Below, piece after piece: positions 1 to 64,000 of a DNA stretch of 64,000 nucleotides. This DNA comes from Arenibacter sp. F20364. Its GTDB lineage: Bacteria > Bacteroidota > Bacteroidia > Flavobacteriales > Flavobacteriaceae. A program made the position numbers and the translations under genes. Under the pieces are notes generated by a model. The model did no database searches and had not been told where the DNA came from. It saw nothing but the letters and a program-made list of their open reading frames with translations. The stretch is taken from positions 186,001 to 250,000 of the forward strand of contig NZ_JALKBD010000005.1 of the NCBI RefSeq assembly GCF_023015905.1, given 5' to 3'. How positions within the stretch are numbered: position 1 is the stretch's first letter; every line of letters starts with the position of its first letter.

Positions 1-283
1 TAATATAACTGGGCCTATTTCCTTTTTTTGTTGAGGCGTGAAGCGTAAACTGACTGATTACCAGGGCCTCTCCTTCCTGCTGAAATAGGGACAAATTCAT
101 AACGTCCTGAGCATCATTAAAAATCCTGAGGTTTACAATTTTATTGGAAAGCCACTTAATATCATCTTGGGTATCCGCATCCTCTATTCCTAAAAAAATA
201 AGTAGTCCGTTCGAAATTTTTGAAATTACTCTCCCATCCACCGTTACGCTCGCGGTGGTTACCCTTTGAATTGTTGCACGCAT
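1..283 (-). CDS. dtd: D-aminoacyl-tRNA deacylase Dtd, 3' part missing
   Basis: The minus-strand frame opens with MRATIQRVTTASVTVDGRV, the typical Dtd start. It continues with the conserved stretch ALVISQFTLHA before leaving the window at base 1, so about 94 codons are present of the usual ~150. The family removes D-amino acids wrongly attached to tRNA. The SQFTL motif belongs to the active-site region, but the C-terminal NxGPVT-type motif lies outside the window. The ATG at 281-283 overlaps the rsgA stop by one base (TAATG), so the two genes are translationally coupled and rsgA is upstream. The identification is firm; only the C-terminus cannot be judged. Confidence 0.93.
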   Translation of the reverse strand, partial: MRATIQRVTTASVTVDGRVISKISNGLLIFLGIEDADTQDDIKWLSNKIVNLRIFNDAQDVMNLSLFQQEGEALVISQFTLHASTKKGNRPSYI

Positions 284-1233
284 TATTTTTCTCCGTAAAT
301 ATCCACTCTATAATTCTCTTGTTCCCCGCTCAACATTTGAACATAACTTTTGTACCTGCTCCAAGCTACTTCATCATTGTCCAAAGCCTTCTTTACTGCA
401 CAATGCGGTTCATCCAAATGCAGGCAGTTATTAAACTTGCACTCACCTTTCAACTTAAAAAATTCAGGGAAATAATCCCCTATTTCCTCCTTCTCCATAT
501 CCACTATCCCAAACCCTTTTATTCCCGGCGTATCAATAATCCTAGCCCCGAATTCCAGATCGAACATTTCAGCGAAAGTAGTAGTGTGCTGCCCCTGCAT
601 ATGCTGTGAAGATATTTTTTTGGTCTTCAGGTCCAATTGAGGCTCTATGGCATTGACCAAAGTGGATTTTCCCACTCCGGAATGCCCAGAAAACATACTG
701 GTTTTCCCGATCATTAATTCCTTTACCTTATCCACATTTTTTCCAGTTTTGGCTGAAATTCCAATACAGGTATATCCAATCTCCCTGTAAAGGTTTGCGA
801 GATATTTTATCTCATCCAGTTCCTCTTCACTGTAAGTATCTATCTTATTAAAAAGTAAAATAGCAGGAATATGATAGGCTTCGGCAGTCACCAAAAACCG
901 ATCTATAAAACTTGTAAATGTGGGCGGATTATTTAAGGTTACTATCAAGAAAACCTGATCCAAATTGGCCGCAATGATATGGGTTTGTTTGGATAGGTTA
1001 ACCGACTTTCTAATAATATAATTCTTCCTATCCTTAATTTCAGTAATTATACCTTGGGAATTTTCCTCAGTCCCATCCACCTCAAATACCACCACGTCAC
1101 CAACCGAGATAGGATTGGTACTTTTTATTCCCTTAAGCCGAAATTTTCCCTTTATCCGGCATTCATAGAAAGCCCCTTCCGCAGTTCTTACGGTATACCA
1201 ACTTCCAGTAGATTTATATACGGTTCCTTCCAT
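283..1233 (-). CDS. rsgA: Ribosome small subunit-dependent GTPase A
   Basis: RsgA is a circularly permuted GTPase that acts in late 30S subunit maturation. From the chosen start (MEGTVYKSTG, 316 residues) there is an OB-fold region (about 1-80), NKID at 129-132, the P-loop GHSGVGKST at 183-191, then DTPG. The permuted order (G4 before G1 and G3) is diagnostic. The C-terminus carries the Cys/His zinc-binding segment (CKFNNCLHLDEPHC). An in-frame start 12 codons upstream (1269) exists, but the extra residues do not resemble the family. dtd follows with a one-base overlap. The gene upstream is divergent, so the promoter must lie in 1234-1339. Confidence 0.95.
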   Translation of the reverse strand: MEGTVYKSTGSWYTVRTAEGAFYECRIKGKFRLKGIKSTNPISVGDVVVFEVDGTEENSQGIITEIKDRKNYIIRKSVNLSKQTHIIAANLDQVFLIVTLNNPPTFTSFIDRFLVTAEAYHIPAILLFNKIDTYSEEELDEIKYLANLYREIGYTCIGISAKTGKNVDKVKELMIGKTSMFSGHSGVGKSTLVNAIEPQLDLKTKKISSQHMQGQHTTTFAEMFDLEFGARIIDTPGIKGFGIVDMEKEEIGDYFPEFFKLKGECKFNNCLHLDEPHCAVKKALDNDEVAWSRYKSYVQMLSGEQENYRVDIYGEK

Positions 1234-1339
1234 TAAAGAGTTCTGACAGATTTTTTTACAAAGAAACAACTTTAGTTTTATACTAGCTTTTAAAACTAAT
1301 CGTTGTTAACCAAACATTAATTTAGAAAAAACACGAAAA

Positions 1340-1780
1340 ATGAAAAATATTATGCTTTTTGCCTGCTTAATGATTGCTGCCGTTACAGACGTGAATGCGC
1401 AACAATTTAAAGTAATCACCAGTGTTGAATCCATAGTTCCCAGTGGCTTGGGAAGATCTCGGATCATTAGCGCAACAGAGGATAGGGATCACAAAGAATT
1501 CACTAGCGAACAAACGGATGAGGATAATTCAAGAAATAAATCCAAACGAGGTGATATACGGGTAAAGAATTTTGAAGAAACCAAACTTTTAAATTTTTAC
1601 AATATTGGAGGTATCAGATTCCAAAATATTGCTGCCAATGACGCTTTGATATCATCCAAAATTAATGACATGGTGGCCGACGGATGGGAATTGGCCTTTG
1701 TTACGAGCGCCGTTGAAAGTGATAGCGGAAAAGATGATGGGCAGGGAATTTTTATTACCCGATACATATTTAAGAAGTAA
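1340..1780 (+). CDS. Small secreted protein of unknown function
   Basis: This 146-residue protein has an N-terminal signal peptide (hydrophobic MLFACLMIAAV, likely cleavage after VNA). The middle is charged and low in hydrophobicity (about residues 45-75, many D, E, K, R). A compact C-terminal part contains INDMVADGWELAFVTSAV followed by IFITRYIFKK. The DGWEL motif plus a final beta-strand is reminiscent of DUF4177-like small domains, but I do not recognise the family. It is divergent from rsgA and followed by a strong hairpin, so it is probably a single-gene transcript. The product is expected in the periplasm or outside the cell. No function is proposed. Confidence 0.75.
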   Translation: MKNIMLFACLMIAAVTDVNAQQFKVITSVESIVPSGLGRSRIISATEDRDHKEFTSEQTDEDNSRNKSKRGDIRVKNFEETKLLNFYNIGGIRFQNIAANDALISSKINDMVADGWELAFVTSAVESDSGKDDGQGIFITRYIFKK

Positions 1781-1800
1781 ACTTTTCCAATAAGAAATAG

Positions 1801-1828
1801 TAAACCCGGTCCAACAAACCGGGTTTTA
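1801..1828. terminator. Bidirectional intrinsic terminator
   Basis: An 8-bp perfect stem AAACCCGG/CCGGGTTT (1802-1809 and 1819-1826) with a short loop ends in T-rich sequence. It sits between two convergent genes and can serve both. Confidence 0.85.
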
Positions 1829-1898
1829 TATTTAAGATAATTTGTTTTCGTGACTCTATTATAATGCAAACCTGTTTCTTTGTACTATCTTAAAATTA

Positions 1899-2573
1899 CT
1901 AATCCATTATTTTTACCCTACCACCGGCAAACGTATTCTTATTTACCTCTTTCGGGTTCCCATAAACATACACATCCCCGCCAGCTTTAATATTAATATC
2001 TATTGCATCCGAAACAAACATTGCAGCCTCTCCTGCTGCCGTTATCTTAATACTGGCTTTCTCACTTAGTAACGGTTTCCCCTCAAAAACTCCTCCTGTA
2101 TTTAAGACGACCTCTTGATTTATAGTCTTGCCAGAGGCCTCCACTACACCACCTGTAACACAGCGCACGATAAGTTGGTGCACATCAAGTCCTACTTTTA
2201 TTTTGGCGCCTTCCTGAGTCTTTAATTCTATCTTTTCTTGGCTTAAGGTTTCGTTGACTGTAATTCTTGCGCCCTCATTCCCATCAATTAAGTCTATATT
2301 TTTATAATACACCTCCACAAAGGTGTTTTCGCCATGAAATTTTTTATTGAGTTCCATTTTTATCTTAAGAACCCCATTTTTATTTACAATTTGAATATCA
2401 TCCACGTTATCACCTTTAACCAAAACCTTATTCTCATTGGATTTAATTAAGTTGACCTCTATTAGATCATAGACCTTGACCTCATTAAAATCCCCTACGG
2501 ATTTATCCACTATCCTTTGTGAAAACCCCAGAAACGATAGACTTAGAAAACCAATTACCAAAACATTTTTCAT
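1899..2573 (-). CDS. GIN-domain (DUF2807) secreted protein
   Basis: The 224-residue protein starts with a clear signal peptide (MKNVLVIGFLSLSFLGFSQ). It continues as short repeated beta-strands typical of the head-GIN (DUF2807) right-handed helix fold: FNEVKVYDLIEVNLIKSNE, then VKGDNVDDIQIV, and the later ASGKTINQEVVLNTGG and ITAAGEAAMFVSDAIDINIKAGGDVYVYGNP. These domains are common in Bacteroidetes as secreted or cell-surface proteins; none of the family that I know has an enzymatic role. It is flanked by terminators on both sides (1801-1828 and 2796-2826), so it is likely transcribed alone. Confidence 0.85.
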   Translation of the reverse strand: MKNVLVIGFLSLSFLGFSQRIVDKSVGDFNEVKVYDLIEVNLIKSNENKVLVKGDNVDDIQIVNKNGVLKIKMELNKKFHGENTFVEVYYKNIDLIDGNEGARITVNETLSQEKIELKTQEGAKIKVGLDVHQLIVRCVTGGVVEASGKTINQEVVLNTGGVFEGKPLLSEKASIKITAAGEAAMFVSDAIDINIKAGGDVYVYGNPKEVNKNTFAGGRVKIMD

Positions 2574-2795
2574 TATCCTTATTTTTTTTATTACACTAAT
2601 CCATTAATATTTGGGGAAGCTTTACTCTATTAGATCCATTAATGTGGTAAAGATGGTACAAAAGTAGATTTGTTACACCAAATTATAAAAACAATTAACT
2701 TTAACAATTGACACTTGACCAATTTTAGCTGAAAATACAATTTTTAAAACCTGTGATACCACTATAACTATCGAGTAACAAACCAAAACATTGAA

Positions 2796-2826
2796 TCAAA
2801 AAAACCCGCATATAGCGGGTTTTTAA
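2796..2826. terminator. Intrinsic terminator of the aromatic operon
   Basis: An AAACCCGC/GCGGGTTT stem with loop ATATA is flanked by an A-run on the left (a T-run for the minus strand) and a T-run on the right. It follows the last gene of the Phe/Tyr operon by about 20 nt and works in both orientations. Confidence 0.88.
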
Positions 2827-2846
2827 CGGTATACCAATAAAATAGT

Positions 2847-3929
2847 CTATGCGTTGATTATCTTTTCTTGGTGATTAATGGATTCTTGGTGAATAGCCTT
2901 AAACATTCTTAAAACAAATTCTTCACTTAATCCCTTAGCCTCTCCTTCCAAAATCATGGCACCTAATATCTGATTCCATCTATTCGATTGTAAAACAGCA
3001 ACGTTTTTCTGCTTTTTCAAAGCACCAATACCATCGGATATTTTCATTCTCTTACCAAGCATATCGATTAACTGGCTATCAAGAACATCAATTTGTGCCC
3101 TTAGATTGCTAAGTTGACTATTATACTCTGCTTCGGTATCAGACTCTTTTCTAATCTTCAGATCTTTCATGATCTGGATCAATTTGGAAGGTGTTACCTG
3201 TTGTGCGGCATCACTCCATGCGTTATCCGGATCAAAATGGGTCTCTATCATTAGACCATCAAAATTAAGATCCAAGGCCGTTTGCGAAACGTCAAAAATC
3301 ATTTCCCTATTCCCAGTAATATGTGAAGGGTCATTAATTAAAGGTAAGTCAGGGAATTTATTTTGAAATTCAATTGCCAATTGCCATTCCGGGATGTTCC
3401 TATATTTAGTTTTTTCATAAGTAGAGAAACCTCTATGTATGGCGCCCAGATTTTTAATGTCGGCAGTATACAATCTTTCAATTCCACCAAGCCATAATGC
3501 TAGATCTGGATTTACTGGGTTCTTCACCAATACAATTTTATCCGTTCCCGCAAGGGCATCCGCAATTTCTTGCATAATAAACGGACTAACGGTTGATCGG
3601 GCACCGATCCACAATAAATCAATATCATGTTCCAAGGCCAACTTAACATGAGCGGCATTTGCTACCTCGGTACAAGTTTTCATACCGGTTTCCGACTTAA
3701 CTTTTTGCAACCACTTTAAACCTAAAGCCCCCACCCCTTCAAACATTCCAGGACGCGTTCTTGGTTTCCAGATTCCGGCACGATAGTAATTTACATCGGT
3801 ATCTTTTAACTCATTGGCAATTCGGAGAACTTGCTCCTCTGTTTCCGCACTACAAGGCCCGGCAATTACTAACGGATGGTCCAATTTCATATCGTCCAAC
3901 CATGTTCTCATTTGTTTTGAATTTTCCAT
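2847..3929 (-). CDS. Bifunctional DAHP synthase / chorismate mutase
   Basis: This 360-residue fusion has two parts. Residues ~1-260 are a short-type DAHP synthase (KDPG-aldolase-like TIM barrel): VIAGPCSAET, RAGIWKPRTRPGMFEG, LLWIGARSTVSPF, LVKNPVNPD, and NDPSHITGNREM with GLMIETHFDPDNAWSDAAQQ. Residues ~270-350 are an AroQ-type chorismate mutase helix bundle: LRAQIDVLDSQLIDMLGKRMKISDGIGALKK. It catalyses the first step of the shikimate pathway and the branch step from chorismate to prephenate. A C-terminal mutase is the usual Bacteroidetes arrangement and often gives prephenate feedback on the synthase (family knowledge). It is last in the operon, 9 bp after tyrA, so it probably shares control by the upstream attenuator. 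Confidence 0.93.
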   Translation of the reverse strand: MENSKQMRTWLDDMKLDHPLVIAGPCSAETEEQVLRIANELKDTDVNYYRAGIWKPRTRPGMFEGVGALGLKWLQKVKSETGMKTCTEVANAAHVKLALEHDIDLLWIGARSTVSPFIMQEIADALAGTDKIVLVKNPVNPDLALWLGGIERLYTADIKNLGAIHRGFSTYEKTKYRNIPEWQLAIEFQNKFPDLPLINDPSHITGNREMIFDVSQTALDLNFDGLMIETHFDPDNAWSDAAQQVTPSKLIQIMKDLKIRKESDTEAEYNSQLSNLRAQIDVLDSQLIDMLGKRMKISDGIGALKKQKNVAVLQSNRWNQILGAMILEGEAKGLSEEFVLRMFKAIHQESINHQEKIINA

Positions 3930-3938
3930 TTCTATACT

Positions 3939-4799
3939 CTATTTTTTGTTAAGTGGTATTCCGTTTAATATTTCCTTTATTTTATTTGTACTATTCATTT
4001 CCTTATAAATGCCTTCATAATCATCTGCGATCAACATAGCTTTGAACTCCTTCAAATTTTGAATATATTCTCCCAATGTTTCAACGACATTTTCCTTATT
4101 CTGTTTAAAAATCGGAGTCCACATGGCCGGTGAACTTTTTGCCAATCGTACGGTGCTTTCAAAACCACTTCCAGCCATGTCAAAAATATCACGTTCATTC
4201 CTTTCTTTCTCAATAACCGTCTTTCCCAACATAAAAGAACTTATATGTGACAAATGTGAAACGTAGGCAATATGCTTATCATGCGCCTCCGGATTCATAT
4301 AACGTATCCGCATACCCAATTGTTGAAAAAGTTCCAATGCTCTTTCCTGTAACTTAAAGGCCGTTTTTTCAATTTCGCAAATAATATTGGTCTTCCCTTT
4401 AAATAATCCTTCTATAGCGGCAGAAGGTCCTGAAAACTCGGTTCCGGCAATTGGGTGACAAGCCAGAAAATTTCTTCTTTTAGGATGATTATCCAAAACT
4501 TTGCAAATTTGGGATTTGGTAGATCCTGCGTCAATAACCACGGCATCATCATTAATGGCGTCCAATATTCTGGGCAGTTCCTGCACCATAACATCCACAG
4601 GAATACCCACTATTACAAATTCGGCCTTGTGCAATTGACTATAATCCGCCTTTTCATCGATCAAGGATAATGACATAGCCTCTTCCAGATGTCCTTCATT
4701 GGCATCTATGCCGTAAATTTTGGAATCCGGCCTATTGCGTTTAATATCCCTGGCCAGTGATCCACCAATTAATCCGATACCGATTACAAATACATTCAT
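3939..4799 (-). CDS. tyrA: Prephenate dehydrogenase
   Basis: TyrA oxidatively decarboxylates prephenate to 4-hydroxyphenylpyruvate for tyrosine synthesis. The 286-residue protein has the N-terminal NAD(P) Rossmann motif GIGLIGGSLA (about residues 7-16) and DAGSTKSQI. The helical prephenate domain shows CHPIAGTEFSGP, HIAYVSHLSHISSFML and GSGFESTVRLA. It lies between the aminotransferase and the DAHP synthase-mutase, all on the minus strand. The 148-bp gap ahead of it (4800-4947) is AT-rich and shows no convincing promoter or terminator. No ACT domain is visible, so any feedback must act elsewhere. Confidence 0.93.
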   Translation of the reverse strand: MNVFVIGIGLIGGSLARDIKRNRPDSKIYGIDANEGHLEEAMSLSLIDEKADYSQLHKAEFVIVGIPVDVMVQELPRILDAINDDAVVIDAGSTKSQICKVLDNHPKRRNFLACHPIAGTEFSGPSAAIEGLFKGKTNIICEIEKTAFKLQERALELFQQLGMRIRYMNPEAHDKHIAYVSHLSHISSFMLGKTVIEKERNERDIFDMAGSGFESTVRLAKSSPAMWTPIFKQNKENVVETLGEYIQNLKEFKAMLIADDYEGIYKEMNSTNKIKEILNGIPLNKK

Positions 4800-4947
4800 A
4801 CTATCTTATCATTAGTTCCAAAATGGTAGAACACCTACAATAATCCCACTATAAATTGGGAATTTCAATTATTATCGATTAACTATAAAAAGACCTCGAC
4901 CGCATACCCATATTTGGAAACAAATTGATCTTCATTTATATTATTTT

Positions 4948-6090
4948 TCAAAACCTATTAATCGCTTCTTCAATCTTATCTGCCGTAACACATAAGGAGA
5001 AACGAATATACCCCTCTCCGTTTGAACCAAAAATTGTTCCGGGAGTAATAAAAATGTTCTTGTTATAGAGCACCTCGTCAATGAACTTTTCAGAAGAAGA
5101 AACTCCAGCAGGCAATTTGGCCCAAACGAACATCCCTACGGAATTTTTATCATAGGAACATTTTAGCTTGTCAGCAAGGACATACATCAGTTCCCGGCGT
5201 TTATTATAGACTTCGTTTAACTCATTAAACCATGATTCATTACTGTTCAACGCAGCTATAGCCCCTTTTTGAATGCCATAGAACATACCCGAATCCATAT
5301 TGCTTTTCACCTTTAGGACAGCATTGATATGTTCACTGTTCCCCAAAACCATCCCAACTCGCCAACCTGCCATATTAAAAGTCTTACTAAGGGAATTCAA
5401 TTCCAAGGCCACATCCTTGGCTCCATCTATCTCCAAGATACTTATGGGATTTTGGTTTAGAACAAAACTATATGGATTGTCGTTTACCAATAAAATGTCA
5501 TTTTCCTTAGCGAATGCCACAAGCTCTGTTAATTGCTCTCTATTAGCCGTAGCCCCTGTTGGCATATGAGGATAACTGGTCCACATCAATTTAACCTTTT
5601 CAAGGTCTTGCTTTTTTAATTCTTCCAAATCAGGAAACCAACCCTTGACACTTGTTAAATCATAATACTGCGGCTTTGCACCTACCAAATTGGTTACCGA
5701 TGTGTATGTAGGGTAACCGGGATTGGGAATCAACACCCCGTCTCCTGGGTTTAAAAAGGCTAGACTAATATGCATAATCCCCTCTTTAGACCCCATTAAT
5801 GGAAGTACTTCAGCTTGTGAGTCTACAACTACACCAAATTTATTCTTATAAAAAGATGCAAATGACTCCCTTAGCTCTGGTAAGCCCTGATAGCTCTGAT
5901 ATTGATGCGCCCCTTCATGGCTCAAAGCCTCTTTTATCGCATTTTGCACGGCATGGGATGGCTCCAAATCAGGACTACCGATACCCATATTTATCACAGG
6001 TCTTCCCTCTGCCATTAACCCCCGTACTTCCCTAAGTTTCTTAGAAAAGTAGTACTCTTCAACCGAATTTAATCTACTTGCAGCAATCAT
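4948..6090 (-). CDS. PLP-dependent aminotransferase of the aromatic operon
   Basis: This is a fold-type I class I/II aminotransferase of 380 residues. Motifs include NMGIGSPDLEPS, HQYQSYQGLPELRESFASFY, PNPGYPTYTS, NDNPYSF (PLP ring region, Asp204) and SLSKTFNMAGWRVG with the PLP lysine at about 236. The usual NNPTGA segment reads HMPTGA. Context inside a Phe/Tyr operon suggests it transaminates phenylpyruvate and 4-hydroxyphenylpyruvate. Sequence alone would also allow an LL-diaminopimelate or other amino acid substrate. It overlaps pheA by 4 bp (start inside the pheA end), a sign of coupled translation. Confidence 0.85.
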   Translation of the reverse strand: MIAASRLNSVEEYYFSKKLREVRGLMAEGRPVINMGIGSPDLEPSHAVQNAIKEALSHEGAHQYQSYQGLPELRESFASFYKNKFGVVVDSQAEVLPLMGSKEGIMHISLAFLNPGDGVLIPNPGYPTYTSVTNLVGAKPQYYDLTSVKGWFPDLEELKKQDLEKVKLMWTSYPHMPTGATANREQLTELVAFAKENDILLVNDNPYSFVLNQNPISILEIDGAKDVALELNSLSKTFNMAGWRVGMVLGNSEHINAVLKVKSNMDSGMFYGIQKGAIAALNSNESWFNELNEVYNKRRELMYVLADKLKCSYDKNSVGMFVWAKLPAGVSSSEKFIDEVLYNKNIFITPGTIFGSNGEGYIRFSLCVTADKIEEAINRF

Positions 6091-6917
6091 AATATTCTGG
6101 CATTTTTATATTCTCCCAATACTTTAAATTCTTCCGCCATAATTTCCAATAAGGCTTTTGCTTTTTCAAAATTTTCATACTTATCAAAGGTCACATCCAC
6201 AAAAAAGGAATACTTCCATGGCATCTCTATTACCGGCAAGGATTGTATCTTGGTAAGGTTCAGCCTACAATCGCTCATCACATTCAATATAGCAGCAAGA
6301 CTTCCGCGTTTATGATCCGTGATAAACCGTACCGAAGCCTTGTTAATTTCCTTTTCGGGCAGCGCTTTGTTTTTAGTTTTTACTATGATAAACCTAGTAG
6401 AATTATCCTTGATAGTCTGTATTTCCGAATGAATAATCTCCAAGTCGTACAACTCGGCAGCCACTTTTGGCGCAATAGCCGCTATTCCCATCAGCTGATT
6501 TTCCTGAATATTTTTGGCCGTCTCGGCAGTATCCACATCTTCAACGAGTTTGATGTGTTTATAATGCTTAAAGAATTCATTACACTGCAACAAGGCCATT
6601 GGATGGGAACGTACCTCCTTTATCTCATCTATTGTCTGCCCTTTCAGAGCCATTAGATTGTGATGAATACTTAAGTACTTCTCCCCAATAATATGAAGGT
6701 TTTTATGGAACACCAATGCATAATTTGGTATAATGGACCCCGCAATGGAATTCTCAATAGCCATAACCCCTTTGTCTGCAGTCTTGTTGGTTAAATGATC
6801 TACCAAAATATCGAAAGATGAACATTCAACGAATGTAACGTCATCTCCAAAATAGTCCTTTGCCACCTGATGGTGGTTAGAACCTTTGATACCTTGTATT
6901 GCTATTCTTAATTTCAC
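6087..6917 (-). CDS. pheA: Prephenate dehydratase
   Basis: PheA converts prephenate to phenylpyruvate, the committed step to phenylalanine. The 276-residue protein starts with IAIQGIKGSNHHQVAKDYF and has MAIENSIAGSI. It also carries the catalytic-region TRF motif (NSTRFIIV, about residues 168-175) and a C-terminal ACT domain (about 193-276; KRGSLAAILNVMSDCRLNLTKIQSLP) that normally binds Phe for feedback inhibition. It is the first gene of the operon. A terminator hairpin ends 79 nt upstream of the ATG and a Phe-rich leader ORF lies before that, so expression is probably set by attenuation as well as allosterically. Confidence 0.94.
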   Translation of the reverse strand: MKLRIAIQGIKGSNHHQVAKDYFGDDVTFVECSSFDILVDHLTNKTADKGVMAIENSIAGSIIPNYALVFHKNLHIIGEKYLSIHHNLMALKGQTIDEIKEVRSHPMALLQCNEFFKHYKHIKLVEDVDTAETAKNIQENQLMGIAAIAPKVAAELYDLEIIHSEIQTIKDNSTRFIIVKTKNKALPEKEINKASVRFITDHKRGSLAAILNVMSDCRLNLTKIQSLPVIEMPWKYSFFVDVTFDKYENFEKAKALLEIMAEEFKVLGEYKNARIL

Positions 6918-6995
6918 CCTTTTTTAAATTGCCCTCCGGCCTGATTATGATTTACCGCTAAACTCCTTTTACCCCTCTTTTCGAAAGTTTTATCC

Positions 6996-7027
6996 AAAAA
7001 AAAAGCCCTGGTTTTCACAGGACTTTT
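6996..7027 (-). terminator. Attenuator terminator upstream of pheA
   Basis: Read on the minus strand, stem AGTCCTG (7024-7018), loop TGAAAAC and stem CAGGGCT (7010-7004) form 7 bp with one G-U pair, flanked by AA/TT pairs. A run of nine T follows. It lies between the leader peptide stop codon (7052) and the pheA start (6917), where a premature terminator would be expected. Confidence 0.85.
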
Positions 7028-7106
7028 ATCTATATATATCTTAAAAATATGCTAGAACAGTCCCTTACCTCCCTTAAAAAAGAAGTAAAAATAAAAACCG
7101 TTCCAG
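7004..7106 (-). promoter_or_regulatory. Alternative stems of a transcription attenuator
   Basis: Four pairing segments can be read on the minus strand. Segment 1 (7106-7093, CTGGAACGGTTTTT, inside leader codons 6-11) pairs with segment 2 (7065-7052, AGGGACTGTTCTAG, the leader end). All 14 positions match, nine Watson-Crick and five G-U. Segment 2 can instead pair with segment 3: GGGACT with AGTCCT (7024-7019), six pairs, plus two more after a mismatch. Segment 3 pairs with segment 4 (7010-7004) to form the terminator. A ribosome stalled at the Phe/Tyr codons would cover segment 1, free segment 2 and block the terminator. The pairings are visible; the switching behaviour is inferred. Confidence 0.75.
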
Positions 7107-7123
7107 AAATATTGCTTTGTCAT
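7052..7123 (-). CDS. Phe/Tyr-rich leader peptide of the aromatic operon
   Basis: This 24-codon ORF (23 residues plus TAG) starts with ATG at 7123 on the minus strand. Residues 4-19 read QYFWNGFYFYFFFKGG. Seven of 23 residues are Phe, three Tyr and one Trp, clustered at residues 5-16. This is the composition expected of a regulatory leader whose translation rate senses charged tRNA-Phe (and tRNA-Tyr). It lies 25 nt upstream of the terminator stem-loop and about 130 nt upstream of pheA, which makes Phe. Such peptides have no function after translation. The call rests on composition, position and RNA pairing. A purine-rich GGAG lies 14 nt before the ATG. Confidence 0.8.
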   Translation of the reverse strand: MTKQYFWNGFYFYFFFKGGKGLF

Positions 7124-7364
7124 TTTTCTTATAAAACTCCGGCTAAAGTAATAATTATATTTATAAATCGGTATGGATGACCCAATTTTTATATTTTATT
7201 TACAATATCCCCTTAAAAAATATGAATTAACCGCCCTATGGGATTAAATTTTGCGAATTGCGAAGAACCAATCCAAATGTCTCATTTACAAAACCTACAA
7301 CTCACTATTGACGATCAATATTTTATCCAAATGATAATTAAATCCAGGTTTCACCAATTTACAT

Positions 7365-7372
7365 TATTTTTG
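7365..7372 (+). promoter_or_regulatory. Possible -7 element for gldA
   Basis: TATTTTTG matches the Bacteroidetes -7 consensus TAnnTTTG and ends 15 nt before the chosen gldA ATG. No clear TTG is seen at the -33 position, so the assignment is tentative. Confidence 0.4.
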
Positions 7373-7387
7373 ATAAAAAAGTATCGC

Positions 7388-8281
7388 ATGTCCATCATAG
7401 CAAAAGACATTACCAAATCCTTTGGAAAACAAAAAGCAGTGAACCAGATCTCCTTTACTATCGACAAAGGGGAAATAGTAGGCTTTTTGGGCCCCAATGG
7501 GGCAGGTAAATCCACTATGATGAAAATATTGACCACCTATCACACCCCAGATCAAGGCCAAGCGGAGGTCAATTCATTTGATGTTCAAAAGGAGAAGAAA
7601 AATGTTCAAAGGAGCATTGGCTATTTGCCCGAGCACAATCCTTTGTATTTGGACATGTATGTAAAGGAATATCTTGGGTTTAACGCAGATGTTTACAAAG
7701 TAGACAAAAGTAGGGTCGACGCAGTAATTGAACAGACCGGTCTAAGTCCGGAGGCGAACAAAAAGATAGGGCAACTATCCAAAGGGTATCGACAAAGAGT
7801 GGGATTGGCCGCTGCACTACTACACGATCCAGAGGTTTTGATCCTGGACGAGCCTACCACTGGCCTTGATCCCAATCAACTTTTGGAAATTAGAAAGTTG
7901 ATACGGGAAATAGGAAAAGAAAAGACCATTCTACTGTCCACACACATCATGAAAGAGGTAGAGGCTGTCTGCGACAGGGTATTGATCATCAATAAGGGAA
8001 CCCTTGTGGCAGATAAAAAACTATCTGAATTACGTGATGGACAAGATCAGGTTTTAGTGGTTGAGTTCGATTATAGGGTGGAAGAAGCCTTTCTTAAGAA
8101 ATTGCCCAATGTAAGTGTGGTTAAAAATATTGGTGGCTTTGTTTATGAGATTACCTTTAACACAACTAATGATATGCGACCTGTTGTATTCGACTTCGCT
8201 CATGACAACCAATTAAAAACCCTGCAATTGAGTAGGAAAAACAAGAATCTTGAGAGTTTATTTACAGAATTGACCCTTTAA
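7388..8281 (+). CDS. gldA: Gliding motility ABC transporter ATPase GldA
   Basis: This is an ABC ATPase of 297 residues from the ATG at 7388 (MSIIAKDITKSFGKQ), the usual GldA length. The reading frame is open 50 codons further upstream, but those residues are not family-like and would cover a candidate promoter. Walker A GPNGAGKST, Q-loop region SIGYLPEHNPLY, signature LSKGYRQRVGLAAALL, Walker B VLILDEPTTGLDP and switch STHIMKEVE are all present, and a ~90-residue C-terminal extension follows. GldA works with the membrane proteins GldF and GldG in Bacteroidetes that glide or secrete by T9SS; neither partner is in the window. Without them a general ABC-2 exporter ATPase remains possible. Confidence 0.85.
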   Translation: MSIIAKDITKSFGKQKAVNQISFTIDKGEIVGFLGPNGAGKSTMMKILTTYHTPDQGQAEVNSFDVQKEKKNVQRSIGYLPEHNPLYLDMYVKEYLGFNADVYKVDKSRVDAVIEQTGLSPEANKKIGQLSKGYRQRVGLAAALLHDPEVLILDEPTTGLDPNQLLEIRKLIREIGKEKTILLSTHIMKEVEAVCDRVLIINKGTLVADKKLSELRDGQDQVLVVEFDYRVEEAFLKKLPNVSVVKNIGGFVYEITFNTTNDMRPVVFDFAHDNQLKTLQLSRKNKNLESLFTELTL

Positions 8282-8306
8282 AATAATTTAAAGGACAGAA
8301 CAAATC

Positions 8307-9179
8307 CTATAATTTTTGAATGATAGGATTAAAAGCCTTGGAAGCCACTAGAACCTGATCTCCAATCCTTAACAGGGCAGCCTCTTTAGGGTCCGAGACC
8401 ACTCTAATAATATCATTACCTATAAGCACAGAAATTATATAAATCACATCTTCCCTCTGTATCTTTAGAATTTCCCCGGAAAATCTAAACTTGGCACTTG
8501 TCTTATTCAGTCCAAAAAAATCGGCAGCAGTACCGTTTTTGATTACACGACCATTTTGAATCTCAAAGACGCTATCCGATAGTTTTACAATTTCCCCAAT
8601 ATCATGACTTACCAATATTGTTGTTAGTTTATATTTCTTATGAACTTGCAAAAGATATTCCTGTAGCTTTATCCGCATTTTAAGATCCAATGCCGACAAT
8701 GGTTCGTCCAATATTAAAATCTCAGGTCGTTGGACCAATGCCCTGGATAGTGCCACTCGTTGTTTTTGCCCCCCGGATAGGGTTTCCGGTTTTCTATGTT
8801 GTAATTCTTCCAGTTCTGCAAATTCCAACAACTCCCTTATTATAGAATTATCCTGATTTTTTTGAAGCGCATATTCCAAATTTTGACGCACGTTCATATT
8901 GGGAAAGAGAGCGTAATCCTGAAATACGTATCCCACCTTTCGCTGTTGCGGTTTAAGATCAATATTGCTGCGACTATCGAACCATGTTGTTCCTCCTACG
9001 GTTATCATCCCGCTATCCGGCTTCAACAATCCACTGAGCATTCTTAAAGTAGAAGTTTTACCTGCCCCTGATTCCCCAAATAGGGTAACAAAGTGCCCCT
9101 TTTCTATGGTCAAATCCAAATCAAGGGCCATTTTTCCTCCAGTGGAGCTTAGTGTTTTATGCAGATTTAACTGTATCAT
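8307..9179 (-). CDS. modC: Molybdate ABC transporter ATPase
   Basis: ModC energises molybdate import. The 290-residue protein has Walker A FGESGAGKTS, Q-loop VGYVFQDYALFPNMNV, signature LSGGQKQRVALSRAL, Walker B ILILDEPLSALD and the H-loop VSHDIGE. A C-terminal regulatory part (about 215-290) ends in LRIGDQVLVASKAFNPIIQKL and resembles a TOBE-type fold. It overlaps modB by 4 bp and is last in the operon modA-TOBE-modB-modC. The gene converges on gldA with only 25 bp between them. Sulfate or tungstate uptake systems use near-identical ATPases; the substrate is inferred from the ModA and TOBE neighbours. Confidence 0.9.
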   Translation of the reverse strand: MIQLNLHKTLSSTGGKMALDLDLTIEKGHFVTLFGESGAGKTSTLRMLSGLLKPDSGMITVGGTTWFDSRSNIDLKPQQRKVGYVFQDYALFPNMNVRQNLEYALQKNQDNSIIRELLEFAELEELQHRKPETLSGGQKQRVALSRALVQRPEILILDEPLSALDLKMRIKLQEYLLQVHKKYKLTTILVSHDIGEIVKLSDSVFEIQNGRVIKNGTAADFFGLNKTSAKFRFSGEILKIQREDVIYIISVLIGNDIIRVVSDPKEAALLRIGDQVLVASKAFNPIIQKL

Positions 9180-9847
9180 TGGGAAAAGCGTTTAAAATAA
9201 CCCCCATTGGTAAGATAAACCAATAGTAGAATTACAAAAGTTACGGTAAACAAAATCAATGAATAGCTATTAGCAGCAGCGTAATTAAGCGCTTCCACTT
9301 CATCATAGATCGCTATAGAGGCCACTTTGGTCTTTCCGGGCATATTTCCCCCAATCATTAGCACTACGCCAAACTCGCCAACAGTATGGGCAAAGGAAAG
9401 TACAATCCCAGTAAGAAGGGAGGGTTTTATATTGGGCAACAAAATTTTTAACAGTGTCGTAAATTTTGATTTCCCCATTGTATAGGAAGCCTCTTTTAGA
9501 GTTGAAGGTAGCGAGGAGAGCCCTGCTTGAATGGGTTGTACCATAAACGGCAAGCTGTAAATCACAGAAGCCACTACCAAACCCCCAAAAGAAAATATAA
9601 GCTTAATTCCCAGCCAATCATTTAACCAACTCCCAAAAGCATTTGCGGGACTAAAGGCCACCAGCATATAAAAACCCAATACGGTAGGCGGCAGCACCAA
9701 AGGCATGCTCACCAAGGTTTCCAGTACAGGCCTAAATTTAGATTTTGTACTTGATAGCCAACTGGCAATGGGAATAGAAATCACAAATAATATAGCCGTG
9801 GTTATCACCGCAAGTTTAAATGTAAGTACTAGGGGCTGCCAATCCAT
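9176..9847 (-). CDS. modB: Molybdate ABC transporter permease
   Basis: This 223-residue inner membrane protein has about five hydrophobic segments. It opens with LVLTFKLAVITTAILFVISIP and has PLVLPPTVLGFYML and VVASVIYSLPFMVQPIQAG. The permease EAA loop, which contacts the ATPase, reads EASYTMGKSKFTTLLKILLPNIKP. AHTVGEFGVVLMIGGNMPGKTKVASIAIYDEVEALNY is the characteristic ModB C-terminal part. It starts one base inside the stop of the TOBE gene and overlaps modC by four, so translation is coupled. Confidence 0.92.
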   Translation of the reverse strand: MDWQPLVLTFKLAVITTAILFVISIPIASWLSSTKSKFRPVLETLVSMPLVLPPTVLGFYMLVAFSPANAFGSWLNDWLGIKLIFSFGGLVVASVIYSLPFMVQPIQAGLSSLPSTLKEASYTMGKSKFTTLLKILLPNIKPSLLTGIVLSFAHTVGEFGVVLMIGGNMPGKTKVASIAIYDEVEALNYAAANSYSLILFTVTFVILLLVYLTNGGYFKRFSQ

Positions 9848-10248
9848 TACGGTGCCAGTATTATTTCGTTCAATTTAACCATAATCACCACTTCTATCCG
9901 CTCAACCAATTCCATCTGCTTTAAACTCTTAGTACTTATTATGGCAATGACCTCACCTATATTTGTCTCCAAAATCAATCTACTCAACAAAAGGCCCATT
10001 TCCACAGAGGCAACGACTCCAGAAATCCTATTCTCGATACTTATGTTCAATTCCTTTTGGGTAGTGACCGCAACCTCCATTTCCTTAAACAGGACATTAA
10101 CCTTTTTACCCTTTTTCAAATAAGGGGCAGATTCCGGGCTATCTATGACCACAGACATTAATTCCTCCCCATTGTCCACCTCAACACAAACTATGGACAT
10201 AGTTCCATTGGTTTTAATATCTGTAATATGTCCGGAAAAACTATTCAT
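9847..10248 (-). CDS. ModG-like protein with two TOBE/Mop domains
   Basis: The 133 residues contain two tandem Mop (TOBE) units. The first is about 3-66 (FSGHITDIKTNGTMSIVCVEV ... KVNVLFKEMEVAV). The second is about 73-133 (ISGVVASVEMGLLLSRLILET ... VVIMVKLNEIILAP). Di-Mop proteins such as ModG assemble into rings that bind and buffer molybdate. The second unit resembles the Mop family closely; the first is more divergent. The gene lies between modA and modB with overlaps of 8 bp and 1 bp, so its stoichiometry is tied to the transporter. A role in intracellular molybdate storage or in regulation is inferred; no DNA-binding domain is present. Confidence 0.8.
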   Translation of the reverse strand: MNSFSGHITDIKTNGTMSIVCVEVDNGEELMSVVIDSPESAPYLKKGKKVNVLFKEMEVAVTTQKELNISIENRISGVVASVEMGLLLSRLILETNIGEVIAIISTKSLKQMELVERIEVVIMVKLNEIILAP

Positions 10249-11029
10249 CCATCAAATATCCAAATTCTTTTAATATCTCCTTGGCCTCTAACGAAAAAAG
10301 AAAGTCATAAAAATCCTGAGCGTACTGAATAGTGCTTTCTTCACGGTTAACAAGCACTACACCCTGACTAATTTTGGAGTATAGCGATGGATCCACAATA
10401 ACCCAACTCCCTTTACCCCTCATTTCGGGCGATAGGACCGTTGATAAAGCTGTAAAACCAATTTGTGCAGCTTGGGAAATTATGAATTGATCTGTCTGCC
10501 CTATGCTTTCCCCGAAAACCAATTTAGGCCCCAAGACTTCCTTCAATCCATAATGCTGCAAAACCTCCTCAGCAGCAACACCATATGGGGCAGTTTTGGG
10601 ATTTGCCATAGCAATGTGCGCTATAGCCCGATCGGATAGCGCGTCAATTGAAACCGGGGTATTCCCCACCATTGACCAAAGCACCAATTTTCCGTTGGCA
10701 TAGACCTTTGGAGCATTCATTGCTTTCCCTTCCCTGTATAGGGCCTCCGGATATATCATATTGGCCGCTACAAAAATATCATAAGGGGCACCTTCCATAA
10801 TCTGTGCCGTTAATTTACCGGATGATCCAACAATTAACTCGAATTCCACTCCAGTTTTGTTGGTATAGGCCTTTGTCATGGCCTCCATAGCAGATTCCAT
10901 ATTGGCCGCAGTGGCAACCGTAATTTTCCTGGCGCCATTGTCTTGACACCCCGCCAATAGGCAGATTAACATAATCAACGCCATGCATCGCCAAGCGAAT
11001 CCCTTAATTATTTTTTCACTGTTGAACAT
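10241..11029 (-). CDS. modA: Molybdate-binding lipoprotein
   Basis: This is the substrate-binding component of the ABC importer, 262 residues. The N-terminus has a hydrophobic stretch and a lipobox (LICLLAGC), so the mature protein is lipid-anchored. Family features are KITVATAANMESAMEAM, FELIVGSSGKLTAQI, YDIFVAANM, and the later HIAMANPKTAPYGVAAEEVL with FGESIGQTDQFIISQAAQIGF. The Ser/Ala/Tyr-containing oxyanion site matches the periplasmic molybdate-binding family. A shorter start at 10984 (MALIMLICLLAGC) is equally compatible with a lipoprotein signal. It is the first mod gene, 53 bp after the BLUF gene. Confidence 0.9.
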   Translation of the reverse strand: MFNSEKIIKGFAWRCMALIMLICLLAGCQDNGARKITVATAANMESAMEAMTKAYTNKTGVEFELIVGSSGKLTAQIMEGAPYDIFVAANMIYPEALYREGKAMNAPKVYANGKLVLWSMVGNTPVSIDALSDRAIAHIAMANPKTAPYGVAAEEVLQHYGLKEVLGPKLVFGESIGQTDQFIISQAAQIGFTALSTVLSPEMRGKGSWVIVDPSLYSKISQGVVLVNREESTIQYAQDFYDFLFSLEAKEILKEFGYLMDE

Positions 11030-11082
11030 CTTTTGATCGACAAATTTTTTATTCTAAAAAACAGATGGGAATCAAAATCAAA

Positions 11083-11514
11083 TTAGTTCATCTCCCCTGA
11101 AATGAGCTTACCCACACTTATCCAAAACATGTTCAATGCAGCAGTGGTACCTTCGGACAGTTCGGACAACAAGAATAAATTTCGCTCAAAATTTTTCAAC
11201 TCCCCACTCCCCGATCTTTCGTTGGATTCAGTAAAATAGGCCATATTCCAGTCCCCGAAATTTCTTCCGATATTTTTACCCTCCCACAATAATCTTACAT
11301 CGTGATGCCTCTTGTCCTGCCTAATTTCCTCGAACAATGATTGTATATGGTTCTTATCTCCCTCAATTATTTGAACAAAGGAAAATTTATGAAAAACCAG
11401 GCAACCAGTAACACCTTTAGCCTTATTACGCTCACGGGACTTTTCCAAAATACCGCTAATAACTTCTTCAGAAATATCTTGGGTTGCTTTGGAAAAATAA
11501 GAAAGTTGGTACAT
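11083..11514 (-). CDS. BLUF-domain blue-light sensor
   Basis: A 143-residue protein consisting of a single BLUF (FAD-binding blue-light) domain. The start MYQLSYFSKA is chosen because the photochemical residues then fall at Tyr6, Asn30 and Gln48, spaced as in known short BLUF proteins; FVQIIEG and GDWNMAYF (with the semi-conserved Trp) are also present. The C-terminal ~40 residues form a hydrophobic helix pair, as in other stand-alone BLUF proteins. A longer frame from 11586 only adds an unrelated hydrophobic leader. No output domain is attached, so it must act through a partner. It lies 53 bp upstream of modA on the same strand, with no obvious functional link. Confidence 0.88.
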   Translation of the reverse strand: MYQLSYFSKATQDISEEVISGILEKSRERNKAKGVTGCLVFHKFSFVQIIEGDKNHIQSLFEEIRQDKRHHDVRLLWEGKNIGRNFGDWNMAYFTESNERSGSGELKNFERNLFLLSELSEGTTAALNMFWISVGKLISGEMN

Positions 11515-11627
11515 GAAAACTATTTTGGAACAAAATACAAAAATTATGTAATTCAATAGGATAATGCAATACCCGAAAAAATCCAAACGTCCCCAGAAAG
11601 GCTATTATTTTTAGTATTTGTGAATAC

Positions 11628-12443
11628 TTAATCCGCTAACTGTGCGTACTCTGTCCACGATCCATCGTAAACCTTATTATGATTTTTTAAACTCAATTCA
11701 CTTGCCAAAAATACAATACAGGCCGTAACACCTGACCCACAACTAAATACCAACGGCCTCCCCTCGGTCTGCAAATCATTAAAAACCCTTTTCAACTCGC
11801 TGAGGGATTTATACTTTCCGTTCTTTAGAACAGTTTCGTAAGGTATATTGATAGAGTTCGGAATATTGCCCCTTTTCAATTCCTTCCTCGGTTCCGGAAC
11901 AAGGCCATTGAAGCGATCCGAGGAACGGACATCTATGACCAAGGCCTTTCCACTTTTTAAATTATCCTGGATGTCTTCAAAATCCACCACAATTTCGGAA
12001 TTGAAATTAGCTTCAAAATTACCTGACTCAAGCTTCATATCAATCACTTTTTCCGTTTCATACCCCCTACTCTTCCATTCCGGAAAACCACCGTCCAAAA
12101 TACTAACATTGTCATGCCCCATAATCTTAAACATCCACCAGACCCTAGGGCTTATATAAATTCCAAAATGATCGTAGACTACAATCTTACTGGATCTATT
12201 AATTCCCAATTCCCTACAGGACTTTTCAAATTGATCTGGACTTGGGAGCATATTGGGAAACGGACTATTCTTATCGCTAAACTGGTTTTCAAGATCAAAT
12301 ATTCGAGCTCCTTTGATCTTAAGGTCATCTAAATCTGATACTGACGGATCATAGCGTAATCGGGCATCCAAAATTATTAGTTCGGCCATGTCCAAATTTT
12401 CCTTCAACCAATCGGCAGATACTAGTATATCTTTCATTATCAT
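11628..12443 (-). CDS. Rhodanese-type sulfurtransferase
   Basis: This 271-residue protein has two rhodanese domains: an inactive N-terminal one (about 1-130, VSADWLKEN, VVYDHFGIYISPRVWWMFKIMGHDNVSILDGG) and a catalytic C-terminal one. The active loop SCGSGVTAC has the CGSGVTA form typical of 3-mercaptopyruvate sulfurtransferases rather than the CRKGVT loop of classical thiosulfate rhodanese. It transfers sulfur from a donor to thiophilic acceptors in the cytoplasm. The start could be the first or the third codon (both Met). It begins 5 bp after the esterase-like gene and is probably co-transcribed with it. Confidence 0.88.
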   Translation of the reverse strand: MIMKDILVSADWLKENLDMAELIILDARLRYDPSVSDLDDLKIKGARIFDLENQFSDKNSPFPNMLPSPDQFEKSCRELGINRSSKIVVYDHFGIYISPRVWWMFKIMGHDNVSILDGGFPEWKSRGYETEKVIDMKLESGNFEANFNSEIVVDFEDIQDNLKSGKALVIDVRSSDRFNGLVPEPRKELKRGNIPNSINIPYETVLKNGKYKSLSELKRVFNDLQTEGRPLVFSCGSGVTACIVFLASELSLKNHNKVYDGSWTEYAQLAD

Positions 12444-12448
12444 CTATT

Positions 12449-13612
12449 TTAATTGACTGATATTTTTAAATATGCCATTACGGCTTCATCTCCCTGGAGG
12501 GTATTCTTGGGCCTAGGACTTTCCTCACCAAAAACCATTAAATCTTCCGGGGGCAAAATGGTAACAAAATCTTCCTTATAGCCCTCGGCATAAGGAATAT
12601 TACCAGCGTCGAGATCAAGATAATGGTCAAAGAAATTGTAGAGAGCCGTTCTTTTATTATAGCCGTAGTCATGTCTTTCAGCTGGAAGATGAACATTTTC
12701 CACTTTGTGCTCGGCATTATAGAGCGCATAAACCCTTTGTATGTAAGGATACTCTATTCTTGGCGTGTTTCTTGTCCAGTCCGAACCATCCGAAACCAAT
12801 AATAAAGGTCTAGGGGCACATAGGGCGGCAATTTCCACATTATTGGTTTGGTGGTCAGCACTTTTGTGTATGGGCATTCCACTCTCACACACACATCCTC
12901 CAAAAAAGTGTGCGGAAACCTGCACTACAGGTGCAGCTACTTTTATACGATCATCAATGGCCGTCAAAACAAAGGTTTGGGTACCTCCGCCAGAGGCACC
13001 TGTCATCCCAATACGTTCAGGATCCACGTCAGGCCGGGATAGTAAATATTCCAAGACCCGCTTGCTGTTATAGGTTTGCAACAACAAGGCTATGGGCATC
13101 TTGTGGTTAACCTGTGTGCTTTCTGCGTAACCCACCATATCATAGGCAAAAACTACTGCTCCCATTCTTGCCAATGCTGCGCAACGCCATTGTATGTAGT
13201 CTGTATATCTTTTGTCTTTCATATGACCATGCGGACTAAGAATCCCTGCATATTTTCCATCTACTTTACTAGGGCGGTAAAGATTTCCAGTAACAAAAAA
13301 ACCTGGAAAGCTCTCAATGGCAATGTTTTCTACAATATAACCGTCCATAACCTTGGTATTTCTGATAATAGGATTGAAATTACCCGTTATTTTTGGCATC
13401 TTATCCATTTTCATACCATCTATAATTCCCTTTTTAATTCTTAATGACCTTTGTTGCCAAGATTCCATGTCGTTCCATTCCGAGGCAAATTTTTTCATGA
13501 CAATATTTGCCTCATCCTCGCTCCAATAGCTGCCAACACACAACATATTGTCCTGACCATAAACAAGCAAACAAAAAAAAGTAAATGCGATAAGACTGAC
13601 TGTTTTCTTCAT
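12449..13612 (-). CDS. Secreted alpha/beta hydrolase, acetylxylan esterase-like
   Basis: The protein has 387 residues with a signal peptide (MKKTVSLIAFTFFCLLVYG, cleavage before QDN). It has an alpha/beta hydrolase core: GYIVENIAIESFPGFFVTGNLYRP, GILSPHGH, VVFAYDMVGYAES, the nucleophile elbow MTGASGGGTQT, the acid region LLLVSDGSDWTRN and the histidine PAERHDYGY. This pattern is that of the acetyl xylan esterase/dienelactone hydrolase-like group found near carbohydrate-use genes. No glycoside hydrolase or sulfatase is adjacent, so the substrate is unknown. It is followed after 5 bp by a sulfurtransferase. Confidence 0.78.
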   Translation of the reverse strand: MKKTVSLIAFTFFCLLVYGQDNMLCVGSYWSEDEANIVMKKFASEWNDMESWQQRSLRIKKGIIDGMKMDKMPKITGNFNPIIRNTKVMDGYIVENIAIESFPGFFVTGNLYRPSKVDGKYAGILSPHGHMKDKRYTDYIQWRCAALARMGAVVFAYDMVGYAESTQVNHKMPIALLLQTYNSKRVLEYLLSRPDVDPERIGMTGASGGGTQTFVLTAIDDRIKVAAPVVQVSAHFFGGCVCESGMPIHKSADHQTNNVEIAALCAPRPLLLVSDGSDWTRNTPRIEYPYIQRVYALYNAEHKVENVHLPAERHDYGYNKRTALYNFFDHYLDLDAGNIPYAEGYKEDFVTILPPEDLMVFGEESPRPKNTLQGDEAVMAYLKISVN

Positions 13613-13940
13613 CTATTTTAAAATTTAATCGTTGGTTTTAAAATTTATGTATTAATACATTGAATAGGACATAGCCTAAATCATCACTTTAAAAAAGCCG
13701 TCAAATTTAGTAGCCCCCCTTTATATACTGTTATCTAAAATAGTGCTTTTCATCCATTGTTTTGTGATTATGGAGCCAAATTCAAACACCCCCTATACCA
13801 ACATTACTAAACAACATCCTTAACGAGAGGATATTAGTATAGCCCATATTTAGCTATTCATCCCAAAAGACTAACCCATTATTTTCAAATTGATGCTGGT
13901 TTTTTTGGTAAATTGTGGCAATACAACCAAAAACCGTCAC
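13613..13940. other. 328-bp divergent intergenic region
   Basis: AT-rich region between two divergent genes. A CAAATTTA at 13702-13709 reads TAAATTTG on the minus strand, a possible -7 element for the esterase-like gene with an ~85-nt leader, but no TTG is found at the right distance. I see no terminator, repeat or coding frame. Confidence 0.4.
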
Positions 13941-16900
13941 ATGTTTCAAAACCAAATTGCCACCAAGACCCTTATTATCATTTTGGTCTTAGGCTCCTTT
14001 TCCTCTTGTAAGGACGAACCAAAAGTTAATATCGATTTTGCATCACTTTCAGAACAGGACAAAAGAAAACCCGAGAATGCCATAGCCTCTATGGAGGTAT
14101 CGGAAGGCTTGGATCTTGAGCTGTTTGCTTCCGAACCCATGGTAACAAACCCAACCAATATGGCTATTGATGCCAAAGGTAGAATATGGGTCTGCGAAGC
14201 CAGGAATTACAGATTGTTCGCCAATCCGGACAATAGTTATGACGATGCCGGCGATCGCATCCTAATACTTGAGGACACCAACGGAGATGGTAAAGCGGAC
14301 ACCTCCAAGGTTTTCTACCAAGGAGAAGACATCAATGCCGCCTTAGGGATAGCCGTGTTGGGAAACAAAGTAATAATATCCGTTAGTCCCAACGTTTTTG
14401 TCTTTACCGATGAGAATGGGGACGATCTTCCCGATTCCAAAGAAATCCTTTTTCAAGGTATAGAAGGGGTAGATCACGACCATGGGGTACATGCTTTTGT
14501 CTTTGGCCCTGACGGTCGACTTTATTTCAACTTCGGCAATAATGGAAAGCAATTAATGGACAAAAATGGCGAGGCCGTTTTGGACATGTACGGCCAAGAA
14601 ATAGTAGCCAATGGCAAGCCTTATCGGGAAGGGATGGCTTTTAGAATGAATATGGACGGGACTGATCTGGAAGTTCTAGGGCATAATTTCAGAAATCCCT
14701 ATGAAATTGCCATTGACTCCTACGGAGCTCTATGGCAGTCGGATAATGACGATGATGGCAATCGGGGAACACGAATAAATTTCGTCATGGAATATGGTAA
14801 TTATGGATATAGGAATTTATTGACCGGGGCAAGCTGGCGGGAAAGAAGAACAGGATGGGATAGCGACATACCCAAAAGGCACTGGCATTTAAACGATCCG
14901 GGAACCATCCCCAATTTACTACAGACCGGATCGGGATCGCCTTGCGGTATATTGGTTTACGAGGACAATATGTTGCCACAAAAATTTCAAAATTATCCAA
15001 TACATGCCGAACCCGGCCATAATGTAGTCCGTGCTTATATTACAGACGAATCGGGAGCAGGTTATACCGCAAAAATTGAAAATTTAGTAAAAAGCCAAGA
15101 TGATTGGTTTAGACCGGACGATGTGAGCATTGCCCCCGATGGCTCCCTTTTTATTTCCGATTGGTATGATGGTGGTGTTGGCGGACACAAGGCGGAAGAT
15201 ATTGCAAGGGGAAGAATTTACCGTTTGTCCACTACCCCGGAATATCTTTCTGTTGCCTTAGACCCCAAAACTGGAAATGGCGCTGCGAAAGGACTCCTGT
15301 CGGGAAACATGGACATTTTTTATCAATCATGGCAAAAATTGCATTCCATGGGCGAAGCCGCACAGCCTCTCCTGACTGAATTGATTGACAAAGGCGGCAT
15401 TGCCAAAGCCCGTGCCTTATGGCTAGGTCTACACATTCCGACCAAAAGCAATGAATATATAGAAATGGCCCTAAAGGACGAAGATCCCAAATATAGAATG
15501 CAGGGCATCCGAATGGCTCGTTTTAAAGGCAAGGAAAGTCTGGAAAAATACTTATCCCCTGTAACAAACGATAAAGCGCCCCAGGTCCGTAGAGAAGCGG
15601 CCATAGGGCTCAGATATGTTGGCTCGGAAATGGCAGCTGAACAATGGGCAAATTTGGCTGCCCAACATACCGCAGGTGATCGCTGGTATTTGGAAGCCTT
15701 GGGTATTGGATCGGACCAATTCCCAGACCTGTATTTTAGTGCCTGGAGAAACAAGGTTGGAGAGAACTGGCAAAGCGAAGCCGGCAAAGAAATAGTCTGG
15801 CGTGTCCGTGCCAAAGAATCGGTTCCTATGTTGGTATCCCTAATCAAAGACGGGAATGTGCCCTCTGCCAAATTAGCTTCCTATTTTAGGGCAATAGATT
15901 TTAAAGATCACCCCAGTAAAAACAAATACCTAATGGACATGCTGAGTTGGAACCATCCCTTGAAAAACAAAATACAGGCCTATGCTATAGGCCAAATGGA
16001 TGTCAAGTTTGTAAATAGCTCACCAAAACATATTAAAATGGTCAAAGAAGTGCTTCCCAAGATTGAAGGAACACCAGAATGGATCATGGCTATCAAAAAC
16101 CTAGATTTAAAGAACCAAAATGAGGCCTTGTTCCGAGTGGTGGTCAATGGCAAGGACACAGACATTGGAAAGGAAGCTGCCAATATTTTACTCAACAATG
16201 AAGGCGCTTCACTGATCGATAAATTCCTTCATTCCCAGGAACAGGAATCCTCTAAAATTGCAGTTATGGAAAAATTGAACGGAATATCCAACCCTACAGC
16301 CATTGCCCTCCTAAAGAAAAACATTACCAACAAGGAACTGAGCCATGCGGTTACTAGAAAAATGATAGAAACCCTAGGCAATACAGGGTCTGGACAACAG
16401 GAGTTATACCAATTGTTGGAGGATGGTAAATTGGCCGAAGAATATAAAACCTCCGCTGTGCTAAAGCTTATGACCAGTTGGAACGATGAGATCAGAACCA
16501 ACGCCCCTAAATTCCTGTCTACAGAAGGTGATGGAGCATTGGACATTGCCAAATTGGTAGAACGTAGTGGCAATGCCACCGACGGTAAGAAAATTTACAC
16601 CACCTATTGCAGTTCCTGTCATTTGGCTGCAGGTTCGGGTATTGATTTTGGACCGGAATTGTCGGATATAGGCAATAAACTTTCGAAACAATTCTTATAC
16701 TCCAATATTATATACCCCAGTGCCGGTATCAATTTTGGTTTTGAAGGCTACTCGTTGAAGATGAAAGATGGCAAGACCTATACAGGATATATCTTAAGCA
16801 GGACAGAGGATGAAATAACCATAAAAATGATGGGAGGCACCCAAAAAACCTTGGAATTGCAGGATATCACCGAACAGCAGGCCCTGGAACAATCTTTGAT

Positions 16901-16994
16901 GACACCAGGCTTGGCCAATATAATGCCAGAAGCGGACTTGGTAGATCTGGTAGCATATTTAGAGACCTTAAAGGTAGTAACGGAAGAACAATAA
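13941..16994 (+). CDS. PVC-type haem-binding CxxCH lipoprotein with propeller and HEAT-like region
   Basis: From ATG 13941 the protein has 1017 residues and a lipoprotein signal (IIILVLGSFSSC). Residues ~50-420 form a beta-propeller resembling soluble sugar dehydrogenases (GLDLELFASEPMVTNPTNMAIDAKGRIWVCEARNY; DHDHGVHAFVFGPDGRLYFNFGN; DDVSIAPDGSLFISDWYDGG). Residues ~450-860 are alpha-helical HEAT-like repeats. The C-terminal ~130 residues are a cytochrome c domain with the haem site CSSCH. This architecture matches the membrane-bound dehydrogenase family first noted in Planctomycetes and Verrucomicrobia. A PQQ- or sugar-linked oxidation passing electrons to the haem is inferred; the substrate is unknown. 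It stands alone, with an upstream alternative start at 13890. Confidence 0.87.
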   Translation: MFQNQIATKTLIIILVLGSFSSCKDEPKVNIDFASLSEQDKRKPENAIASMEVSEGLDLELFASEPMVTNPTNMAIDAKGRIWVCEARNYRLFANPDNSYDDAGDRILILEDTNGDGKADTSKVFYQGEDINAALGIAVLGNKVIISVSPNVFVFTDENGDDLPDSKEILFQGIEGVDHDHGVHAFVFGPDGRLYFNFGNNGKQLMDKNGEAVLDMYGQEIVANGKPYREGMAFRMNMDGTDLEVLGHNFRNPYEIAIDSYGALWQSDNDDDGNRGTRINFVMEYGNYGYRNLLTGASWRERRTGWDSDIPKRHWHLNDPGTIPNLLQTGSGSPCGILVYEDNMLPQKFQNYPIHAEPGHNVVRAYITDESGAGYTAKIENLVKSQDDWFRPDDVSIAPDGSLFISDWYDGGVGGHKAEDIARGRIYRLSTTPEYLSVALDPKTGNGAAKGLLSGNMDIFYQSWQKLHSMGEAAQPLLTELIDKGGIAKARALWLGLHIPTKSNEYIEMALKDEDPKYRMQGIRMARFKGKESLEKYLSPVTNDKAPQVRREAAIGLRYVGSEMAAEQWANLAAQHTAGDRWYLEALGIGSDQFPDLYFSAWRNKVGENWQSEAGKEIVWRVRAKESVPMLVSLIKDGNVPSAKLASYFRAIDFKDHPSKNKYLMDMLSWNHPLKNKIQAYAIGQMDVKFVNSSPKHIKMVKEVLPKIEGTPEWIMAIKNLDLKNQNEALFRVVVNGKDTDIGKEAANILLNNEGASLIDKFLHSQEQESSKIAVMEKLNGISNPTAIALLKKNITNKELSHAVTRKMIETLGNTGSGQQELYQLLEDGKLAEEYKTSAVLKLMTSWNDEIRTNAPKFLSTEGDGALDIAKLVERSGNATDGKKIYTTYCSSCHLAAGSGIDFGPELSDIGNKLSKQFLYSNIIYPSAGINFGFEGYSLKMKDGKTYTGYILSRTEDEITIKMMGGTQKTLELQDITEQQALEQSLMTPGLANIMPEADLVDLVAYLETLKVVTEEQ

Positions 16995-17127
16995 ATCTCT
17001 GTCCATACGGCATGGCAAAGGGATGGAAATAGGAATACCTCCTGTGGTATAGCTTAACGCATCCCAACTATTTATAGCCCATAAACACCCCTTGCCACAT
17101 AAGAGCGGATAAACCACCTGAAAAATG

Positions 17128-17157
17128 AAAAAAGCCATGCGTTTGCATGGCTTTTTA
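17128..17157. terminator. Bidirectional intrinsic terminator
   Basis: A 10-bp stem AAAGCCATGC/GCATGGCTTT with a 3-nt loop is flanked by A-rich and T-rich tails. It separates the haem lipoprotein gene from the convergent Skp-like gene. Confidence 0.88.
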
Positions 17158-17175
17158 AAACAATTTATTGTTGGA

Positions 17176-17685
17176 TTAGAAACCTAATTGCTTCTTAACA
17201 TCTGGCAATATATCCTTCCCTTTGGCTACGATAAGTCCACCACCTTGGGTGGCATCCATTACGTAGTCAATTCCCTGGGCGGCTGCCACAGCCTCTATAG
17301 CTTTCTTGGCCTTTTCAGTGATAGGACCTAAAAGCTCTGCCTGTTTTTTTTGTAATTCCTGTGATGCCGTCTGTTGTGCCTCACCAATATTTTTTTCAAA
17401 ACCTTGAAGTTCCAAAGCTCTTTTCTGATTCTCCTCTTCAGACTTTGAAGATGACTCATTTGAATATTGGGTATATTTATTCTTTAGTTCGGTCATTGAA
17501 CTTTCAATATCCGCCCTATAAGTTTCCTGTAATTTCTTTAGTTCTGCATCAGCTGCTTTCATCTCCGGCATTTCAGACAACAATTTCTGTACATCTATAT
17601 GTGCAATTTTTGCCTGTGCGTTAACAAAACTTGTAGCTGCTACGAACAAAACTATGGCTACTGCTATTTTCTTAATTTGTTTCAT
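17176..17685 (-). CDS. Skp/OmpH-family periplasmic chaperone (short)
   Basis: The 169 residues comprise a signal peptide (cleavage after VNA) followed by the Skp/OmpH fold. The first strand is KIAHIDVQKLLSEMPEM, then a long coiled-coil arm rich in K, E and Q (about 40-115; LKKLQETYRADIESSMTELKNKY), and a return strand GIDYVMDATQGGGLIVAKGKDILPDV. Skp holds unfolded outer membrane proteins and delivers them to the Bam complex. It lies 76 bp after a longer homologue and downstream of bamA on the same strand, so the three probably form one envelope-assembly transcript. Confidence 0.88.
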   Translation of the reverse strand: MKQIKKIAVAIVLFVAATSFVNAQAKIAHIDVQKLLSEMPEMKAADAELKKLQETYRADIESSMTELKNKYTQYSNESSSKSEEENQKRALELQGFEKNIGEAQQTASQELQKKQAELLGPITEKAKKAIEAVAAAQGIDYVMDATQGGGLIVAKGKDILPDVKKQLGF

Positions 17686-17761
17686 GATTCTAATTAATGT
17701 TTGAGTGTTAATTTAAAGATTTAGTTATATAAATGTAATTTGGTTTAAACTTTATTTAATG

Positions 17762-18598
17762 TTATTGGTTGTCATCTGAATTCCCCTCTTCGTCCGAGTC
17801 CCTTTTGCCACTTCTCTCCTCCAATTCTTTTTTTCGTTTGGCTTCCCGCTCTTCCAATAATTTTTTCCTTCTTTCTTCGTATGCCTTTTTACGTTCCTCC
17901 CTAATTCTAAGCTGTTCTGCCCTATTTTCCTCAGCCGTCTTGGCCCTGGCCTCTTCAGCCTGCTTGGCTTTCTCCTGCCTTTCTAAAAGCGCATCGCTAA
18001 TTTCTTCTTCCTCTTCAAGATCCTCAAAACTATTTCTAGTGTCCCGCTTGTTCCTAGGTGCACTTATCTTCCTCGTCCTTGATATTCCCCTTAAAACAAG
18101 ATCGCTAATATCGTGTCTTTTCTCGGAATACAACATTACAACATCTGCCGATTTATCAAAAATAAAATCATATTTTTTATTTGCCCCAATTTTCTGCACT
18201 TCATTGAATACCTGATCTTGAATTGGCTGTATCAATCTTCTCTTCTGAAGCACCAGATCGCCTTCCGGACCAAACCTATCCTGCTGATAATCGAACATCT
18301 CTTTTTCCAAGATTTGGATCTCTTCCTGTCTCTCAGAAATTAATTCCTCTGTTAACAGCACTTTCTCTGCCATTAAATCCTTTTTCATCTGATCAATAAC
18401 ACCTTTCTCCTTATCCAGTTCCAATTTCCATTTCTGCACTTTGGTCGCCAATTGTTCATTGGCCTCCCTGTACTCCTCTACATTCTCCAGGATATATTCC
18501 ATATCCACATAACCAATCCTAATTGCTCTTTGTGCCGAAATAGTAGCAGCACACATAGTTGCCACCAGAAACAAAAGTACTTTCGATTTAATTCTCAT
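17762..18598 (-). CDS. Skp/OmpH-family protein with charged C-terminal tail
   Basis: From ATG 18598 the protein has 278 residues: signal peptide (MRIKSKVLLFLVATMCAATI, cleavage after SAQ) and then the Skp-like core IRIGYVDMEYILENV with a coiled-coil arm and KYDFIFDKSADVVMLYSEKRHDISDLVL. The last ~90 residues are highly charged and helical (repeats of E, K, R such as EERKKAYEERRKKLLEER) and end acidic. This tail is longer than in classical Skp (about 160 residues) and is common in Bacteroidetes paralogues. It lies 99 bp downstream of bamA. A periplasmic chaperone role for outer membrane proteins is inferred. A start 22 codons upstream (18664) is less likely. Confidence 0.86.
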   Translation of the reverse strand: MRIKSKVLLFLVATMCAATISAQRAIRIGYVDMEYILENVEEYREANEQLATKVQKWKLELDKEKGVIDQMKKDLMAEKVLLTEELISERQEEIQILEKEMFDYQQDRFGPEGDLVLQKRRLIQPIQDQVFNEVQKIGANKKYDFIFDKSADVVMLYSEKRHDISDLVLRGISRTRKISAPRNKRDTRNSFEDLEEEEEISDALLERQEKAKQAEEARAKTAEENRAEQLRIREERKKAYEERRKKLLEEREAKRKKELEERSGKRDSDEEGNSDDNQ

Positions 18599-18697
18599 GC
18601 TATCTTCTTTTATTACTATAGAAAATATCGTGCCAAAATAACTAAATATTTTAGAATGAACCATTTAACATATACAACAATTGCAAAATTCTATATA

Positions 18698-21277
18698 TTA
18701 AAACTGTTGTCCAATGATGAAGTGGGTCTGCCAACCGCTAGGTCCGGATGAATTAGGGTTATAATCTTGATCAAATCCATATCCAAAATCAATTCCCAAC
18801 AATCCAAATGCCGGCATAAAAATACGTAGCCCCACTCCGGCAGATCTTTTTAACTCAAACGGATTAAAGTCTTGAAAATTGTTGAAGGCATTTCCTGCCT
18901 CTAAAAATACCTGCCCATAAATGGAAGCAGACGGTTTTAATGTTAAAGGATATCTAAGCTCCAAAGAGTATTTATTATATACAATTCCACCGTCCTGTAC
19001 TTGTCCGCCACTTAAGGGGTCCGTACTATATGGTGTTAAGGATTGGTTCTCATAACCTCTTAAAGAAATAACATCCCTACCATCCAAAGTGTAGGTTCCC
19101 ATTCCGTCTCCCCCAACATAAAATCGTTCAAAAGGAACCTTACCTACATCTTCATTGTAACTTCCTAAAAACCCAAATTCCGCATTGGTCCTCAAAACCA
19201 ATTTATCTACCAAAGTAGTATACCAATCACCTTTAAAGTTAACCTTGTAGAATTCCAACCACCTAAAGCGCTCTTGATCTATCCGCTCTATTTCGTCACT
19301 ATCCAATTCCTCAATGGCTGTTTCCTGATCTTCATTGAGCTGTTTATAGTCTATATTATTGAACAAGGAAAAGGGAGGAGTAAATTTGGCCGTAAGTGCA
19401 AAATTTGAACCCGATCTAGGATAAATACGTCCTCCACCCGTAGCATCTCTAGAGATTCCCAAGGTATACGCTATGGAGTTCGATTTTCCATTCCCGAAAT
19501 TGAAAAGCCCTAAATTATAATCTTGGAAATTATATAATTGATATCCCAAAGAGTGGGAAATGGTAAAGTAATCATCTGGCCATTGTACCCTTTTTGCCAA
19601 ACCTGCCGTAATTCCAGTAATGGAAAACTGTTTGCTTTTATCTGGCTTGTTACTTACATAAGGGTTGTAATAAAACTGTTGTGTCCTGGATAAGGACATA
19701 TTGAACCTTACCGGCTTTTTACCTCCCAACCAGGGTTCGGAGAAATTTAAGCTATACACCCTGTAGGTCCTACTGGCCTGTAATCGCAGTGCAAAGGTTT
19801 GTCCATCACCCATAGGTACCGGCTTATAAGCCTCCCCATTAAATAAATTCTTCATGGAGAAGTTACTAAAAGACAGTCCCAATGTACCAATGAAACCACC
19901 TCCACCATAACCACCCTGGAGCTCTATCTGGCTAGAGCCAGCTTCTACCAAGTTATAGGCGATATCCACCGTTCCTGCATTGGGATCCGGGTTTTGGATA
20001 TCCGGCACTATCTGTTCGGCATCAAAGAATCCCAATTGTCCCAATTCCCTGATACTCCTAATAATGTCCCCTTTACTATAACGTTGGCCAGGTCTGGTAC
20101 GCAACTCCCTAAAAATGACGTGGTCATTGGTCTTGTCATTACCTATTACGGTAACGTGATCCAGAAAAGTCTCCTTACCTTCAATAATCCTAATTTCAAA
20201 ATTAATGGTGTCGTTCTCAGCCGAAATCTCTACAGGGTTGATACTGGAGAACAAATAACCATGGTTCTGATATAAATTGGTAAGGTCTTCTGCATCCGGC
20301 TTGGTGTCATCCGCTATACGTTTACGCAACAATACGCCATTGTAGGTATCGCCTTTTTTAACCCCTAAAACCTGGGCAAGTTGACGGTCCGTGTAAACGG
20401 TATTTCCAACAAAATCAATGTCACCGACATAATACTTGTTCCCTTCCTCTACCTTAATTTTCAAATCGATGAGATCATCGGAAACCTTAACAAAGGTATC
20501 CGAAATTATTCGGGCATCCCTAAAACCTTTTTCGGCATATTTGTCCACAAGGGAAACCAAATCATTTTTGTAATCTTCCTCTATATATTTCGATTTCTTC
20601 CAGAAACGGTAGAACTTTCTTTTCTTGGTCTTTTTCAAGGCCTTGCTCAGCTGTTTTTTGGACAACTGCTCGTTTCCTTCAAAAACAATATCATTGATTT
20701 TAACCTTATCGCCCTGTTTCACATTTATGACCATGGCCTCTGTATTGGCATCGGTCGTATCTTTTGAAGTGACAATGTTTACCTTGGCATTAAGATATCC
20801 TTTCTTTTTGTATTTGTTCTGTATATAATTCTTGGAATTGGCGATTAAACTCTCGGTTATCTTTTTACCCTTTTTTAGATCGGTATCCTTAAGGATTTCA
20901 TCTATCTTTCTTTTTTTGACTCCATAAACGGTTACATTGGAAAGTGTTGGCCTTTCAATAATATTTAGTTCAAGAAAAACATTTTCCCCTTCAACATTAA
21001 TAATATAAAAGTTTATGTCCGTAAAAAGCTCCAGTCCCCATAACTTATTGATAACAGCGCTTATTTCATCGCCTGGAACGGTAATAGGCTGCCCAACCCT
21101 TAAACCTGTGTAAGTCTTTACAGTTTGTTCATTGTAACTTTGTAATCCGGTAACTTCCAATCCTCCAAGAATATACCGTTTACCATCTTCATAGGAAATA
21201 TCCTGTGCCGAGATAACCGGTGTAAAAATTAAGAATAAAAGTGTAGTAAAAAGTTCAAGGGACATGAACCTTTTCAT
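18698..21277 (-). CDS. bamA: Outer membrane protein assembly factor BamA
   Basis: BamA inserts beta-barrel proteins into the outer membrane. From the ATG at 21277 (MKRFMSLELF) it has 859 residues with a signal peptide (VISAQ). It has five POTRA domains (about 30-440; for example LSNVTVYGVKKRKIDEILKDTDLKKG and VKINDIVFEGNEQLSKKQLSKALKKTKKR) and a C-terminal 16-strand barrel. The barrel shows RGYENQSLTPYS near the lid-lock loop, which carries the conserved VRGY-like motif, and ends in aromatic Phe. The frame is open another 58 codons into uppS, but the start just after the uppS stop fits a signal peptide. Followed by two Skp-like genes. Confidence 0.94.
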   Translation of the reverse strand: MKRFMSLELFTTLLFLIFTPVISAQDISYEDGKRYILGGLEVTGLQSYNEQTVKTYTGLRVGQPITVPGDEISAVINKLWGLELFTDINFYIINVEGENVFLELNIIERPTLSNVTVYGVKKRKIDEILKDTDLKKGKKITESLIANSKNYIQNKYKKKGYLNAKVNIVTSKDTTDANTEAMVINVKQGDKVKINDIVFEGNEQLSKKQLSKALKKTKKRKFYRFWKKSKYIEEDYKNDLVSLVDKYAEKGFRDARIISDTFVKVSDDLIDLKIKVEEGNKYYVGDIDFVGNTVYTDRQLAQVLGVKKGDTYNGVLLRKRIADDTKPDAEDLTNLYQNHGYLFSSINPVEISAENDTINFEIRIIEGKETFLDHVTVIGNDKTNDHVIFRELRTRPGQRYSKGDIIRSIRELGQLGFFDAEQIVPDIQNPDPNAGTVDIAYNLVEAGSSQIELQGGYGGGGFIGTLGLSFSNFSMKNLFNGEAYKPVPMGDGQTFALRLQASRTYRVYSLNFSEPWLGGKKPVRFNMSLSRTQQFYYNPYVSNKPDKSKQFSITGITAGLAKRVQWPDDYFTISHSLGYQLYNFQDYNLGLFNFGNGKSNSIAYTLGISRDATGGGRIYPRSGSNFALTAKFTPPFSLFNNIDYKQLNEDQETAIEELDSDEIERIDQERFRWLEFYKVNFKGDWYTTLVDKLVLRTNAEFGFLGSYNEDVGKVPFERFYVGGDGMGTYTLDGRDVISLRGYENQSLTPYSTDPLSGGQVQDGGIVYNKYSLELRYPLTLKPSASIYGQVFLEAGNAFNNFQDFNPFELKRSAGVGLRIFMPAFGLLGIDFGYGFDQDYNPNSSGPSGWQTHFIIGQQF

Positions 21278-21281
21278 GTCT

Positions 21282-21998
21282 CTAGGTGAGTTGTTCGCTA
21301 GTTTTTCCAAATCTTCGTTCTCTGTTCTGGTAATTTTTAATGGCTTCCAATAAATGCTGTTCCGAAAAATCCGGCCAAAATACATCAGTAAAATACAATT
21401 CCGCATACGCAATTTGCCAAAGTAAGAAATTACTGATCCTATGCTCTCCACTGGTGCGGATCAACAAGTCTACGTCCGGTAAATTTTGCGTGTAAAGATG
21501 GTTATTAATAATGGTTTCGTCAATATTTTCGGGAGAAATTATATTATTTTTAACTTTGACGCATAGCTGTTGTACGGCATTTTTTATTTCTTCCCGAGAC
21601 CCATAACTTAGGGCAAGGGTCAAAGTCATACCGGTATTCGCGCTAGTTTTCTCCATTACGTCCAACAATTCCTTGTGAGCAATCTTGGGCAAGGAAGTTA
21701 TATTGCCAATGGTATTTAACTTAATATTATTATTATTCAAGGTTTTCAATTCCTTTTTAAGGGAAGACACCAATAACCTCATTAGTGTATCTACCTCCAA
21801 TTTTGGCCTATTCCAATTTTCAGTGGAAAAAGTGTATAAAGTAAGAAACTCCAACCCAATTCTGGCACAGTCCTCAACAGTTCTCCTAACGGTTTTCACC
21901 CCTTGCTCATGGCCAAAAACCCTTAATTTCCCCTTTTGTTTTGCCCATCTCCCATTACCATCCATAATTATGGCCAGATGTCTAGGCAATGATTTCAT
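21282..21998 (-). CDS. uppS: Undecaprenyl diphosphate synthase (cis-prenyltransferase)
   Basis: UppS makes the C55 lipid carrier precursor for peptidoglycan and other surface glycans. Signature motifs are LAIIMDGNGRWAKQKG (catalytic Asp and diphosphate loop), FLTLYTFSTENWNRP, LALSYGSREEI and DLLIRTSGEHRISNFLLWQIAYAELYFTDVFWPDF. With the start at 21998 (MKSLPRHLAI) the protein has 238 residues. A start at 22064 gives 260 residues but overlaps the DUF6089 gene by 35 bp. A TTG between them is also possible. It ends 4 bp before the bamA start and is part of the envelope cluster. Confidence 0.93.
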   Translation of the reverse strand: MKSLPRHLAIIMDGNGRWAKQKGKLRVFGHEQGVKTVRRTVEDCARIGLEFLTLYTFSTENWNRPKLEVDTLMRLLVSSLKKELKTLNNNNIKLNTIGNITSLPKIAHKELLDVMEKTSANTGMTLTLALSYGSREEIKNAVQQLCVKVKNNIISPENIDETIINNHLYTQNLPDVDLLIRTSGEHRISNFLLWQIAYAELYFTDVFWPDFSEQHLLEAIKNYQNRERRFGKTSEQLT

Positions 21999-22029
21999 CT
22001 TTAATTCTTCCAAACTAATTTTTTTAAAA

Positions 22030-22716
22030 CTACTGAAAGCAATCCTGGCAAGGTTTTCTACCAAAGGTATACGTTAAGGTAACCCCAGAGAATACATACC
22101 AGTCATCACTAAAAATATTTCCAAATCTAAATTCCTCATAATTGGAACCTTTTGGATTACTCGCATCCAAGTTATCCGTAAAGGTATACCTGGCCCCTAT
22201 CTCCGCTCCGACAATAAAAAATTGACTGACCCGTAACTTGGCTCCAACCGTCATAGGTATGGCAAAAGAACCATCCTTCTGTCCAATATCCTGCAATTGA
22301 GCCGCATCAAAATAATGGTACCCATACCTAAAATAGGTAACACCAGTATAAAGATAGGGGGTAAATGCCGGCCCTAAACGGTGAAGATTATATTCTACAA
22401 AATTAAATTCCAAACCTGCGGACGCCTCCAGTACACTATTGTCCATTATAAAATTCCGTTGTTGGCGGGACGGTATATCCGATTTGGAATCATCCGCTGT
22501 AAATTCTCCATAAATAACACTGGCCCTCCAAGCATAGCGCTTACTCTTGTTCCATTTGAACAAGCCACCAAAGGCAGGCCCCGAAGGCAAAATAAAATTA
22601 GACCTTCCAACATCTCCAATATTATTGGTGCCCCCAGCAAATAGGCCAATCTCGTATGTTTGTCCCTTTATTTCACCAAAAATGAAAAGAAGAATTACCG
22701 CAAAAAATAACCTCAT
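22030..22716 (-). CDS. DUF6089-type outer membrane beta-barrel protein
   Basis: The protein has 228 residues with a signal peptide (MRLFFAVILLFIFGEIKGQ). It is followed by alternating amphipathic strands of a small barrel: YEIGLFAGGTNNIGDVGRSNFILPSGPAFGGLFKWNKSKRYAWR, SAGLEFNFVEYNL, PYLYTGVTYFRYGYHYF, FFIVGAEIGARYTFTDNLD, and the terminal DWYVFSGVTLTYTFGRKPC. In Bacteroidetes this family is typically encoded directly before uppS and bamA, as here. The function is unknown; the context suggests an envelope role. It ends overlapping the possible long start of uppS. Confidence 0.85.
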   Translation of the reverse strand: MRLFFAVILLFIFGEIKGQTYEIGLFAGGTNNIGDVGRSNFILPSGPAFGGLFKWNKSKRYAWRASVIYGEFTADDSKSDIPSRQQRNFIMDNSVLEASAGLEFNFVEYNLHRLGPAFTPYLYTGVTYFRYGYHYFDAAQLQDIGQKDGSFAIPMTVGAKLRVSQFFIVGAEIGARYTFTDNLDASNPKGSNYEEFRFGNIFSDDWYVFSGVTLTYTFGRKPCQDCFQ

Positions 22717-22732
22717 TATTTATAAAAGTTTG

Positions 22733-22740
22733 CAAATATA
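22733..22740 (-). promoter_or_regulatory. -7 element of the DUF6089-uppS-bamA-skp operon
   Basis: The minus strand reads TATATTTG, matching TAnnTTTG, and ends 16 nt before the DUF6089 ATG. No exact TTG is found 19 nt upstream, so only the -7 element is supported. Confidence 0.45.
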
Positions 22741-22832
22741 ACAATTTCAGTAGTTTAGACTAGTAAATTATTACATTCATGTTCTCACTTGATAAACAGA
22801 TTTTGTTTCTTTTTATTGTCGCGTAAAAACAA

Positions 22833-23714
22833 TCAATTACGCTTGTCTTCGCCCCACAATAATTTATTTCGTAGTGTTTTTAGAAAACTTTCGGAGGTAT
22901 ATTCGATCATTTTAATGGTAAAGGGAGCTTTTCTAATAAAAATTTCCTTACCACTGGCCACGGTAGCTATCCTTGAGTCCAAGGAAACCAAATGACTTTC
23001 TTCCCTCCCGGAAACTTTGAGCCTTATAACAGTATCATCAGAAATCACCAAAGGTCTTGCATTTAGATTATGGGGGGCAATGGGAGTAAGTATCAAAGAT
23101 TTTGCTGAGGGAGCAATTACAGGGCCACCACAGCTAAGTGAATACCCGGTAGATCCCGTAGGTGTTGCTACTATCAATCCATCTGCCCAATAGGAAGTTA
23201 GATATTCATCGTTCAAATGCGTTTCCACCGTAATCATGGAAGTGGTATCTTTCCTGCTCACGGTAATCTCGTTCAAAGCAAAGTTCAATGTTTTAAATTC
23301 AGGAATATCGGACTGCGCACTTACCTCTACCAAACTGCGCTCAACAATGGTATATGCCCCCGAAACAAATTCCTTTACCACCTTGCGTACATCTTCTTTC
23401 CTGAATGTGGACAAAAACCCTAGTCTCCCCGTGTTTACACCTACAATAGGTATTCCCAGATCACGAACATAGGTGGTAGCCCTTAGGATGGTACCATCAC
23501 CACCAAAGCTTACAAACATATCGAAATGGGTATCCAAGCCATTAGAATTGGTAAATGTGGGAAAGTCGCCCACATCACGTTTGGCCATAATTAAGCTGTA
23601 AAACTCTTTTTCAAAGTAAATTTTAGCATTCTCTTTATGAAGCTCGTCCAACAACTCCAAAATGTAATCCAAAACGTTATTCCGGCAAGTAAGTCCGTAA
23701 ATGGCAACTTTCAT
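22833..23714 (-). CDS. nadK: NAD kinase
   Basis: NadK phosphorylates NAD to NADP. The 293-residue protein has the family glycine motif FVSFGGDGTILRATTYV (GGDG, with the catalytic Asp) and PIVGVNTGRLGFLSTF. It also has LNEITVSRKDTTSMITVETHLNDEYLTSYWADGLIVATPTGSTGYSLSCGGP, which includes the NE/D motif and the TPTGSTAY-like motif (here TPTGSTGYS). The gene is 118 bp upstream of the DUF6089 gene and 143 bp downstream of a CBS protein on the same strand. This order is often conserved in Flavobacteriia. Confidence 0.95.
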   Translation of the reverse strand: MKVAIYGLTCRNNVLDYILELLDELHKENAKIYFEKEFYSLIMAKRDVGDFPTFTNSNGLDTHFDMFVSFGGDGTILRATTYVRDLGIPIVGVNTGRLGFLSTFRKEDVRKVVKEFVSGAYTIVERSLVEVSAQSDIPEFKTLNFALNEITVSRKDTTSMITVETHLNDEYLTSYWADGLIVATPTGSTGYSLSCGGPVIAPSAKSLILTPIAPHNLNARPLVISDDTVIRLKVSGREESHLVSLDSRIATVASGKEIFIRKAPFTIKMIEYTSESFLKTLRNKLLWGEDKRN

Positions 23715-23857
23715 CTGTTTAAAATTATCTTTTTTTATTTGTCAGACCTGCCCGACTTCTTCATTCAGGCGGGTGTAATTCGCCAATTCCAACAAACATA
23801 AACTCCAACATTATCGTGAGGTATTTCCCTTCTTCAAATTGGCTCATTTCATAAGAG

Positions 23858-24514
23858 TTAAACATTTAGATATTTATCCAGATAATCGGACCTCTGTTTT
23901 AAATCCTCAATAAATTGATCATCGTTATTCCCATAGAGTATAGTGTAGTTATACCTTCTAAAAGACTGTATAATTTCATTTAAATGTGTAGTGCCTATTT
24001 TAATGGTAATCTGAATAACGTCATTTCTAATATCCGTTATGAAACCACCTATAAGTTTAACGTTATTACTTTCCACTATTTGTGCAATTTCGCTAAACGA
24101 GTAATCCTTTACACCCTTGGCCAGTACCAGGATTCCTCCAGGTTCTGTAAAAAACGGTGTATCTATAAACTCATCAACAATATCTATAAGATCATAATAT
24201 CCCAAAAAAACACCCTCTTCATCCAAGACGGGCAAAAGGTTTGCTTCGTTCTTGGAAAATACTTCCAAAACATCAAGCCAAGAAGTTTCCTTTCGAACAA
24301 AAAAGGTGTCCAAGTTATATCGGTAATCCTCTATCTTTTTGTCCGTTTCATAATTATCTAGGTCATTTTCATCCAAAACCCCTATAAAAATATTCCCTTC
24401 CACCACTGCAACATGGGAATAGGTCGACGTATTAAAGAATTTGATCACTTTTTTCAAGGAATCACCCACTTTAAAAATCGGCAATGTGGCAATTATGTTG
24501 TTTTGAATATTCAT
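23858..24514 (-). CDS. CBS-domain pair protein
   Basis: The 218 residues contain two CBS motifs (about 1-60 and 65-130: IIATLPIFKVGDSLKKVIKFFNTSTYSHVAVVEGNIFIGVL and FVRKETSWLDVLEVFSKNEANLLPVLDEEGVFLGYYDLIDIV). A C-terminal ACT-like part (about 140-218) reads GGILVLAKGVKDYSFSEIAQIVESNNVKLIGGFITD and resembles AcuB-type proteins. CBS pairs bind adenosine nucleotides, and ACT domains bind amino acids or act in dimerisation. The ligand is unknown. Its place beside nadK is typical for the group but does not reveal the function. Confidence 0.83.
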   Translation of the reverse strand: MNIQNNIIATLPIFKVGDSLKKVIKFFNTSTYSHVAVVEGNIFIGVLDENDLDNYETDKKIEDYRYNLDTFFVRKETSWLDVLEVFSKNEANLLPVLDEEGVFLGYYDLIDIVDEFIDTPFFTEPGGILVLAKGVKDYSFSEIAQIVESNNVKLIGGFITDIRNDVIQITIKIGTTHLNEIIQSFRRYNYTILYGNNDDQFIEDLKQRSDYLDKYLNV

Positions 24515-24774
24515 AACTTCATATTATAACGCAAAATACTAATAAAAATTTCTAAGAACCCGAATCTTCCCAAGTATTATTTCGAAATAGACCCAGCTTT
24601 TGCGGGTTACCAAAAAACAATACCGCTAAATTAAGGATACTCTAAAACCAATCTTATCCTAAAATCATTAAAAGTCGCCCAAACCGGATTTTCTAATATT
24701 CTCCCAATTGATAGAAACGAGCTCGGAAAACGAATTCTTTCATAATAAAAACAGCAAAAGGTATGCCTAATTTG

Positions 24775-24782
24775 TATTTTTG
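24775..24782 (+). promoter_or_regulatory. Possible -7 element for pdxJ
   Basis: TATTTTTG fits TAnnTTTG, 23 nt before the pdxJ ATG. It lies inside an inverted repeat GGTATG (24760-24765) / CATACC (24792-24797), which could be an operator or coincidence. A TTG at -33 is missing. Confidence 0.4.
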
Positions 24783-24805
24783 TTTTTTAAACATACCAAA
24801 GTCCT

Positions 24806-25519
24806 ATGACAAAACTTAGCGTTAATGTAAATAAAATTGCAACATTAAGAAATTCGCGTGGAGGAAACGTCCCCGATCTGTTAAAAGTAGCCAAAGATAT
24901 TGAAGATTTTGGGGCCCAGGGCATTACCATTCATCCAAGACCCGACGAGAGACATATTAGATATCAAGATGCCAGGGACTTAAAAAAATTGGTCCGCACG
25001 GAATTTAACATTGAAGGAAACCCTATTAAGTCGTTTATGGATTTGGTTTTGGAAGTAAAACCCACACAGGTTACCTTAGTCCCCGATGCCATTGACGCCA
25101 TTACATCCAATGCTGGATGGGATACCGTAAAACACAAGGAATTTCTAAAAGAAGTAATAGCCACCTTTAAAAGTAAGGGCATCAGAACTTCCATTTTCGT
25201 GGACGCCAATATTAAAATGGTCGAAGGTGCCGCATTGACAGGTGCCGACCGTATAGAACTATATACCGAAAGTTATGCCCATGAATATGCCAAAGGAAAC
25301 AAAAAAGGAGTCACCGCCTTTACCAAAGCTGCCCAAATAGCCCATCAATTAGGGCTGGGCCTAAATGCAGGACATGACCTCAGCTTGGACAACATAAAAT
25401 ATTTCAAGGAAAACATTCCCCACTTGCTGGAAGTTTCCATTGGCCATGCCCTCATATGTGAATCCCTGTATCTTGGCCTGGAAAATGTTATTAATATGTA
25501 TCTAAACAAATTAAAATAA
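24806..25519 (+). CDS. pdxJ: Pyridoxine 5'-phosphate synthase
   Basis: PdxJ condenses 1-deoxy-D-xylulose 5-phosphate with 3-amino-2-oxopropyl phosphate in the DXP-dependent vitamin B6 pathway. The 237-residue TIM-barrel protein shows [39 protein letters not shown] (catalytic His and Arg), [42 protein letters not shown] and [21 protein letters not shown]. The length matches the family. The stop overlaps the next ATG by one base (TAATG), so the hydrolase behind it is co-translated. The divergent neighbour is the CBS gene. Confidence 0.95.
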
Positions 25520-26286
25520 TGCCATTACTGCATTCCAATATTTTAGGGGAAGGACCTCCGATCATTATTTTACATGGTTTTTTGGGCATGTCCGACAATT
25601 GGAAATCCATGGGGTCCAAATATGCCGAAGAGGGCTTTCAGGCTCATCTGCTGGACTTGCGGAACCACGGAAAAAGTTTTCATTCCCCTGAATTCAATTA
25701 TGATCTATTATCAGAAGATGTAAAACAATACATGGACCACCACCATTTGGGAGACGCTATACTGCTTGGTCATTCCATGGGAGGAAAAACGGCCATGCTC
25801 TTTGCCTGTCGTTATCCCGAATTAACCAAAAAATTATTGATAGCCGATATTGCCCCAAAATTTTATCCACCCCATCACCAAGATATAATTAACGGCCTCA
25901 ATGCCATGGATATAGGAAATCTTAGCTCAAGAAGTGAAGCGGACGAACAACTATCCAGACACATCAAGAATATGGGAATCCGTCAATTTTTATTAAAGAA
26001 TTTGTATTGGAAAGAAAAGGGGGTTTTGGGATTTCGTTTCAATCTTGAAGTGCTCAGTGGAAAAATGGAAGAAATTGGAGAAAACATAGGATCTACGGAC
26101 ACCTTTAAAGGTCCAACACTTTTTCTAAGGGGAGATAGATCAGAATATATAATAGCTGATGATTTATCCGTTATTAAAAGACACTTTCCCTTTGCCACTG
26201 TTGAGACAATAGAAAAGGCCGGACATTGGCTTCATGCCGAGAATCCAAGCCAATTTTTTGAAAAATCCATTCAATTTATCAAATAG
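25519..26286 (+). CDS. Alpha/beta hydrolase, YbfF-like esterase
   Basis: This 255-residue cytoplasmic alpha/beta hydrolase has no signal peptide. It shows IILHGFLGMSDNW (oxyanion region), LDLRNHGKS, the nucleophile elbow LLGHSMGGKTAM with Ser about residue 90, LFLRGDRSEYI with the acid, and the catalytic histidine in KAGHWLHAENP. It resembles the YbfF/abhydrolase group with broad esterase activity. The one-base overlap with pdxJ indicates an operon, but I know of no role in B6 synthesis. The natural substrate is unknown. Confidence 0.85.
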   Translation: MPLLHSNILGEGPPIIILHGFLGMSDNWKSMGSKYAEEGFQAHLLDLRNHGKSFHSPEFNYDLLSEDVKQYMDHHHLGDAILLGHSMGGKTAMLFACRYPELTKKLLIADIAPKFYPPHHQDIINGLNAMDIGNLSSRSEADEQLSRHIKNMGIRQFLLKNLYWKEKGVLGFRFNLEVLSGKMEEIGENIGSTDTFKGPTLFLRGDRSEYIIADDLSVIKRHFPFATVETIEKAGHWLHAENPSQFFEKSIQFIK

Positions 26287-26386
26287 TCGCTTTCTTTATT
26301 CGTAACGAAAACCTTTGGTAGGTTCAATGTCCAATCTTAAAGACAAAGGAAAATATCCTCTTGATAGATAAAAGGTATTAAACCTC

Positions 26387-26467
26387 AGGGCAAACCCTGA
26401 ACTCAATAATAGGAATCGACCCTAGGATCGAGGTATTGAACCCAGATCCCGCCGAAAAAGGCGGGAT
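26387..26467. repeat. Structured intergenic segment with several hairpins
   Basis: In the 308-bp gap between the hydrolase and the holin-like gene, TCAGGG-CAAA-CCCTGA is followed by CGA/TCG arms around CCTAGG. A perfect 8-bp hairpin ATCCCGCC-GAAAAA-GGCGGGAT (26446-26467) comes next. There is no T-run, so the last hairpin is not a typical terminator. Serial palindromes of this kind resemble intergenic repeat units or a structured RNA. No second copy is visible in the window. Confidence 0.45.
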
Positions 26468-26594
26468 TAGTGCAACTTGCAATTTTCAGTGCGTCTTACT
26501 GACTTCTCAAAATTGAGTTACACTAATAAAATAAATGTTTACTTTTATGGGGAATATCATTGACCAAACATTCCAAAACCCAAAAAGAAAAAAC

Positions 26595-26945
26595 ATGAAC
26601 TTAATTCTAAGAATTCTCTTAAGCGCCGTTGCGGTGGTTATTTTAGCAAAAATACTACCTGGGGTAGGTGTGGATTCCTATACCACGGCCATTGTCGTAG
26701 CCATTGTTCTGAGTTTGTTAAATTTCATTGTAAAACCCATCCTGGTGATCCTGACACTACCGGTCACCATACTTACCTTGGGGCTGTTCCTGCTCATTAT
26801 TAATGCTATCATCATTCTTTTGGCCGACTACTTTATAGACGGCTTTCAGGTAAACAATATTTGGTGGGCGCTACTTTTTAGTCTTTTACTTTCCTTTCTG
26901 CAATCTATATTTTATTCATTTCTAAACGACGACAAAAATATCTAA
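26595..26945 (+). CDS. Small membrane protein of the YvlD/phage-holin-like family (PF04020 type)
   Basis: From ATG 26595 the protein has 116 residues, almost wholly hydrophobic with four membrane segments: LILRILLSAVAVVILAKILPGV, TTAIVVAIVLSLLNFIVKPILVILTLP, VTILTLGLFLLIINAIIILLADYFI and IWWALLFSLLLSFLQSIFYSFL. The NFIVKPIL...LTLPVTILTLGLF pattern is the family hallmark. Despite the family name it is a chromosomal inner membrane protein, not a lysis gene; no phage genes are nearby. The function is unknown. A start 20 codons upstream gives only polar extra residues. Confidence 0.85.
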   Translation: MNLILRILLSAVAVVILAKILPGVGVDSYTTAIVVAIVLSLLNFIVKPILVILTLPVTILTLGLFLLIINAIIILLADYFIDGFQVNNIWWALLFSLLLSFLQSIFYSFLNDDKNI

Positions 26946-26977
26946 GGTACCTTTTTGACATTCAGTAATTTAAAAAC

Positions 26978-27008
26978 TTGTTGGAGATTATAAAATGTAG
27001 TACTTTTG
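26978..27008 (+). promoter_or_regulatory. Promoter of tig
   Basis: TTG (26978-26980), a 20-nt spacer and TACTTTTG (27001-27008) match the Bacteroidetes primary sigma consensus. Transcription would start near 27013, about 30 nt before the tig ATG. Confidence 0.7.
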
Positions 27009-27043
27009 CATCCCATTTTATTTTAGCAAAATTAGATATAGAA

Positions 27044-28366
27044 ATGAACATCACTAAAGAGCAGATTGACGAATTAAATGCAGTAGTAAAAGTTGCGGTA
27101 ACCAAGGAGGATTACTTCGATAAGGTAGAAACAATCTTAAAAGACTACAGAAAACAGGCAAACATACCAGGTTTTAGAAAGGGTCAGGTGCCTATGGGAT
27201 TGATAAAAAAACAATACGGAAAAGCCGTTTTGGTAGATGAGGTAAACAAACTATTACAAGACAATCTCAACAAATATCTTACCGAGGAAAAGTTGGATGT
27301 TCTAGGAAATCCACTTCCAAAACAACAGGACAACTTTAACTGGGATTCGGAAGAGTTTGCATTTGAATTTGAATTGGGACTGGCCCCTAATTTCAGTGTA
27401 GACCTTAAGTCGAAAAAAGCCATAACCCACTACAAAATTATTGCGGACAATAAAATGGTCGATGAGCAAGTGGAGCGTATTCAAAAGCAATACGGGAAAT
27501 TGATCAGCAAGACTGAAATTGGAAAAAAGGATGATGTAAATGGTGTTTTCAAGAACGAGGCAGAGGAAATTGACAACAAGACTGTTATCGAGATCGAAAA
27601 AATAAAAAGCAAAAAAGCACTTGAGAGCCTTTTGGGCAAAAAGGTGGGCGATGTGGTTACCTTAAAAACAAAAGGATTGTTCAAAGAGGATTATTTATTG
27701 GGAAGTTCTTTGGGCATCGATGGTGAAAAATCTGAAAAATTGGATATCGAAGTAACTTTTACCATTGAGGAAATTAACGAAAAGGAACCAGCAAAATTGG
27801 ATCAAGAGCTTTTCGATAAATTGTTTGGGAAAGATGTTGTTACTTCGGAAAAAGAGCTTAAAGAACGAATCAAAGAAGATTCAGAAAAGCAATTTGAGCA
27901 ACAGTCCGATCAGAAGTTATTAAATGATGTTACCGAACATTTTATAGACAATATCAAATTTGACCTTCCCACGGAATTTTTGACCAAGTGGATCCAAATG
28001 ACCGGTGAAAAGCAATTGACCGAGGAAGAAGCGAACGAAGAATTTGAAAAGTCGGAAAAAGGCCTGCGCTATCAACTAATAGAAGGTAAGATCATTCAGG
28101 AAAACGAGATTCAGATCCAGTTCGATGAGCTTAAAGAATTTTCAAAAGGCTTTATCAAACAGCAAATGGCACAATTTGGACAGTTAGACCCAAAAGAAGA
28201 GGAGTTGGACAATATTGCAGCAAGGGTCCTTTCCAACCAAGATGAGGTAAAACGTCTTTCGGAGCAGTTGATGAGCCAAAAGCTTTTGACCCTATATAAG
28301 GAAAAGGCCAATTTAAAAACGAAAGAAGTTACTTACGAAGACTTTGTTAAGGAAGTATACGGGTAA
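27044..28366 (+). CDS. tig: Trigger factor
   Basis: Trigger factor is a ribosome-associated chaperone for nascent chains. From ATG 27044 it has 440 residues. The N-terminal ribosome-binding domain has the expected signature near PGFRKGQVPMGLIKKQYG (the GFRxGxxP loop, about residues 39-55). The middle domain is PPIase-like (about 150-240) but poorly conserved, as usual in Bacteroidetes. The C-terminal helical arms run from about 250 to 440. The start is fixed by a promoter lying just upstream (26978-27008), inside the longer open frame from 26978. It is followed by a terminator and clpP, clpX. Confidence 0.93.
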   Translation: MNITKEQIDELNAVVKVAVTKEDYFDKVETILKDYRKQANIPGFRKGQVPMGLIKKQYGKAVLVDEVNKLLQDNLNKYLTEEKLDVLGNPLPKQQDNFNWDSEEFAFEFELGLAPNFSVDLKSKKAITHYKIIADNKMVDEQVERIQKQYGKLISKTEIGKKDDVNGVFKNEAEEIDNKTVIEIEKIKSKKALESLLGKKVGDVVTLKTKGLFKEDYLLGSSLGIDGEKSEKLDIEVTFTIEEINEKEPAKLDQELFDKLFGKDVVTSEKELKERIKEDSEKQFEQQSDQKLLNDVTEHFIDNIKFDLPTEFLTKWIQMTGEKQLTEEEANEEFEKSEKGLRYQLIEGKIIQENEIQIQFDELKEFSKGFIKQQMAQFGQLDPKEEELDNIAARVLSNQDEVKRLSEQLMSQKLLTLYKEKANLKTKEVTYEDFVKEVYG

Positions 28367-28450
28367 TTCAAATAAGTAGAACGTTACATTTTAAATACGC
28401 TGCGATAGGAGCTATTAAAATAAAGTTTCACTAAAAATAAGTATATTTAC

Positions 28451-28483
28451 AGTGTCGGAGAATTTTTTTTCGACACTTTTTTT
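28451..28483 (+). terminator. Intrinsic terminator between tig and clpP
   Basis: Stem AGTGTCG/CGACACT (28451-28457, 28471-28477) has a 13-nt loop and is followed by TTTTTTT. It ends 26 nt before the clpP ATG, so clpP needs readthrough or its own start nearby. Confidence 0.82.
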
Positions 28484-28509
28484 ATCTTAAAAAACTATTG
28501 ATTAAAAAT

Positions 28510-29190
28510 ATGGATTACGGGAAAGAATTCAAAAACTATGCTATTAAACATCAGGGAATAAATAGCATGTATTACGATACTATTTTAAGTAGTATGTACC
28601 CCACCAACCTTACTCCAAACATTATTGAAGAAAGACAGCTGAATGCAGTAGCAATGGATGTTTTTTCCAGATTAATGATGGACAGGATCATTTTTCTTGG
28701 AACAGGGATCAATGATCAAGTTGCCAACATTGTACAAGCGCAATTGCTGTTTTTGGAAAGCACGGATGCTTCCAAGGACATACAGATATATATCAATTCC
28801 CCGGGTGGAAGTGTTTATGCCGGTTTGGGAATCTATGACACCATGCAGTTCATAAAACCAGATGTGGCTACCATATGTACAGGAATGGCCGCCTCTATGG
28901 GAGCCGTACTCCTGTGTGCCGGAGAGAAAGGAAAGCGCAGTGGTTTAACCCACTCGAGAGTAATGATCCACCAACCTCTTGGCGGAGCGCAAGGGCAGGC
29001 CAGTGATATTGAAATTACGGCAAGGGAGATTCTAAAACTTAAAGATGAATTGTACCAGATAATTGCAAATCATTCCGGACAAACCCTTGATAAAGTGAGT
29101 GACGATAGTGACAGGGATTACTGGATGAAAGCTAACGAAGCCAAGGATTATGGCATGATCGATGAGATCTTGGTAAGGGATAAGGACTAG
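28510..29190 (+). CDS. clpP: ATP-dependent Clp protease proteolytic subunit
   Basis: ClpP forms the tetradecameric serine protease chamber that works with ClpX. From ATG 28510 ([14 protein letters not shown]) it has 226 residues. Motifs are [40 protein letters not shown], the nucleophile region [15 protein letters not shown] (catalytic Ser), [21 protein letters not shown] (catalytic His) and [17 protein letters not shown] with the Asp. A TTG four codons upstream is an alternative start. Its neighbours tig and clpX are in the conserved bacterial order. The 97-bp gap to clpX lacks a terminator, so both are likely co-transcribed. Confidence 0.96.
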
Positions 29191-29287
29191 AGACGACTAA
29201 AAGATTCGAAAAATCCTCCTTTTGTTCTTTATGAATGAACCAAAGTATGGATTATTTCGTTACTATTATTGAAAGTGATAAAATGAT

Positions 29288-30523
29288 ATGGCAAAAGAAA
29301 ATTTAGAATGCTCTTTTTGTGGAAGAAAAAAACCAGAGACCAATTTATTGATTGCTGGTCTTGATGCACATATATGTGATCGGTGTATAGAGCAGGCGCA
29401 CGGTATTGTCGCCGAAGAATCCAAGCAGACCAAAAACAATGATCTTTCCTCAGAATTAACGCTAAAAAAACCTTTGGAAATAAAGGAATTTTTAGACACG
29501 TTCATAATTGGTCAGGATCGCACCAAAAAAGTAATGTCCGTTGCGGTTTACAACCATTACAAAAGGCTTTTACAACCAAAAAGCAAGGAAGACGATATAG
29601 AAATCCAAAAGAGTAACATTGTTATGGTGGGCCAAACCGGGACCGGTAAGACCCTAATGGCAAAAACCATTGCCAAAATGTTAAATGTTCCTTTGGCCAT
29701 TGTTGACGCCACAGTACTTACTGAAGCCGGTTATGTGGGAGAAGACGTGGAAAGTATACTTACCCGATTGCTCCAAGCGGCAGATTACAATTTGGAAAAG
29801 GCAGAACGCGGTATCGTTTTTATAGATGAAATTGATAAAATTGCGCGCAAAAGCGACAATCCTTCAATTACCCGTGATGTTTCAGGGGAAGGAGTTCAAC
29901 AAGGACTTCTTAAACTGCTGGAGGGCACTGTGGTAAATGTACCGCCCAAAGGGGGAAGGAAGCATCCAGATCAAAAATTTATAGAAGTAAACACAGAGAA
30001 TATATTGTTTATTGCCGGAGGAGCCTTTGACGGAATTGAAAGGCATATCACCAAAAGGCTAAATATGCAGGCCGTAGGCTATAGCGCATCCAAAGCCGAA
30101 GAAAAGGTAGACAACGAAAATATTCTTCAATATATCGTCCCTAAAGATTTAAAGGATTTTGGATTAATACCGGAGATTATTGGTAGATTACCAGTACTTA
30201 CCCATATGAATCCATTGGACAAGGAAACCTTAAGGGCCATCTTAACAGAGCCTAAAAACGCTATCATAAAACAATACGAAAAATTGTTTAAGATGGATGG
30301 AATTTCCTTTAAGATTACGGATCAGGCTTTGGACTATATCGTGGACAAGGCCATAGAATATAAATTAGGGGCAAGGGGATTGCGATCCCTATGTGAAGCG
30401 ATTTTCACGGACGCCATGTTCGAATTTCCAAGTACGGACGAAAAGGAGTTTAAGGTAACAAAGCCTTATGCCGAAGAGAAATTATCCTTTGAAACCATTA
30501 AAAAATTAAAAGCAGTCTCATGA
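29288..30523 (+). CDS. clpX: ATP-dependent Clp protease ATPase subunit
   Basis: ClpX unfolds substrates and feeds them to ClpP. The 411 residues contain an N-terminal four-Cys zinc-binding domain ([10 protein letters not shown] ... [10 protein letters not shown], about 8-35). The AAA+ module follows: Walker [13 protein letters not shown], Walker [20 protein letters not shown] (the pore GYVG loop), sensor [16 protein letters not shown] and C-terminal [17 protein letters not shown] (sensor 2 Arg). The last four codons form one arm of the terminator hairpin. The length is normal for the family. Confidence 0.97.
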
Positions 30524-30541
30524 GACTGCTTTTAATTTTTT
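30508..30541 (+). terminator. Terminator overlapping the clpX stop codon
   Basis: A perfect palindrome AGCAGTCTCA/TGAGACTGCT (30511-30530) includes the TGA stop. With AAAA/TTTT flanks and a following T-rich tract it forms an intrinsic terminator that begins inside the coding sequence. Confidence 0.8.
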
Positions 30542-30587
30542 TTAAACCTATATATGTTATTTCCATTATAAGATGGAAACGTAGGTG

Positions 30588-31133
30588 TTAAGCCACATAC
30601 TGTTTTTGCATAACCTTGGCCAATAATTCTTGGCATACCTTACTGATTATTTTCTCATCGGTATACAGTTCATGCCCAAAACCCTTCACCACTTCAACAT
30701 CTATCCCCATCTGATCTGACCATTGGGCCGATGGCCTAAATTCATCATTTTGCCCATAAAGCAATTTAATACCCGCAGTTGGCGCATCATTTTCCAAGCG
30801 CAATCTTGTACTGGAAATGGTATATAAGGATGTTAACGGCAATCCCTTAAGTGCGGCTTTCCAGGCTATGCTACCCCCAATACCAAAGGCCAAATAATGA
30901 CTGGGCTCTTGTTCTTTTTTTAACAAATGGGCCACTGCTGTTTCCACACCTCCCCCAATAAATTCCTTATGGATATTTTCTGGAGAATTTACTTCCAAAC
31001 TTATATTCGCCAATTGCTGACAATCGTAAAATGTAATATCATAATACTGTTGTAAGTAACCCAAATAAGAGGTTATCCATAGCCCTTTTTTAGAACCCCA
31101 CATATCGGACAATATTACTAATCTATTCGCCAT
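30588..31133 (-). CDS. Alpha/beta hydrolase-like protein without a nucleophile Ser
   Basis: The 181-residue cytoplasmic protein has an alpha/beta hydrolase outline: LVILSDMWGSKKGLW, the elbow YLAFGIGGSIAWKAA, an acid strand IKLLYGQNDEFRPS and a histidine loop VVKGFGHELYTDEK. At the elbow the usual G-x-S-x-G reads G-I-G-G-S, so the nucleophile position is Gly. The fold may therefore be non-catalytic or use a different residue. It lies between clpX (convergent) and the GH3-type gene (same strand, 74 bp). I do not recognise the specific family, and the function is unknown. Confidence 0.7.
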   Translation of the reverse strand: MANRLVILSDMWGSKKGLWITSYLGYLQQYYDITFYDCQQLANISLEVNSPENIHKEFIGGGVETAVAHLLKKEQEPSHYLAFGIGGSIAWKAALKGLPLTSLYTISSTRLRLENDAPTAGIKLLYGQNDEFRPSAQWSDQMGIDVEVVKGFGHELYTDEKIISKVCQELLAKVMQKQYVA

Positions 31134-31207
31134 AATAAAAAGTATAAAAAGTTAAAGGGAAACATTTGATACTCTAAATTTGAACATTATAACAGGTTTT
31201 ATCACAT

Positions 31208-32722
31208 TTATTTGTTCATCTGAAGCAATTCCTCGATGTAATCCCTTTTATTGGACAATCTTGGAATTTTATGCTGCCCACCTAACTTGTCCTTAGATTT
31301 TAGCCAGTCATAGAATAGATTTTCCCTGGCAATGTGCACTTTGGGAAGTTTTAGCGTAATGTTGTTATACCGCTTGGCCTCATAGTCCGAGTTCAAGGAT
31401 TTTAAGGCATTGTCAAGAAATTCCGTAAAATAAGCAAGCTCTTCAGGAGGTTTTCTAAACTCAATGATCCACTCATGCGCACCCTTTTCCTTTCCTTCCA
31501 TAAATACAGGCGCTGCCGTATAGTCCTTTATTTCTGCCCCTGTTTTTTTACAAATAGTTTTTAAAGCTTCCTCCGCATTTTCTATTATCAACTCCTCCCC
31601 GAACACATTGATATGGTGTTTTGTTCTTCCGGTAACCTTGATCCTATAGGGGTTTGTAGAGGTAAACCTTACTGTATCCCCTATTTTATATCTCCACAGA
31701 CCAGCATTGGTCGTGATTATTACAGCATAGTTCCTATCAATCTTTACCTTCCATAATGGAAGCGTGATCTGCTCAGTAGTACCATAAGTTTCCATAGGGA
31801 TAAATTCATAGAAAATTCCATAATCCAACATCAGCAATAGATCATCCGCATGATTTCTATCCTGAATAGCAAAAAAACCCTCGGAAGCATTATATATTTC
31901 GTAGTAATTAAAGTTTTTCCTAGGCAGGAGTCTGGAATATTGATCCTTATAGGGATTAAAACTAACACCTCCATGAAAATAAACTTCTAAATTCTCCCAT
32001 ACCTTAAAAAGGTGCTCCTTTCCCGTTTCCTCCAAGACATTGTTTAAAAGCACCAACATCCACGAAGGTACTCCTGCCAAGCTGGTAACGTTTTCCTGAA
32101 CACTTTCCCTGATGATCGCCTGCAATTTGGTTTCCCATTCGCTCATTAAGGACACCTTGTTGCTTGGGGTACTGCTGAGCTCTGCCCAAAATGGCATATT
32201 ATCTATAAGAATGGCAGATAGATCACCAAAAACGGTGCCGTTATCATGGTACAGTTCCTTACTCCCTCCCAATCGCAAACTCTTGCCCGTAAACAACTGC
32301 GAGTTTTCATTATTATTTAAATATAGGCAAAGTAAATCCTTACTGGATTTATAATGACAATCCTCCAAGGCTTCAGAACTCACTGGAATAAACTTGCTCT
32401 TAGCATTGGTAGTACCACTACTCTTTGCAAACCACTTGATTGATGTTGGCCAAAAGATATTTTGCTCCCCCCTTCTGGATCGCTCTATCATAGGCTCAAC
32501 CTCCTCATATGACACTATGGGGATCCGCTCTGCAAAGGTCTCATAACTGGCGATAGATTCAAAATCGTACTTCTTTCCAATTTCGGTATCTTCAGCAAAG
32601 GCCAATAACTGGTGTAATACCTCATCCTGTACCTCCTCAGGGTACTTTAAAAAAAGTTCTATTTGATGATAGCGCTTTTTCAATAGCCAAGAAGCTATGG
32701 AATTGAATAATGTTATTGGCAT
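31208..32722 (-). CDS. GH3 family acyl-adenylating enzyme
   Basis: The protein has 504 residues related to plant GH3 proteins, which adenylate a carboxylic acid and often conjugate it to an amino acid. Visible motifs are the phosphate-binding loop WFAKSSGTTNAKSKFIPVS, GGVSFNPYKDQY, YNASEGFFAIQ (the Y/F-x-A-S-E-G motif), AGLWRYKIGDTVRF (the AMP-ribose Asp) and RTKHHINVFGEELIIENAE (hinge), plus a C-terminal mobile domain. Bacterial members are widespread in Bacteroidetes but their substrates are largely unassigned. It shares its strand with the small hydrolase-like gene that follows it. No biosynthetic cluster is visible around it. Confidence 0.88.
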   Translation of the reverse strand: MPITLFNSIASWLLKKRYHQIELFLKYPEEVQDEVLHQLLAFAEDTEIGKKYDFESIASYETFAERIPIVSYEEVEPMIERSRRGEQNIFWPTSIKWFAKSSGTTNAKSKFIPVSSEALEDCHYKSSKDLLCLYLNNNENSQLFTGKSLRLGGSKELYHDNGTVFGDLSAILIDNMPFWAELSSTPSNKVSLMSEWETKLQAIIRESVQENVTSLAGVPSWMLVLLNNVLEETGKEHLFKVWENLEVYFHGGVSFNPYKDQYSRLLPRKNFNYYEIYNASEGFFAIQDRNHADDLLLMLDYGIFYEFIPMETYGTTEQITLPLWKVKIDRNYAVIITTNAGLWRYKIGDTVRFTSTNPYRIKVTGRTKHHINVFGEELIIENAEEALKTICKKTGAEIKDYTAAPVFMEGKEKGAHEWIIEFRKPPEELAYFTEFLDNALKSLNSDYEAKRYNNITLKLPKVHIARENLFYDWLKSKDKLGGQHKIPRLSNKRDYIEELLQMNK

Positions 32723-32881
32723 TTTTAGGTATCTTTATCCCTGTTTAAAGCAGGATTTTGGGTTAAAAGCCTGTTTAAGAATTCCAATCATGGATACTTA
32801 AACAGGCTCTAATTTAAATTAGTTAAAAATAGCTTTAATTGAATTCATATTCAAATTGATTTTACGATAAGCGGAAAAATT

Positions 32882-33676
32882 ATGCAGTATCAAGGAGTTT
32901 TAAGAAAAATGGAAACCGAATTGGCAGATCCCATTCAATATTACCTAATATTTAATGGGGACTTCATAAACCTTAACCAGGTATTGAACAAGGAATTATC
33001 AATTTCTTTTATTAAATATCAATGTCTTAATTGCGGGGAAGATCGTCCCATTTTTAGACAAGGTTTCTGTAGGACCTGTTTTTATGAAACCCCAACTGCC
33101 GGGGATTGGATAATGCGACCCGAATTGAGCACTGCGCATCTGGACAAGGAAGATCGCGATCTGGAATATGAAAAAAAGGTTCAATTACAACCGCACATCG
33201 TTTATCTGGCCAATTCCAGCAATATTAAAGTAGGTGTAACCCGTAAATCGCAGGTCCCCACAAGGTGGATAGACCAAGGCGCTCATGAAGCCATAGAGAT
33301 TGTTGAAGTGCCCAACCGTTATTTGGCCGGTGTTACCGAAGTAGCCCTAAAAGAACATATTGGTGACAAGACCAACTGGCGCAAAATGTTGACCAATGAC
33401 GTAGAGGACGAGGATTTGGTGGAATATAGAAATAAATTAAAAAAATATATTCCGGAAGAGGCCGCTCCATATTACATAGAAAGTAATACAGAAACCCACC
33501 TAGAATTTCCAGTGCTGCAATATCCCATAAAAGTAAAAAGTCTTAATCTGGAAAAAACGCCAAATTACAGTGGCGTTTTAAAAGGTATTAAAGGTCAGTA
33601 CCTCATCTTTGAAGACAATACTGTCTTTAATGTTCGGGGAAGTGAAGGATACGTTGTTGGGTTGGATGTTAGGTAG
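32882..33676 (+). CDS. DUF2797 family protein
   Basis: The protein has 264 residues. Near residue 40 there is a zinc-ribbon-like set of cysteines (CLNCGEDRPIFRQGFCRTCFYE, two CxxC pairs). It then runs into the conserved DUF2797 core: LEYEKKVQLQPHIVYLANSSNIKVGVTRKSQVPTRWIDQGAHEAIEIVEVPNRYLAGVTEVALKEHI, followed by DKTNWRKML. The segment YLANSSNIKVGVTR...TRWIDQGA recalls a GIY-YIG-like nuclease strand pattern, but I cannot confirm the catalytic residues. The function is unknown. It lies divergent from the GH3 gene and upstream of the photolyase on the same strand. Confidence 0.82.
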   Translation: MQYQGVLRKMETELADPIQYYLIFNGDFINLNQVLNKELSISFIKYQCLNCGEDRPIFRQGFCRTCFYETPTAGDWIMRPELSTAHLDKEDRDLEYEKKVQLQPHIVYLANSSNIKVGVTRKSQVPTRWIDQGAHEAIEIVEVPNRYLAGVTEVALKEHIGDKTNWRKMLTNDVEDEDLVEYRNKLKKYIPEEAAPYYIESNTETHLEFPVLQYPIKVKSLNLEKTPNYSGVLKGIKGQYLIFEDNTVFNVRGSEGYVVGLDVR

Positions 33677-33791
33677 ATTATATAGGGCAAAAACATTGAA
33701 TTATATTCGATTTATCATTAAATTGTCTTTGGCATGGAACGGCTCCAAATTTACCTTATTGCATAAGATAGCAGCTTGTTCCATCCCAACA

Positions 33792-33819
33792 AAGGTTTCA
33801 TTTTAGAGCCTGAAACCTT
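33792..33819. other. 9-bp hairpin between DUF2797 gene and photolyase
   Basis: A perfect AAGGTTTCA/TGAAACCTT stem with a 10-nt loop but no T-run. It could be a transcript 3' end or a leader structure of the photolyase mRNA. Confidence 0.4.
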
Positions 33820-33853
33820 AAAATCAAATTAATATTTTCTAATCTATATTATT

Positions 33854-35185
33854 TTGCCCAATATAAGCAAGGAACATATTCCACCCCCATCCAACGACCA
33901 AACCAAAATTTCTATTTTTTGGTTTAGACATGATCTTAGAATAGAGGACAATACGGCACTGGCAGAAGCCTTAGATAGCGACTTTCCCGTACTGCCCATA
34001 TTTATCTTTGACAGCCTTATTTTAAATGAATTGCCAGAAGATGATGCCAGAGTTTCCTTTATCCATCAATCAATTCTCCTAATAAAAGAATCCCTAAAGG
34101 ACCATGGTTCGGACATTTTATGCCTGGCAGGCGAACCGGTAACCATTTGGAGGGAATTAATTTCTAAATTTAACATTGCTGCCGTCTACACCAATAAGGA
34201 CTATGAACCTTATGCCATTGGCAGGGATAAGAAAATTGCGGAAATGCTAGCAAAAAAGGATATCCTGTTTTTTAGTTTTAAGGATCAAGTAATATACGAG
34301 GAAAACGAAATTGTAAAAGCTGATAAAGAACCCTATACCGTTTTTACCCCCTACAAGAATAAATGGCTTGCAAAATTTAAGGAGGAAAATCCCATTCAGC
34401 TTAAGACACCAAAATTGAACAAACTTTACAAAGTCAATTACCCAGCCATGACTTTGGAAGATATTGGGTTTAAAAAGTCGGATATTGTGGTTCAGGATTT
34501 CGATTTGACCCGTTTGGATCTTTATGGGGACCATAGGGATTTCCCGTACGAGGACGCCACCAGTCACCTGAGTCCCCATTTAAGATTTGGAACAATTGGT
34601 ATTAGACAGCTAATTGGCCAAATTGATAAAAAACATGCCATATTTTTAAGTGAATTGATTTGGCGGGAATTCTTTATGCAAATTCTATTTCATTTCCCCC
34701 ATGTTATAACACAAAATTTCAGATCCAAATACGATGGCATCAAGTGGAGGAACAATAGGGAAGAATTTAGATTATGGTGTGAAGGAAAAACTGGCTACCC
34801 CATGGTGGATGCCGGAATGAGGCAGCTTAATAAGACTGGTTTTATGCACAATCGCGTAAGGATGATCACCGCTGGTTTTCTTTGCAAACATTTGTTGATC
34901 GACTGGAGGTGGGGAGAAAGCTATTTTGCGGAGAAATTATTGGATTATGAGTTATCATCCAACAACGGCAATTGGCAATGGGCCGCCGGAACGGGATGTG
35001 ATGCCGCCCCCTATTTTAGGATTTTTAACCCCTTGTCCCAACAAAAGAAGTTCGACAAAGATTTTAGATACATAAGAAAGTGGATTCCGGAATTTGATTC
35101 ATTTGAATACCCTGACCCCATAGTTGAGCATAAATTTGCCCGGGAAAGAGCTTTGGAAGCCTATAAAATTGGAATTGAATCCTAG
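33854..35185 (+). CDS. Deoxyribodipyrimidine photolyase / cryptochrome family
   Basis: The protein has 443 residues with an N-terminal antenna domain (ISIFWFRHDLRIEDNTALAEAL) and a C-terminal FAD domain. The FAD domain shows LSPHLRFGTIGIRQL, ELIWREFFMQILFHFPHV, GYPMVDAGMRQLNKTGFMHNRVRMI, DWRWGESYFAEKLLDYELSSNNGNWQWAAGTGCDAAPYFRIFNP and a Trp-rich electron path. The motif set is that of class I CPD photolyases, which repair UV-induced cyclobutane dimers with blue light; a cryptochrome sensor cannot be excluded. No ATG exists near the N-terminus, so the TTG at 33854 is the likely start. It sits beside carotenoid genes, as is common in pigmented marine bacteria. Confidence 0.9.
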   Translation: MPNISKEHIPPPSNDQTKISIFWFRHDLRIEDNTALAEALDSDFPVLPIFIFDSLILNELPEDDARVSFIHQSILLIKESLKDHGSDILCLAGEPVTIWRELISKFNIAAVYTNKDYEPYAIGRDKKIAEMLAKKDILFFSFKDQVIYEENEIVKADKEPYTVFTPYKNKWLAKFKEENPIQLKTPKLNKLYKVNYPAMTLEDIGFKKSDIVVQDFDLTRLDLYGDHRDFPYEDATSHLSPHLRFGTIGIRQLIGQIDKKHAIFLSELIWREFFMQILFHFPHVITQNFRSKYDGIKWRNNREEFRLWCEGKTGYPMVDAGMRQLNKTGFMHNRVRMITAGFLCKHLLIDWRWGESYFAEKLLDYELSSNNGNWQWAAGTGCDAAPYFRIFNPLSQQKKFDKDFRYIRKWIPEFDSFEYPDPIVEHKFARERALEAYKIGIES

Positions 35186-35212
35186 GAATGAAATTATTAT
35201 AGGATTTTTTTT
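35178..35212 (+). terminator. Terminator overlapping the photolyase stop
   Basis: AATCCTA (35178-35184, including part of the TAG stop) pairs with TAGGATT (35200-35206) across a 15-nt loop, followed by a run of T. Confidence 0.7.
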
Positions 35213-35294
35213 GAGCTGGCATTTCCATAAAATCCTCTGCTTCTTAAAAGTGCCTTAAGATTAGACTTAACCGTTTTAAAGGGAAATTCTTTCT

Positions 35295-35747
35295 TTAATT
35301 CCGCCTGAAATATTTTTTGGGAACCAGAAGCATACCAAAGCATTCACCATCTTCCTTGCCCATATTTTTATGATGAATTTTGTGGGCTTTCCTCAATGCC
35401 AGTAAATACTTATTCTTAACATTCTTAAACCATTTGAACCTTTGGTGAATAAGCACATCGTGAACCAAAAAATAGGCAATACCATAAAATAGAATACCCA
35501 AACCAATAAAGAACAAATAGTTGAGTGTGGGACTTATACCGAAATATAGGAGTAACATACTCGGAATGGCAAATATTACAAAAAAGGCATCGTTTTTTTC
35601 AAAAACATGGGGGTATTTAGGCTCGTGGTGATCGGCATGCAAAACCCATAAAAAGCCGTGCATCACAAATTTGTGAGTACACCAGGTTACGACTTCCATC
35701 AAAACAAAAGTCAACAAGGTTGTGAGAATGTACAATACTATTTCCAT
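35295..35747 (-). CDS. crtZ: Beta-carotene hydroxylase
   Basis: CrtZ is a membrane di-iron enzyme that adds 3-hydroxyl groups to beta-ionone rings, giving zeaxanthin. The 150-residue protein has several membrane segments and the His clusters expected of the fatty acid hydroxylase superfamily: HKFVMHGFLWVLHADHHEP (two clusters), HDVLIHQRF and HKIHHKN. The length fits bacterial CrtZ. It is 109 bp downstream of crtB on the same strand. crtI and crtY are not in the window, so substrate supply must come from genes elsewhere. Confidence 0.9.
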   Translation of the reverse strand: MEIVLYILTTLLTFVLMEVVTWCTHKFVMHGFLWVLHADHHEPKYPHVFEKNDAFFVIFAIPSMLLLYFGISPTLNYLFFIGLGILFYGIAYFLVHDVLIHQRFKWFKNVKNKYLLALRKAHKIHHKNMGKEDGECFGMLLVPKKYFRRN

Positions 35748-35856
35748 TTACTTTTTTTATTATCGTTCATTCCATTTAAGGATTATGTTCCAGTCGGAAA
35801 TCTGGTGTAAAGGCACTCTCCTTATCATTGAGCTACTTTTCCCTTCTTAATAATAC

Positions 35857-36693
35857 TTAAATAGCATTTAACTTGTACCTCACATAGCCCTTTGCCAATA
35901 TTACCATTTTCATAGGGTTGGAAATATGGATTCTATCTGACAATATTTTTTCGGATTTTGTAAGTTTTAGTTTTTTCAAAAGTTTGGAATAGTATTTATA
36001 AGCTATATAAACCCCGAGTCTACTTTCTATGGGCAATTGAACCAAGCCTTGATAGGCCTTTTCAAAGTCGCCCTCAATATCTAAAATGATTTCTTTCTTC
36101 ACCTCATCGGTCAATTCCTTTTGATGTACATTGGGAAAATAGGACCTTCCCAAACTTTCAAGATCTTGTTTTATATCCCTTAAAAAATTTACCTTTTGAA
36201 ATGCGGAACCCAAATACTTGGCTGAAGATTTTAGGTGTTCGAACTTTTCATTATCATTATCAACAAACACTCTTAAACACATAAGACCAACCACATCAGC
36301 GGATCCATAAATATAATTTTCGTAAGCTTCCTTTGTGGTGTATTCGGTCACCTCCAAATCATATTGCATTCGCTCCAAGAAAACATCGGCATATTCATAT
36401 AGCTCGTACTTTTGTACTACGGCCTGAAAAGAGTTGATTATTGGATTGAGGCTGATTTTTCTTTTTAAGGACAGTTTGTATTCCTGAATAAACTCGGTCA
36501 ACAATTCCTCCTGATCGTAATCATGAAAAGAATCCACTATCTCATCGGCGTATCGTACAAAACCGTAAATGGCGTAGATTGCCGGTCTTATTTTAGGTGC
36601 AAATAATCTAATACCCAAAGAAAATGAAGTGCTATAGGTGCGGGTAACCAATTTACTGCATTTTAAACTAGAAGAATCGAAGAGCGCTTTCAA
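35857..36693 (-). CDS. crtB: Phytoene synthase
   Basis: CrtB condenses two geranylgeranyl diphosphates to phytoene. The 278-residue trans-prenyltransferase shows the two aspartate-rich regions, FVRYADEIVDSFHDYDQEE (DxxxD type) and GSAFQKVNFLRDIKQDLESLGRSYFP (DxxxD after the NxLRD motif). CSKLVTRTYSTSFSLGIRLF at the N-terminus is also typical, as is YGSADVVGLMCLRVF. Squalene-type head-to-head synthases share these motifs; the crtZ neighbour favours phytoene. A hairpin at 36748-36778 separates it from the fasciclin gene, and no strong promoter of its own is visible. Confidence 0.9.
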   Translation of the reverse strand: MKALFDSSSLKCSKLVTRTYSTSFSLGIRLFAPKIRPAIYAIYGFVRYADEIVDSFHDYDQEELLTEFIQEYKLSLKRKISLNPIINSFQAVVQKYELYEYADVFLERMQYDLEVTEYTTKEAYENYIYGSADVVGLMCLRVFVDNDNEKFEHLKSSAKYLGSAFQKVNFLRDIKQDLESLGRSYFPNVHQKELTDEVKKEIILDIEGDFEKAYQGLVQLPIESRLGVYIAYKYYSKLLKKLKLTKSEKILSDRIHISNPMKMVILAKGYVRYKLNAI

Positions 36694-36747
36694 AATCTGT
36701 GATATTTAAATATTAAATGAGTACCAACATAATGCTACGCTGAATAG

Positions 36748-36778
36748 AAACCGACGACCATTAAATGGCCGTCAGTTT
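36748..36778 (-). terminator. Hairpin after the fasciclin gene
   Basis: AAACTGACGGCCAT/ATGGTCGTCGGTTT on the minus strand forms a 14-bp stem with two G-U pairs and a 3-nt loop. On the plus strand the same positions would be A-C mismatches, so the RNA is from the minus strand. No long T-run follows. Confidence 0.65.
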
Positions 36779-36812
36779 CAGCAATCAACCTAAAAGCATA
36801 TTAACCTAAGTC

Positions 36813-38819
36813 TTAATGGCCTAGGGCTGTCAAGGCTTCTTGAGGCAATAACACTTTATCGATCACATGTACTACTCCATTACTAGCAGCGATATCGGCT
36901 GGTGCTACAGCTGCATCCACATCAGTTTTATCCTGTATGAATACTCCACCGGTTAAATTTACCGTTACGGATTCGCCTTGTGCGGTCTCTATCATTTGTC
37001 CATTGGATAGATCCGTAGAATAGGCGGCTGTTCCGGCTACCACATGATACTTTAATATTTGTGCCAACAATGCTTTCTCCTCAGGGGTATCAAAATCGGC
37101 CAAGCTATTGTAATCATCTCCCAAAGTATCCAACAGGGCAGCAAAGGCCGTATCCGTCGGAGCAAAAACTGTAAATGGGCCATCTGTCTGTAAAAGGTCT
37201 ACCAAACCGGCATCGGCCTGTACCAGAGCTCCTACCAACAGTGACAAGAAGTCTGTGTCCATCGCCAATTCCACAATGTTAGGTGTTGGCATTAGTGCAT
37301 CTATTGCCTCTTGTGGCAATAATACTTTATCAATTACGTGTACAACCCCGTTACTTGCAGCAATGTCCGCAGGTGCAACGGCTGCATCAACATCAGTCTT
37401 ATCCTGAATAAAAACCCCACCAGTCAAATTTACCGTTACGGACTCTCCTTGGGCGGTCTCTATCATTTGTTCGTTGGACAGATCCGTAGAATAGGCCGCT
37501 GTTCCAGCTACTACGTGATATTTTAAAATTTGTGCCAACAATGCTTTCTCCTCAGGGGTATCAAAATCGGACAAGCTATTGTAATCATCACCCAAAGCAT
37601 CCAACAGGGCGGCAAAAGCGGTATCTGTCGGTGCGAAGACCGTGAAAGGACCATCTGTCTGCAAAAGGTCTACCAAACCGGCATCGGCCTGTACCAATGC
37701 TCCTACCAACAGAGATAAGAAGTCGGTGTCCATTGCCAATTCTACAATATTCGGAGATGGTGGCATTAGAACGTCCAATGCCTCTTGTGGCAATAAAACT
37801 TTATCAATTACGTGCACTACTCCATTACTAGCAGCGATATCGGCCGGTGCTACAGCTGCATCAACATCAGTCTTATCCTGAATGAACACTCCACCAGTCA
37901 AGTTTACCGTTACGGACTCTCCTTGGGCGGTCTCTATCATTTGTCCATTGGACAGATCCGTAGAATAGGCCGCTGATCCGGCGACTACGTGAAATTTTAA
38001 TATTTGGGCCAACAATGTTTTCTCCTCGGGCGTATCAAAATCGGCCAAGCTGTTGTAATCATCACCCAATGCATCCAATAGGGCAGCAAAAGCGGTATCT
38101 GTCGGTGCGAAGACCGTGAAAGGACCATCTGTCTGCAACAGGTCTACCAAACCGGCATCGGCCTGTACCAATGCTCCTACCAACAGAGATAAGAAGTCGG
38201 TGTCCATTGCCCATTCTACTATGTTTGGCATGGGCTCTGGATTTAGGGCGTCCAATACTTCCTGTGGAATCAAAACTTTATCTATAACATGTACTATACC
38301 GTTGGAAGCCATCACATCTGCAGGACCCACTTTTGCATCTGTATCGGTCGGATCCTGAATATATACATCCCCTTCTATTCTCACCGTGATTTTTTCGCCT
38401 TGGAGCGTGGTAAATTCCTGGCCATTGGAAAGCGAACTAGATGTAGCTGCTGCTCCAACTACCACGTGATACTTCAAAATAGCAGCAAGAATCTCTCTTT
38501 TTTCAGGGGTATCAAAATCTGCCAAACTATCAAAATCATCCAAACTCGCCAAAAGGGCAGCAAAAGCAGTGTCCGTTGGCGCAAAAACGGTAAAAGGTCC
38601 ATCACCACTTAAAGCCCCTATCAAATCCGAATTGTCGTTTTCATCAGCCTTGGCCAACGCAGCCACCAAGTTGCTTAAAAAATCCGTGGCTTGAGCCGTT
38701 TCCACAATTGTAGATAAGGTAGGCTCCTGAATAATGTCGTTGTCGTCGTCGTCACTACATGATACACCAAGTATCATTGTAGTGAAGATTGCTAAAAAAT
38801 AAATACTAATTTTTTTCAT
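36813..38819 (-). CDS. Lipoprotein with four fasciclin (FAS1) domains
   Basis: From ATG 38819 the protein has 668 residues: a lipoprotein signal (MKKISIYFLAIFTTMILGVSC) and an acidic linker SDDDDNDI. Four FAS1 domains of ~157 residues follow, each with GPFTVFAPTDTAFAALL (H1 region), a middle ILKYHVV or ILKFHVV and a terminal NGxVHVIDKVLxPQE (H2 region). Domain 1 is divergent; domains 2-4 are nearly identical. FAS1 domains mediate adhesion to surfaces, matrices or other cells. It is divergent from the CarH-like regulator and its promoter carries that region's boxes, so light- or B12-dependent expression is plausible. An upstream start at 38840 is less likely. Confidence 0.92.
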   Translation of the reverse strand: MKKISIYFLAIFTTMILGVSCSDDDDNDIIQEPTLSTIVETAQATDFLSNLVAALAKADENDNSDLIGALSGDGPFTVFAPTDTAFAALLASLDDFDSLADFDTPEKREILAAILKYHVVVGAAATSSSLSNGQEFTTLQGEKITVRIEGDVYIQDPTDTDAKVGPADVMASNGIVHVIDKVLIPQEVLDALNPEPMPNIVEWAMDTDFLSLLVGALVQADAGLVDLLQTDGPFTVFAPTDTAFAALLDALGDDYNSLADFDTPEEKTLLAQILKFHVVAGSAAYSTDLSNGQMIETAQGESVTVNLTGGVFIQDKTDVDAAVAPADIAASNGVVHVIDKVLLPQEALDVLMPPSPNIVELAMDTDFLSLLVGALVQADAGLVDLLQTDGPFTVFAPTDTAFAALLDALGDDYNSLSDFDTPEEKALLAQILKYHVVAGTAAYSTDLSNEQMIETAQGESVTVNLTGGVFIQDKTDVDAAVAPADIAASNGVVHVIDKVLLPQEAIDALMPTPNIVELAMDTDFLSLLVGALVQADAGLVDLLQTDGPFTVFAPTDTAFAALLDTLGDDYNSLADFDTPEEKALLAQILKYHVVAGTAAYSTDLSNGQMIETAQGESVTVNLTGGVFIQDKTDVDAAVAPADIAASNGVVHVIDKVLLPQEALTALGH
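36825..38235 (-). repeat. Three near-identical tandem 471-474 bp units inside the fasciclin gene
   Basis: Landmarks such as CATCGGCCTG recur at 37211, 37682 and 38156 (spacing 471 and 474). The units encode FAS1 domains 2, 3 and 4 and differ by scattered, mostly silent changes. This indicates recent duplication or gene conversion and a risk of unit-number change or assembly collapse. Confidence 0.9.
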
Positions 38820-38964
38820 GTCTAATATTTTTAGGTTCAAACTTAGACAAATATAGTTATTATTTTCATTTGTCCAATTTTTTTTAATAAAAATTTAGAC
38901 AAAAAATATCTACAGCCTCCTTAATTCGATTTTTTGTTTAACTTTACACGATAAATTATTAGAC
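38820..38964. promoter_or_regulatory. Five TTAGAC-like boxes between the fasciclin and merR genes
   Basis: Boxes lie at 38820-38825 (minus TTAGAC), 38843-38850 (TTAGACAA), 38870-38877 (minus TTGGACAA), 38895-38902 (TTAGACAA) and 38959-38964 (TTAGAC). The second and third form an inverted repeat that overlaps the -7 and -33 elements of the fasciclin promoter, the usual geometry for a MerR-family operator. They probably bind the adjacent regulator and may also serve its autoregulation. Confidence 0.6.
38848..38877 (-). promoter_or_regulatory. Promoter of the fasciclin gene
   Basis: The minus strand reads TTG (38877-38875), a 19-nt spacer and TATATTTG (38855-38848), a full match to the Bacteroidetes consensus. 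Transcription would start near 38843, about 24 nt before the ATG. Confidence 0.7.
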
Positions 38965-38970
38965 ATCATT

Positions 38971-39846
38971 ATGAGCAGTTATTCCATGGCGCAGGTGGTT
39001 ACATTAACAGGTATCAACTCCCATACCTTAAGAAAATGGGAAAGTAGATATGATTTTTTGGTTCCTGAAAGAACAGATACCAATATTCGCTACTATACGG
39101 ATGCCCAATTAAAAAAACTATTGAACATTAGTATCCTGAGAAGTCAAGGTGTACGTTTATCTGCTATAGGCAAAATGTCCGACGAAGAAATCCACAAGAA
39201 GGTTTCGGAATCTCTGATCGACTCCAATCAAGATGATGAAGTCAAGGCCTTAATATTGAGTATGATTAATTTGGACGAACAAGAATTTGATAATATTGTA
39301 AAGTCCCAAATTATAAAAAATGGAATATTGGCCACCTTTACTGAAGTGGTTTATCCATTTCTTCACAAGGTTGGGGTTCTTTGGGGCATCAACAAGATCA
39401 TGCCCGCCCAAGAACATTTTGCATCCAACCTGATCCGTCAAAAAATATGTTCTGCCATAGATTTATTACCCATTGCACCAAAGAATGCTCCAAAGATAAT
39501 TATGTTCCTTGCCGAAGGGGAGAATCATGAAATAGGATTACTGTTGGCCAACTTTGTCGCTAAAAAACTAGGCTGGAGGGTATATTACCTAGGGCAAAAT
39601 GTACCCCATGAAAACGTGCAAACCATGGCAGGCTTGGTAAAGCCCGACTTCCTTTTAACCTTCTTCGTTACCACAACCCCCACTTTGGTGGAGGAAAAGG
39701 TTTTTCGATTATCATCGGAGGCCAATACCCCCCTACTTTTCTCTGGCAGTCCCATTAAGTTTGAAACCAAAAATAATATGGTAACCTATCTTGAAAGTCC
39801 TAAGGATTTGATAAAAGTACTTGAGACTGGGCTACCACAGGTTTAA
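38971..39846 (+). CDS. MerR-family regulator with B12-binding domain, CarH-like
   Basis: The protein has 291 residues. Residues 1-70 are a MerR winged helix (YSMAQVVTLTGINSHTLRKWESRYDFLVPERT). Residues ~85-165 are the helical cap and 172-285 the Rossmann-like cobalamin domain. The cap has W138-x9-E148-H149, the motif of CarH-type adenosylcobalamin photoreceptors. The lower ligand site reads ENHEIG with His186, a form of the DxHxxG motif. Known relatives repress carotenoid genes in the dark and release DNA on light. Here the divergent fasciclin gene and downstream crtB, crtZ and the photolyase would be candidate targets. B12 binding is inferred from motifs only. Confidence 0.87.
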   Translation: MSSYSMAQVVTLTGINSHTLRKWESRYDFLVPERTDTNIRYYTDAQLKKLLNISILRSQGVRLSAIGKMSDEEIHKKVSESLIDSNQDDEVKALILSMINLDEQEFDNIVKSQIIKNGILATFTEVVYPFLHKVGVLWGINKIMPAQEHFASNLIRQKICSAIDLLPIAPKNAPKIIMFLAEGENHEIGLLLANFVAKKLGWRVYYLGQNVPHENVQTMAGLVKPDFLLTFFVTTTPTLVEEKVFRLSSEANTPLLFSGSPIKFETKNNMVTYLESPKDLIKVLETGLPQV

Positions 39847-39901
39847 ACACAGAACTACGCCATCAATGGTCCCTATGGTTATGCACCATCTTAATTAAAA
39901 T

Positions 39902-39950
39902 AAAATACGCGCATACAATTTATTATATATTGTATACGCGTATTAATTTT
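39902..39950. terminator. Long bidirectional hairpin between merR and asmA-like gene
   Basis: A 16-bp stem AATACGCGCATACAAT (39904-39919) / ATTGTATACGCGTATT (39929-39944) with one mismatch is followed by AATTTT. It sits between convergent genes. Confidence 0.78.
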
Positions 39951-39979
39951 AAAAATGTATTCAGGCTACCCTAAAAATT

Positions 39980-42724
39980 TTATTGTAAACTATCTTTTTT
40001 AGTTTCCGTTGCTTCCTTTTTCTTACCGAAAAGCCCACCTATAATTTTTTTAGCTACTTCTTTCTGGGCCTCCTTTTTGGCAGTAGTAGAGGTATCCGTT
40101 TTTACGGCAGAATCCGATTTCTTAGTGGCGGCACCCAATAGACCTCCTATGACATCCTGAGTTTTATCCTGATTTTCCTTTTTGGCAGAATCCGTGGCTT
40201 TCTGGTTTTTTGCAATCAGGTCTCCTATAAAATCCGTGGCCTTGTCCTTCCCTTTGTTGATCAATTTTTGTTTTTCGATCTCTACCAATTGGGCGGTTAA
40301 ATTTTTAATGCCCGAAGTAAGATCGGTAGTGACTGTAGGGCTGGTGTAACCCCCACCTATATTGGCGGTTATGGGAATAGTTAAATTCTCCAAGGACTTT
40401 TCATCTATCCTAGCAATTAGAGTATTAATGTCTTTGCCCAAATACTTGGCAGGAACTTCTATTGTGGCCGCATAGTTCAGTTTTTGGTCGAAAGTATGGC
40501 TACCTGCCACATTTATGACAAAATCCTGATATTTAATGGTAAAAGGTTTAACTTTTACCACCCCGTCCTCAAAAGACAATACCGTTTTCAAATCTTTCAG
40601 ATTCAATTTTTCAAGATCCAAAAAATTTAATTTACTGTCCAGCTCGGTGAGTAAAGGCGCACTCTTGGCATCAATTTCCGTGGTCAATAATTCCGCCAAT
40701 ATATTTCCCGAAATCGTATTTAAATTCGGCGTAAAATCGGCGTTTAAATTTCCAGCTACCTGTACATCCGAATTTAAGGTTCCCTGTAAAATTTTTGCTA
40801 TGGGCGCCAGTGTTTTGAACATTTCCAATGCCTTGAAGGTCTCAGCAATCTTAAAACTTTCCATTCCCAATGTCATGGCAAAGGTAGGTGTGGTTTCCTT
40901 TGTGGATACTTCCCCGTTTAAAGCCAGTTTACCATCAAAAATAGAGGAGGTCATATTGGTAAGTGTAGCTTTTTCATCCTTAATCCGAAGACTACCCTTA
41001 ACGTCCTTCAAAGTAAGATTATCATAAATCACCGTATTTGCAGCGGCATTTATGGTACAATCCAAAAATGACGGGATCTTAATCTTTTCCTCAGAGGATG
41101 TCGTGGAGGCCTCTATATCGGTCCCTCCTGATACATCCGTGGTTTCCGCAACCATAAAATCATCAATGGCAAAAGTGTTGGATTTTAGGTTGAAACTACC
41201 TTCTACATTTTCATTGTTGAACATAAAGCCCAACAAATTATTAATAGTCCCAGAAGCATCAAAATCTGTTTTACCAGTAGCCCCTTCCAATTTATTAAGG
41301 GTAACCGTAGTTGGGTTAAAAGTAACTGCAGTAGTTTTTAAAACAATAGGGTTGGGAAATTCCTCTGATTTATACTCAAAATCCGTTAAATTCAGGGTAC
41401 CCTTAGTCTTCGTATTCCCATATTGCTTTTTTTCTATGGATGTCATATCGAAAGCGGTAGCAATGTCGGCATTCAATATTCCTTTTAATCCCAAATCCGA
41501 TGGTACCGGATATGCTTTGGAAATATTGGCAAGATTCATTTTTCCGTCTATCTGGGCGTTTACCTTAGCATTGCCCATAAGGTCACTTATTTTGGCCACC
41601 ATATTAAATTTGTCCTCATCTATCATGAAGGATAATTTTCTAATATCCACATAGGTATCTTCGACAATTCCGGTATTATTTGCTATTTCTGTGTCAATAA
41701 ACACATTGCGCACTGTTTTTGGCAGATCTGGGTACTTAAAGGATGCGTTATTGGAATTGATATCAATTTTGAATTGGGGAATATGCGCATCATCCACAAT
41801 TCCTTTAAATTCTCCCGCAACCATAAAGTTTCCAGTAGTAGTCACTTGCTCAATATTTTTGGAATAGGTTTCCGGGATAACCGCCAAAAAGTTTTTAAAA
41901 TCGGACGAAGGTGTTTTAAAACTAATATCTACTTCTTGGTTATCATCGTTCAATTTCACATAACCTTCAAATACCAAGGCCAATTGATTTACCATGGCCT
42001 CATTCTTTAAAAAGGTATACTTGCTTTCCTTTAGATCTACCCCTATAAGGGCCTTCAATCGAACCGGATTCTTGTTCAGATAATGGGTACTATCCATTAC
42101 AAAAGAAACCAAACCACTGGTCTCCGTGTCCAATTCAGAATTCTCCAAAGACAGATCTCCCTTACCGCTATGGTTCATTTCTGTAATCGCAAAGGACATA
42201 CCGCTGGAATGGTCGTCATATTTTATGGCCGCATTATTAATGGCGTAAGACTCCATAGATAATTTGAAATCTCCTTCAGAAGATGCCGAATCCGTTGTTG
42301 TCTCTTGAGAGGCCCCATCATCAACGGCAATATCGTAATTGGCATTTTCCTCTTTGTCTACATTTATATTTACACGTGGGCCATCCAATACTAAACTTTT
42401 TATTGCAATGGGCTCACTGGCATCCTTGAACAGTTCCTTTATGGACATGTCCAAGCTTACCCTATCCGATGCAAATAGGGTATCTCCCTCAAAGGGAGCC
42501 TTATTTATAAGTGTTAGGTTATCCAGGGTAACGGTGGCATTGGGGAAACTACTGAAAAGAGTTAAATCGGCCTCTGAAAAATCAAAGGTAGCATTGATGC
42601 TATTATTTACCTTCTCCTTAATGATTCCAGCAATTTTACCCTTTAAGAAAAACGGAGCGGCAATAAGAAGCAAAACAACTACCAAAAATACCCCACCTAC
42701 AATCTTTATTATTTTCTTTTTCAT
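39980..42724 (-). CDS. AsmA-like envelope protein
   Basis: The protein has 914 residues. A single N-terminal membrane segment (VGGVFLVVVLLLIAAPFFL) is followed by an AsmA-type N-terminal region (KVNNSINATFDFSEADLTLFSSFPNATVTLDNLTLINKAPFEGDTLFASDRVSLDMSI). A long beta-rich middle follows, and the AsmA_2-like C-terminal part (about 640-800; ISGNILAELLTTEIDAKSAPLLTELDSKLNFLDLEKLNLKDLKTVLSFEDGVVKVKPF) comes after it. The last ~100 residues are low-complexity, rich in K, D and T. AsmA proteins belong to the bridge-like group linked to phospholipid movement between membranes and outer membrane integrity. Transcribed alone; the terminator at 39902-39950 lies just downstream. Confidence 0.85.
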   Translation of the reverse strand: MKKKIIKIVGGVFLVVVLLLIAAPFFLKGKIAGIIKEKVNNSINATFDFSEADLTLFSSFPNATVTLDNLTLINKAPFEGDTLFASDRVSLDMSIKELFKDASEPIAIKSLVLDGPRVNINVDKEENANYDIAVDDGASQETTTDSASSEGDFKLSMESYAINNAAIKYDDHSSGMSFAITEMNHSGKGDLSLENSELDTETSGLVSFVMDSTHYLNKNPVRLKALIGVDLKESKYTFLKNEAMVNQLALVFEGYVKLNDDNQEVDISFKTPSSDFKNFLAVIPETYSKNIEQVTTTGNFMVAGEFKGIVDDAHIPQFKIDINSNNASFKYPDLPKTVRNVFIDTEIANNTGIVEDTYVDIRKLSFMIDEDKFNMVAKISDLMGNAKVNAQIDGKMNLANISKAYPVPSDLGLKGILNADIATAFDMTSIEKKQYGNTKTKGTLNLTDFEYKSEEFPNPIVLKTTAVTFNPTTVTLNKLEGATGKTDFDASGTINNLLGFMFNNENVEGSFNLKSNTFAIDDFMVAETTDVSGGTDIEASTTSSEEKIKIPSFLDCTINAAANTVIYDNLTLKDVKGSLRIKDEKATLTNMTSSIFDGKLALNGEVSTKETTPTFAMTLGMESFKIAETFKALEMFKTLAPIAKILQGTLNSDVQVAGNLNADFTPNLNTISGNILAELLTTEIDAKSAPLLTELDSKLNFLDLEKLNLKDLKTVLSFEDGVVKVKPFTIKYQDFVINVAGSHTFDQKLNYAATIEVPAKYLGKDINTLIARIDEKSLENLTIPITANIGGGYTSPTVTTDLTSGIKNLTAQLVEIEKQKLINKGKDKATDFIGDLIAKNQKATDSAKKENQDKTQDVIGGLLGAATKKSDSAVKTDTSTTAKKEAQKEVAKKIIGGLFGKKKEATETKKDSLQ

Positions 42725-43046
42725 CTGATACTATTTACACTAGTTTAATCTGCGAAAGCTGCTCCACGATCCACAGCAACAATCAACCCTTTTTAGCGAT
42801 TATTTCTTTAAAGTTTAAGCTTTGGTGTAATATTAGTTATAACACAGCCATAGGTTTAAACTTATTCATTAAAATATTGACGCAATTCTACAATATATCA
42901 CCAAGTAAAATCAAAATTCCTACTTAGTTTAAACAAAATTTAACATCGAAATAAAAAACAATATGAACATTACCAGCCAATCTATTCACCAATATTAAAA
43001 AAACCATTATGGTGTCTCGGATAAGAACTGATAAAAGCAGGTTTTA
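42725..43046. other. 322-bp intergenic region
   Basis: AT-rich gap between two minus-strand genes (upstream of the AsmA-like gene, downstream of the queuosine transporter gene). I find no clear hairpin terminator, coding frame or consensus promoter; a weak TAAACTTT lies on the minus strand about 100 nt before the AsmA-like ATG. Confidence 0.35.
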
Positions 43047-43772
43047 TTATGCCTCAAGATCAATTTCCTCATTAACTTTCAAATTAAAGCGCCTTCTAAA
43101 GAGATATACGAAAAAATACAGGAAAGGGGTGTCGAGGAAGGCAACAATTACCTTAAATATAAAACCACTGATCACCAAACCATAAAACATAGACCAGGGC
43201 AGTACCTCAAAAATACATAATAGACCCACTACAGTAAAAGTATCTATAAACTGGGAAAGGTAGGTGGAGAAATTGTTACGCAGCCAAAGATGTCTTCCAT
43301 TGGTCAATTTTTTCCAAAAATGATAAATACCAATATCCACATATTGGGCAAAAAGATATGCCAACATAGAGGCAAAAACGGCAATTGGCGAAAGGGCAAA
43401 TACATGGTTAAAGACCTCATCCTGGACAGGTGAATTGGGCAAAGCCGGCACCCAATTGGCCAACAAAACTATTCCCATGGAGAAAAAAGAGGCAAAAATT
43501 CCAGCGGTAACAATTTGGTTTGCCTTTTTTCTACCATAAATTTCAGAAATAAGGTCTGTAATCAAAAAAGTTAGGGGGTAAGGTAAAATGCCCACGGAAA
43601 TTTCAAATAATGATGCCCCAAAGACAGTAACATCGCCAAAAGGTCTCCAATAAAAAAACTTTTGAAAAATTAAATTGGAAACCACCAGAGAGGTAATGAA
43701 CAATGCCCCCAAATAGAGATAGATCCTAAAAGCCAGCCTTCTATCCTTCTCTTTTAATACTGTGTATACCAT
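43047..43772 (-). CDS. Queuosine precursor transporter (VUT/YhhQ family)
   Basis: The 241-residue inner membrane protein has about six hydrophobic segments: FRIYLYLGALFITSLVVSNLIFQKFFYW, FEISVGILPYPLTFLITDLISEIYGRKKANQIVTAGIFASFFSMG and FVVSLLCIF-like C-terminal helices (TFTVVGLLCIFEVLPWSMF). The motif PLTFLITDLISEIYGRKKA is the family signature. YhhQ-type carriers import queuosine precursors such as preQ0 or preQ1 for tRNA modification. I looked for a preQ1 riboswitch ahead of the gene and saw none. It is monocistronic and divergent from the OmpA-type gene. Confidence 0.9.
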   Translation of the reverse strand: MVYTVLKEKDRRLAFRIYLYLGALFITSLVVSNLIFQKFFYWRPFGDVTVFGASLFEISVGILPYPLTFLITDLISEIYGRKKANQIVTAGIFASFFSMGIVLLANWVPALPNSPVQDEVFNHVFALSPIAVFASMLAYLFAQYVDIGIYHFWKKLTNGRHLWLRNNFSTYLSQFIDTFTVVGLLCIFEVLPWSMFYGLVISGFIFKVIVAFLDTPFLYFFVYLFRRRFNLKVNEEIDLEA

Positions 43773-43911
43773 AGAAGCATTATAAATTTTAACATTTTAT
43801 AATTTAATTCCAATTAAAGCGTTCCTACACTTTGACCCTTGAAAAAAAGCCAAATTTAAATGAACAGGGATCGATTAACAATAAAAAAGAAATAAACTAA
43901 ACTTTTTAAGT

Positions 43912-45993
43912 ATGAACAAAAGTATTTTAACAGCATTCATTATTTTAATTGCCGCAACGGTACAGGGCCAATCTTATATTGGTTTTGGCACTGACAATTA
44001 CAATGGGGTGCATGGTCTAATTTCCAATCCCGCGAATATAGTTGATTCGAGATTTAAAACGGACATCAACCTTATAGGGGTTAGCGGGCTAGTTGGAAAC
44101 GACTATTACGGTGCGAAATTCGGGGATATATTTAAGGATAGTTTCGATTTCGATGATGATGGAACCAAATCCCCAAAAGAAAAAAATACAGCTTATGGGA
44201 ATGTTGATATTTTGGGACCTTCGTTCATGTTCAACATTAATTCCAAAAATTCTTTGGCAATTTTCACGCGAGGAAGGGTATTTACCAATGTAAACGATAT
44301 TAATGGGGATACCTTTGACAACATTTCCAACGAGTTTGATGAAAATGAAGACTTCAACGTCGATGAAGGTGATTATCAAATGAGTGCCAACGCATGGGCA
44401 GAAACAGGTGTCACTTACGCCACAGTACTAATGGATCAGGAGCAACACTTTCTTAAAGGAGGTATCTCCCTAAAATACCTAATGGGATATGGAAGTGCCT
44501 ATTCCAGTGGAAAGAATATAGTTATCGACTATGATGCGGACGGATCGGGAACTACGGGAAGTATTGACTCCCAAGGAGAAATAGCCTATGGCAACAGCGA
44601 TAACATCACCAACGATTTTGAAGACTATGAATTTAAAAAGAGTGCGGACGGATTTGGTGTAGATCTTGGTTTTGTTTACGAATGGAGACCCAATTTTGCA
44701 GATTACACCGTTACTGACAAGGATGGCAATCCCTATGCTCCAAAGGACATCAATAAATACAAGTTGAAATTTGGACTGTCATTAACAGATCTAGGTAGCC
44801 TTAATTATAAGGAAGGCACTGAAGATGCATATGACATTACAAATTCTATAAGCGAAGACGATTTTGACAACGAAGAAGGGTTTGAGGACAAATTGAACAA
44901 TCTCTACACACAGATCAGGTCTGGAAACGCATCTAAAGCAGTTTTGCCTACCGCCTTGCATTTAAATGCCGATTGGAACATCAACAACCGCTTTTACATG
45001 AACCTTAATACCGATTTATCCATAACTTCAAAAAGCAATGCCAATACCAATAGCATTGCCAATATTGTTTCGCTTACCCCTAGGTTCGAGAGCAAATGGT
45101 TTAGCTTTTATTCTCCAGTGAGCTATGTAGAAAACTTAGGTGTACAATGGGGAGCTGGTTTAAGGGCAGGGCCATTATATATCGGTTCCGGATCTATTTT
45201 AACAGTATTGACAAGCGACGAATCCAAAGGTGCTGATGTTTATGCGGGACTAAAAATTCCAATTTACCAATCCAGGCCAAAAGACAAGGATGACGATGGT
45301 GTATTGGATAAGGTAGATGGTTGTCCAGAGGTTCCAGGACCAGTGGAAAACAATGGATGCCCTTGGCCCGACACGGACGGTGACCAAGTCTTGGACAAAG
45401 ATGATAATTGTCCAGAAGAAGCTGGAATTATTGAAAACAAAGGTTGTCCATGGGAAGATACCGATAATGATGGTGTATTGGACAAGGACGATAACTGTCC
45501 GGAAGAAGCTGGCGTTGTTGATAATAATGGATGTCCTTGGCCGGACTCTGACGGCGATGGTATATTGGACAAAGATGACGATTGTCCCGAGCAAGCGGGA
45601 ACAGTTGCCAATAATGGCTGTCCAGAGGTTACCGAGGAGGTTCAAAAGACCTTGAACGAGTATGCCAAGACCATCTTGTTCAATTCGGGAAAGGCCACGA
45701 TTAAAATAGAGTCTACCAATGTCTTAGTAGATATCATTAAGATCCTTAATGAATACCCCAATGCTAAATTTACGGTTGAGGGCCATACGGACAGTATAGG
45801 CAGTGTGCCCTTCAACCAAAAACTTTCTGAAGAAAGGGCCCATTCCGTTAAAACATTTTTGGTAGAAAAGGGTATCGAAAGCTCTAGGTTAACGTCTATA
45901 GGATATGGAGAAAGCAAACCAATTGCTACCAACATGTACAAAGCTGGCCGGGCAGAAAATAGGCGGGTAGAAATAAACTTGGCAAAAAACTAG
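43912..45993 (+). CDS. OmpA-family outer membrane protein with DUF5723 barrel and calcium-type repeats
   Basis: The protein has 693 residues with a signal peptide ([20 protein letters not shown]). Residues ~20-450 are a large beta-barrel ([34 protein letters not shown]), typical of DUF5723. About 455-570 hold four thrombospondin type 3-like repeats ([33 protein letters not shown] and so on, each with paired Cys), expected to bind Ca2+. The C-terminal OmpA domain shows [38 protein letters not shown] and [10 protein letters not shown], the peptidoglycan-binding signature. It therefore links outer membrane and cell wall. It has its own terminator. Confidence 0.9.
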
Positions 45994-46014
45994 TTTACAA
46001 ATAAAACTTAATTT

Positions 46015-46056
46015 AAATAGGCTGTCCAAACATTTTTGGACAGCCTATTTTTTTTA
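46015..46056 (+). terminator. Intrinsic terminator of the OmpA-type gene
   Basis: ATAGGCTGTCCAAA and TTTGGACAGCCTAT form a 14-bp perfect stem with a 4-nt loop, followed by TTTTTTTT. It is strong in both directions and also precedes the convergent pseudogene end. Confidence 0.93.
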
Positions 46057-46088
46057 GAATGGAATTGTTCAACACGGGTTTTTAAAGT

Positions 46089-46982
46089 TTAAAAATCCCG
46101 TTCCCTATCTTCAATTTTCCTGTATTTAAAAGTGAAAAAGCCATCAACAGACCTGTTAAATTCATTTGCACGGGTAACCAATGTGGCATGACCCGAATTA
46201 GGTAAGACCCACAAATATGCATTTGGAATATTTTCAAATATACTTAATGTGTGAGCGGGTTTAATAACATCATGATCCCCTCCTATAACAAGGACGGGTG
46301 CACTAATTCTTTGAAGCTCCCCGACCGGAATATTTGGCTGTTCTGCCAACAGTTTGATGTACTTATAAACAATAGAATCCATTGATGTTTTCGCTTCCTT
46401 TCCACTAAACATTTTTTCAAACATATTATAGGTCTTGGTAACCCTTTTCAATACATCCGGTGAAACTGCTGAAGAGTCAGGCCGCAAATTAGCCCCTGTA
46501 ATGACCAATTTTTTCACCTTTTAGGGATGCCTTATCGCCAACAACAAGCCATTTATTCCTCCGTCACTCCATCCCAAAACGTAAGCAGAATCAATTTTCA
46601 TTTGGGAAAGTAATGCAGCGTAGTCATCTGCCATCATTTTGTAAGTAAGAGAATCTCTTTGATCAATGAATTTTCCGTGATTTCTACTATCGGCTACAAT
46701 TACCTTATATTTTTCAGAAAAGAAAGGTATCTGTTTAACCATGGAATTAATACTTGCGCCATTCCCGTGAATTATAAGCAATGGCTCCCCAGAACCATAA
46801 GTTTCACAGTACATATTAAATCCTCGAATGTCATAATATTTTCCTGCATCCGGATTATTCCCATAAAGAGTATTTTTGGTCAAACTATCATATTCCTTTT
46901 TAAGATCATCAATTGCACTTTGTCCAAAAGAAATAAAACCGGAAAAAAGCAATAAAGAACCAACCAATTTCAATCTAGTCAT
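46089..46982 (-). pseudogene. Secreted alpha/beta hydrolase broken by one nonsense codon
   Basis: The frame runs from MTRLKLVGSLLLFSGFISFGQ (signal peptide) through LLIIHGNGASINSMVKQI, VIVADSRNHGKF and the nucleophile elbow YVLGWSDGGINGLLLA to ...IRHP. It then hits TAA (46521-46523) and continues without any shift as KVKKLVITGANLRPDS, VLVIGGDHDVIKP (acid) and NSGHATLV (histidine). The catalytic triad is therefore split by one stop, best explained by GAA (Glu) to TAA. A GTG at 46517 could restart the second half, but that product would lack the nucleophile and signal peptide. An in-frame start further upstream (47033) exists. Sequencing error is the alternative. Confidence 0.82.
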
Positions 46983-47199
46983 TCCACCTAGTTTTTTATA
47001 TTCGGGTAAACTTAGGCAATGTGTAATATTCATAAAATCGCATATAGATGTGGTTTTTGACGAATAATAACATTTAAGGTAATGGTTAGGATGACGATTG
47101 CAGCAAAGGGTTAGCCTGCTAATTGAAACATCCCAAACTATAGGGAAAAAGTATAGTTATTTATGCTTAAACCCTAAGATCCGAGTACTTATTTAAAAT

Positions 47200-47237
47200 C
47201 AAAAAGACCGTCCAGATGTATTTGCACGGTCATTTTG
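47200..47237 (-). terminator. Terminator of sppA
   Basis: On the minus strand GACCGT and ACGGTC (47231-47226, 47211-47206) enclose a 14-nt loop and are followed by TTTTTG. It lies 30 nt after the sppA stop. Confidence 0.65.
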
Positions 47238-47265
47238 ATTGAATCCTATTTGGATCAAAAATTTT

Positions 47266-49026
47266 CTATTTGATATTCAAGGTAAACGGCATTCTGGCCT
47301 GAATCCCTTTATTTTGCATGGCCTGCTTTATTTCCTTTAAAATGGCATATGCCTCAGCCCCGATTTCCTGTTGAATAATGCTTTCCTTGCTTTTGGAAGT
47401 AGCACCTCCCAAATCTTCCATTAACTTCTCAAAATCAGATTTGTACTTGGGGAGTTTTCGTATTCCATAGTTGTCCAAACCTACCATTTGAGCAGCCGCT
47501 TCAATAGCCTCATCCAGTCCCCCCAATTCATCTACCAATCCCAAGCGCTTGGCATCTACCCCGCTCCATACCCTACCTTGTGCAACACTATCGGCCTGTG
47601 CCAAAGTAATTCCACGGCCTTGGGCCACCCTATCCAAAAATGTCTCATAGGTAGCTTCTATCCCTTCCAAAACGTTGCTTCTAAAACTATCGTTCATAGG
47701 TTCAAATAAGGAATAGTCTACCGAGTTTTTGTTGGTCCCCACCTGTTCCGCATTCACCCCTATGTTCGTTGCCAATTCACTAATATTGGGAACAGTGCCA
47801 AAAACACCTATAGACCCGGTAATCGTAGTAGGTTCGGCGAAGATCTTATCGGCTCCCGCCGCAATGTAGTAACCTCCCGAAGCAGCGACATCGCCCATGG
47901 AGACCACCACTGGTTTGGATTGCTTGGTAATTTCGATCTCGCGCCAAATGATATCGGAAGCCAATGCACTGCCTCCAGGGGAATTTACCCTCAACACTAT
48001 TGCCTTTACATTCTTATCTTCCCTGGCTTTTTTTAGGGCGTCATTAATAATTCCTTGACCAATTACATCGGAGCCTCCCTCCCCGTACCAGATTTCTCCT
48101 TGCGCAAAGATCACAGCAATCTTATCATTACCACTATTGATTTTTATTTTGCCAGCTGTTCGTATATAATCGGATATTGGGACATAGTTGATATCCTCTG
48201 CCGTATCTATCCCTATTTTTTCCTTGATCATGCTTTCATATTCATCGAAATACACTACCTCATCGATCAACCCGGATAATGCCGCATATTTTGAGGTACG
48301 TGTACCCAAGGTATCCGCAATCTGGTTCAAATCTTTAACAGAGATATCCCTACTTTCCGAAATGTTGGTAAGCATGGATTGCCATAGGGCATCCAACAAC
48401 TCTTTGATCTGCGTCCTATTGGCCTCACTCATTTCATTGGCCAAAAAAGGTTCTACGGCACTCTTATACTTCCCATGCCGAATCACTTCCATTTTAATAC
48501 CAGACTTTTCCTGAAGATCCTTAAAAAACAAAACTTCCGTAGACAATCCTTTAAAGTCCATGGCGCCAACGGGATTAAGGAATACCTCATTGGCCGCACT
48601 GGCCAAATAATAGTCCTTCTGCGTATAAAAATCGCCATATGCATATATAAACTTTCCGCTCTCACCAAAATCGGTCAAGGCATCCCGAATGGCCTGCGTT
48701 TGGGACAAACCGGCCATAAGCACATTATTATTTAGGCTAATCCCTTTTATTTTATTGTCTTCCTTGGCAACACGAATGGCATGCAATATCTCGTCCAATC
48801 CCTGATTTACATTGAAGAATCCTGCAAAGGGATTGGATTCATCCATCCCCACATAATCATTGATAGGGGTCTGCAATTGAATTTCCAAAACAGAATTATC
48901 CTTGACCACTACGGTATCTTCACCTTGACCGATGAGGGCGGCTAAAACAAGAAACATGAAAAACATGATTCCGAAAGCGATGAGACAACCTATGATTGCT
49001 GCTAATAAATTTCTTAAAAAGTTCAT
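47266..49026 (-). CDS. sppA: Signal peptide peptidase SppA (long form)
   Basis: SppA is a membrane-bound serine protease that degrades cleaved signal peptides. The 586-residue protein has an N-terminal membrane helix (LLAAIIGCLIAFGIMFFMFLVLAALIG) and two tandem ClpP-like domains, as in the 67-kDa type. The N-terminal half carries the expected catalytic Lys region (VIRHGKYKSAVEPFLANEM). The C-terminal half carries the catalytic Ser in SMGDVAASGGYYIAAGADKIFAEPTTITGSIGVFG. AIVLRVNSPGGSALASDIIWREI forms the substrate strand. It is divergent from folK-dnk, with a -7-like element at 49053-49060. Confidence 0.94.
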   Translation of the reverse strand: MNFLRNLLAAIIGCLIAFGIMFFMFLVLAALIGQGEDTVVVKDNSVLEIQLQTPINDYVGMDESNPFAGFFNVNQGLDEILHAIRVAKEDNKIKGISLNNNVLMAGLSQTQAIRDALTDFGESGKFIYAYGDFYTQKDYYLASAANEVFLNPVGAMDFKGLSTEVLFFKDLQEKSGIKMEVIRHGKYKSAVEPFLANEMSEANRTQIKELLDALWQSMLTNISESRDISVKDLNQIADTLGTRTSKYAALSGLIDEVVYFDEYESMIKEKIGIDTAEDINYVPISDYIRTAGKIKINSGNDKIAVIFAQGEIWYGEGGSDVIGQGIINDALKKAREDKNVKAIVLRVNSPGGSALASDIIWREIEITKQSKPVVVSMGDVAASGGYYIAAGADKIFAEPTTITGSIGVFGTVPNISELATNIGVNAEQVGTNKNSVDYSLFEPMNDSFRSNVLEGIEATYETFLDRVAQGRGITLAQADSVAQGRVWSGVDAKRLGLVDELGGLDEAIEAAAQMVGLDNYGIRKLPKYKSDFEKLMEDLGGATSKSKESIIQQEIGAEAYAILKEIKQAMQNKGIQARMPFTLNIK

Positions 49027-49052
49027 TCCTAGTAAGTATTGCTAATAACCTG

Positions 49053-49060
49053 CAAAGATA
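49053..49060 (-). promoter_or_regulatory. -7 element of sppA
   Basis: The minus strand reads TATCTTTG, a TAnnTTTG match whose last base lies 26 nt before the sppA ATG; the -33 region has TTT rather than TTG. Confidence 0.45.
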
Positions 49061-49158
49061 ACCAATGTAGCATTGATGTAAATATAAATGTTGAATTTTA
49101 TAGCGTACAAGGTGCGGAGCGTCAATTTGAGAAATGCCGATAAAAATTGCCTCTGTTT

Positions 49159-49192
49159 TTGTTAATTCCCTTTATGAAGTTAATTACTTTTG
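49159..49192 (+). promoter_or_regulatory. Candidate promoter of folK-dnk
   Basis: TTG (49159-49161) and TACTTTTG (49185-49192) are separated by 23 nt, a little longer than usual. The -7 box lies 19 nt before the ATG at 49212 and inside the longer open frame, which supports the downstream start. Confidence 0.5.
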
Positions 49193-49211
49193 TTTACTTT
49201 GCCCGCCTATT

Positions 49212-50357
49212 ATGAACAGGACCACAACAACATATCTTTCACTTGGAAGCAATCTTGGGGATAAACTAAACCAACTGCAAGACGTGGTATTTTTAATCCA
49301 ATCCGTTGTGGGTAACGTAATAAAAACATCCCCTATCTATGAAACGCCCGCATGGGGTTTCGAAGGAGACAATTTTTACAATGCCTGTATTGCTGTAGAA
49401 ACCTTACTTACCCCTTCCACTCTTTTGGAGAAACTATTGGCGATAGAAACAAAGTTGGGCAGGGAACGAGATCAAGGGACAGGATACTCCTCTAGGACCG
49501 TAGACATTGATATCCTATATTATGGCAAGGAAATTATCAATACCGATGCGTTGACCATCCCCCACCCCAACCTACAGCTGAGAAGGTTTGTTCTTAGACC
49601 ATTGGCAGACATAGCCCCACAGTTCTACCATCCAATTCTAAACAAGGATACTAGAAATTTGTTACAGGAATGTAAGGACAAAAGCAATATTGCACGAACG
49701 CCTCATAAGTTATATACGAGCAGGTCACATCTTTTTTCCCAATTGGAATATCTTGCCATTGAAGGAAATATTGGCGCTGGTAAAACTACGCTGGCACACA
49801 AGATTGGACAGGATTTTAATGCAAAATTGGTTTTGGAAAGATTTGCGGACAATCCATTCCTGCCAAAGTTTTATGAAGATCAAGGTAGATTTGCCTTCCC
49901 CTTGGAAATGTCTTTTCTAGCAGATCGTTACCAGCAATTTATGGACGATACTTCACAGTTTGATCTGTTCAAGAATTTTATGGTAAGCGATTATGACATT
50001 AACAAATCACTGATCTTCGCCAAGGTCACCCTACAGGAGGAGGAATTTAAACTGTACAGGAAGCTCTTCAATCTAATGCACAAAGAGATAAAGAAGCCTA
50101 AAATGTACATTTATCTGTATCAAAATACCGAACGATTACTACAGAACATAAAGCAAAGGGGTAGAAATTACGAACAGAGCATAGCCCCTGAGTATTTGGA
50201 AAATTTGAACAGGGGGTATTTCGATTTTATTAAAAGTTTTCCAGAGCAAAATAACCTTATTTTGGATATTAGCGAACTGGACTTTGTAGAAAATAATAAT
50301 GATTATGAGGTAATATTGGACCAAATCCAAAAATTTGCGGTGAAACTCTCATTTTAA
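49212..50357 (+). CDS. FolK-deoxynucleoside kinase fusion
   Basis: From ATG 49212 the protein has 381 residues. Residues 1-~160 are 2-amino-4-hydroxy-6-hydroxymethyldihydropteridine pyrophosphokinase (FolK, folate synthesis): TYLSLGSNLGDKLNQLQ, YETPAWGFEGDNFYNACIAVET, GRERDQGTGYSSRTVDIDILYYG and IPHPNLQLRRFVLRPLADIAP. Residues ~180-381 are a deoxynucleoside kinase: P-loop AIEGNIGAGKTTLA, FADNPFLPKFYED, EMSFLADRYQQF, the DR(S)-type region VSDYDINKSLIFA and the lid RGRNYEQSI. Fusions of this type are known from marine Flavobacteriia, where a deoxyadenosine preference has been reported. The link between folate and deoxynucleoside salvage is not explained by sequence. Confidence 0.92.
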   Translation: MNRTTTTYLSLGSNLGDKLNQLQDVVFLIQSVVGNVIKTSPIYETPAWGFEGDNFYNACIAVETLLTPSTLLEKLLAIETKLGRERDQGTGYSSRTVDIDILYYGKEIINTDALTIPHPNLQLRRFVLRPLADIAPQFYHPILNKDTRNLLQECKDKSNIARTPHKLYTSRSHLFSQLEYLAIEGNIGAGKTTLAHKIGQDFNAKLVLERFADNPFLPKFYEDQGRFAFPLEMSFLADRYQQFMDDTSQFDLFKNFMVSDYDINKSLIFAKVTLQEEEFKLYRKLFNLMHKEIKKPKMYIYLYQNTERLLQNIKQRGRNYEQSIAPEYLENLNRGYFDFIKSFPEQNNLILDISELDFVENNNDYEVILDQIQKFAVKLSF

Positions 50358-50412
50358 GATAATTTTCACATATTATTTGCACAGGACAAATCAATTTATT
50401 TACTTGCGCGTC

Positions 50413-50533
50413 CAATAAAGCCATTTTGAGTCGTACGGAACGTTAAAAAGTACGATGGAAAGACTTTAAGGTTTTAAACTAACTAACTCAAACTATATAG
50501 TGCCAAACCCAACCTAAAGGTTGGGTTTTTGGT
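50413..50533 (+). ncRNA. Candidate small RNA downstream of folK-dnk
   Basis: No coding frame is visible, but three RNA stems can be read. TTTGAG (50425-50430) pairs with CTCAAA (50487-50492). Inside it TCGTAC (50431-50436) pairs with GTACGA (50450-50455). The segment ends in a 10-bp terminator AAACCCAACC/GGTTGGGTTT (50506-50515, 50520-50529) with T-run. A TTTG at 50376-50379 and TACTTGCG at 50401 resemble a weak promoter at 21-nt spacing. The size (~120 nt) would suit a 6S-like or other regulatory RNA, but it could equally be the 3' leader of folK-dnk mRNA. Confidence 0.4.
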
Positions 50534-50534
50534 T
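50506..50534 (+). terminator. Intrinsic terminator after folK-dnk / candidate sRNA
   Basis: A perfect 10-bp stem AAACCCAACC-TAAA-GGTTGGGTTT is followed by TTGG and further T; A-rich and T-rich tails make it strong. The rest of the gap up to 50676 holds no other recognisable signal. Confidence 0.85.
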
Positions 50535-50676
50535 TTAAACAAATTCTTTTTTAATTGATTTTACCCAAGTGATTTCTATTGTTATTTAAAGGTATTCATG
50601 GACCCTCGGCTTCTTTGCTGTCCAACCCTTCGACAGCGCTACACAAAGGTTCCAAGAAGGGAGCCAAAAATATAAT

Positions 50677-51207
50677 CTATACCTTCAATTTAGCCCATAG
50701 ATCCCAAACCACGATACCTACGCTTACCGAAATATTCAAGGAGTGTTTGGTTCCGTATTGCGGAATTTCCAGAACATTGGTACTATTGGAGACCACCTCT
50801 TGGGAAACACCCTTAACCTCGTTACCAAAAATTAAGGCATATTTTTGATCTTTATTCACTTTAAAGTCATTCAACATCACGGCATTTTCAGCCTGTTCAA
50901 CAGATAAAGCATTATAGCCATCCTGTTTTAGTTCTTTCAGCAATTCCAAAACGTTTTCACGGTATTCCCAAGAAACACTATCGGTTGCACCCAAGGCAGT
51001 CTTGTGAATATCCTTATGCGGTGGGGTTGCGGTAATACCGCAGAGGTAGATCTTCTCAACTAAGAAGGCATCCGCTGTTCTAAACACAGATCCTATATTG
51101 TTCAAGCTCCTTACATTGTCCAGCACAATAATAATAGGTGACTTTTCTATCTGTTTAAACTCCTCCACATTGAGTCGGTCCAATTCACTATTCTCCAATT
51201 TACGCAT
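50677..51207 (-). CDS. TrmH/SpoU-family RNA methyltransferase
   Basis: This is a 176-residue SAM-dependent 2'-O-ribose methyltransferase with the trefoil-knot SPOUT fold. Motif 1 is IIVLDNVRSLNNIGSVFRTADAF (Asn and Arg of the active site), motif 2 YALIFGNEVKGVSQEV and motif 3 LEIPQYGTKHSLNISVSVGIVVWDL. The short length without an N-terminal extension points to a tRNA enzyme of the TrmH/TrmL group; the exact target nucleotide cannot be told. It is divergent from mutS. Confidence 0.9.
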   Translation of the reverse strand: MRKLENSELDRLNVEEFKQIEKSPIIIVLDNVRSLNNIGSVFRTADAFLVEKIYLCGITATPPHKDIHKTALGATDSVSWEYRENVLELLKELKQDGYNALSVEQAENAVMLNDFKVNKDQKYALIFGNEVKGVSQEVVSNSTNVLEIPQYGTKHSLNISVSVGIVVWDLWAKLKV

Positions 51208-51378
51208 TCAATCCAATTTAAATTTTGTTCGTTATACCTCCGAAATCATGTTACAATTTCCTGTCCATTTAACTTAAAGTTATCCCCAAAATATCAACAA
51301 TAGTTTACATTCCAGCAGATAAACCTTACATTCGTTATCCTAGAAAAGGAATGCAAAAATAAGTTAATAAAATCGCTT

Positions 51379-53994
51379 TTGGCAGACTCGGGAAAAACAA
51401 AAAAGGTAACCCCTTTAATGAAGCAGTACAATACCATTAAGGTGAAATACCCTGATGCCCTTTTATTGTTCCGTGTTGGGGATTTTTACGAGACTTTTGG
51501 GGAAGACGCCGTTAAAGCATCAAAAATTCTGGGCATTATTCTTACCCACAGGAACAATGGTGGTGATAGAACAGAACTTGCCGGTTTTCCGCACCATTCC
51601 CTAAACACCTATTTGCCCAAACTGGTAAAAGCCGGGCAACGGGTAGCCATATGCGATCAGTTGGAAGACCCGAAACTTACCAAGACCATAGTAAAAAGAG
51701 GGGTTACAGAACTGGTTACCCCTGGTGTGGCCATGAACGACGATATTCTTTCGGCCAAGACGAACAATTTTTTATGTGCGGTGCACTTTGGAAGAAAAAG
51801 ATTGGGGATATCCTTTGTGGATATATCCACCGGGGAATTTCTAACTTCGGAAGGCAATGAAGAACAGATTGACAAATTGCTCCAAAATTTCTCACCCAAC
51901 GAAGTCTTGGTATCCAAAGCTAACAAAAAGGAATTCTTGGAGGTATTCGGTAAAAACTTCCACACCTTTTTTATTGAAGATTGGATCTTTCAGGATGATT
52001 ATGCCCTGGAGACACTTACCAATCATTTTAAAACCAAAAGCCTTAAAGGTTTTGGCGTTGACCATTTGACCCATGGAATAGTAGCAGCGGGGGTTGTACT
52101 GCATTACCTTTCAGATACCCAGCACAGGCAATTACAGCATATCAATACCCTTCAGCGCATTGCGGAAGAGGAACATATTTGGATGGACAGGTTTACCATA
52201 AGAAACCTGGAACTCTACAATTCCAATAATCAAAATGCGGTCACCCTTTTGGATGTCATAGACAAGACCATTTCACCTATGGGTGGAAGAATGTTAAAAA
52301 GGTGGTTGGCGCTTCCTTTAAAGAATATCGAAAAAATCCGAAGAAGACATCAGGTAATTACCTATTTGATCGAAAACGACGCTGCCCATCAAAAATTACA
52401 AAGTGGCATTAAATTGATTGGAGATCTGGAGAGATTGATTTCCAAGGTAGCCACAGGGAAAATAAATCCCAAGGAGGTGGTGCAACTTAAAAATTCTTTG
52501 GAGGCCATTGTCCCCATAAAACAGATTACTACCAAAAGCAAGAACGAAGCTTTGAACCTTATTGGGGACCAACTGCATAACTGCGACATGTTGAGGAGCA
52601 AGATCAAGGAAATGGTCAGCGAGGAAGCTCCTGTAAATATGCTAAAAGGGAGTACCATTGCCAAGGGCTATTCCGTAGAATTGGACGAGCTAAGAGGCCT
52701 GGCTTTTTCGGGCAAGGACTATCTGGACAAAATGCTGGAAAGGGAAACGGCACGCACCGGTATTAGCTCTTTAAAAATAGCCTCCAACAATGTCTTCGGT
52801 TATTATATAGAAGTGCGGAATACCCATAAGGACAAAGTGCCCGAGGATTGGATCCGAAAGCAGACCTTGGTAAATGCCGAACGTTATATCACCGAAGAGT
52901 TAAAGGAATACGAAGCTAAAATATTGGGTGCTGAGGAGCGCATTTTAAGTTTGGAGCAACAATTATTTTCCCAACTGGTGGTCTGGATGCAGGAATATAT
53001 AGCTCCAGTACAAAACAATGCCTTTCAAATAGCCCAGTTGGACTGCCTCTGTGGCTTTACCCAATTGGCCAAGGAAAACAATTACGTTTCCCCGGACATG
53101 GATGATTCCACCGAACTATCCATTATTGGAGGCAGGCATCCAGTCATTGAAAAGCAATTGCCGTTGGGCGAAGCCTATATTGCCAATGATGTTACCCTAA
53201 ACAGGGACGAGCAACAGATCATCATGATCACCGGGCCAAACATGAGTGGTAAATCGGCCATTTTAAGACAAACGGCCCTCATAGTATTATTGGCTCAGAT
53301 GGGAAGTTTTGTACCCGCTGATGCTGCCAAAATTGGTTATGTGGACAAAATATTTACCCGGGTTGGCGCCAGTGACAATATCTCTATGGGAGAATCTACC
53401 TTTATGGTGGAAATGAACGAAACAGCTTCTATTCTAAACAATCTCTCGGAACGTAGTCTAGTACTTTTGGATGAAATAGGCAGGGGCACCAGTACTTATG
53501 ACGGTATTTCCATTGCATGGGCCATTTCGGAATATTTACACGAGCATCCCGTTAGGGCAAAAACTTTGTTTGCCACACATTACCACGAGCTAAATGAAAT
53601 GACCTCTACATTTACACGAATTAAGAACTTCAATGTCTCCGTAAAGGAATTAAAGGACAATGTGCTCTTTTTACGAAAACTTACTCCGGGTGGCAGTGAG
53701 CATAGTTTTGGAATACATGTGGCCAAAATGGCCGGGATGCCTCAACAGGTGATCCACAAAGCCAACAAGATTCTTAAAAAACTGGAAAAATCACATTCCA
53801 GCGAGGAGCTTTCGGATAAACTACAATTGGTGCAAAATGAAATGCAACTAAGCTTTTTCAATTTGGACGACCCCCTATTGGAACAGATCAAGGAGGAAAT
53901 TACCCACTTGGACATCAACACTTTAACCCCTGTAGAAGCCTTGATGAAGCTCAACGAAATTAAGCGTTTGCTCACTAAAAAGAAAAATGCTTAA
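51379..53994 (+). CDS. mutS: DNA mismatch repair protein MutS
   Basis: MutS recognises mismatches and small loops and recruits MutL. From the TTG at 51379 it has 871 residues. The N-terminal mismatch-binding domain has the GDFYETF motif ([14 protein letters not shown]; Phe-x-Glu wedge), connector and lever domains follow, then the ATPase domain. The ATPase shows Walker [37 protein letters not shown], Walker [17 protein letters not shown] and [10 protein letters not shown]. The start is TTG because [31 protein letters not shown] is the conserved N-terminus; the first ATG in frame (51418) would remove the leading residues KKVTPL. Confidence 0.95.
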
Positions 53995-54091
53995 GAGATC
54001 TTTCGGATGGTCATTTGGCCAATAAATACCACCTAAAATATTAACCTTGGGCACATTATAAATATTTTGATTCTTTTTAGTGAAAAGTTCT

Positions 54092-54120
54092 TTGGTTTTT
54101 ACAGAATTGTATTAAATTTG
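54092..54120 (+). promoter_or_regulatory. Promoter of the tRNA-Gly / tRNA-Leu transcript
   Basis: TTG (54092-54094), an 18-nt spacer and TAAATTTG (54113-54120) match the Bacteroidetes consensus, about 41 nt ahead of the first tRNA. Confidence 0.65.
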
Positions 54121-54161
54121 CTCCCGCATCTGAAAAGGATGCAATGTTCTTAATATAAATT

Positions 54162-54237
54162 GCGAAAATAGCTCAGTTGGTAGAGCGCCACCTTGCCAAG
54201 GTGGAGGTCGCGGGTTCGAATCCCGTTTTTCGCTCCA
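54162..54237 (+). tRNA. tRNA-Gly (GCC)
   Basis: A complete cloverleaf: acceptor GCGAAAA/TTTTCGC, D-arm GCTCAGTTGGTAGAGC, anticodon arm CACCT-TGCCAAG-type loop with anticodon GCC, T-arm GGTTCGAATCC. The CCA end is encoded. Confidence 0.97.
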
Positions 54238-54268
54238 TTGTAAAATCTCTACTGCCCTGAGCAGTTAG

Positions 54269-54352
54269 GCTCGAGTGGTGGAATTGGTAGACACGTTGGA
54301 CTTAAAATCCAATGGACATTAGTCCGTGCGGGTTCAAGTCCCGCCTCGAGTA
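54269..54352 (+). tRNA. tRNA-Leu (UAA)
   Basis: A class II tRNA with acceptor GCTCGAG/CTCGAGT and anticodon stem TTGGA/TCCAA around loop CTTAAAA (anticodon TAA). It has a long variable arm (TGGACATTAGTCCG) and T-arm GGTTCAAGTCC. The genome shows ACA, not CCA, at the end. It lies 31 nt after tRNA-Gly, probably on one transcript. Confidence 0.96.
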
Positions 54353-54363
54353 CAGATAAGTGG

Positions 54364-54396
54364 AAAAGCCCTGACCTTTTGGTCGGGGCTTTTTTG
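54364..54396 (+). terminator. Terminator of the tRNA transcript
   Basis: AAGCCCTGACC/GGTCGGGGCTT, an 11-bp stem with one G-U pair and a 4-nt loop, is followed by TTTTT. Confidence 0.9.
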
Positions 54397-54896
54397 TTTT
54401 GGGCGCCGAGCCAAATTTATTTGAGCGAAAGCGGACAAAACAAAAATGCGGCATAAGTTGCCGGCTTTTCAACTTTCAACATGTTCGGACGGGACTCACC
54501 GAACAAAGTGAGGTAATTCCCGCCCTTATAACAACATTTAACACCCACAATACTTTCCCAGAATAAAAGCTCTGGCTTTTTGTTTTGGGCGCCGAGCCAA
54601 ATTTATTTGAGCGAAAGCAGACAAAACAAAAATGCGGCATAAGATGCCGGATTTTCAACTTTCAACATGTTCGGACGGGACTCACCCAACAAAGTGAGGT
54701 AATTCGCGCCCTTATAACAACATTTGATGCACTCATAATTTTCCCAGAATAAAAGCTCTGGCTTTTTTTGTTTTGGTCGCCGAGCCAAATTTATTTGAGT
54801 AAAAAGGTGCGGAACAAATCTAGTAGTCCTACAAGGACTGGTCTTTTCTTATCAACATGTTCGACCGGGACTCGCGATTCACAATCGTCCCCTCAA
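54387..54896. repeat. Tandem repeat of about 187 bp (two full copies and a decayed third)
   Basis: The landmark CGCCGAGCCAAATTTATTTG occurs at 54404, 54590 and 54778; the ACATGTTCG landmark occurs at 54479, 54665 and 54855. Copies 1 and 2 differ at only a few positions; copy 3 is partly rearranged. Each full copy carries hairpins (CGGCA/TGCCG; CGGGACTCAC paired with GTGAG and TCCCG) and ends in AAAGC-TCTG-GCTTT plus T-run, echoing the tRNA terminator. No coding frame is supported. From 54897 to 55134 I see nothing further. Confidence 0.85.
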
Positions 54897-55134
54897 TTAG
54901 GTACACCATTAGTTATACTCAGCATTAGTTGTAAACCATATATTCCATTGATAAGGATTTAGGGGGAATACCATTTATTAGTAACTGAAATCATTTAATC
55001 AAAGGAAACCTACCAAAGTAATAAGCCAAAACCATATTTACCCTTTGAATCAAAAAAGATAAATGTCCGCTATGATCGGCCCATTGTCTTAATATAAAAT
55101 ACTATTTTAGACCTGTTAAACTATAATTTATCTT

Positions 55135-55986
55135 ATGAAAGCCAAATCCAGCAAATCACTATATACCATTTTATTTGTCATTGGTCTAGGTCTAATCTCC
55201 AGTGAATGTTCTGCTCAAAAAAATATGAAGTGGAAACAGTTGTTCAATGGAAAGGATTTAAATGACTGGCAAATAAAAATAAGACACCATAAATTAAACG
55301 ATAATTTTGGCAACACTTTTCGTGTCAATGATGGTAATATTCAAGTGAGATACGACCAATACTCCGAATTTGATGAACAATTCGGCCATTTGTTCTACAA
55401 ACAGCCCTATTCGTCGTATTTAATAGGGGTCGAATACCGCTTTGTTGGGGATCAAGTCAATGAAGGTCCAGGTTGGGCCTACAGAAATAGTGGCATAATG
55501 ATCCATGGTCAAGATCCGGCAACCATGACGGTAGACCAGGATTTCCCGAATTCCATTGAAGTACAGCTACTTGGGGGCAATGGCAAAGATGAACGTTCCA
55601 CGGCAAATCTATGTACACCTGGCACCCAATATGTAAAAGATGGCAAAATAGTAAAACAACATTGCACCAATTCATCCTCCAAAACCTACCACGGGGATCA
55701 ATGGGTAAGGTCGGAAGTCCTTGTTCTAGGGGACTCTTTAATTGTACATTATGTAAATGGGGAAGAGGTTATGCGTTATAACAAACCCCAGCTAGATCCG
55801 ATTAAGGGATCGGAAGAAGGGGAACTCCTAAAGTCGGGAAGCATTTCCCTTCAAAGCGAAAGTCACCCTGTAGACTTCAGAAAAGTAGAAATTATTGATT
55901 TAGAAAAGTATGCGGACAAACCTAAGAAACTGGAAAAGGTTATCGCAAAACTAATGGCCCAAAAACGTGTAGCATTGCAAGAATAA
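55135..55986 (+). CDS. Secreted DUF1080 (3-keto-disaccharide hydrolase-type) protein
   Basis: The 283-residue protein has a signal peptide (IPTI-less, hydrophobic TILFVIGLGLISS, cleavage near CSAQ). A single DUF1080 domain of the concanavalin/lectin-like fold follows: MKWKQLFNGKDLNDWQIKI, FGHLFYKQPYSSYLIGVEYRF, GWAYRNSGIMIHGQDPATM, FPNSIEVQLLGGNG and VRSEVLVLGDSLIVHYVNGEEVMRY. Some family members cleave 3-keto-glycosides; others are uncharacterised. The protein ends with a short basic tail. No glycan-oxidising partner is adjacent, though the haem dehydrogenase-like lipoprotein at 13.9 kb belongs to a group often found in the same organisms. Confidence 0.88.
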   Translation: MKAKSSKSLYTILFVIGLGLISSECSAQKNMKWKQLFNGKDLNDWQIKIRHHKLNDNFGNTFRVNDGNIQVRYDQYSEFDEQFGHLFYKQPYSSYLIGVEYRFVGDQVNEGPGWAYRNSGIMIHGQDPATMTVDQDFPNSIEVQLLGGNGKDERSTANLCTPGTQYVKDGKIVKQHCTNSSSKTYHGDQWVRSEVLVLGDSLIVHYVNGEEVMRYNKPQLDPIKGSEEGELLKSGSISLQSESHPVDFRKVEIIDLEKYADKPKKLEKVIAKLMAQKRVALQE

Positions 55987-56120
55987 ATAATTTAGCTAAA
56001 GAACAATATTTGCTTCGCTGTATTTAACTACATGCCCTTACTAATTAGATTATTTTACAAATAATGTTCCTTTAGCAATAACAGTGCCCATATTCATTAT
56101 CTTTGATAAAAACAATTACT

Positions 56121-56225
56121 ATGGCAAAGAGTCAAGATGCAAAGAAGAATATAAAAAAAGAACCCTTATTAACGGCAAAGGAAAAAAAAGCAGCCAAAAG
56201 GGATAAAAAGTCCAAAAAATCCTAA
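56121..56225 (+). CDS. 34-residue Lys-rich small protein
   Basis: An ATG frame of 35 codons (including TAA) encodes MAKSQDAKKNIKKEPLLTAK followed by a Lys/Ala-rich helix ending SKKS. About 14 of 34 residues are Lys and there are no aromatic residues. Similar tiny basic proteins occur in other flavobacteria as far as I recall, but the function is unknown; nucleic acid or ribosome binding is a guess from charge. The gene stands alone between two secreted-protein genes. The 335 bp after it (56226-56560) are AT-rich with nothing recognisable. Confidence 0.6.
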   Translation: MAKSQDAKKNIKKEPLLTAKEKKAAKRDKKSKKS

Positions 56226-56560
56226 TGCCCGAATAACTTAATCTATTTTTGACCGGATAAGTGACTTTTGGGGTTTCAGTAGCTATCTTTTTTAGTCATA
56301 AGCATTTCATGGCAGCTTATACAGAGTAAAACCACGCGAAGTAAACTTCCTTTAAAACAAATGGACTACATACATTTATAATTAGTTAAGTTTAGCTCAC
56401 CTTTTAATAGGATTAAATTAACCTCCATCAATTTAGTTGTTGTAGCCGAAGTAGGTATTTCTTTACAATTCATCGACTTTTTATACCGATTAAAGTTTTT
56501 ATATAATAATGATCTAAATAATTTAGAATCTTTGAGTATATAATTTAATTCCTCCGTAAA

Positions 56561-57013
56561 ATGAAAAAGTATTACTACTTATTATTGCTTTCCATATCAC
56601 TAATATTCACTGGATGCAGCAAAGATGATTCTTCCTCTAAATCCTCGACAAGTGTTAAGTTGTACACACTGAGTTCTGTCTCCAATTCCAATATTTCCGG
56701 TAAAGTTACTTTTAAAAAGAATGAAGATGGCTCAACGACCGTTCTTCTAGAGATAAACGGGTCGTCGACGGACATACACCCAGCGTTTATTTATTTTAAC
56801 AACGCAGAAACTGGCGGGGAAGTAGCCATTACCTTAGAGCCGATAGATTGCGATTGCGAATCCAGCAGTACCATTGTCACTACTTTGGACGATGGAACTC
56901 CAATTACATACGAGCAACTGTTAAAATTTGATGGTCACATTAAGATCCATCAAAATGAAGATCACCTGGAAATCGTTATTACTGAAGGCAATATTGGTGC
57001 CAATGGCAACTAA
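56561..57013 (+). CDS. CHRD-like domain lipoprotein
   Basis: The 150-residue protein has a lipoprotein signal (MKKYYYLLLLSISLIFTGC) and a Ser-rich linker. One domain follows: ISGKVTFKKNEDGSTTVLLEINGSSTDIHPAFIYFNNAETGGEVAITLEPID ... ITYEQLLKFDGHIKIHQNEDHLEIVITEGNIGAN. The HPAFIYFNN ... GHIKIHQNEDH pattern, with His in both halves, resembles CHRD domains of surface lipoproteins in Bacteroidetes and other bacteria. The role is unknown; surface or periplasmic location is expected. It is followed by a strong terminator. Confidence 0.8.
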   Translation: MKKYYYLLLLSISLIFTGCSKDDSSSKSSTSVKLYTLSSVSNSNISGKVTFKKNEDGSTTVLLEINGSSTDIHPAFIYFNNAETGGEVAITLEPIDCDCESSSTIVTTLDDGTPITYEQLLKFDGHIKIHQNEDHLEIVITEGNIGANGN

Positions 57014-57037
57014 GTTATTTGTCTTTTAAAATATTAT

Positions 57038-57069
57038 GTAAACCCCGACCCAATACGTCGGGGTTTATT
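57038..57069. terminator. Intrinsic terminator
   Basis: A perfect AAACCCCGAC/GTCGGGGTTT stem with a 7-nt loop is followed by ATTT; it lies 27 nt after the CHRD-like gene. Confidence 0.85.
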
Positions 57070-57190
57070 TGTATAATCATTATGCTTTCTGCTTTGATCG
57101 TCAGACAAGGACAAGGACAAAAAAAACCAATGTATATTCAGGTCGACATATGATAGGTTTACTTAACTTTAAAAATGATTCTCGTGTCAG

Positions 57191-57826
57191 ATGAAAAAGA
57201 AAATTGGCATTTTATTTCTACTTGGGTTAGTCGGCATTTTTTTGGTTTTGGCCAGCTGCGATCATATCATTGAAAATGCCACTATAAACAGAACCTACAA
57301 CAACTTAAAGAAGATTCCCAAAAACAAAGTAGGTCTTGTCCTGGGCACTTCCAACAGGCTGGTTGGAGGAGGCTCCAATCCCTTTTACACCAATAGAATC
57401 AAAGCCACCTTGGAACTATTTAAAGCAGGTAAAATAGATTATATATTGGTTAGTGGCGACAATAGTACTCAGTACTACAACGAACCCACTGTTTTCAAAA
57501 AAGATCTAATAAGAGGAGGCATTCCCAGTGAAAAAATTTTTTTGGATTACGCTGGTTTTCGCACTTTGGATTCCATGGTCAGGGCCAAGTTCATTTTCGG
57601 ATTGGACAGTGTTACTATTATATCCCAAAAATTCCACAACGAACGTGCAATTTATATCGCAGAACAAAAAGGATTATATGCCATAGGTTATAATGCTGAG
57701 GATCTTTCCATAAAATACGGCTTAAAAGTTCATCTTAGAGAGTATTTTGCACGCGTAAAAGTATTTATTGATTTAGCGCTCAACACTCAACCAAAATTCT
57801 ATGGGGAGAAAATTGAAATCAACTAA
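57191..57826 (+). CDS. SanA/YdcF-family (DUF218) membrane protein
   Basis: The 211-residue protein has one N-terminal membrane helix (IGILFLLGLVGIFLVLASC). The DUF218/ElyC-SanA-YdcF domain shows VGLVLGTSNRLVGGGSNPFYTNRIKATLELFKAGKIDYILVSGDN, EPTVFKKDLIRGGIPSEKIFLDYAGFRTLDSMVRA and VTIISQKFHNERAIYIAEQKGL. The family acts at the envelope; SanA is linked to vancomycin exclusion at high temperature in enterobacteria. The biochemical activity is not settled. It ends 23 bp before the Nramp-like gene on the same strand, so the two may be co-expressed. Confidence 0.87.
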   Translation: MKKKIGILFLLGLVGIFLVLASCDHIIENATINRTYNNLKKIPKNKVGLVLGTSNRLVGGGSNPFYTNRIKATLELFKAGKIDYILVSGDNSTQYYNEPTVFKKDLIRGGIPSEKIFLDYAGFRTLDSMVRAKFIFGLDSVTIISQKFHNERAIYIAEQKGLYAIGYNAEDLSIKYGLKVHLREYFARVKVFIDLALNTQPKFYGEKIEIN

Positions 57827-57849
57827 TCTTAGCTATATTTACCCCTGCT

Positions 57850-59109
57850 ATGTCCATTATGGCTTCCATAAAAAATTTAATTAAAAACCTTGGTCCGGGC
57901 CTACTTTTTGCCAGTACGGCCATAGGCACTTCCCATTTAGTGCTATCCACCAAAGCAGGTGCCCAATATGGATGGATTATGGTAATCCCCATTTTATTGG
58001 CCAACATCTTTAAATATCCATTTTTCGAATTTGGAGTTCGGTACACTAATATAACCAATAAAACACTAATAGAAGGTTACCTAAATCGCGGCAAGGCCTA
58101 CCTAATCTTTTATGCCATTATTACCTTGTTCAGTACTTTTACCATTCTCGCCGCGCTCTATGTGGTCACCTCAGGGTTGCTAATTAATCTTTTTCAACTA
58201 ACCAATACCCCGGTAAGTGTTGTAGCAGGCGGACTTTTTATTTTAATCTGTGCCCTACTTATTGTTGGACGTTATAAATTTCTGGAAATCTCCCTCAAGT
58301 ATGTGATATCCATTTTATTTTTGGCCCTTTTGGTGACTACAATTTTGGTAATCGCCAACGGGAAAGTTACGGAAGTAGAGAACTTTAAAACACCCAATAT
58401 TTTTAATGAAGTGGGAATCCTTTTTTTAATAGGACTAATGGGGTGGATGCCAACGGCCGTTGAGGCTTCTAGCTGGATAAGTCTTTGGAGCATTGAAAAA
58501 TTTAAAAATTCCGAACAAAAACCCACTCTAAAGGAAGCTCTCCAAGAATTCAAGTTCGGCTATTTCACCACAGCTATTTTGGCTATTTTATTTATGATCA
58601 TAGGTTGGTATACGCTCTATGGCACCAATACGGAATTGAGTAATAGTGCTGTAGTTTTTGCGGACCAACTGGTTCAACTGTTTACCACTAATATTGGATC
58701 ATGGGCATATATTTTAATAGCCATAGCTGCATTTGCCACCATGTTCAGCACCTGCATTACCGCACACGATGCACTTAGTAGGGTAAGTGTTGACATCCTA
58801 AGCTTGCTGTTCCCCAAAAAGGAAGTTATAAAGAATAAAGGATTTACTATTGGAGTGTTACTATTAGCGGTAATAAATTTTATGGTCATAAGTACCTTTT
58901 CTGCCAATATGGGCATCCTAGTTGCCATGGCTACTTTTGTATCATTTGTTACGGCACCAATCATAGGGTTTATGAATCTAAAGAACGTAATGAGCCACGA
59001 AATACCGGTAAGAAACAGACCCAATAGAAACCTGCAAATATTAACCTATTTCGGCATAATATTTCTCACACTCTTTTCCATTTATTATTGTTGGATGCTA
59101 TTGTTTTAA
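57850..59109 (+). CDS. Divergent Nramp-family transporter
   Basis: This 419-residue LeuT-fold membrane protein has about eleven hydrophobic segments. The N-terminus GPGLLFASTAIGTSHLVLSTKAGAQYGWIMVIPILLAN aligns with Nramp TM1, but the metal-binding DPGN motif reads GTSH. The TM6 motif AxxMPH appears as GLMGWMPTAVEASSW, so Met is kept and His is Thr. Classical Nramp proteins carry Mn2+ or Fe2+ with H+. Loss of the TM1 Asp and Asn suggests another substrate or mechanism, as in Nramp-related subgroups. The start could be the first or the fourth codon (both Met). Confidence 0.82.
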   Translation: MSIMASIKNLIKNLGPGLLFASTAIGTSHLVLSTKAGAQYGWIMVIPILLANIFKYPFFEFGVRYTNITNKTLIEGYLNRGKAYLIFYAIITLFSTFTILAALYVVTSGLLINLFQLTNTPVSVVAGGLFILICALLIVGRYKFLEISLKYVISILFLALLVTTILVIANGKVTEVENFKTPNIFNEVGILFLIGLMGWMPTAVEASSWISLWSIEKFKNSEQKPTLKEALQEFKFGYFTTAILAILFMIIGWYTLYGTNTELSNSAVVFADQLVQLFTTNIGSWAYILIAIAAFATMFSTCITAHDALSRVSVDILSLLFPKKEVIKNKGFTIGVLLLAVINFMVISTFSANMGILVAMATFVSFVTAPIIGFMNLKNVMSHEIPVRNRPNRNLQILTYFGIIFLTLFSIYYCWMLLF

Positions 59110-59226
59110 TCAGAGCAACTGTAAATAGCATTCAAATGTATGGATCTTGGTCATTTTGAAGCGTTTAGTAAAGACTTAACACCTAAAATTTGCTTTTTGC
59201 GAATCATTCCTTAATCTTTGTACATT

Positions 59227-59439
59227 ATGAAGAAGAAGCGCAGAATAATGAAATTGATTCGTATACAGAGAAAAACAAGAAACGAAAAGCGTTACAATTC
59301 CAAAATGGGGATTCTCTATACCCGTGTAACCTATATAAAAGAAGTGATTTTCGGTATTCCTGTAAGGACACTCCATAAGTATAGAGAAACCTACTATGGT
59401 GAAATAAAGGACTGCAATGCGTGTAATTTAGCAAGATAA
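59227..59439 (+). CDS. Small basic protein of unknown function
   Basis: From ATG 59227 (MKKKRRIMKLIRIQRK) this frame gives 70 residues. The first half is strongly basic. The second half, VTYIKEVIFGIPVRTLHKYRETYYGEIKDCNACNLAR, has a CxxC-like pair and a pattern I recall from short flavobacterial proteins. A TTG three codons upstream (59218) is an alternative start. It lies between the Nramp-like gene and a convergent OmpA-type gene. No signal peptide or membrane segment is visible. The function is unknown; expression is uncertain because no promoter consensus is clear. Confidence 0.5.
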   Translation: MKKKRRIMKLIRIQRKTRNEKRYNSKMGILYTRVTYIKEVIFGIPVRTLHKYRETYYGEIKDCNACNLAR

Positions 59440-59474
59440 GGTGTAAAAGACCCCAAATTACAATCCGTTAATTC

Positions 59475-61412
59475 CTAGAACAATAAATTATAATTAAGCA
59501 CAACAATCAAGGACCTTTCGTTCTTATTGTGCAGCATATCCAAACAAAAAACACCATTCTTGCAACCGTTCAAGAGTTTTTCCTCACCATAACCAATGGA
59601 ATATAGAATACTGCGAGATGGCACGCCTTGTTCCAAGAGATAATTCTTAATGGCATCCGCTCTGTTTTGGGATAGGGTAAAATTGGAACTAGACCCGCCC
59701 CTACTATCGGTATGGGATTCTACCCTAAGTTGTAATTGTGGAAATCTATTCATAACGTCGACCACCTTATCCAACTCCTGGGCAATTTCAGGAGTAACAT
59801 TGCTCTGTCCCTTTTCAAAAAAGAACTTTTTCAATTTCACCACCGTTTGGTCCTCTTGCTCCTCTACCAAATCATCCAAAAATTTAATTCCCATATTAAA
59901 AGCTTTCTCTTGGATTTCTTCCAATTCGCCATCTTGATAAGTCACTGAAAATATGGAATGCTTTTCTTTAGTCGCTTCAATGGTAATGTTGTTCTGAAAA
60001 GGAATTTCAATACTGTAATCTCCATTCTCGTCGGCAAATATTTCTTTAACCAACTTTCCATCTTTGTCAATAAGCCTAACTTGAGCCTTGGAGACCCCGT
60101 TATTAGAAGAAAGATTAACGACTTTTCCTTTTAGAGACAAGGTTTTTAATCCAGGTTTTTCTTTAACATTAAATCCATAAATATCATCACCACCTTTGCC
60201 ACCGTCCCTATTGGATGAAAAATAGCCCAATAGCCCGTTGGTATCATTATTTTTAATAATAAAACCAAAGTCGTCCTTTGATGAATTTATACCTTCCCCA
60301 AGATTGATAGGGATACTATAGGAATCGTCCGAATGAACGGTTGATTTATAAATATCCATTCCTCCCAGACCATAAAATATATCCGAAGAAAAATACAGAT
60401 TGTTCTCAAAAATGAACGGGGCAATTTCATTCCCAGGAGTATTGATCCTAGGGCCTAAATTAGTAGGGGACGACATTATCAATCCATCATTGGTATACAC
60501 ATAATAGATATCAGTTCCTCCATAACCATCCCCAAAATCGGCCGCAAAAAACAATCGGCCGGTAGCTGCCTCATAAAATGGATAATAAAATGAGGTATCC
60601 GGATCCCGTAATACATACTTAAACGACCTTTGTCCATTGGTCATTCCGATTGACAGGGCGTTTTTCCCGTTATCACTGAATTCCAAATTCTCGCCGTCAG
60701 AATTGGACAGGACATAGAATATATTGCCCAACTCCTTGGAATAATAAGGGGTAGCCCTATGGAATTTAGTATCTGTAATGCCCTTGAATGGCTGCGGATC
60801 AATTACATTGCCTTGAAGATCTATTCTGGACTCGTATATATTAATGTACGATTTACCCGATGGGCCGTAGATACTCTTAGATCCATCAGGTCTATCACTC
60901 GAAAACAACAAACTTTCTTTAAAAAAAGTCGGAGAAAAATCGGATTGAGGACTATTTCCACTTATATTGAATATCTCAAAATCCAATTCCTCATTCCTAT
61001 TAGTCGCTATTAATTCATAATTAAAACTCGAATTCTCCACCAATTCCGTTGGTAATTTATCTTCTCTTGTGGCCAAATAAGCCTTAACCTTATCCACCTC
61101 CGAGGTTTTGGCCAAGGACTGCAGCATTTTATTAAAATGATATTTGGACATAGTAGTATCCTTCTGAAATATATCAACATATATGTCCGAGGCCTTTTTA
61201 TAATTCCCTATTTTCATATAGGAATCCGCTAGGTTTAAATACTGCGTATTGGAAAGTTTGGATTCCCTCAATTCTTTTTGATATTCTAAAATGGCCTGGT
61301 TGTAGGAATATTCAAAAAACAAAATATCTCCTTTGGATTTTTTTTGCTGTGCAAAACCGAAGGACGACAATAGAAGGAAAAATATAACTACTAAACTAAA
61401 CTTCATATTCAT
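59475..61412 (-). CDS. OmpA-family protein of a T9SS adhesin operon
   Basis: The protein has 645 residues with a signal peptide (MKFSLVVIFFLLLSSFGFAQ, second Met). Residues ~25-120 contain TPR-like helices (YSYNQAILEYQKELRESKLSNTQYLNLADSYMKIGNYKKA). A WD40-like propeller of PD40 type follows (FSPTFFKESLLFSSDRPDGSKSIYG; RLFFAADFGDGYGGTDIYYV; GYFSSNRDGGKGGDDIYGF) and then a carboxypeptidase-like beta domain (LSLKGKVVNLSSNNGVSKAQVRLIDKDGKLV). The C-terminal OmpA domain reads LQLRVESHTDSRGGSSSNFTLSQNRADAIKNYLLEQGV. Such proteins accompany SprF/PorP and SprB-like adhesins. It starts 7 bp after the SprF-like gene. Confidence 0.9.
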   Translation of the reverse strand: MNMKFSLVVIFFLLLSSFGFAQQKKSKGDILFFEYSYNQAILEYQKELRESKLSNTQYLNLADSYMKIGNYKKASDIYVDIFQKDTTMSKYHFNKMLQSLAKTSEVDKVKAYLATREDKLPTELVENSSFNYELIATNRNEELDFEIFNISGNSPQSDFSPTFFKESLLFSSDRPDGSKSIYGPSGKSYINIYESRIDLQGNVIDPQPFKGITDTKFHRATPYYSKELGNIFYVLSNSDGENLEFSDNGKNALSIGMTNGQRSFKYVLRDPDTSFYYPFYEAATGRLFFAADFGDGYGGTDIYYVYTNDGLIMSSPTNLGPRINTPGNEIAPFIFENNLYFSSDIFYGLGGMDIYKSTVHSDDSYSIPINLGEGINSSKDDFGFIIKNNDTNGLLGYFSSNRDGGKGGDDIYGFNVKEKPGLKTLSLKGKVVNLSSNNGVSKAQVRLIDKDGKLVKEIFADENGDYSIEIPFQNNITIEATKEKHSIFSVTYQDGELEEIQEKAFNMGIKFLDDLVEEQEDQTVVKLKKFFFEKGQSNVTPEIAQELDKVVDVMNRFPQLQLRVESHTDSRGGSSSNFTLSQNRADAIKNYLLEQGVPSRSILYSIGYGEEKLLNGCKNGVFCLDMLHNKNERSLIVVLNYNLLF

Positions 61413-61419
61413 TAATGTT

Positions 61420-62412
61420 TTAGAAAAACCGAGGACTGTCTATTTGTTTAGGCATTCCTTTTTGATCTTTTTTCTTGTCCTTTTTACTTTTTCCAATTGC
61501 CCTACCTAAATAGAACTTTAGAATTACTTCATGTGAGCCCTCACTATATTCCCCTAATCCGTTGGTATTATAATCATAAGAATACCCAAGAAAGAGACTA
61601 TTGGACACTTGCAATCCGGCTAAGCCACTTAAGGCATTATCCAGCCTATAGGATGCTCCTAAAGTCACCATATCGCTAATTAAAAAATTAGCGGACAAAT
61701 TTAGGTTTAAGGGCAAGCCCTTTAGATAGTTCATTAAGAAAGCTGGTTTAAACTTGAGGCCTTCCGAAAAATCAAAAACATAACCCCCTATAACATTAAA
61801 CTGCATCTTATCCTCCACTATATTGGCAACTTCATCCGCATATATCCCCGACGTTAAAAAATTGGGTACCGACAGTCCTACGTACCAATTTTCTTGATAC
61901 ATAAACATCCCAGCCCCTACTGTGGGATAAAATTTATTAAAGGTATCCGCATTGTTTAACAAGGGCTCATTTGGGTTTTCAAAATCGCCTTTGGTATAAT
62001 CTACATCAAGCAAGGAACCTCCAGCATCTACCCCAAAAGAGAGTTTAGTATCATCTGATAGCTTCACCTGAAAGGAATAGGCCAAGTCTATGTATGTTTG
62101 GGTCGTGGGCCCCAATTGATCACTTACCACATTAAAGCCCAAGCCATTTTTTTCATTGGCCAATGGTAGATTTACGCCAAACCGCAATGTTTTTGGTGCC
62201 CCTGGTATTCCGGACCATTGCACACGGTACAAACCAGTAATATCCGGAGTCTCTACGGTACCCACATAGGCAGGGTTAAAACTTCCTATATTGTACATAT
62301 ATTGGGTATACTGAGGTTCTTTCTGTGCAAAAAGCATGCCCGCAGAAAAAAACAGTAGGCAAAAAAACAATAAAATATCTCTATACCCTTTATCGTATAT
62401 TCTTAAATTCAT
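61420..62412 (-). CDS. PorP/SprF-family type IX secretion membrane protein
   Basis: The protein has 330 residues with a signal peptide (FFCLLFFSAGMLFAQ). It has the PorP/SprF barrel: KEPQYTQYMYNIGSFNPAYVGTVETPDITGLYRVQWSGIPGAPKTLRFGVNLPL is the family N-terminus, and GLGFNVVSDQLGPTTQTYIDLAYSFQV and FLGYSYDYNTNGLGEYSEGSHEVILKFYLG follow. SprF-type proteins are needed for secretion and surface attachment of the partner protein with a type B sorting domain; that partner is encoded 8 bp upstream here. The C-terminal ~25 residues are basic. Its operon mates are the adhesin and the OmpA protein. Confidence 0.92.
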   Translation of the reverse strand: MNLRIYDKGYRDILLFFCLLFFSAGMLFAQKEPQYTQYMYNIGSFNPAYVGTVETPDITGLYRVQWSGIPGAPKTLRFGVNLPLANEKNGLGFNVVSDQLGPTTQTYIDLAYSFQVKLSDDTKLSFGVDAGGSLLDVDYTKGDFENPNEPLLNNADTFNKFYPTVGAGMFMYQENWYVGLSVPNFLTSGIYADEVANIVEDKMQFNVIGGYVFDFSEGLKFKPAFLMNYLKGLPLNLNLSANFLISDMVTLGASYRLDNALSGLAGLQVSNSLFLGYSYDYNTNGLGEYSEGSHEVILKFYLGRAIGKSKKDKKKDQKGMPKQIDSPRFF

Positions 62413-62420
62413 AGTCTATT

Positions 62421-64000
62421 TTATCTTATGATTTGGATCCAACCTTTACGAACTTCCGTTCCATCGCCAAGATCCAAGATATAAAAGTAGGTTCCTTTTG
62501 GCAAATTCCCATTTTTCCCTGTCCCCATCCAAGTATTGTCATAACCGCTGGCCGCGAAGACCTCATTACCATATCGGTCATAAACTTCAAGGGTATTATT
62601 GGGGTAGTCCCCAATGCAGTTTATATAGACCGAATCATTAAATCCATCCCCGTTAGGAGAAATTTGATTAAACAAGAATCCACATTCGCTCGATGACCGA
62701 GGGGTAACGGTTACTGAAGCTGAAGCTGTATTGTTGGTGGCATTTCCATCTTCAGGAAAAGAATCCACAATGGCGGCTATATTTTGATAGGTTCCTATTT
62801 CAGGCACCTCGGCGGTAATGGTCAAGGTAACCACCTCTTCCGCCAACATTTCATCCAATTGCCATACTCCAGCCACTGCATCATAATCCCCTTTAGAAGC
62901 GGAATGAATTACATATCGGAATCCCGTGGCAGGGCTTACAAGATCGTTCACAGCTATATTGGTCACCATAATTTGGCTAAGATTGGTCAACGTTACGGTA
63001 AATATGACTTCCCTACCCACCAATATACTTTCCCTATCCACAGTTTTCTCTAGGGCAAGGTCAATCCTACAGGCAGTCGAAATATTAGGGATACAAGGAT
63101 TTGTGTTCGCGGGATCCAATTGATCCACTACACCATCATTGTCCGAATCCAAAATATTGGAATCCAAAGCATCTATTATTCCGTCACTATCAGTGTCGAT
63201 AGGATTATTTATATCTGGCCCCACTTCTACCCCATCTTCAATACCATCGGCATCGGTATCCCGAAGAGTGGGATCCAGTCCTAGAGCAGTTTCATCCCTG
63301 TCAAAAAGGCCATCACCATCACTATCCATTGTACAGGTAGTTACGGTTATGGTTACATCCACACTTTCATCTACGCAAGGAGAAACAGCAGTATTTGTGG
63401 TAAACCTGAAGACGTAATCCCCATCTGCGACGCCCTCAAAATCAACAATATTATCCGCACCAATAGCGACGGTACTCGGTGGGGTGCCTACTATTGTCCA
63501 AACCCCGGCCGTACCTCCGGCCCTGGTGTCGTCCAAATCTACTGTAGTAGGTCCACCCCCAGGTATACTGCAAGCGGAAGTATCTGTTATTGTACCTACC
63601 GAAACCTGCTCTGACACCGTCACTATAACAGGAGTCCGTTCCGTTATACACTCGTTGGCAGAAGCTTCTACCCAAAAGGTTGTAGTTACATTGACGCTTG
63701 GTGTCTCGAAGTTACTTCCTTCCCCTAAAGGAAGTCCTCCTGATTCCTCACTGTACCAAAATATACTTCCGCCATCAGTAACGGTTGCACTAATCGTTGC
63801 CGTCCCTTGCCCGCAAATGGTTGAAGGTGTTGTATCCAATATTTCGGGAGGAATATTACGCACCAAGGTTACTTCCAAAGGCGGACTTAAACAACCGGTA
63901 CCTTCATTAAATAGGAATCCATAAAAAGTAGCCTCAAAATCCACAACACTAGTATTTAATCTAGCCCCTTCAATGGAAAAATCACTGTTACTGCTCCAAA
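62421..64000 (-). CDS. T9SS type B sorting-domain adhesin, 5' part missing
   Basis: The frame is open to the window edge, giving at least 526 residues of a larger surface protein. Visible in order are Ig/PKD-like repeats (PEILDTTPSTICGQGTATISATVTDGGSIFWYSEESGGLPLG and SACSIPGGGPTTVDLDDTRAGGTAG), Ca2+-type aspartate repeats (DSDGDGLFDRDETALGLDP, DTDADGIEDGVEVGPD, DNDGVVDQLDP), a DUF11-type domain (DLALEKTVDRESILVGREVIFTVTLTNLS) and the gliding motility-associated C-terminal domain (FNQISPNGDGFNDSVYI ... NTLEVYDRYGNEVF ... LPKGTYFYILDLGDG). It is exported by T9SS and attached at the surface with the SprF-like partner 8 bp downstream. Confidence 0.92.
   Translation of the reverse strand, partial: WSSNSDFSIEGARLNTSVVDFEATFYGFLFNEGTGCLSPPLEVTLVRNIPPEILDTTPSTICGQGTATISATVTDGGSIFWYSEESGGLPLGEGSNFETPSVNVTTTFWVEASANECITERTPVIVTVSEQVSVGTITDTSACSIPGGGPTTVDLDDTRAGGTAGVWTIVGTPPSTVAIGADNIVDFEGVADGDYVFRFTTNTAVSPCVDESVDVTITVTTCTMDSDGDGLFDRDETALGLDPTLRDTDADGIEDGVEVGPDINNPIDTDSDGIIDALDSNILDSDNDGVVDQLDPANTNPCIPNISTACRIDLALEKTVDRESILVGREVIFTVTLTNLSQIMVTNIAVNDLVSPATGFRYVIHSASKGDYDAVAGVWQLDEMLAEEVVTLTITAEVPEIGTYQNIAAIVDSFPEDGNATNNTASASVTVTPRSSSECGFLFNQISPNGDGFNDSVYINCIGDYPNNTLEVYDRYGNEVFAASGYDNTWMGTGKNGNLPKGTYFYILDLGDGTEVRKGWIQIIR

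Follow-up and report, generated by a model that had tools for sequence, protein, structure and literature searches.

The window, by which we mean the whole 64-kb stretch of DNA analysed, belongs to the 5.7-Mb genome of a marine Arenibacter (Flavobacteriaceae), whose pheA is 89–94% identical to the pheA of 11 Arenibacter records. On its minus strand, a promoter-like sequence is followed by a short leader ORF, two further segments (3 and 4) capable of pairing with each other, a tract of nine T, and the genes for prephenate dehydratase (pheA), an aminotransferase, prephenate dehydrogenase (tyrA), and a DAHP synthase fused to chorismate mutase (Table 1). The nine-T terminator and pheA are separated by 78 nt. 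The gene divergent from the pheA operon is gldA, and the putative attenuator sits in their common intergenic region.

Table 1. Features of the pheA locus, in window coordinates, and other predicted amino-acid leaders of the host genome.
Feature	Location	Strand	Remarks
Candidate promoter element TACTTTAG, variant of the Bacteroidota -7 box (TAnnTTTG)	7143..7150	-	predicted start near 7138; 5' UTR ca. 15 nt
Leader peptide ORF MTKQYFWNGFYFYFFFKGGKGLF	7052..7123	-	23 codons: 7 Phe, 3 Tyr, 1 Trp
Segment 1	7093..7106	-	within leader codons 6-11; 14-pair duplex with 7065-7052
Segment 2	7052..7065	-	end of leader ORF including stop codon; GGGACT (7064-7059), at its core, forms the 5' arm of the antiterminator
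Segment 3 (AGTCCTG)	7018..7024	-	forms either the antiterminator, with segment 2, or the terminator, with segment 4
Segment 4 (CAGGGCT)	7004..7010	-	terminator 3' arm
Nine-T tract of the predicted intrinsic terminator	6996..7004	-	sequence re-read
pheA, prephenate dehydratase	6087..6917	-	GTG start at 6917; PF00800 4e-56
Class I/II aminotransferase	4948..6090	-	PF00155 3.6e-64
tyrA, prephenate dehydrogenase	3939..4799	-	PF02153 and PF20463; NF006307 above cut-off
DAHP synthase fused to chorismate mutase	2847..3929	-	PF00793 1.4e-35, PF01817 3e-21
gldA, gliding motility ABC transporter subunit	ca. 7388-8281	+	NCBIfam TIGR03522 above cut-off
Predicted His leader MKNNRTHHHHFFTCSQAS with terminator, upstream of hisG	L221 (G000:C76)		-7 box ends 7 nt before ATG
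Predicted Trp leader MRNMVSNTWWWSNLRKTS (TWWWS) with terminator, upstream of trpE	L222 (G000:C92)		Rfam Bacteroid-trp 53.9 bits
Probable Ile/Val/Leu-rich leader MKINRNIINLVIIVP with strong terminator, upstream of ilvD	L266/L270 (G000:C106)		same genome

The individual elements on which the original prediction rested were all recovered when the sequence was re-read, namely the 23-residue ORF rich in Phe and Tyr, the 14-position stem between segments 1 and 2, the alternative GGGACT:AGTCCT pairing, and the 7-bp terminator stem (AGTCCTG/CAGGGCT) followed by nine T ahead of pheA. The pairing of segment 1 with segment 2 (1:2) is an unbroken run of 14 pairs, 9 Watson-Crick and 5 G-U, of which 13 (8 Watson-Crick, 5 G-U) were listed by the program and the fourteenth, a U-A pair, was added by eye; when segment 1 was shuffled 100 times, the native duplex had a z score of -4.05. 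The antiterminator (2:3) pairs the core of segment 2 with AGTCCT at 7024-7019, with one G-U pair. Thus, the locus has the short leader ORF rich in codons for the operon's own product that characterises trp, phe and his attenuators; between this leader and the first structural gene lies a hairpin at which the sequence and its covariation predict intrinsic termination. It also has an antiterminator that excludes the terminator through the shared 5' arm of the latter, and 2:3 and 3:4 covary on the same alignment columns (103-109).

Since Phe codons arise easily in T-rich DNA, we considered whether a low-complexity T-rich stretch that happens to read as a Phe/Tyr-rich ORF had been paired by chance with an ordinary terminator. 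Both components are common enough on their own. Short Phe/Tyr-rich ORFs number 10 on the two strands of the window; of the pheA upstream regions, 29 out of 330 contained one after shuffling and 7 out of 110 after reversal. A terminator-like hairpin with a T tract is by itself expected by chance near pheA, one being found between positions 6000 and 8000 on both strands as against a shuffle mean of 1.6. The composition of the leader is more unusual; given the residue frequencies in 10 proteins of the window, the probability of at least 10 Phe plus Tyr in 22 residues is 2.9e-6 per ORF. The complete arrangement was assessed with a strict scan, which required an ATG-initiated ORF 12-45 codons long that encodes 6 or more Phe plus Tyr, soon downstream a hairpin whose T tract has 6 or more T in 8 nt, and an antiterminator with a minimum of 5 pairs. 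Only the pheA leader among the 10 ORFs of the window was accompanied by a terminator and an antiterminator, and the full combination appeared in none of 330 dinucleotide shuffles and none of 110 reverse strands of the pheA upstream regions. While the hairpin alone is at chance level, therefore, the combination of leader ORF, terminator and antiterminator is beyond it. These null results, together with the retention of all parts across the family and the covariation of the pairings described below, led us to reject a chance origin, to which we give almost no credence.

Within the Flavobacteriaceae, the ORF, the terminator and the competing antiterminator were present together in 122 of 125 pheA loci, each representing one genus (107 of 110 genus-level upstream regions and then all 15 of 15 further genera). 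Of the 178 family genomes in which pheA was matched, 126 contributed an upstream region, from which L272 (200 nt at a contig start) was dropped to give the 125; matches in the other 52 were for the most part more divergent. L271 is the same genome as L171. As for the three loci missed by the strict scan, L158 has a hairpin with one mismatch as judged by eye, L176 has 7 Phe plus Tyr in 26 residues, slightly below the threshold, and L180 has too few G-C pairs in its antiterminator. Among loci close to that of the window, 80 of 81 were positive, the exception (L063) having only ca. 150 nt of upstream sequence; this set overlaps the genus-level one in L001 and some species. Every one of the 122 leaders contains Tyr, and the means are 5.4 Phe, 3.6 Tyr and 0.7 Trp. 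The leader peptides of near relatives are strikingly similar (YFWNGFYFYFFF); distant members of the family have the leader composition in common and not the sequence. At L068, L045, L041 and similar loci, the T tract of the terminator extends to ca. 3 nt from the pheA start codon, so that the U-rich stretch must act as the initiation region there.

Covariation was evaluated on an alignment of 56 sequences, hand-picked for diversity from 92 references. Standard pairs accounted for 89.8% of the cells in 1:2 (13 pairs counted), 95.9% in 2:3 and 98.4% in 3:4. The covariation scores were 0.209, 0.167 and 0.229, respectively, and none of them was equalled by any of 500 shuffles or by any slid register; the pairing registers had been picked by best pairing, and the shuffles take no account of relatedness. 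The columns of segment 3 covary with those of segments 2 and 4 alike, which is the mark of a switch. Other measures were less discriminating: the number of pair kinds in 3:4 was reached by 318 of 500 shuffles and that in 1:2 by 80, doubly changed 1:2 pairs were matched in 35 of 500 shuffles, and one slid register of 2:3 had 7 doubly changed cells as compared to 5 in the true register. The least regular pairing is 1:2, in which two pairs each fail in 19 of the 56 sequences and whose duplex is weaker than its own shuffle mean in 3 of 122 loci; its conservation is in part due to coding.

We also compared the cores of 119 of the 122 loci, three having been dropped because they did not fit the pattern used. 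The inner positions 2-5 of the seven in the 2:3 core showed no mismatch, even though one of these pairs varies (A-U 67, G-C 47, G-U 5); mismatches fell on the outermost 3' position (62 of 119) and the next outer positions (16 and 3). The 3:4 core had a single mismatch overall, and its most variable pair was C-G in 47, U-A in 36 and U-G in 36 cores. For instance, segments 2, 3 and 4 read CGGGACT/AGTCCCG/CGGGACT in one group and CGAGACG/AGTCTCG/CGAGACT in another, in which the outermost 2:3 position is unpaired. All seven 2:3 pairs formed in 40 of 119 cores as against 26% when partners were swapped between loci, and the mean pairing was 6.32 of 7 as against 6.02, a small effect that follows from the similarity of the cores across the family. 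Because relatedness is retained in the shuffles and the effect of swapping is small, these counts support a switch and should not be taken as probabilities. The original prediction had proposed alignment of pheA upstream regions, with conserved Phe/Tyr codons and compensatory changes, as a check; the 122 of 125 loci and the three covarying pairings give a positive answer and support the predicted attenuator with a Phe/Tyr leader peptide ahead of pheA.

The spacing of the parts bears on how such an element would work. The last aromatic codon ahead of segment 2 ends 8-11 nt from it in 110 of 122 loci, the gap being 11 nt in 63 of these, and the distance from segment 2 to the end of the stop codon ranges from -5 to 25 nt across the 122 loci, that from the stop codon to the terminator being variable as well. 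The footprint of a stalled ribosome reaches roughly 10 nt past the A-site codon. With this footprint and the observed spacing, segment 2 would stay free whichever aromatic codon of the run the ribosome stalls at, and would start to be covered once the ribosome has moved on by one or two codons. Predicted folds are consistent with this arrangement: with a ribosome placed at Phe16, the uncovered RNA folds into 2:3 (-14.4 kcal/mol); with the ribosome at the stop codon, it folds into 3:4 (-11.7 kcal/mol); and the whole untranslated leader folds into 1:2 and 3:4. The geometry of an attenuator, in which a stall frees segment 2 and a ribosome at the stop codon masks it, is thus present as judged from spacing, folds and the usual ribosome footprint.

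Based on these results, we propose the following scheme. Transcription would start ca. 15 nt upstream of the leader ORF. A shortage of charged tRNA-Phe (or of tRNA-Tyr, and possibly of tRNA-Trp) would stall the ribosome in codons 5-16, over segment 1, with its front edge just short of GGGACT, and segment 2 would be available for segment 3; formation of 2:3 would then preclude the terminator, and the genes from pheA through the aminotransferase and tyrA to the DAHP synthase/chorismate mutase would be transcribed. When charged tRNA is ample, the ribosome would proceed to the stop codon within segment 2 and mask this segment, 3:4 would form, and transcription would stop at 6996. In the absence of translation, 1:2 would pair and 3:4 would form as well. 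We infer ribosome stalling, termination, the response to amino acid supply and the promoter from the sequence. The conserved anatomy, the covariation and the narrow spacing make attenuation by charged tRNA-Phe/Tyr very well supported by comparison, and we consider it very probable that the element is a ribosome-mediated transcription attenuator of the Phe/Tyr operon.

Two other functions were weighed against this one. The hairpin might govern translation of pheA or decay of its mRNA, in which case the ribosome on the leader would expose or block the start region. The proximity of the T tract to the pheA start in L068, L045 and other relatives fits such a role, as a hairpin there could affect initiation too. 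However, the terminator of the window is 78 nt away from pheA, and a T tract, which the scan demanded, follows the stem in all 122 full loci, as intrinsic termination requires; we regard this explanation as improbable. The released leader peptide might additionally act in trans, as has been reported for peTrpL of Sinorhizobium (PMC7298713, as far as its available passages go). The close similarity of the peptide among near relatives would agree with this, but its conservation lies mostly within segment 1 and the codon run, and distant family members have peptides of similar composition and differing sequence, so that we likewise attach little weight to an additional role in trans. Transcription attenuation remains the preferred reading.

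The region preceding the leader ORF appears to contain a conserved promoter. In 105 of 122 family loci, the motif TAnnTTAGC was found in the 100 nt preceding the leader ATG, as against 1% in mononucleotide shuffles, and in 101 of these 105 it ends 10-24 nt ahead of the ATG. At the 109 loci with TAnnTTAG, the box is preceded at a distance of 15-22 nt by TTTGATTT, and an A tract lies farther upstream. The canonical -7 box, TAnnTTTG, was rejected as the conserved element, since it precedes the leader in 12 of 122 loci, close to the shuffled rate of 7%; the conserved form has a fixed A where the canonical box has T. In the available part of a study of Flavobacterium psychrophilum, the sigma-A box TAnnTTTG is located at -12 to -5 (PMC9723704), and the same placement would give the predicted 5' UTR of 15 nt in the window.

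Elsewhere in the class, the segment letters differ again and the logic is the same. The strict scan of 40 loci from the order and class found 12 complete elements, 7 ORFs alone and 21 loci with neither; by eye, hairpins missed by the scan were seen in most of the 7 ORF-only loci and in L236 and L240. Eight of the 21 negative loci come from a single family within the same order, and in the three of its genomes whose downstream DNA was examined (L205, L228 and L232), pheA is 31-32% identical and no other operon gene was found beside it. L191, outside the class, resembles these genomes (pheA 33% identical). The element was absent from all 30 phylum loci, which were the 30 best by score (28 from outside the class, 1 from the class and 1 from the order) and hence no fair sample. 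Leader and operon thus seem to travel together.

One of the loci of the Flavobacteriales, L241, has three different Phe-rich leaders in tandem (positions 142-582 of the locus; G358:C25:18458-19118), each with a terminator and an antiterminator, and its core letters are CGAGGCT with AGCCTCG. This is the only multiple leader among the 245 pheA loci scanned. It precedes a pheA-aminotransferase-DAHP synthase operon in which tyrA was not detected.

It had been suggested that the mixed Phe/Tyr run reflects an operon making both products. We searched 14 leader-bearing loci outside the family (L288-L301) by tblastn with the window proteins (1e-5), and six of the operons had no detected tyrA in the stretch examined, where a diverged tyrA could escape tblastn. 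Tyr is nevertheless present in the leaders of five of these six (L248, L251, L254, L255 and L256); at L241, it is present in one of the three leaders and missing from two. Tyr codons in the leader are therefore unsupported as a sign of tyrA in the operon.

The host genome appears to contain his and trp leaders of the same kind, and probably an ilv leader likewise (Table 1). In the family samples, a leader with a terminator, the antiterminator being outside the criterion, was found upstream of hisG in 27 of 31 loci, trpE in 26 of 30 and ilvD in 12 of 28 (L374 and L384 left out of the last count); the reverse strands of those loci gave none (0/31, 0/30 and 0/30, respectively). At two ilvD loci, L371 and L395, two leader-terminator units stand in tandem. 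The scan found no terminator-like hairpin in the Thr and Lys regions (L268 and L269). The -7 box or a close variant ends 7, 7 and 5 nt ahead of the his, trp and ilv ATGs of the host (the last as judged by eye), and the leader transcripts may thus be nearly leaderless; the trp leader ORF has additional in-frame ATGs. In other his, trp and ilv loci, the distance is up to ca. 20 nt.

No Rfam family matched the pheA element at threshold, which argues against a T-box, riboswitch or other known RNA, and the whole window gave only two tRNAs. The best-ranked amino-acid leader was Trp_leader with 18.3 bits (gathering 41). Phe_leader (RF01859), the enterobacterial pheA type, scored 16 bits (gathering 55). 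The two are alike in having a Phe-rich leader, segments 1-4 and a terminator before the target gene; the Arenibacter element is unlike Phe_leader in its mixed Phe/Tyr codons, its four-gene Phe/Tyr/DAHP operon and its Bacteroidota-type promoter. As far as sequence can tell, the scheme is the same as that of the classical enterobacterial pheA/trp attenuators, with the features of that type that can be sought in a sequence all present. Bacteroid-trp (RF01692) was not among the 19 Rfam matches of the pheA element up to E 10. The trp leader of the host does match it, above the gathering score of 49, which means that peptide leaders in the phylum are already catalogued as a kind. According to the accessible part of its description, Bacteroid-trp is likewise a leader-peptide element of Bacteroidetes, but for trp and not phe (PMC2864571).

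In 2021, strong clues for leader-peptide attenuation ahead of amino-acid operons were described in F. psychrophilum; separately, the same paper lists 5' elements at pheA, hisG and other genes that occur in other genera and had no Rfam hit (PMC9723704, available passages). The pheA element among them belongs to the same family and gene as the Arenibacter one; the passages available contain no pheA anatomy, covariation or spacing, which are worked out here and traced past the family. For Bacteroides thetaiotaomicron, long 5' UTRs with short ORFs that recall such leaders have been mentioned (PMC7366714, in the part available), and a comparative attenuation study by Lopatovskaya and others (2010) is cited in the accessible portion of PMC4833913. 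No further paper on a flavobacterial pheA leader was among the matches listed, most subscription journals being outside the scope of the search. The view that there is little experimental work on the mechanism in this phylum thus fits the literature found, while the idea itself was already in print, as Bacteroid-trp and, judging from its available passages, the pheA and hisG elements of PMC9723704 indicate.

The mechanism has been known for decades in enterobacteria and its presence in flavobacteria had been indicated in print, so that the gain is one of detail and breadth and not a new principle. The kind was already known; what is new is the well-supported pheA element, with its segments, spacing and range worked out. 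More unexpected are the triple leader and how broad the attenuation set is. The Phe/Tyr operon of a large bacterial family is hereby placed under a named candidate sensor with coordinates, segments and spacing rules.

We tentatively suggest, at somewhat less than even confidence, that the element represents an ancestral control of aromatic operons in the Bacteroidia, in which the last aromatic codon is placed one footprint from the antiterminator, the ORF lies near the transcription start, the unit can be multiplied, and an uncharted phe/his/trp/ilv attenuation regulon exists alongside. Bacteroidota have unusual promoters and make little use of Shine-Dalgarno sequences. If the suggestion is true, an ORF near the start would let ribosomes with such scant Shine-Dalgarno use couple to the polymerase at once, the three attenuators in series at L241 would show that the unit can be multiplied, and the class would have a parallel, largely uncharted attenuation regulon for phe, his, trp and ilv. 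A conserved coupled leader in such a phylum would be a natural probe of transcription-translation coupling.
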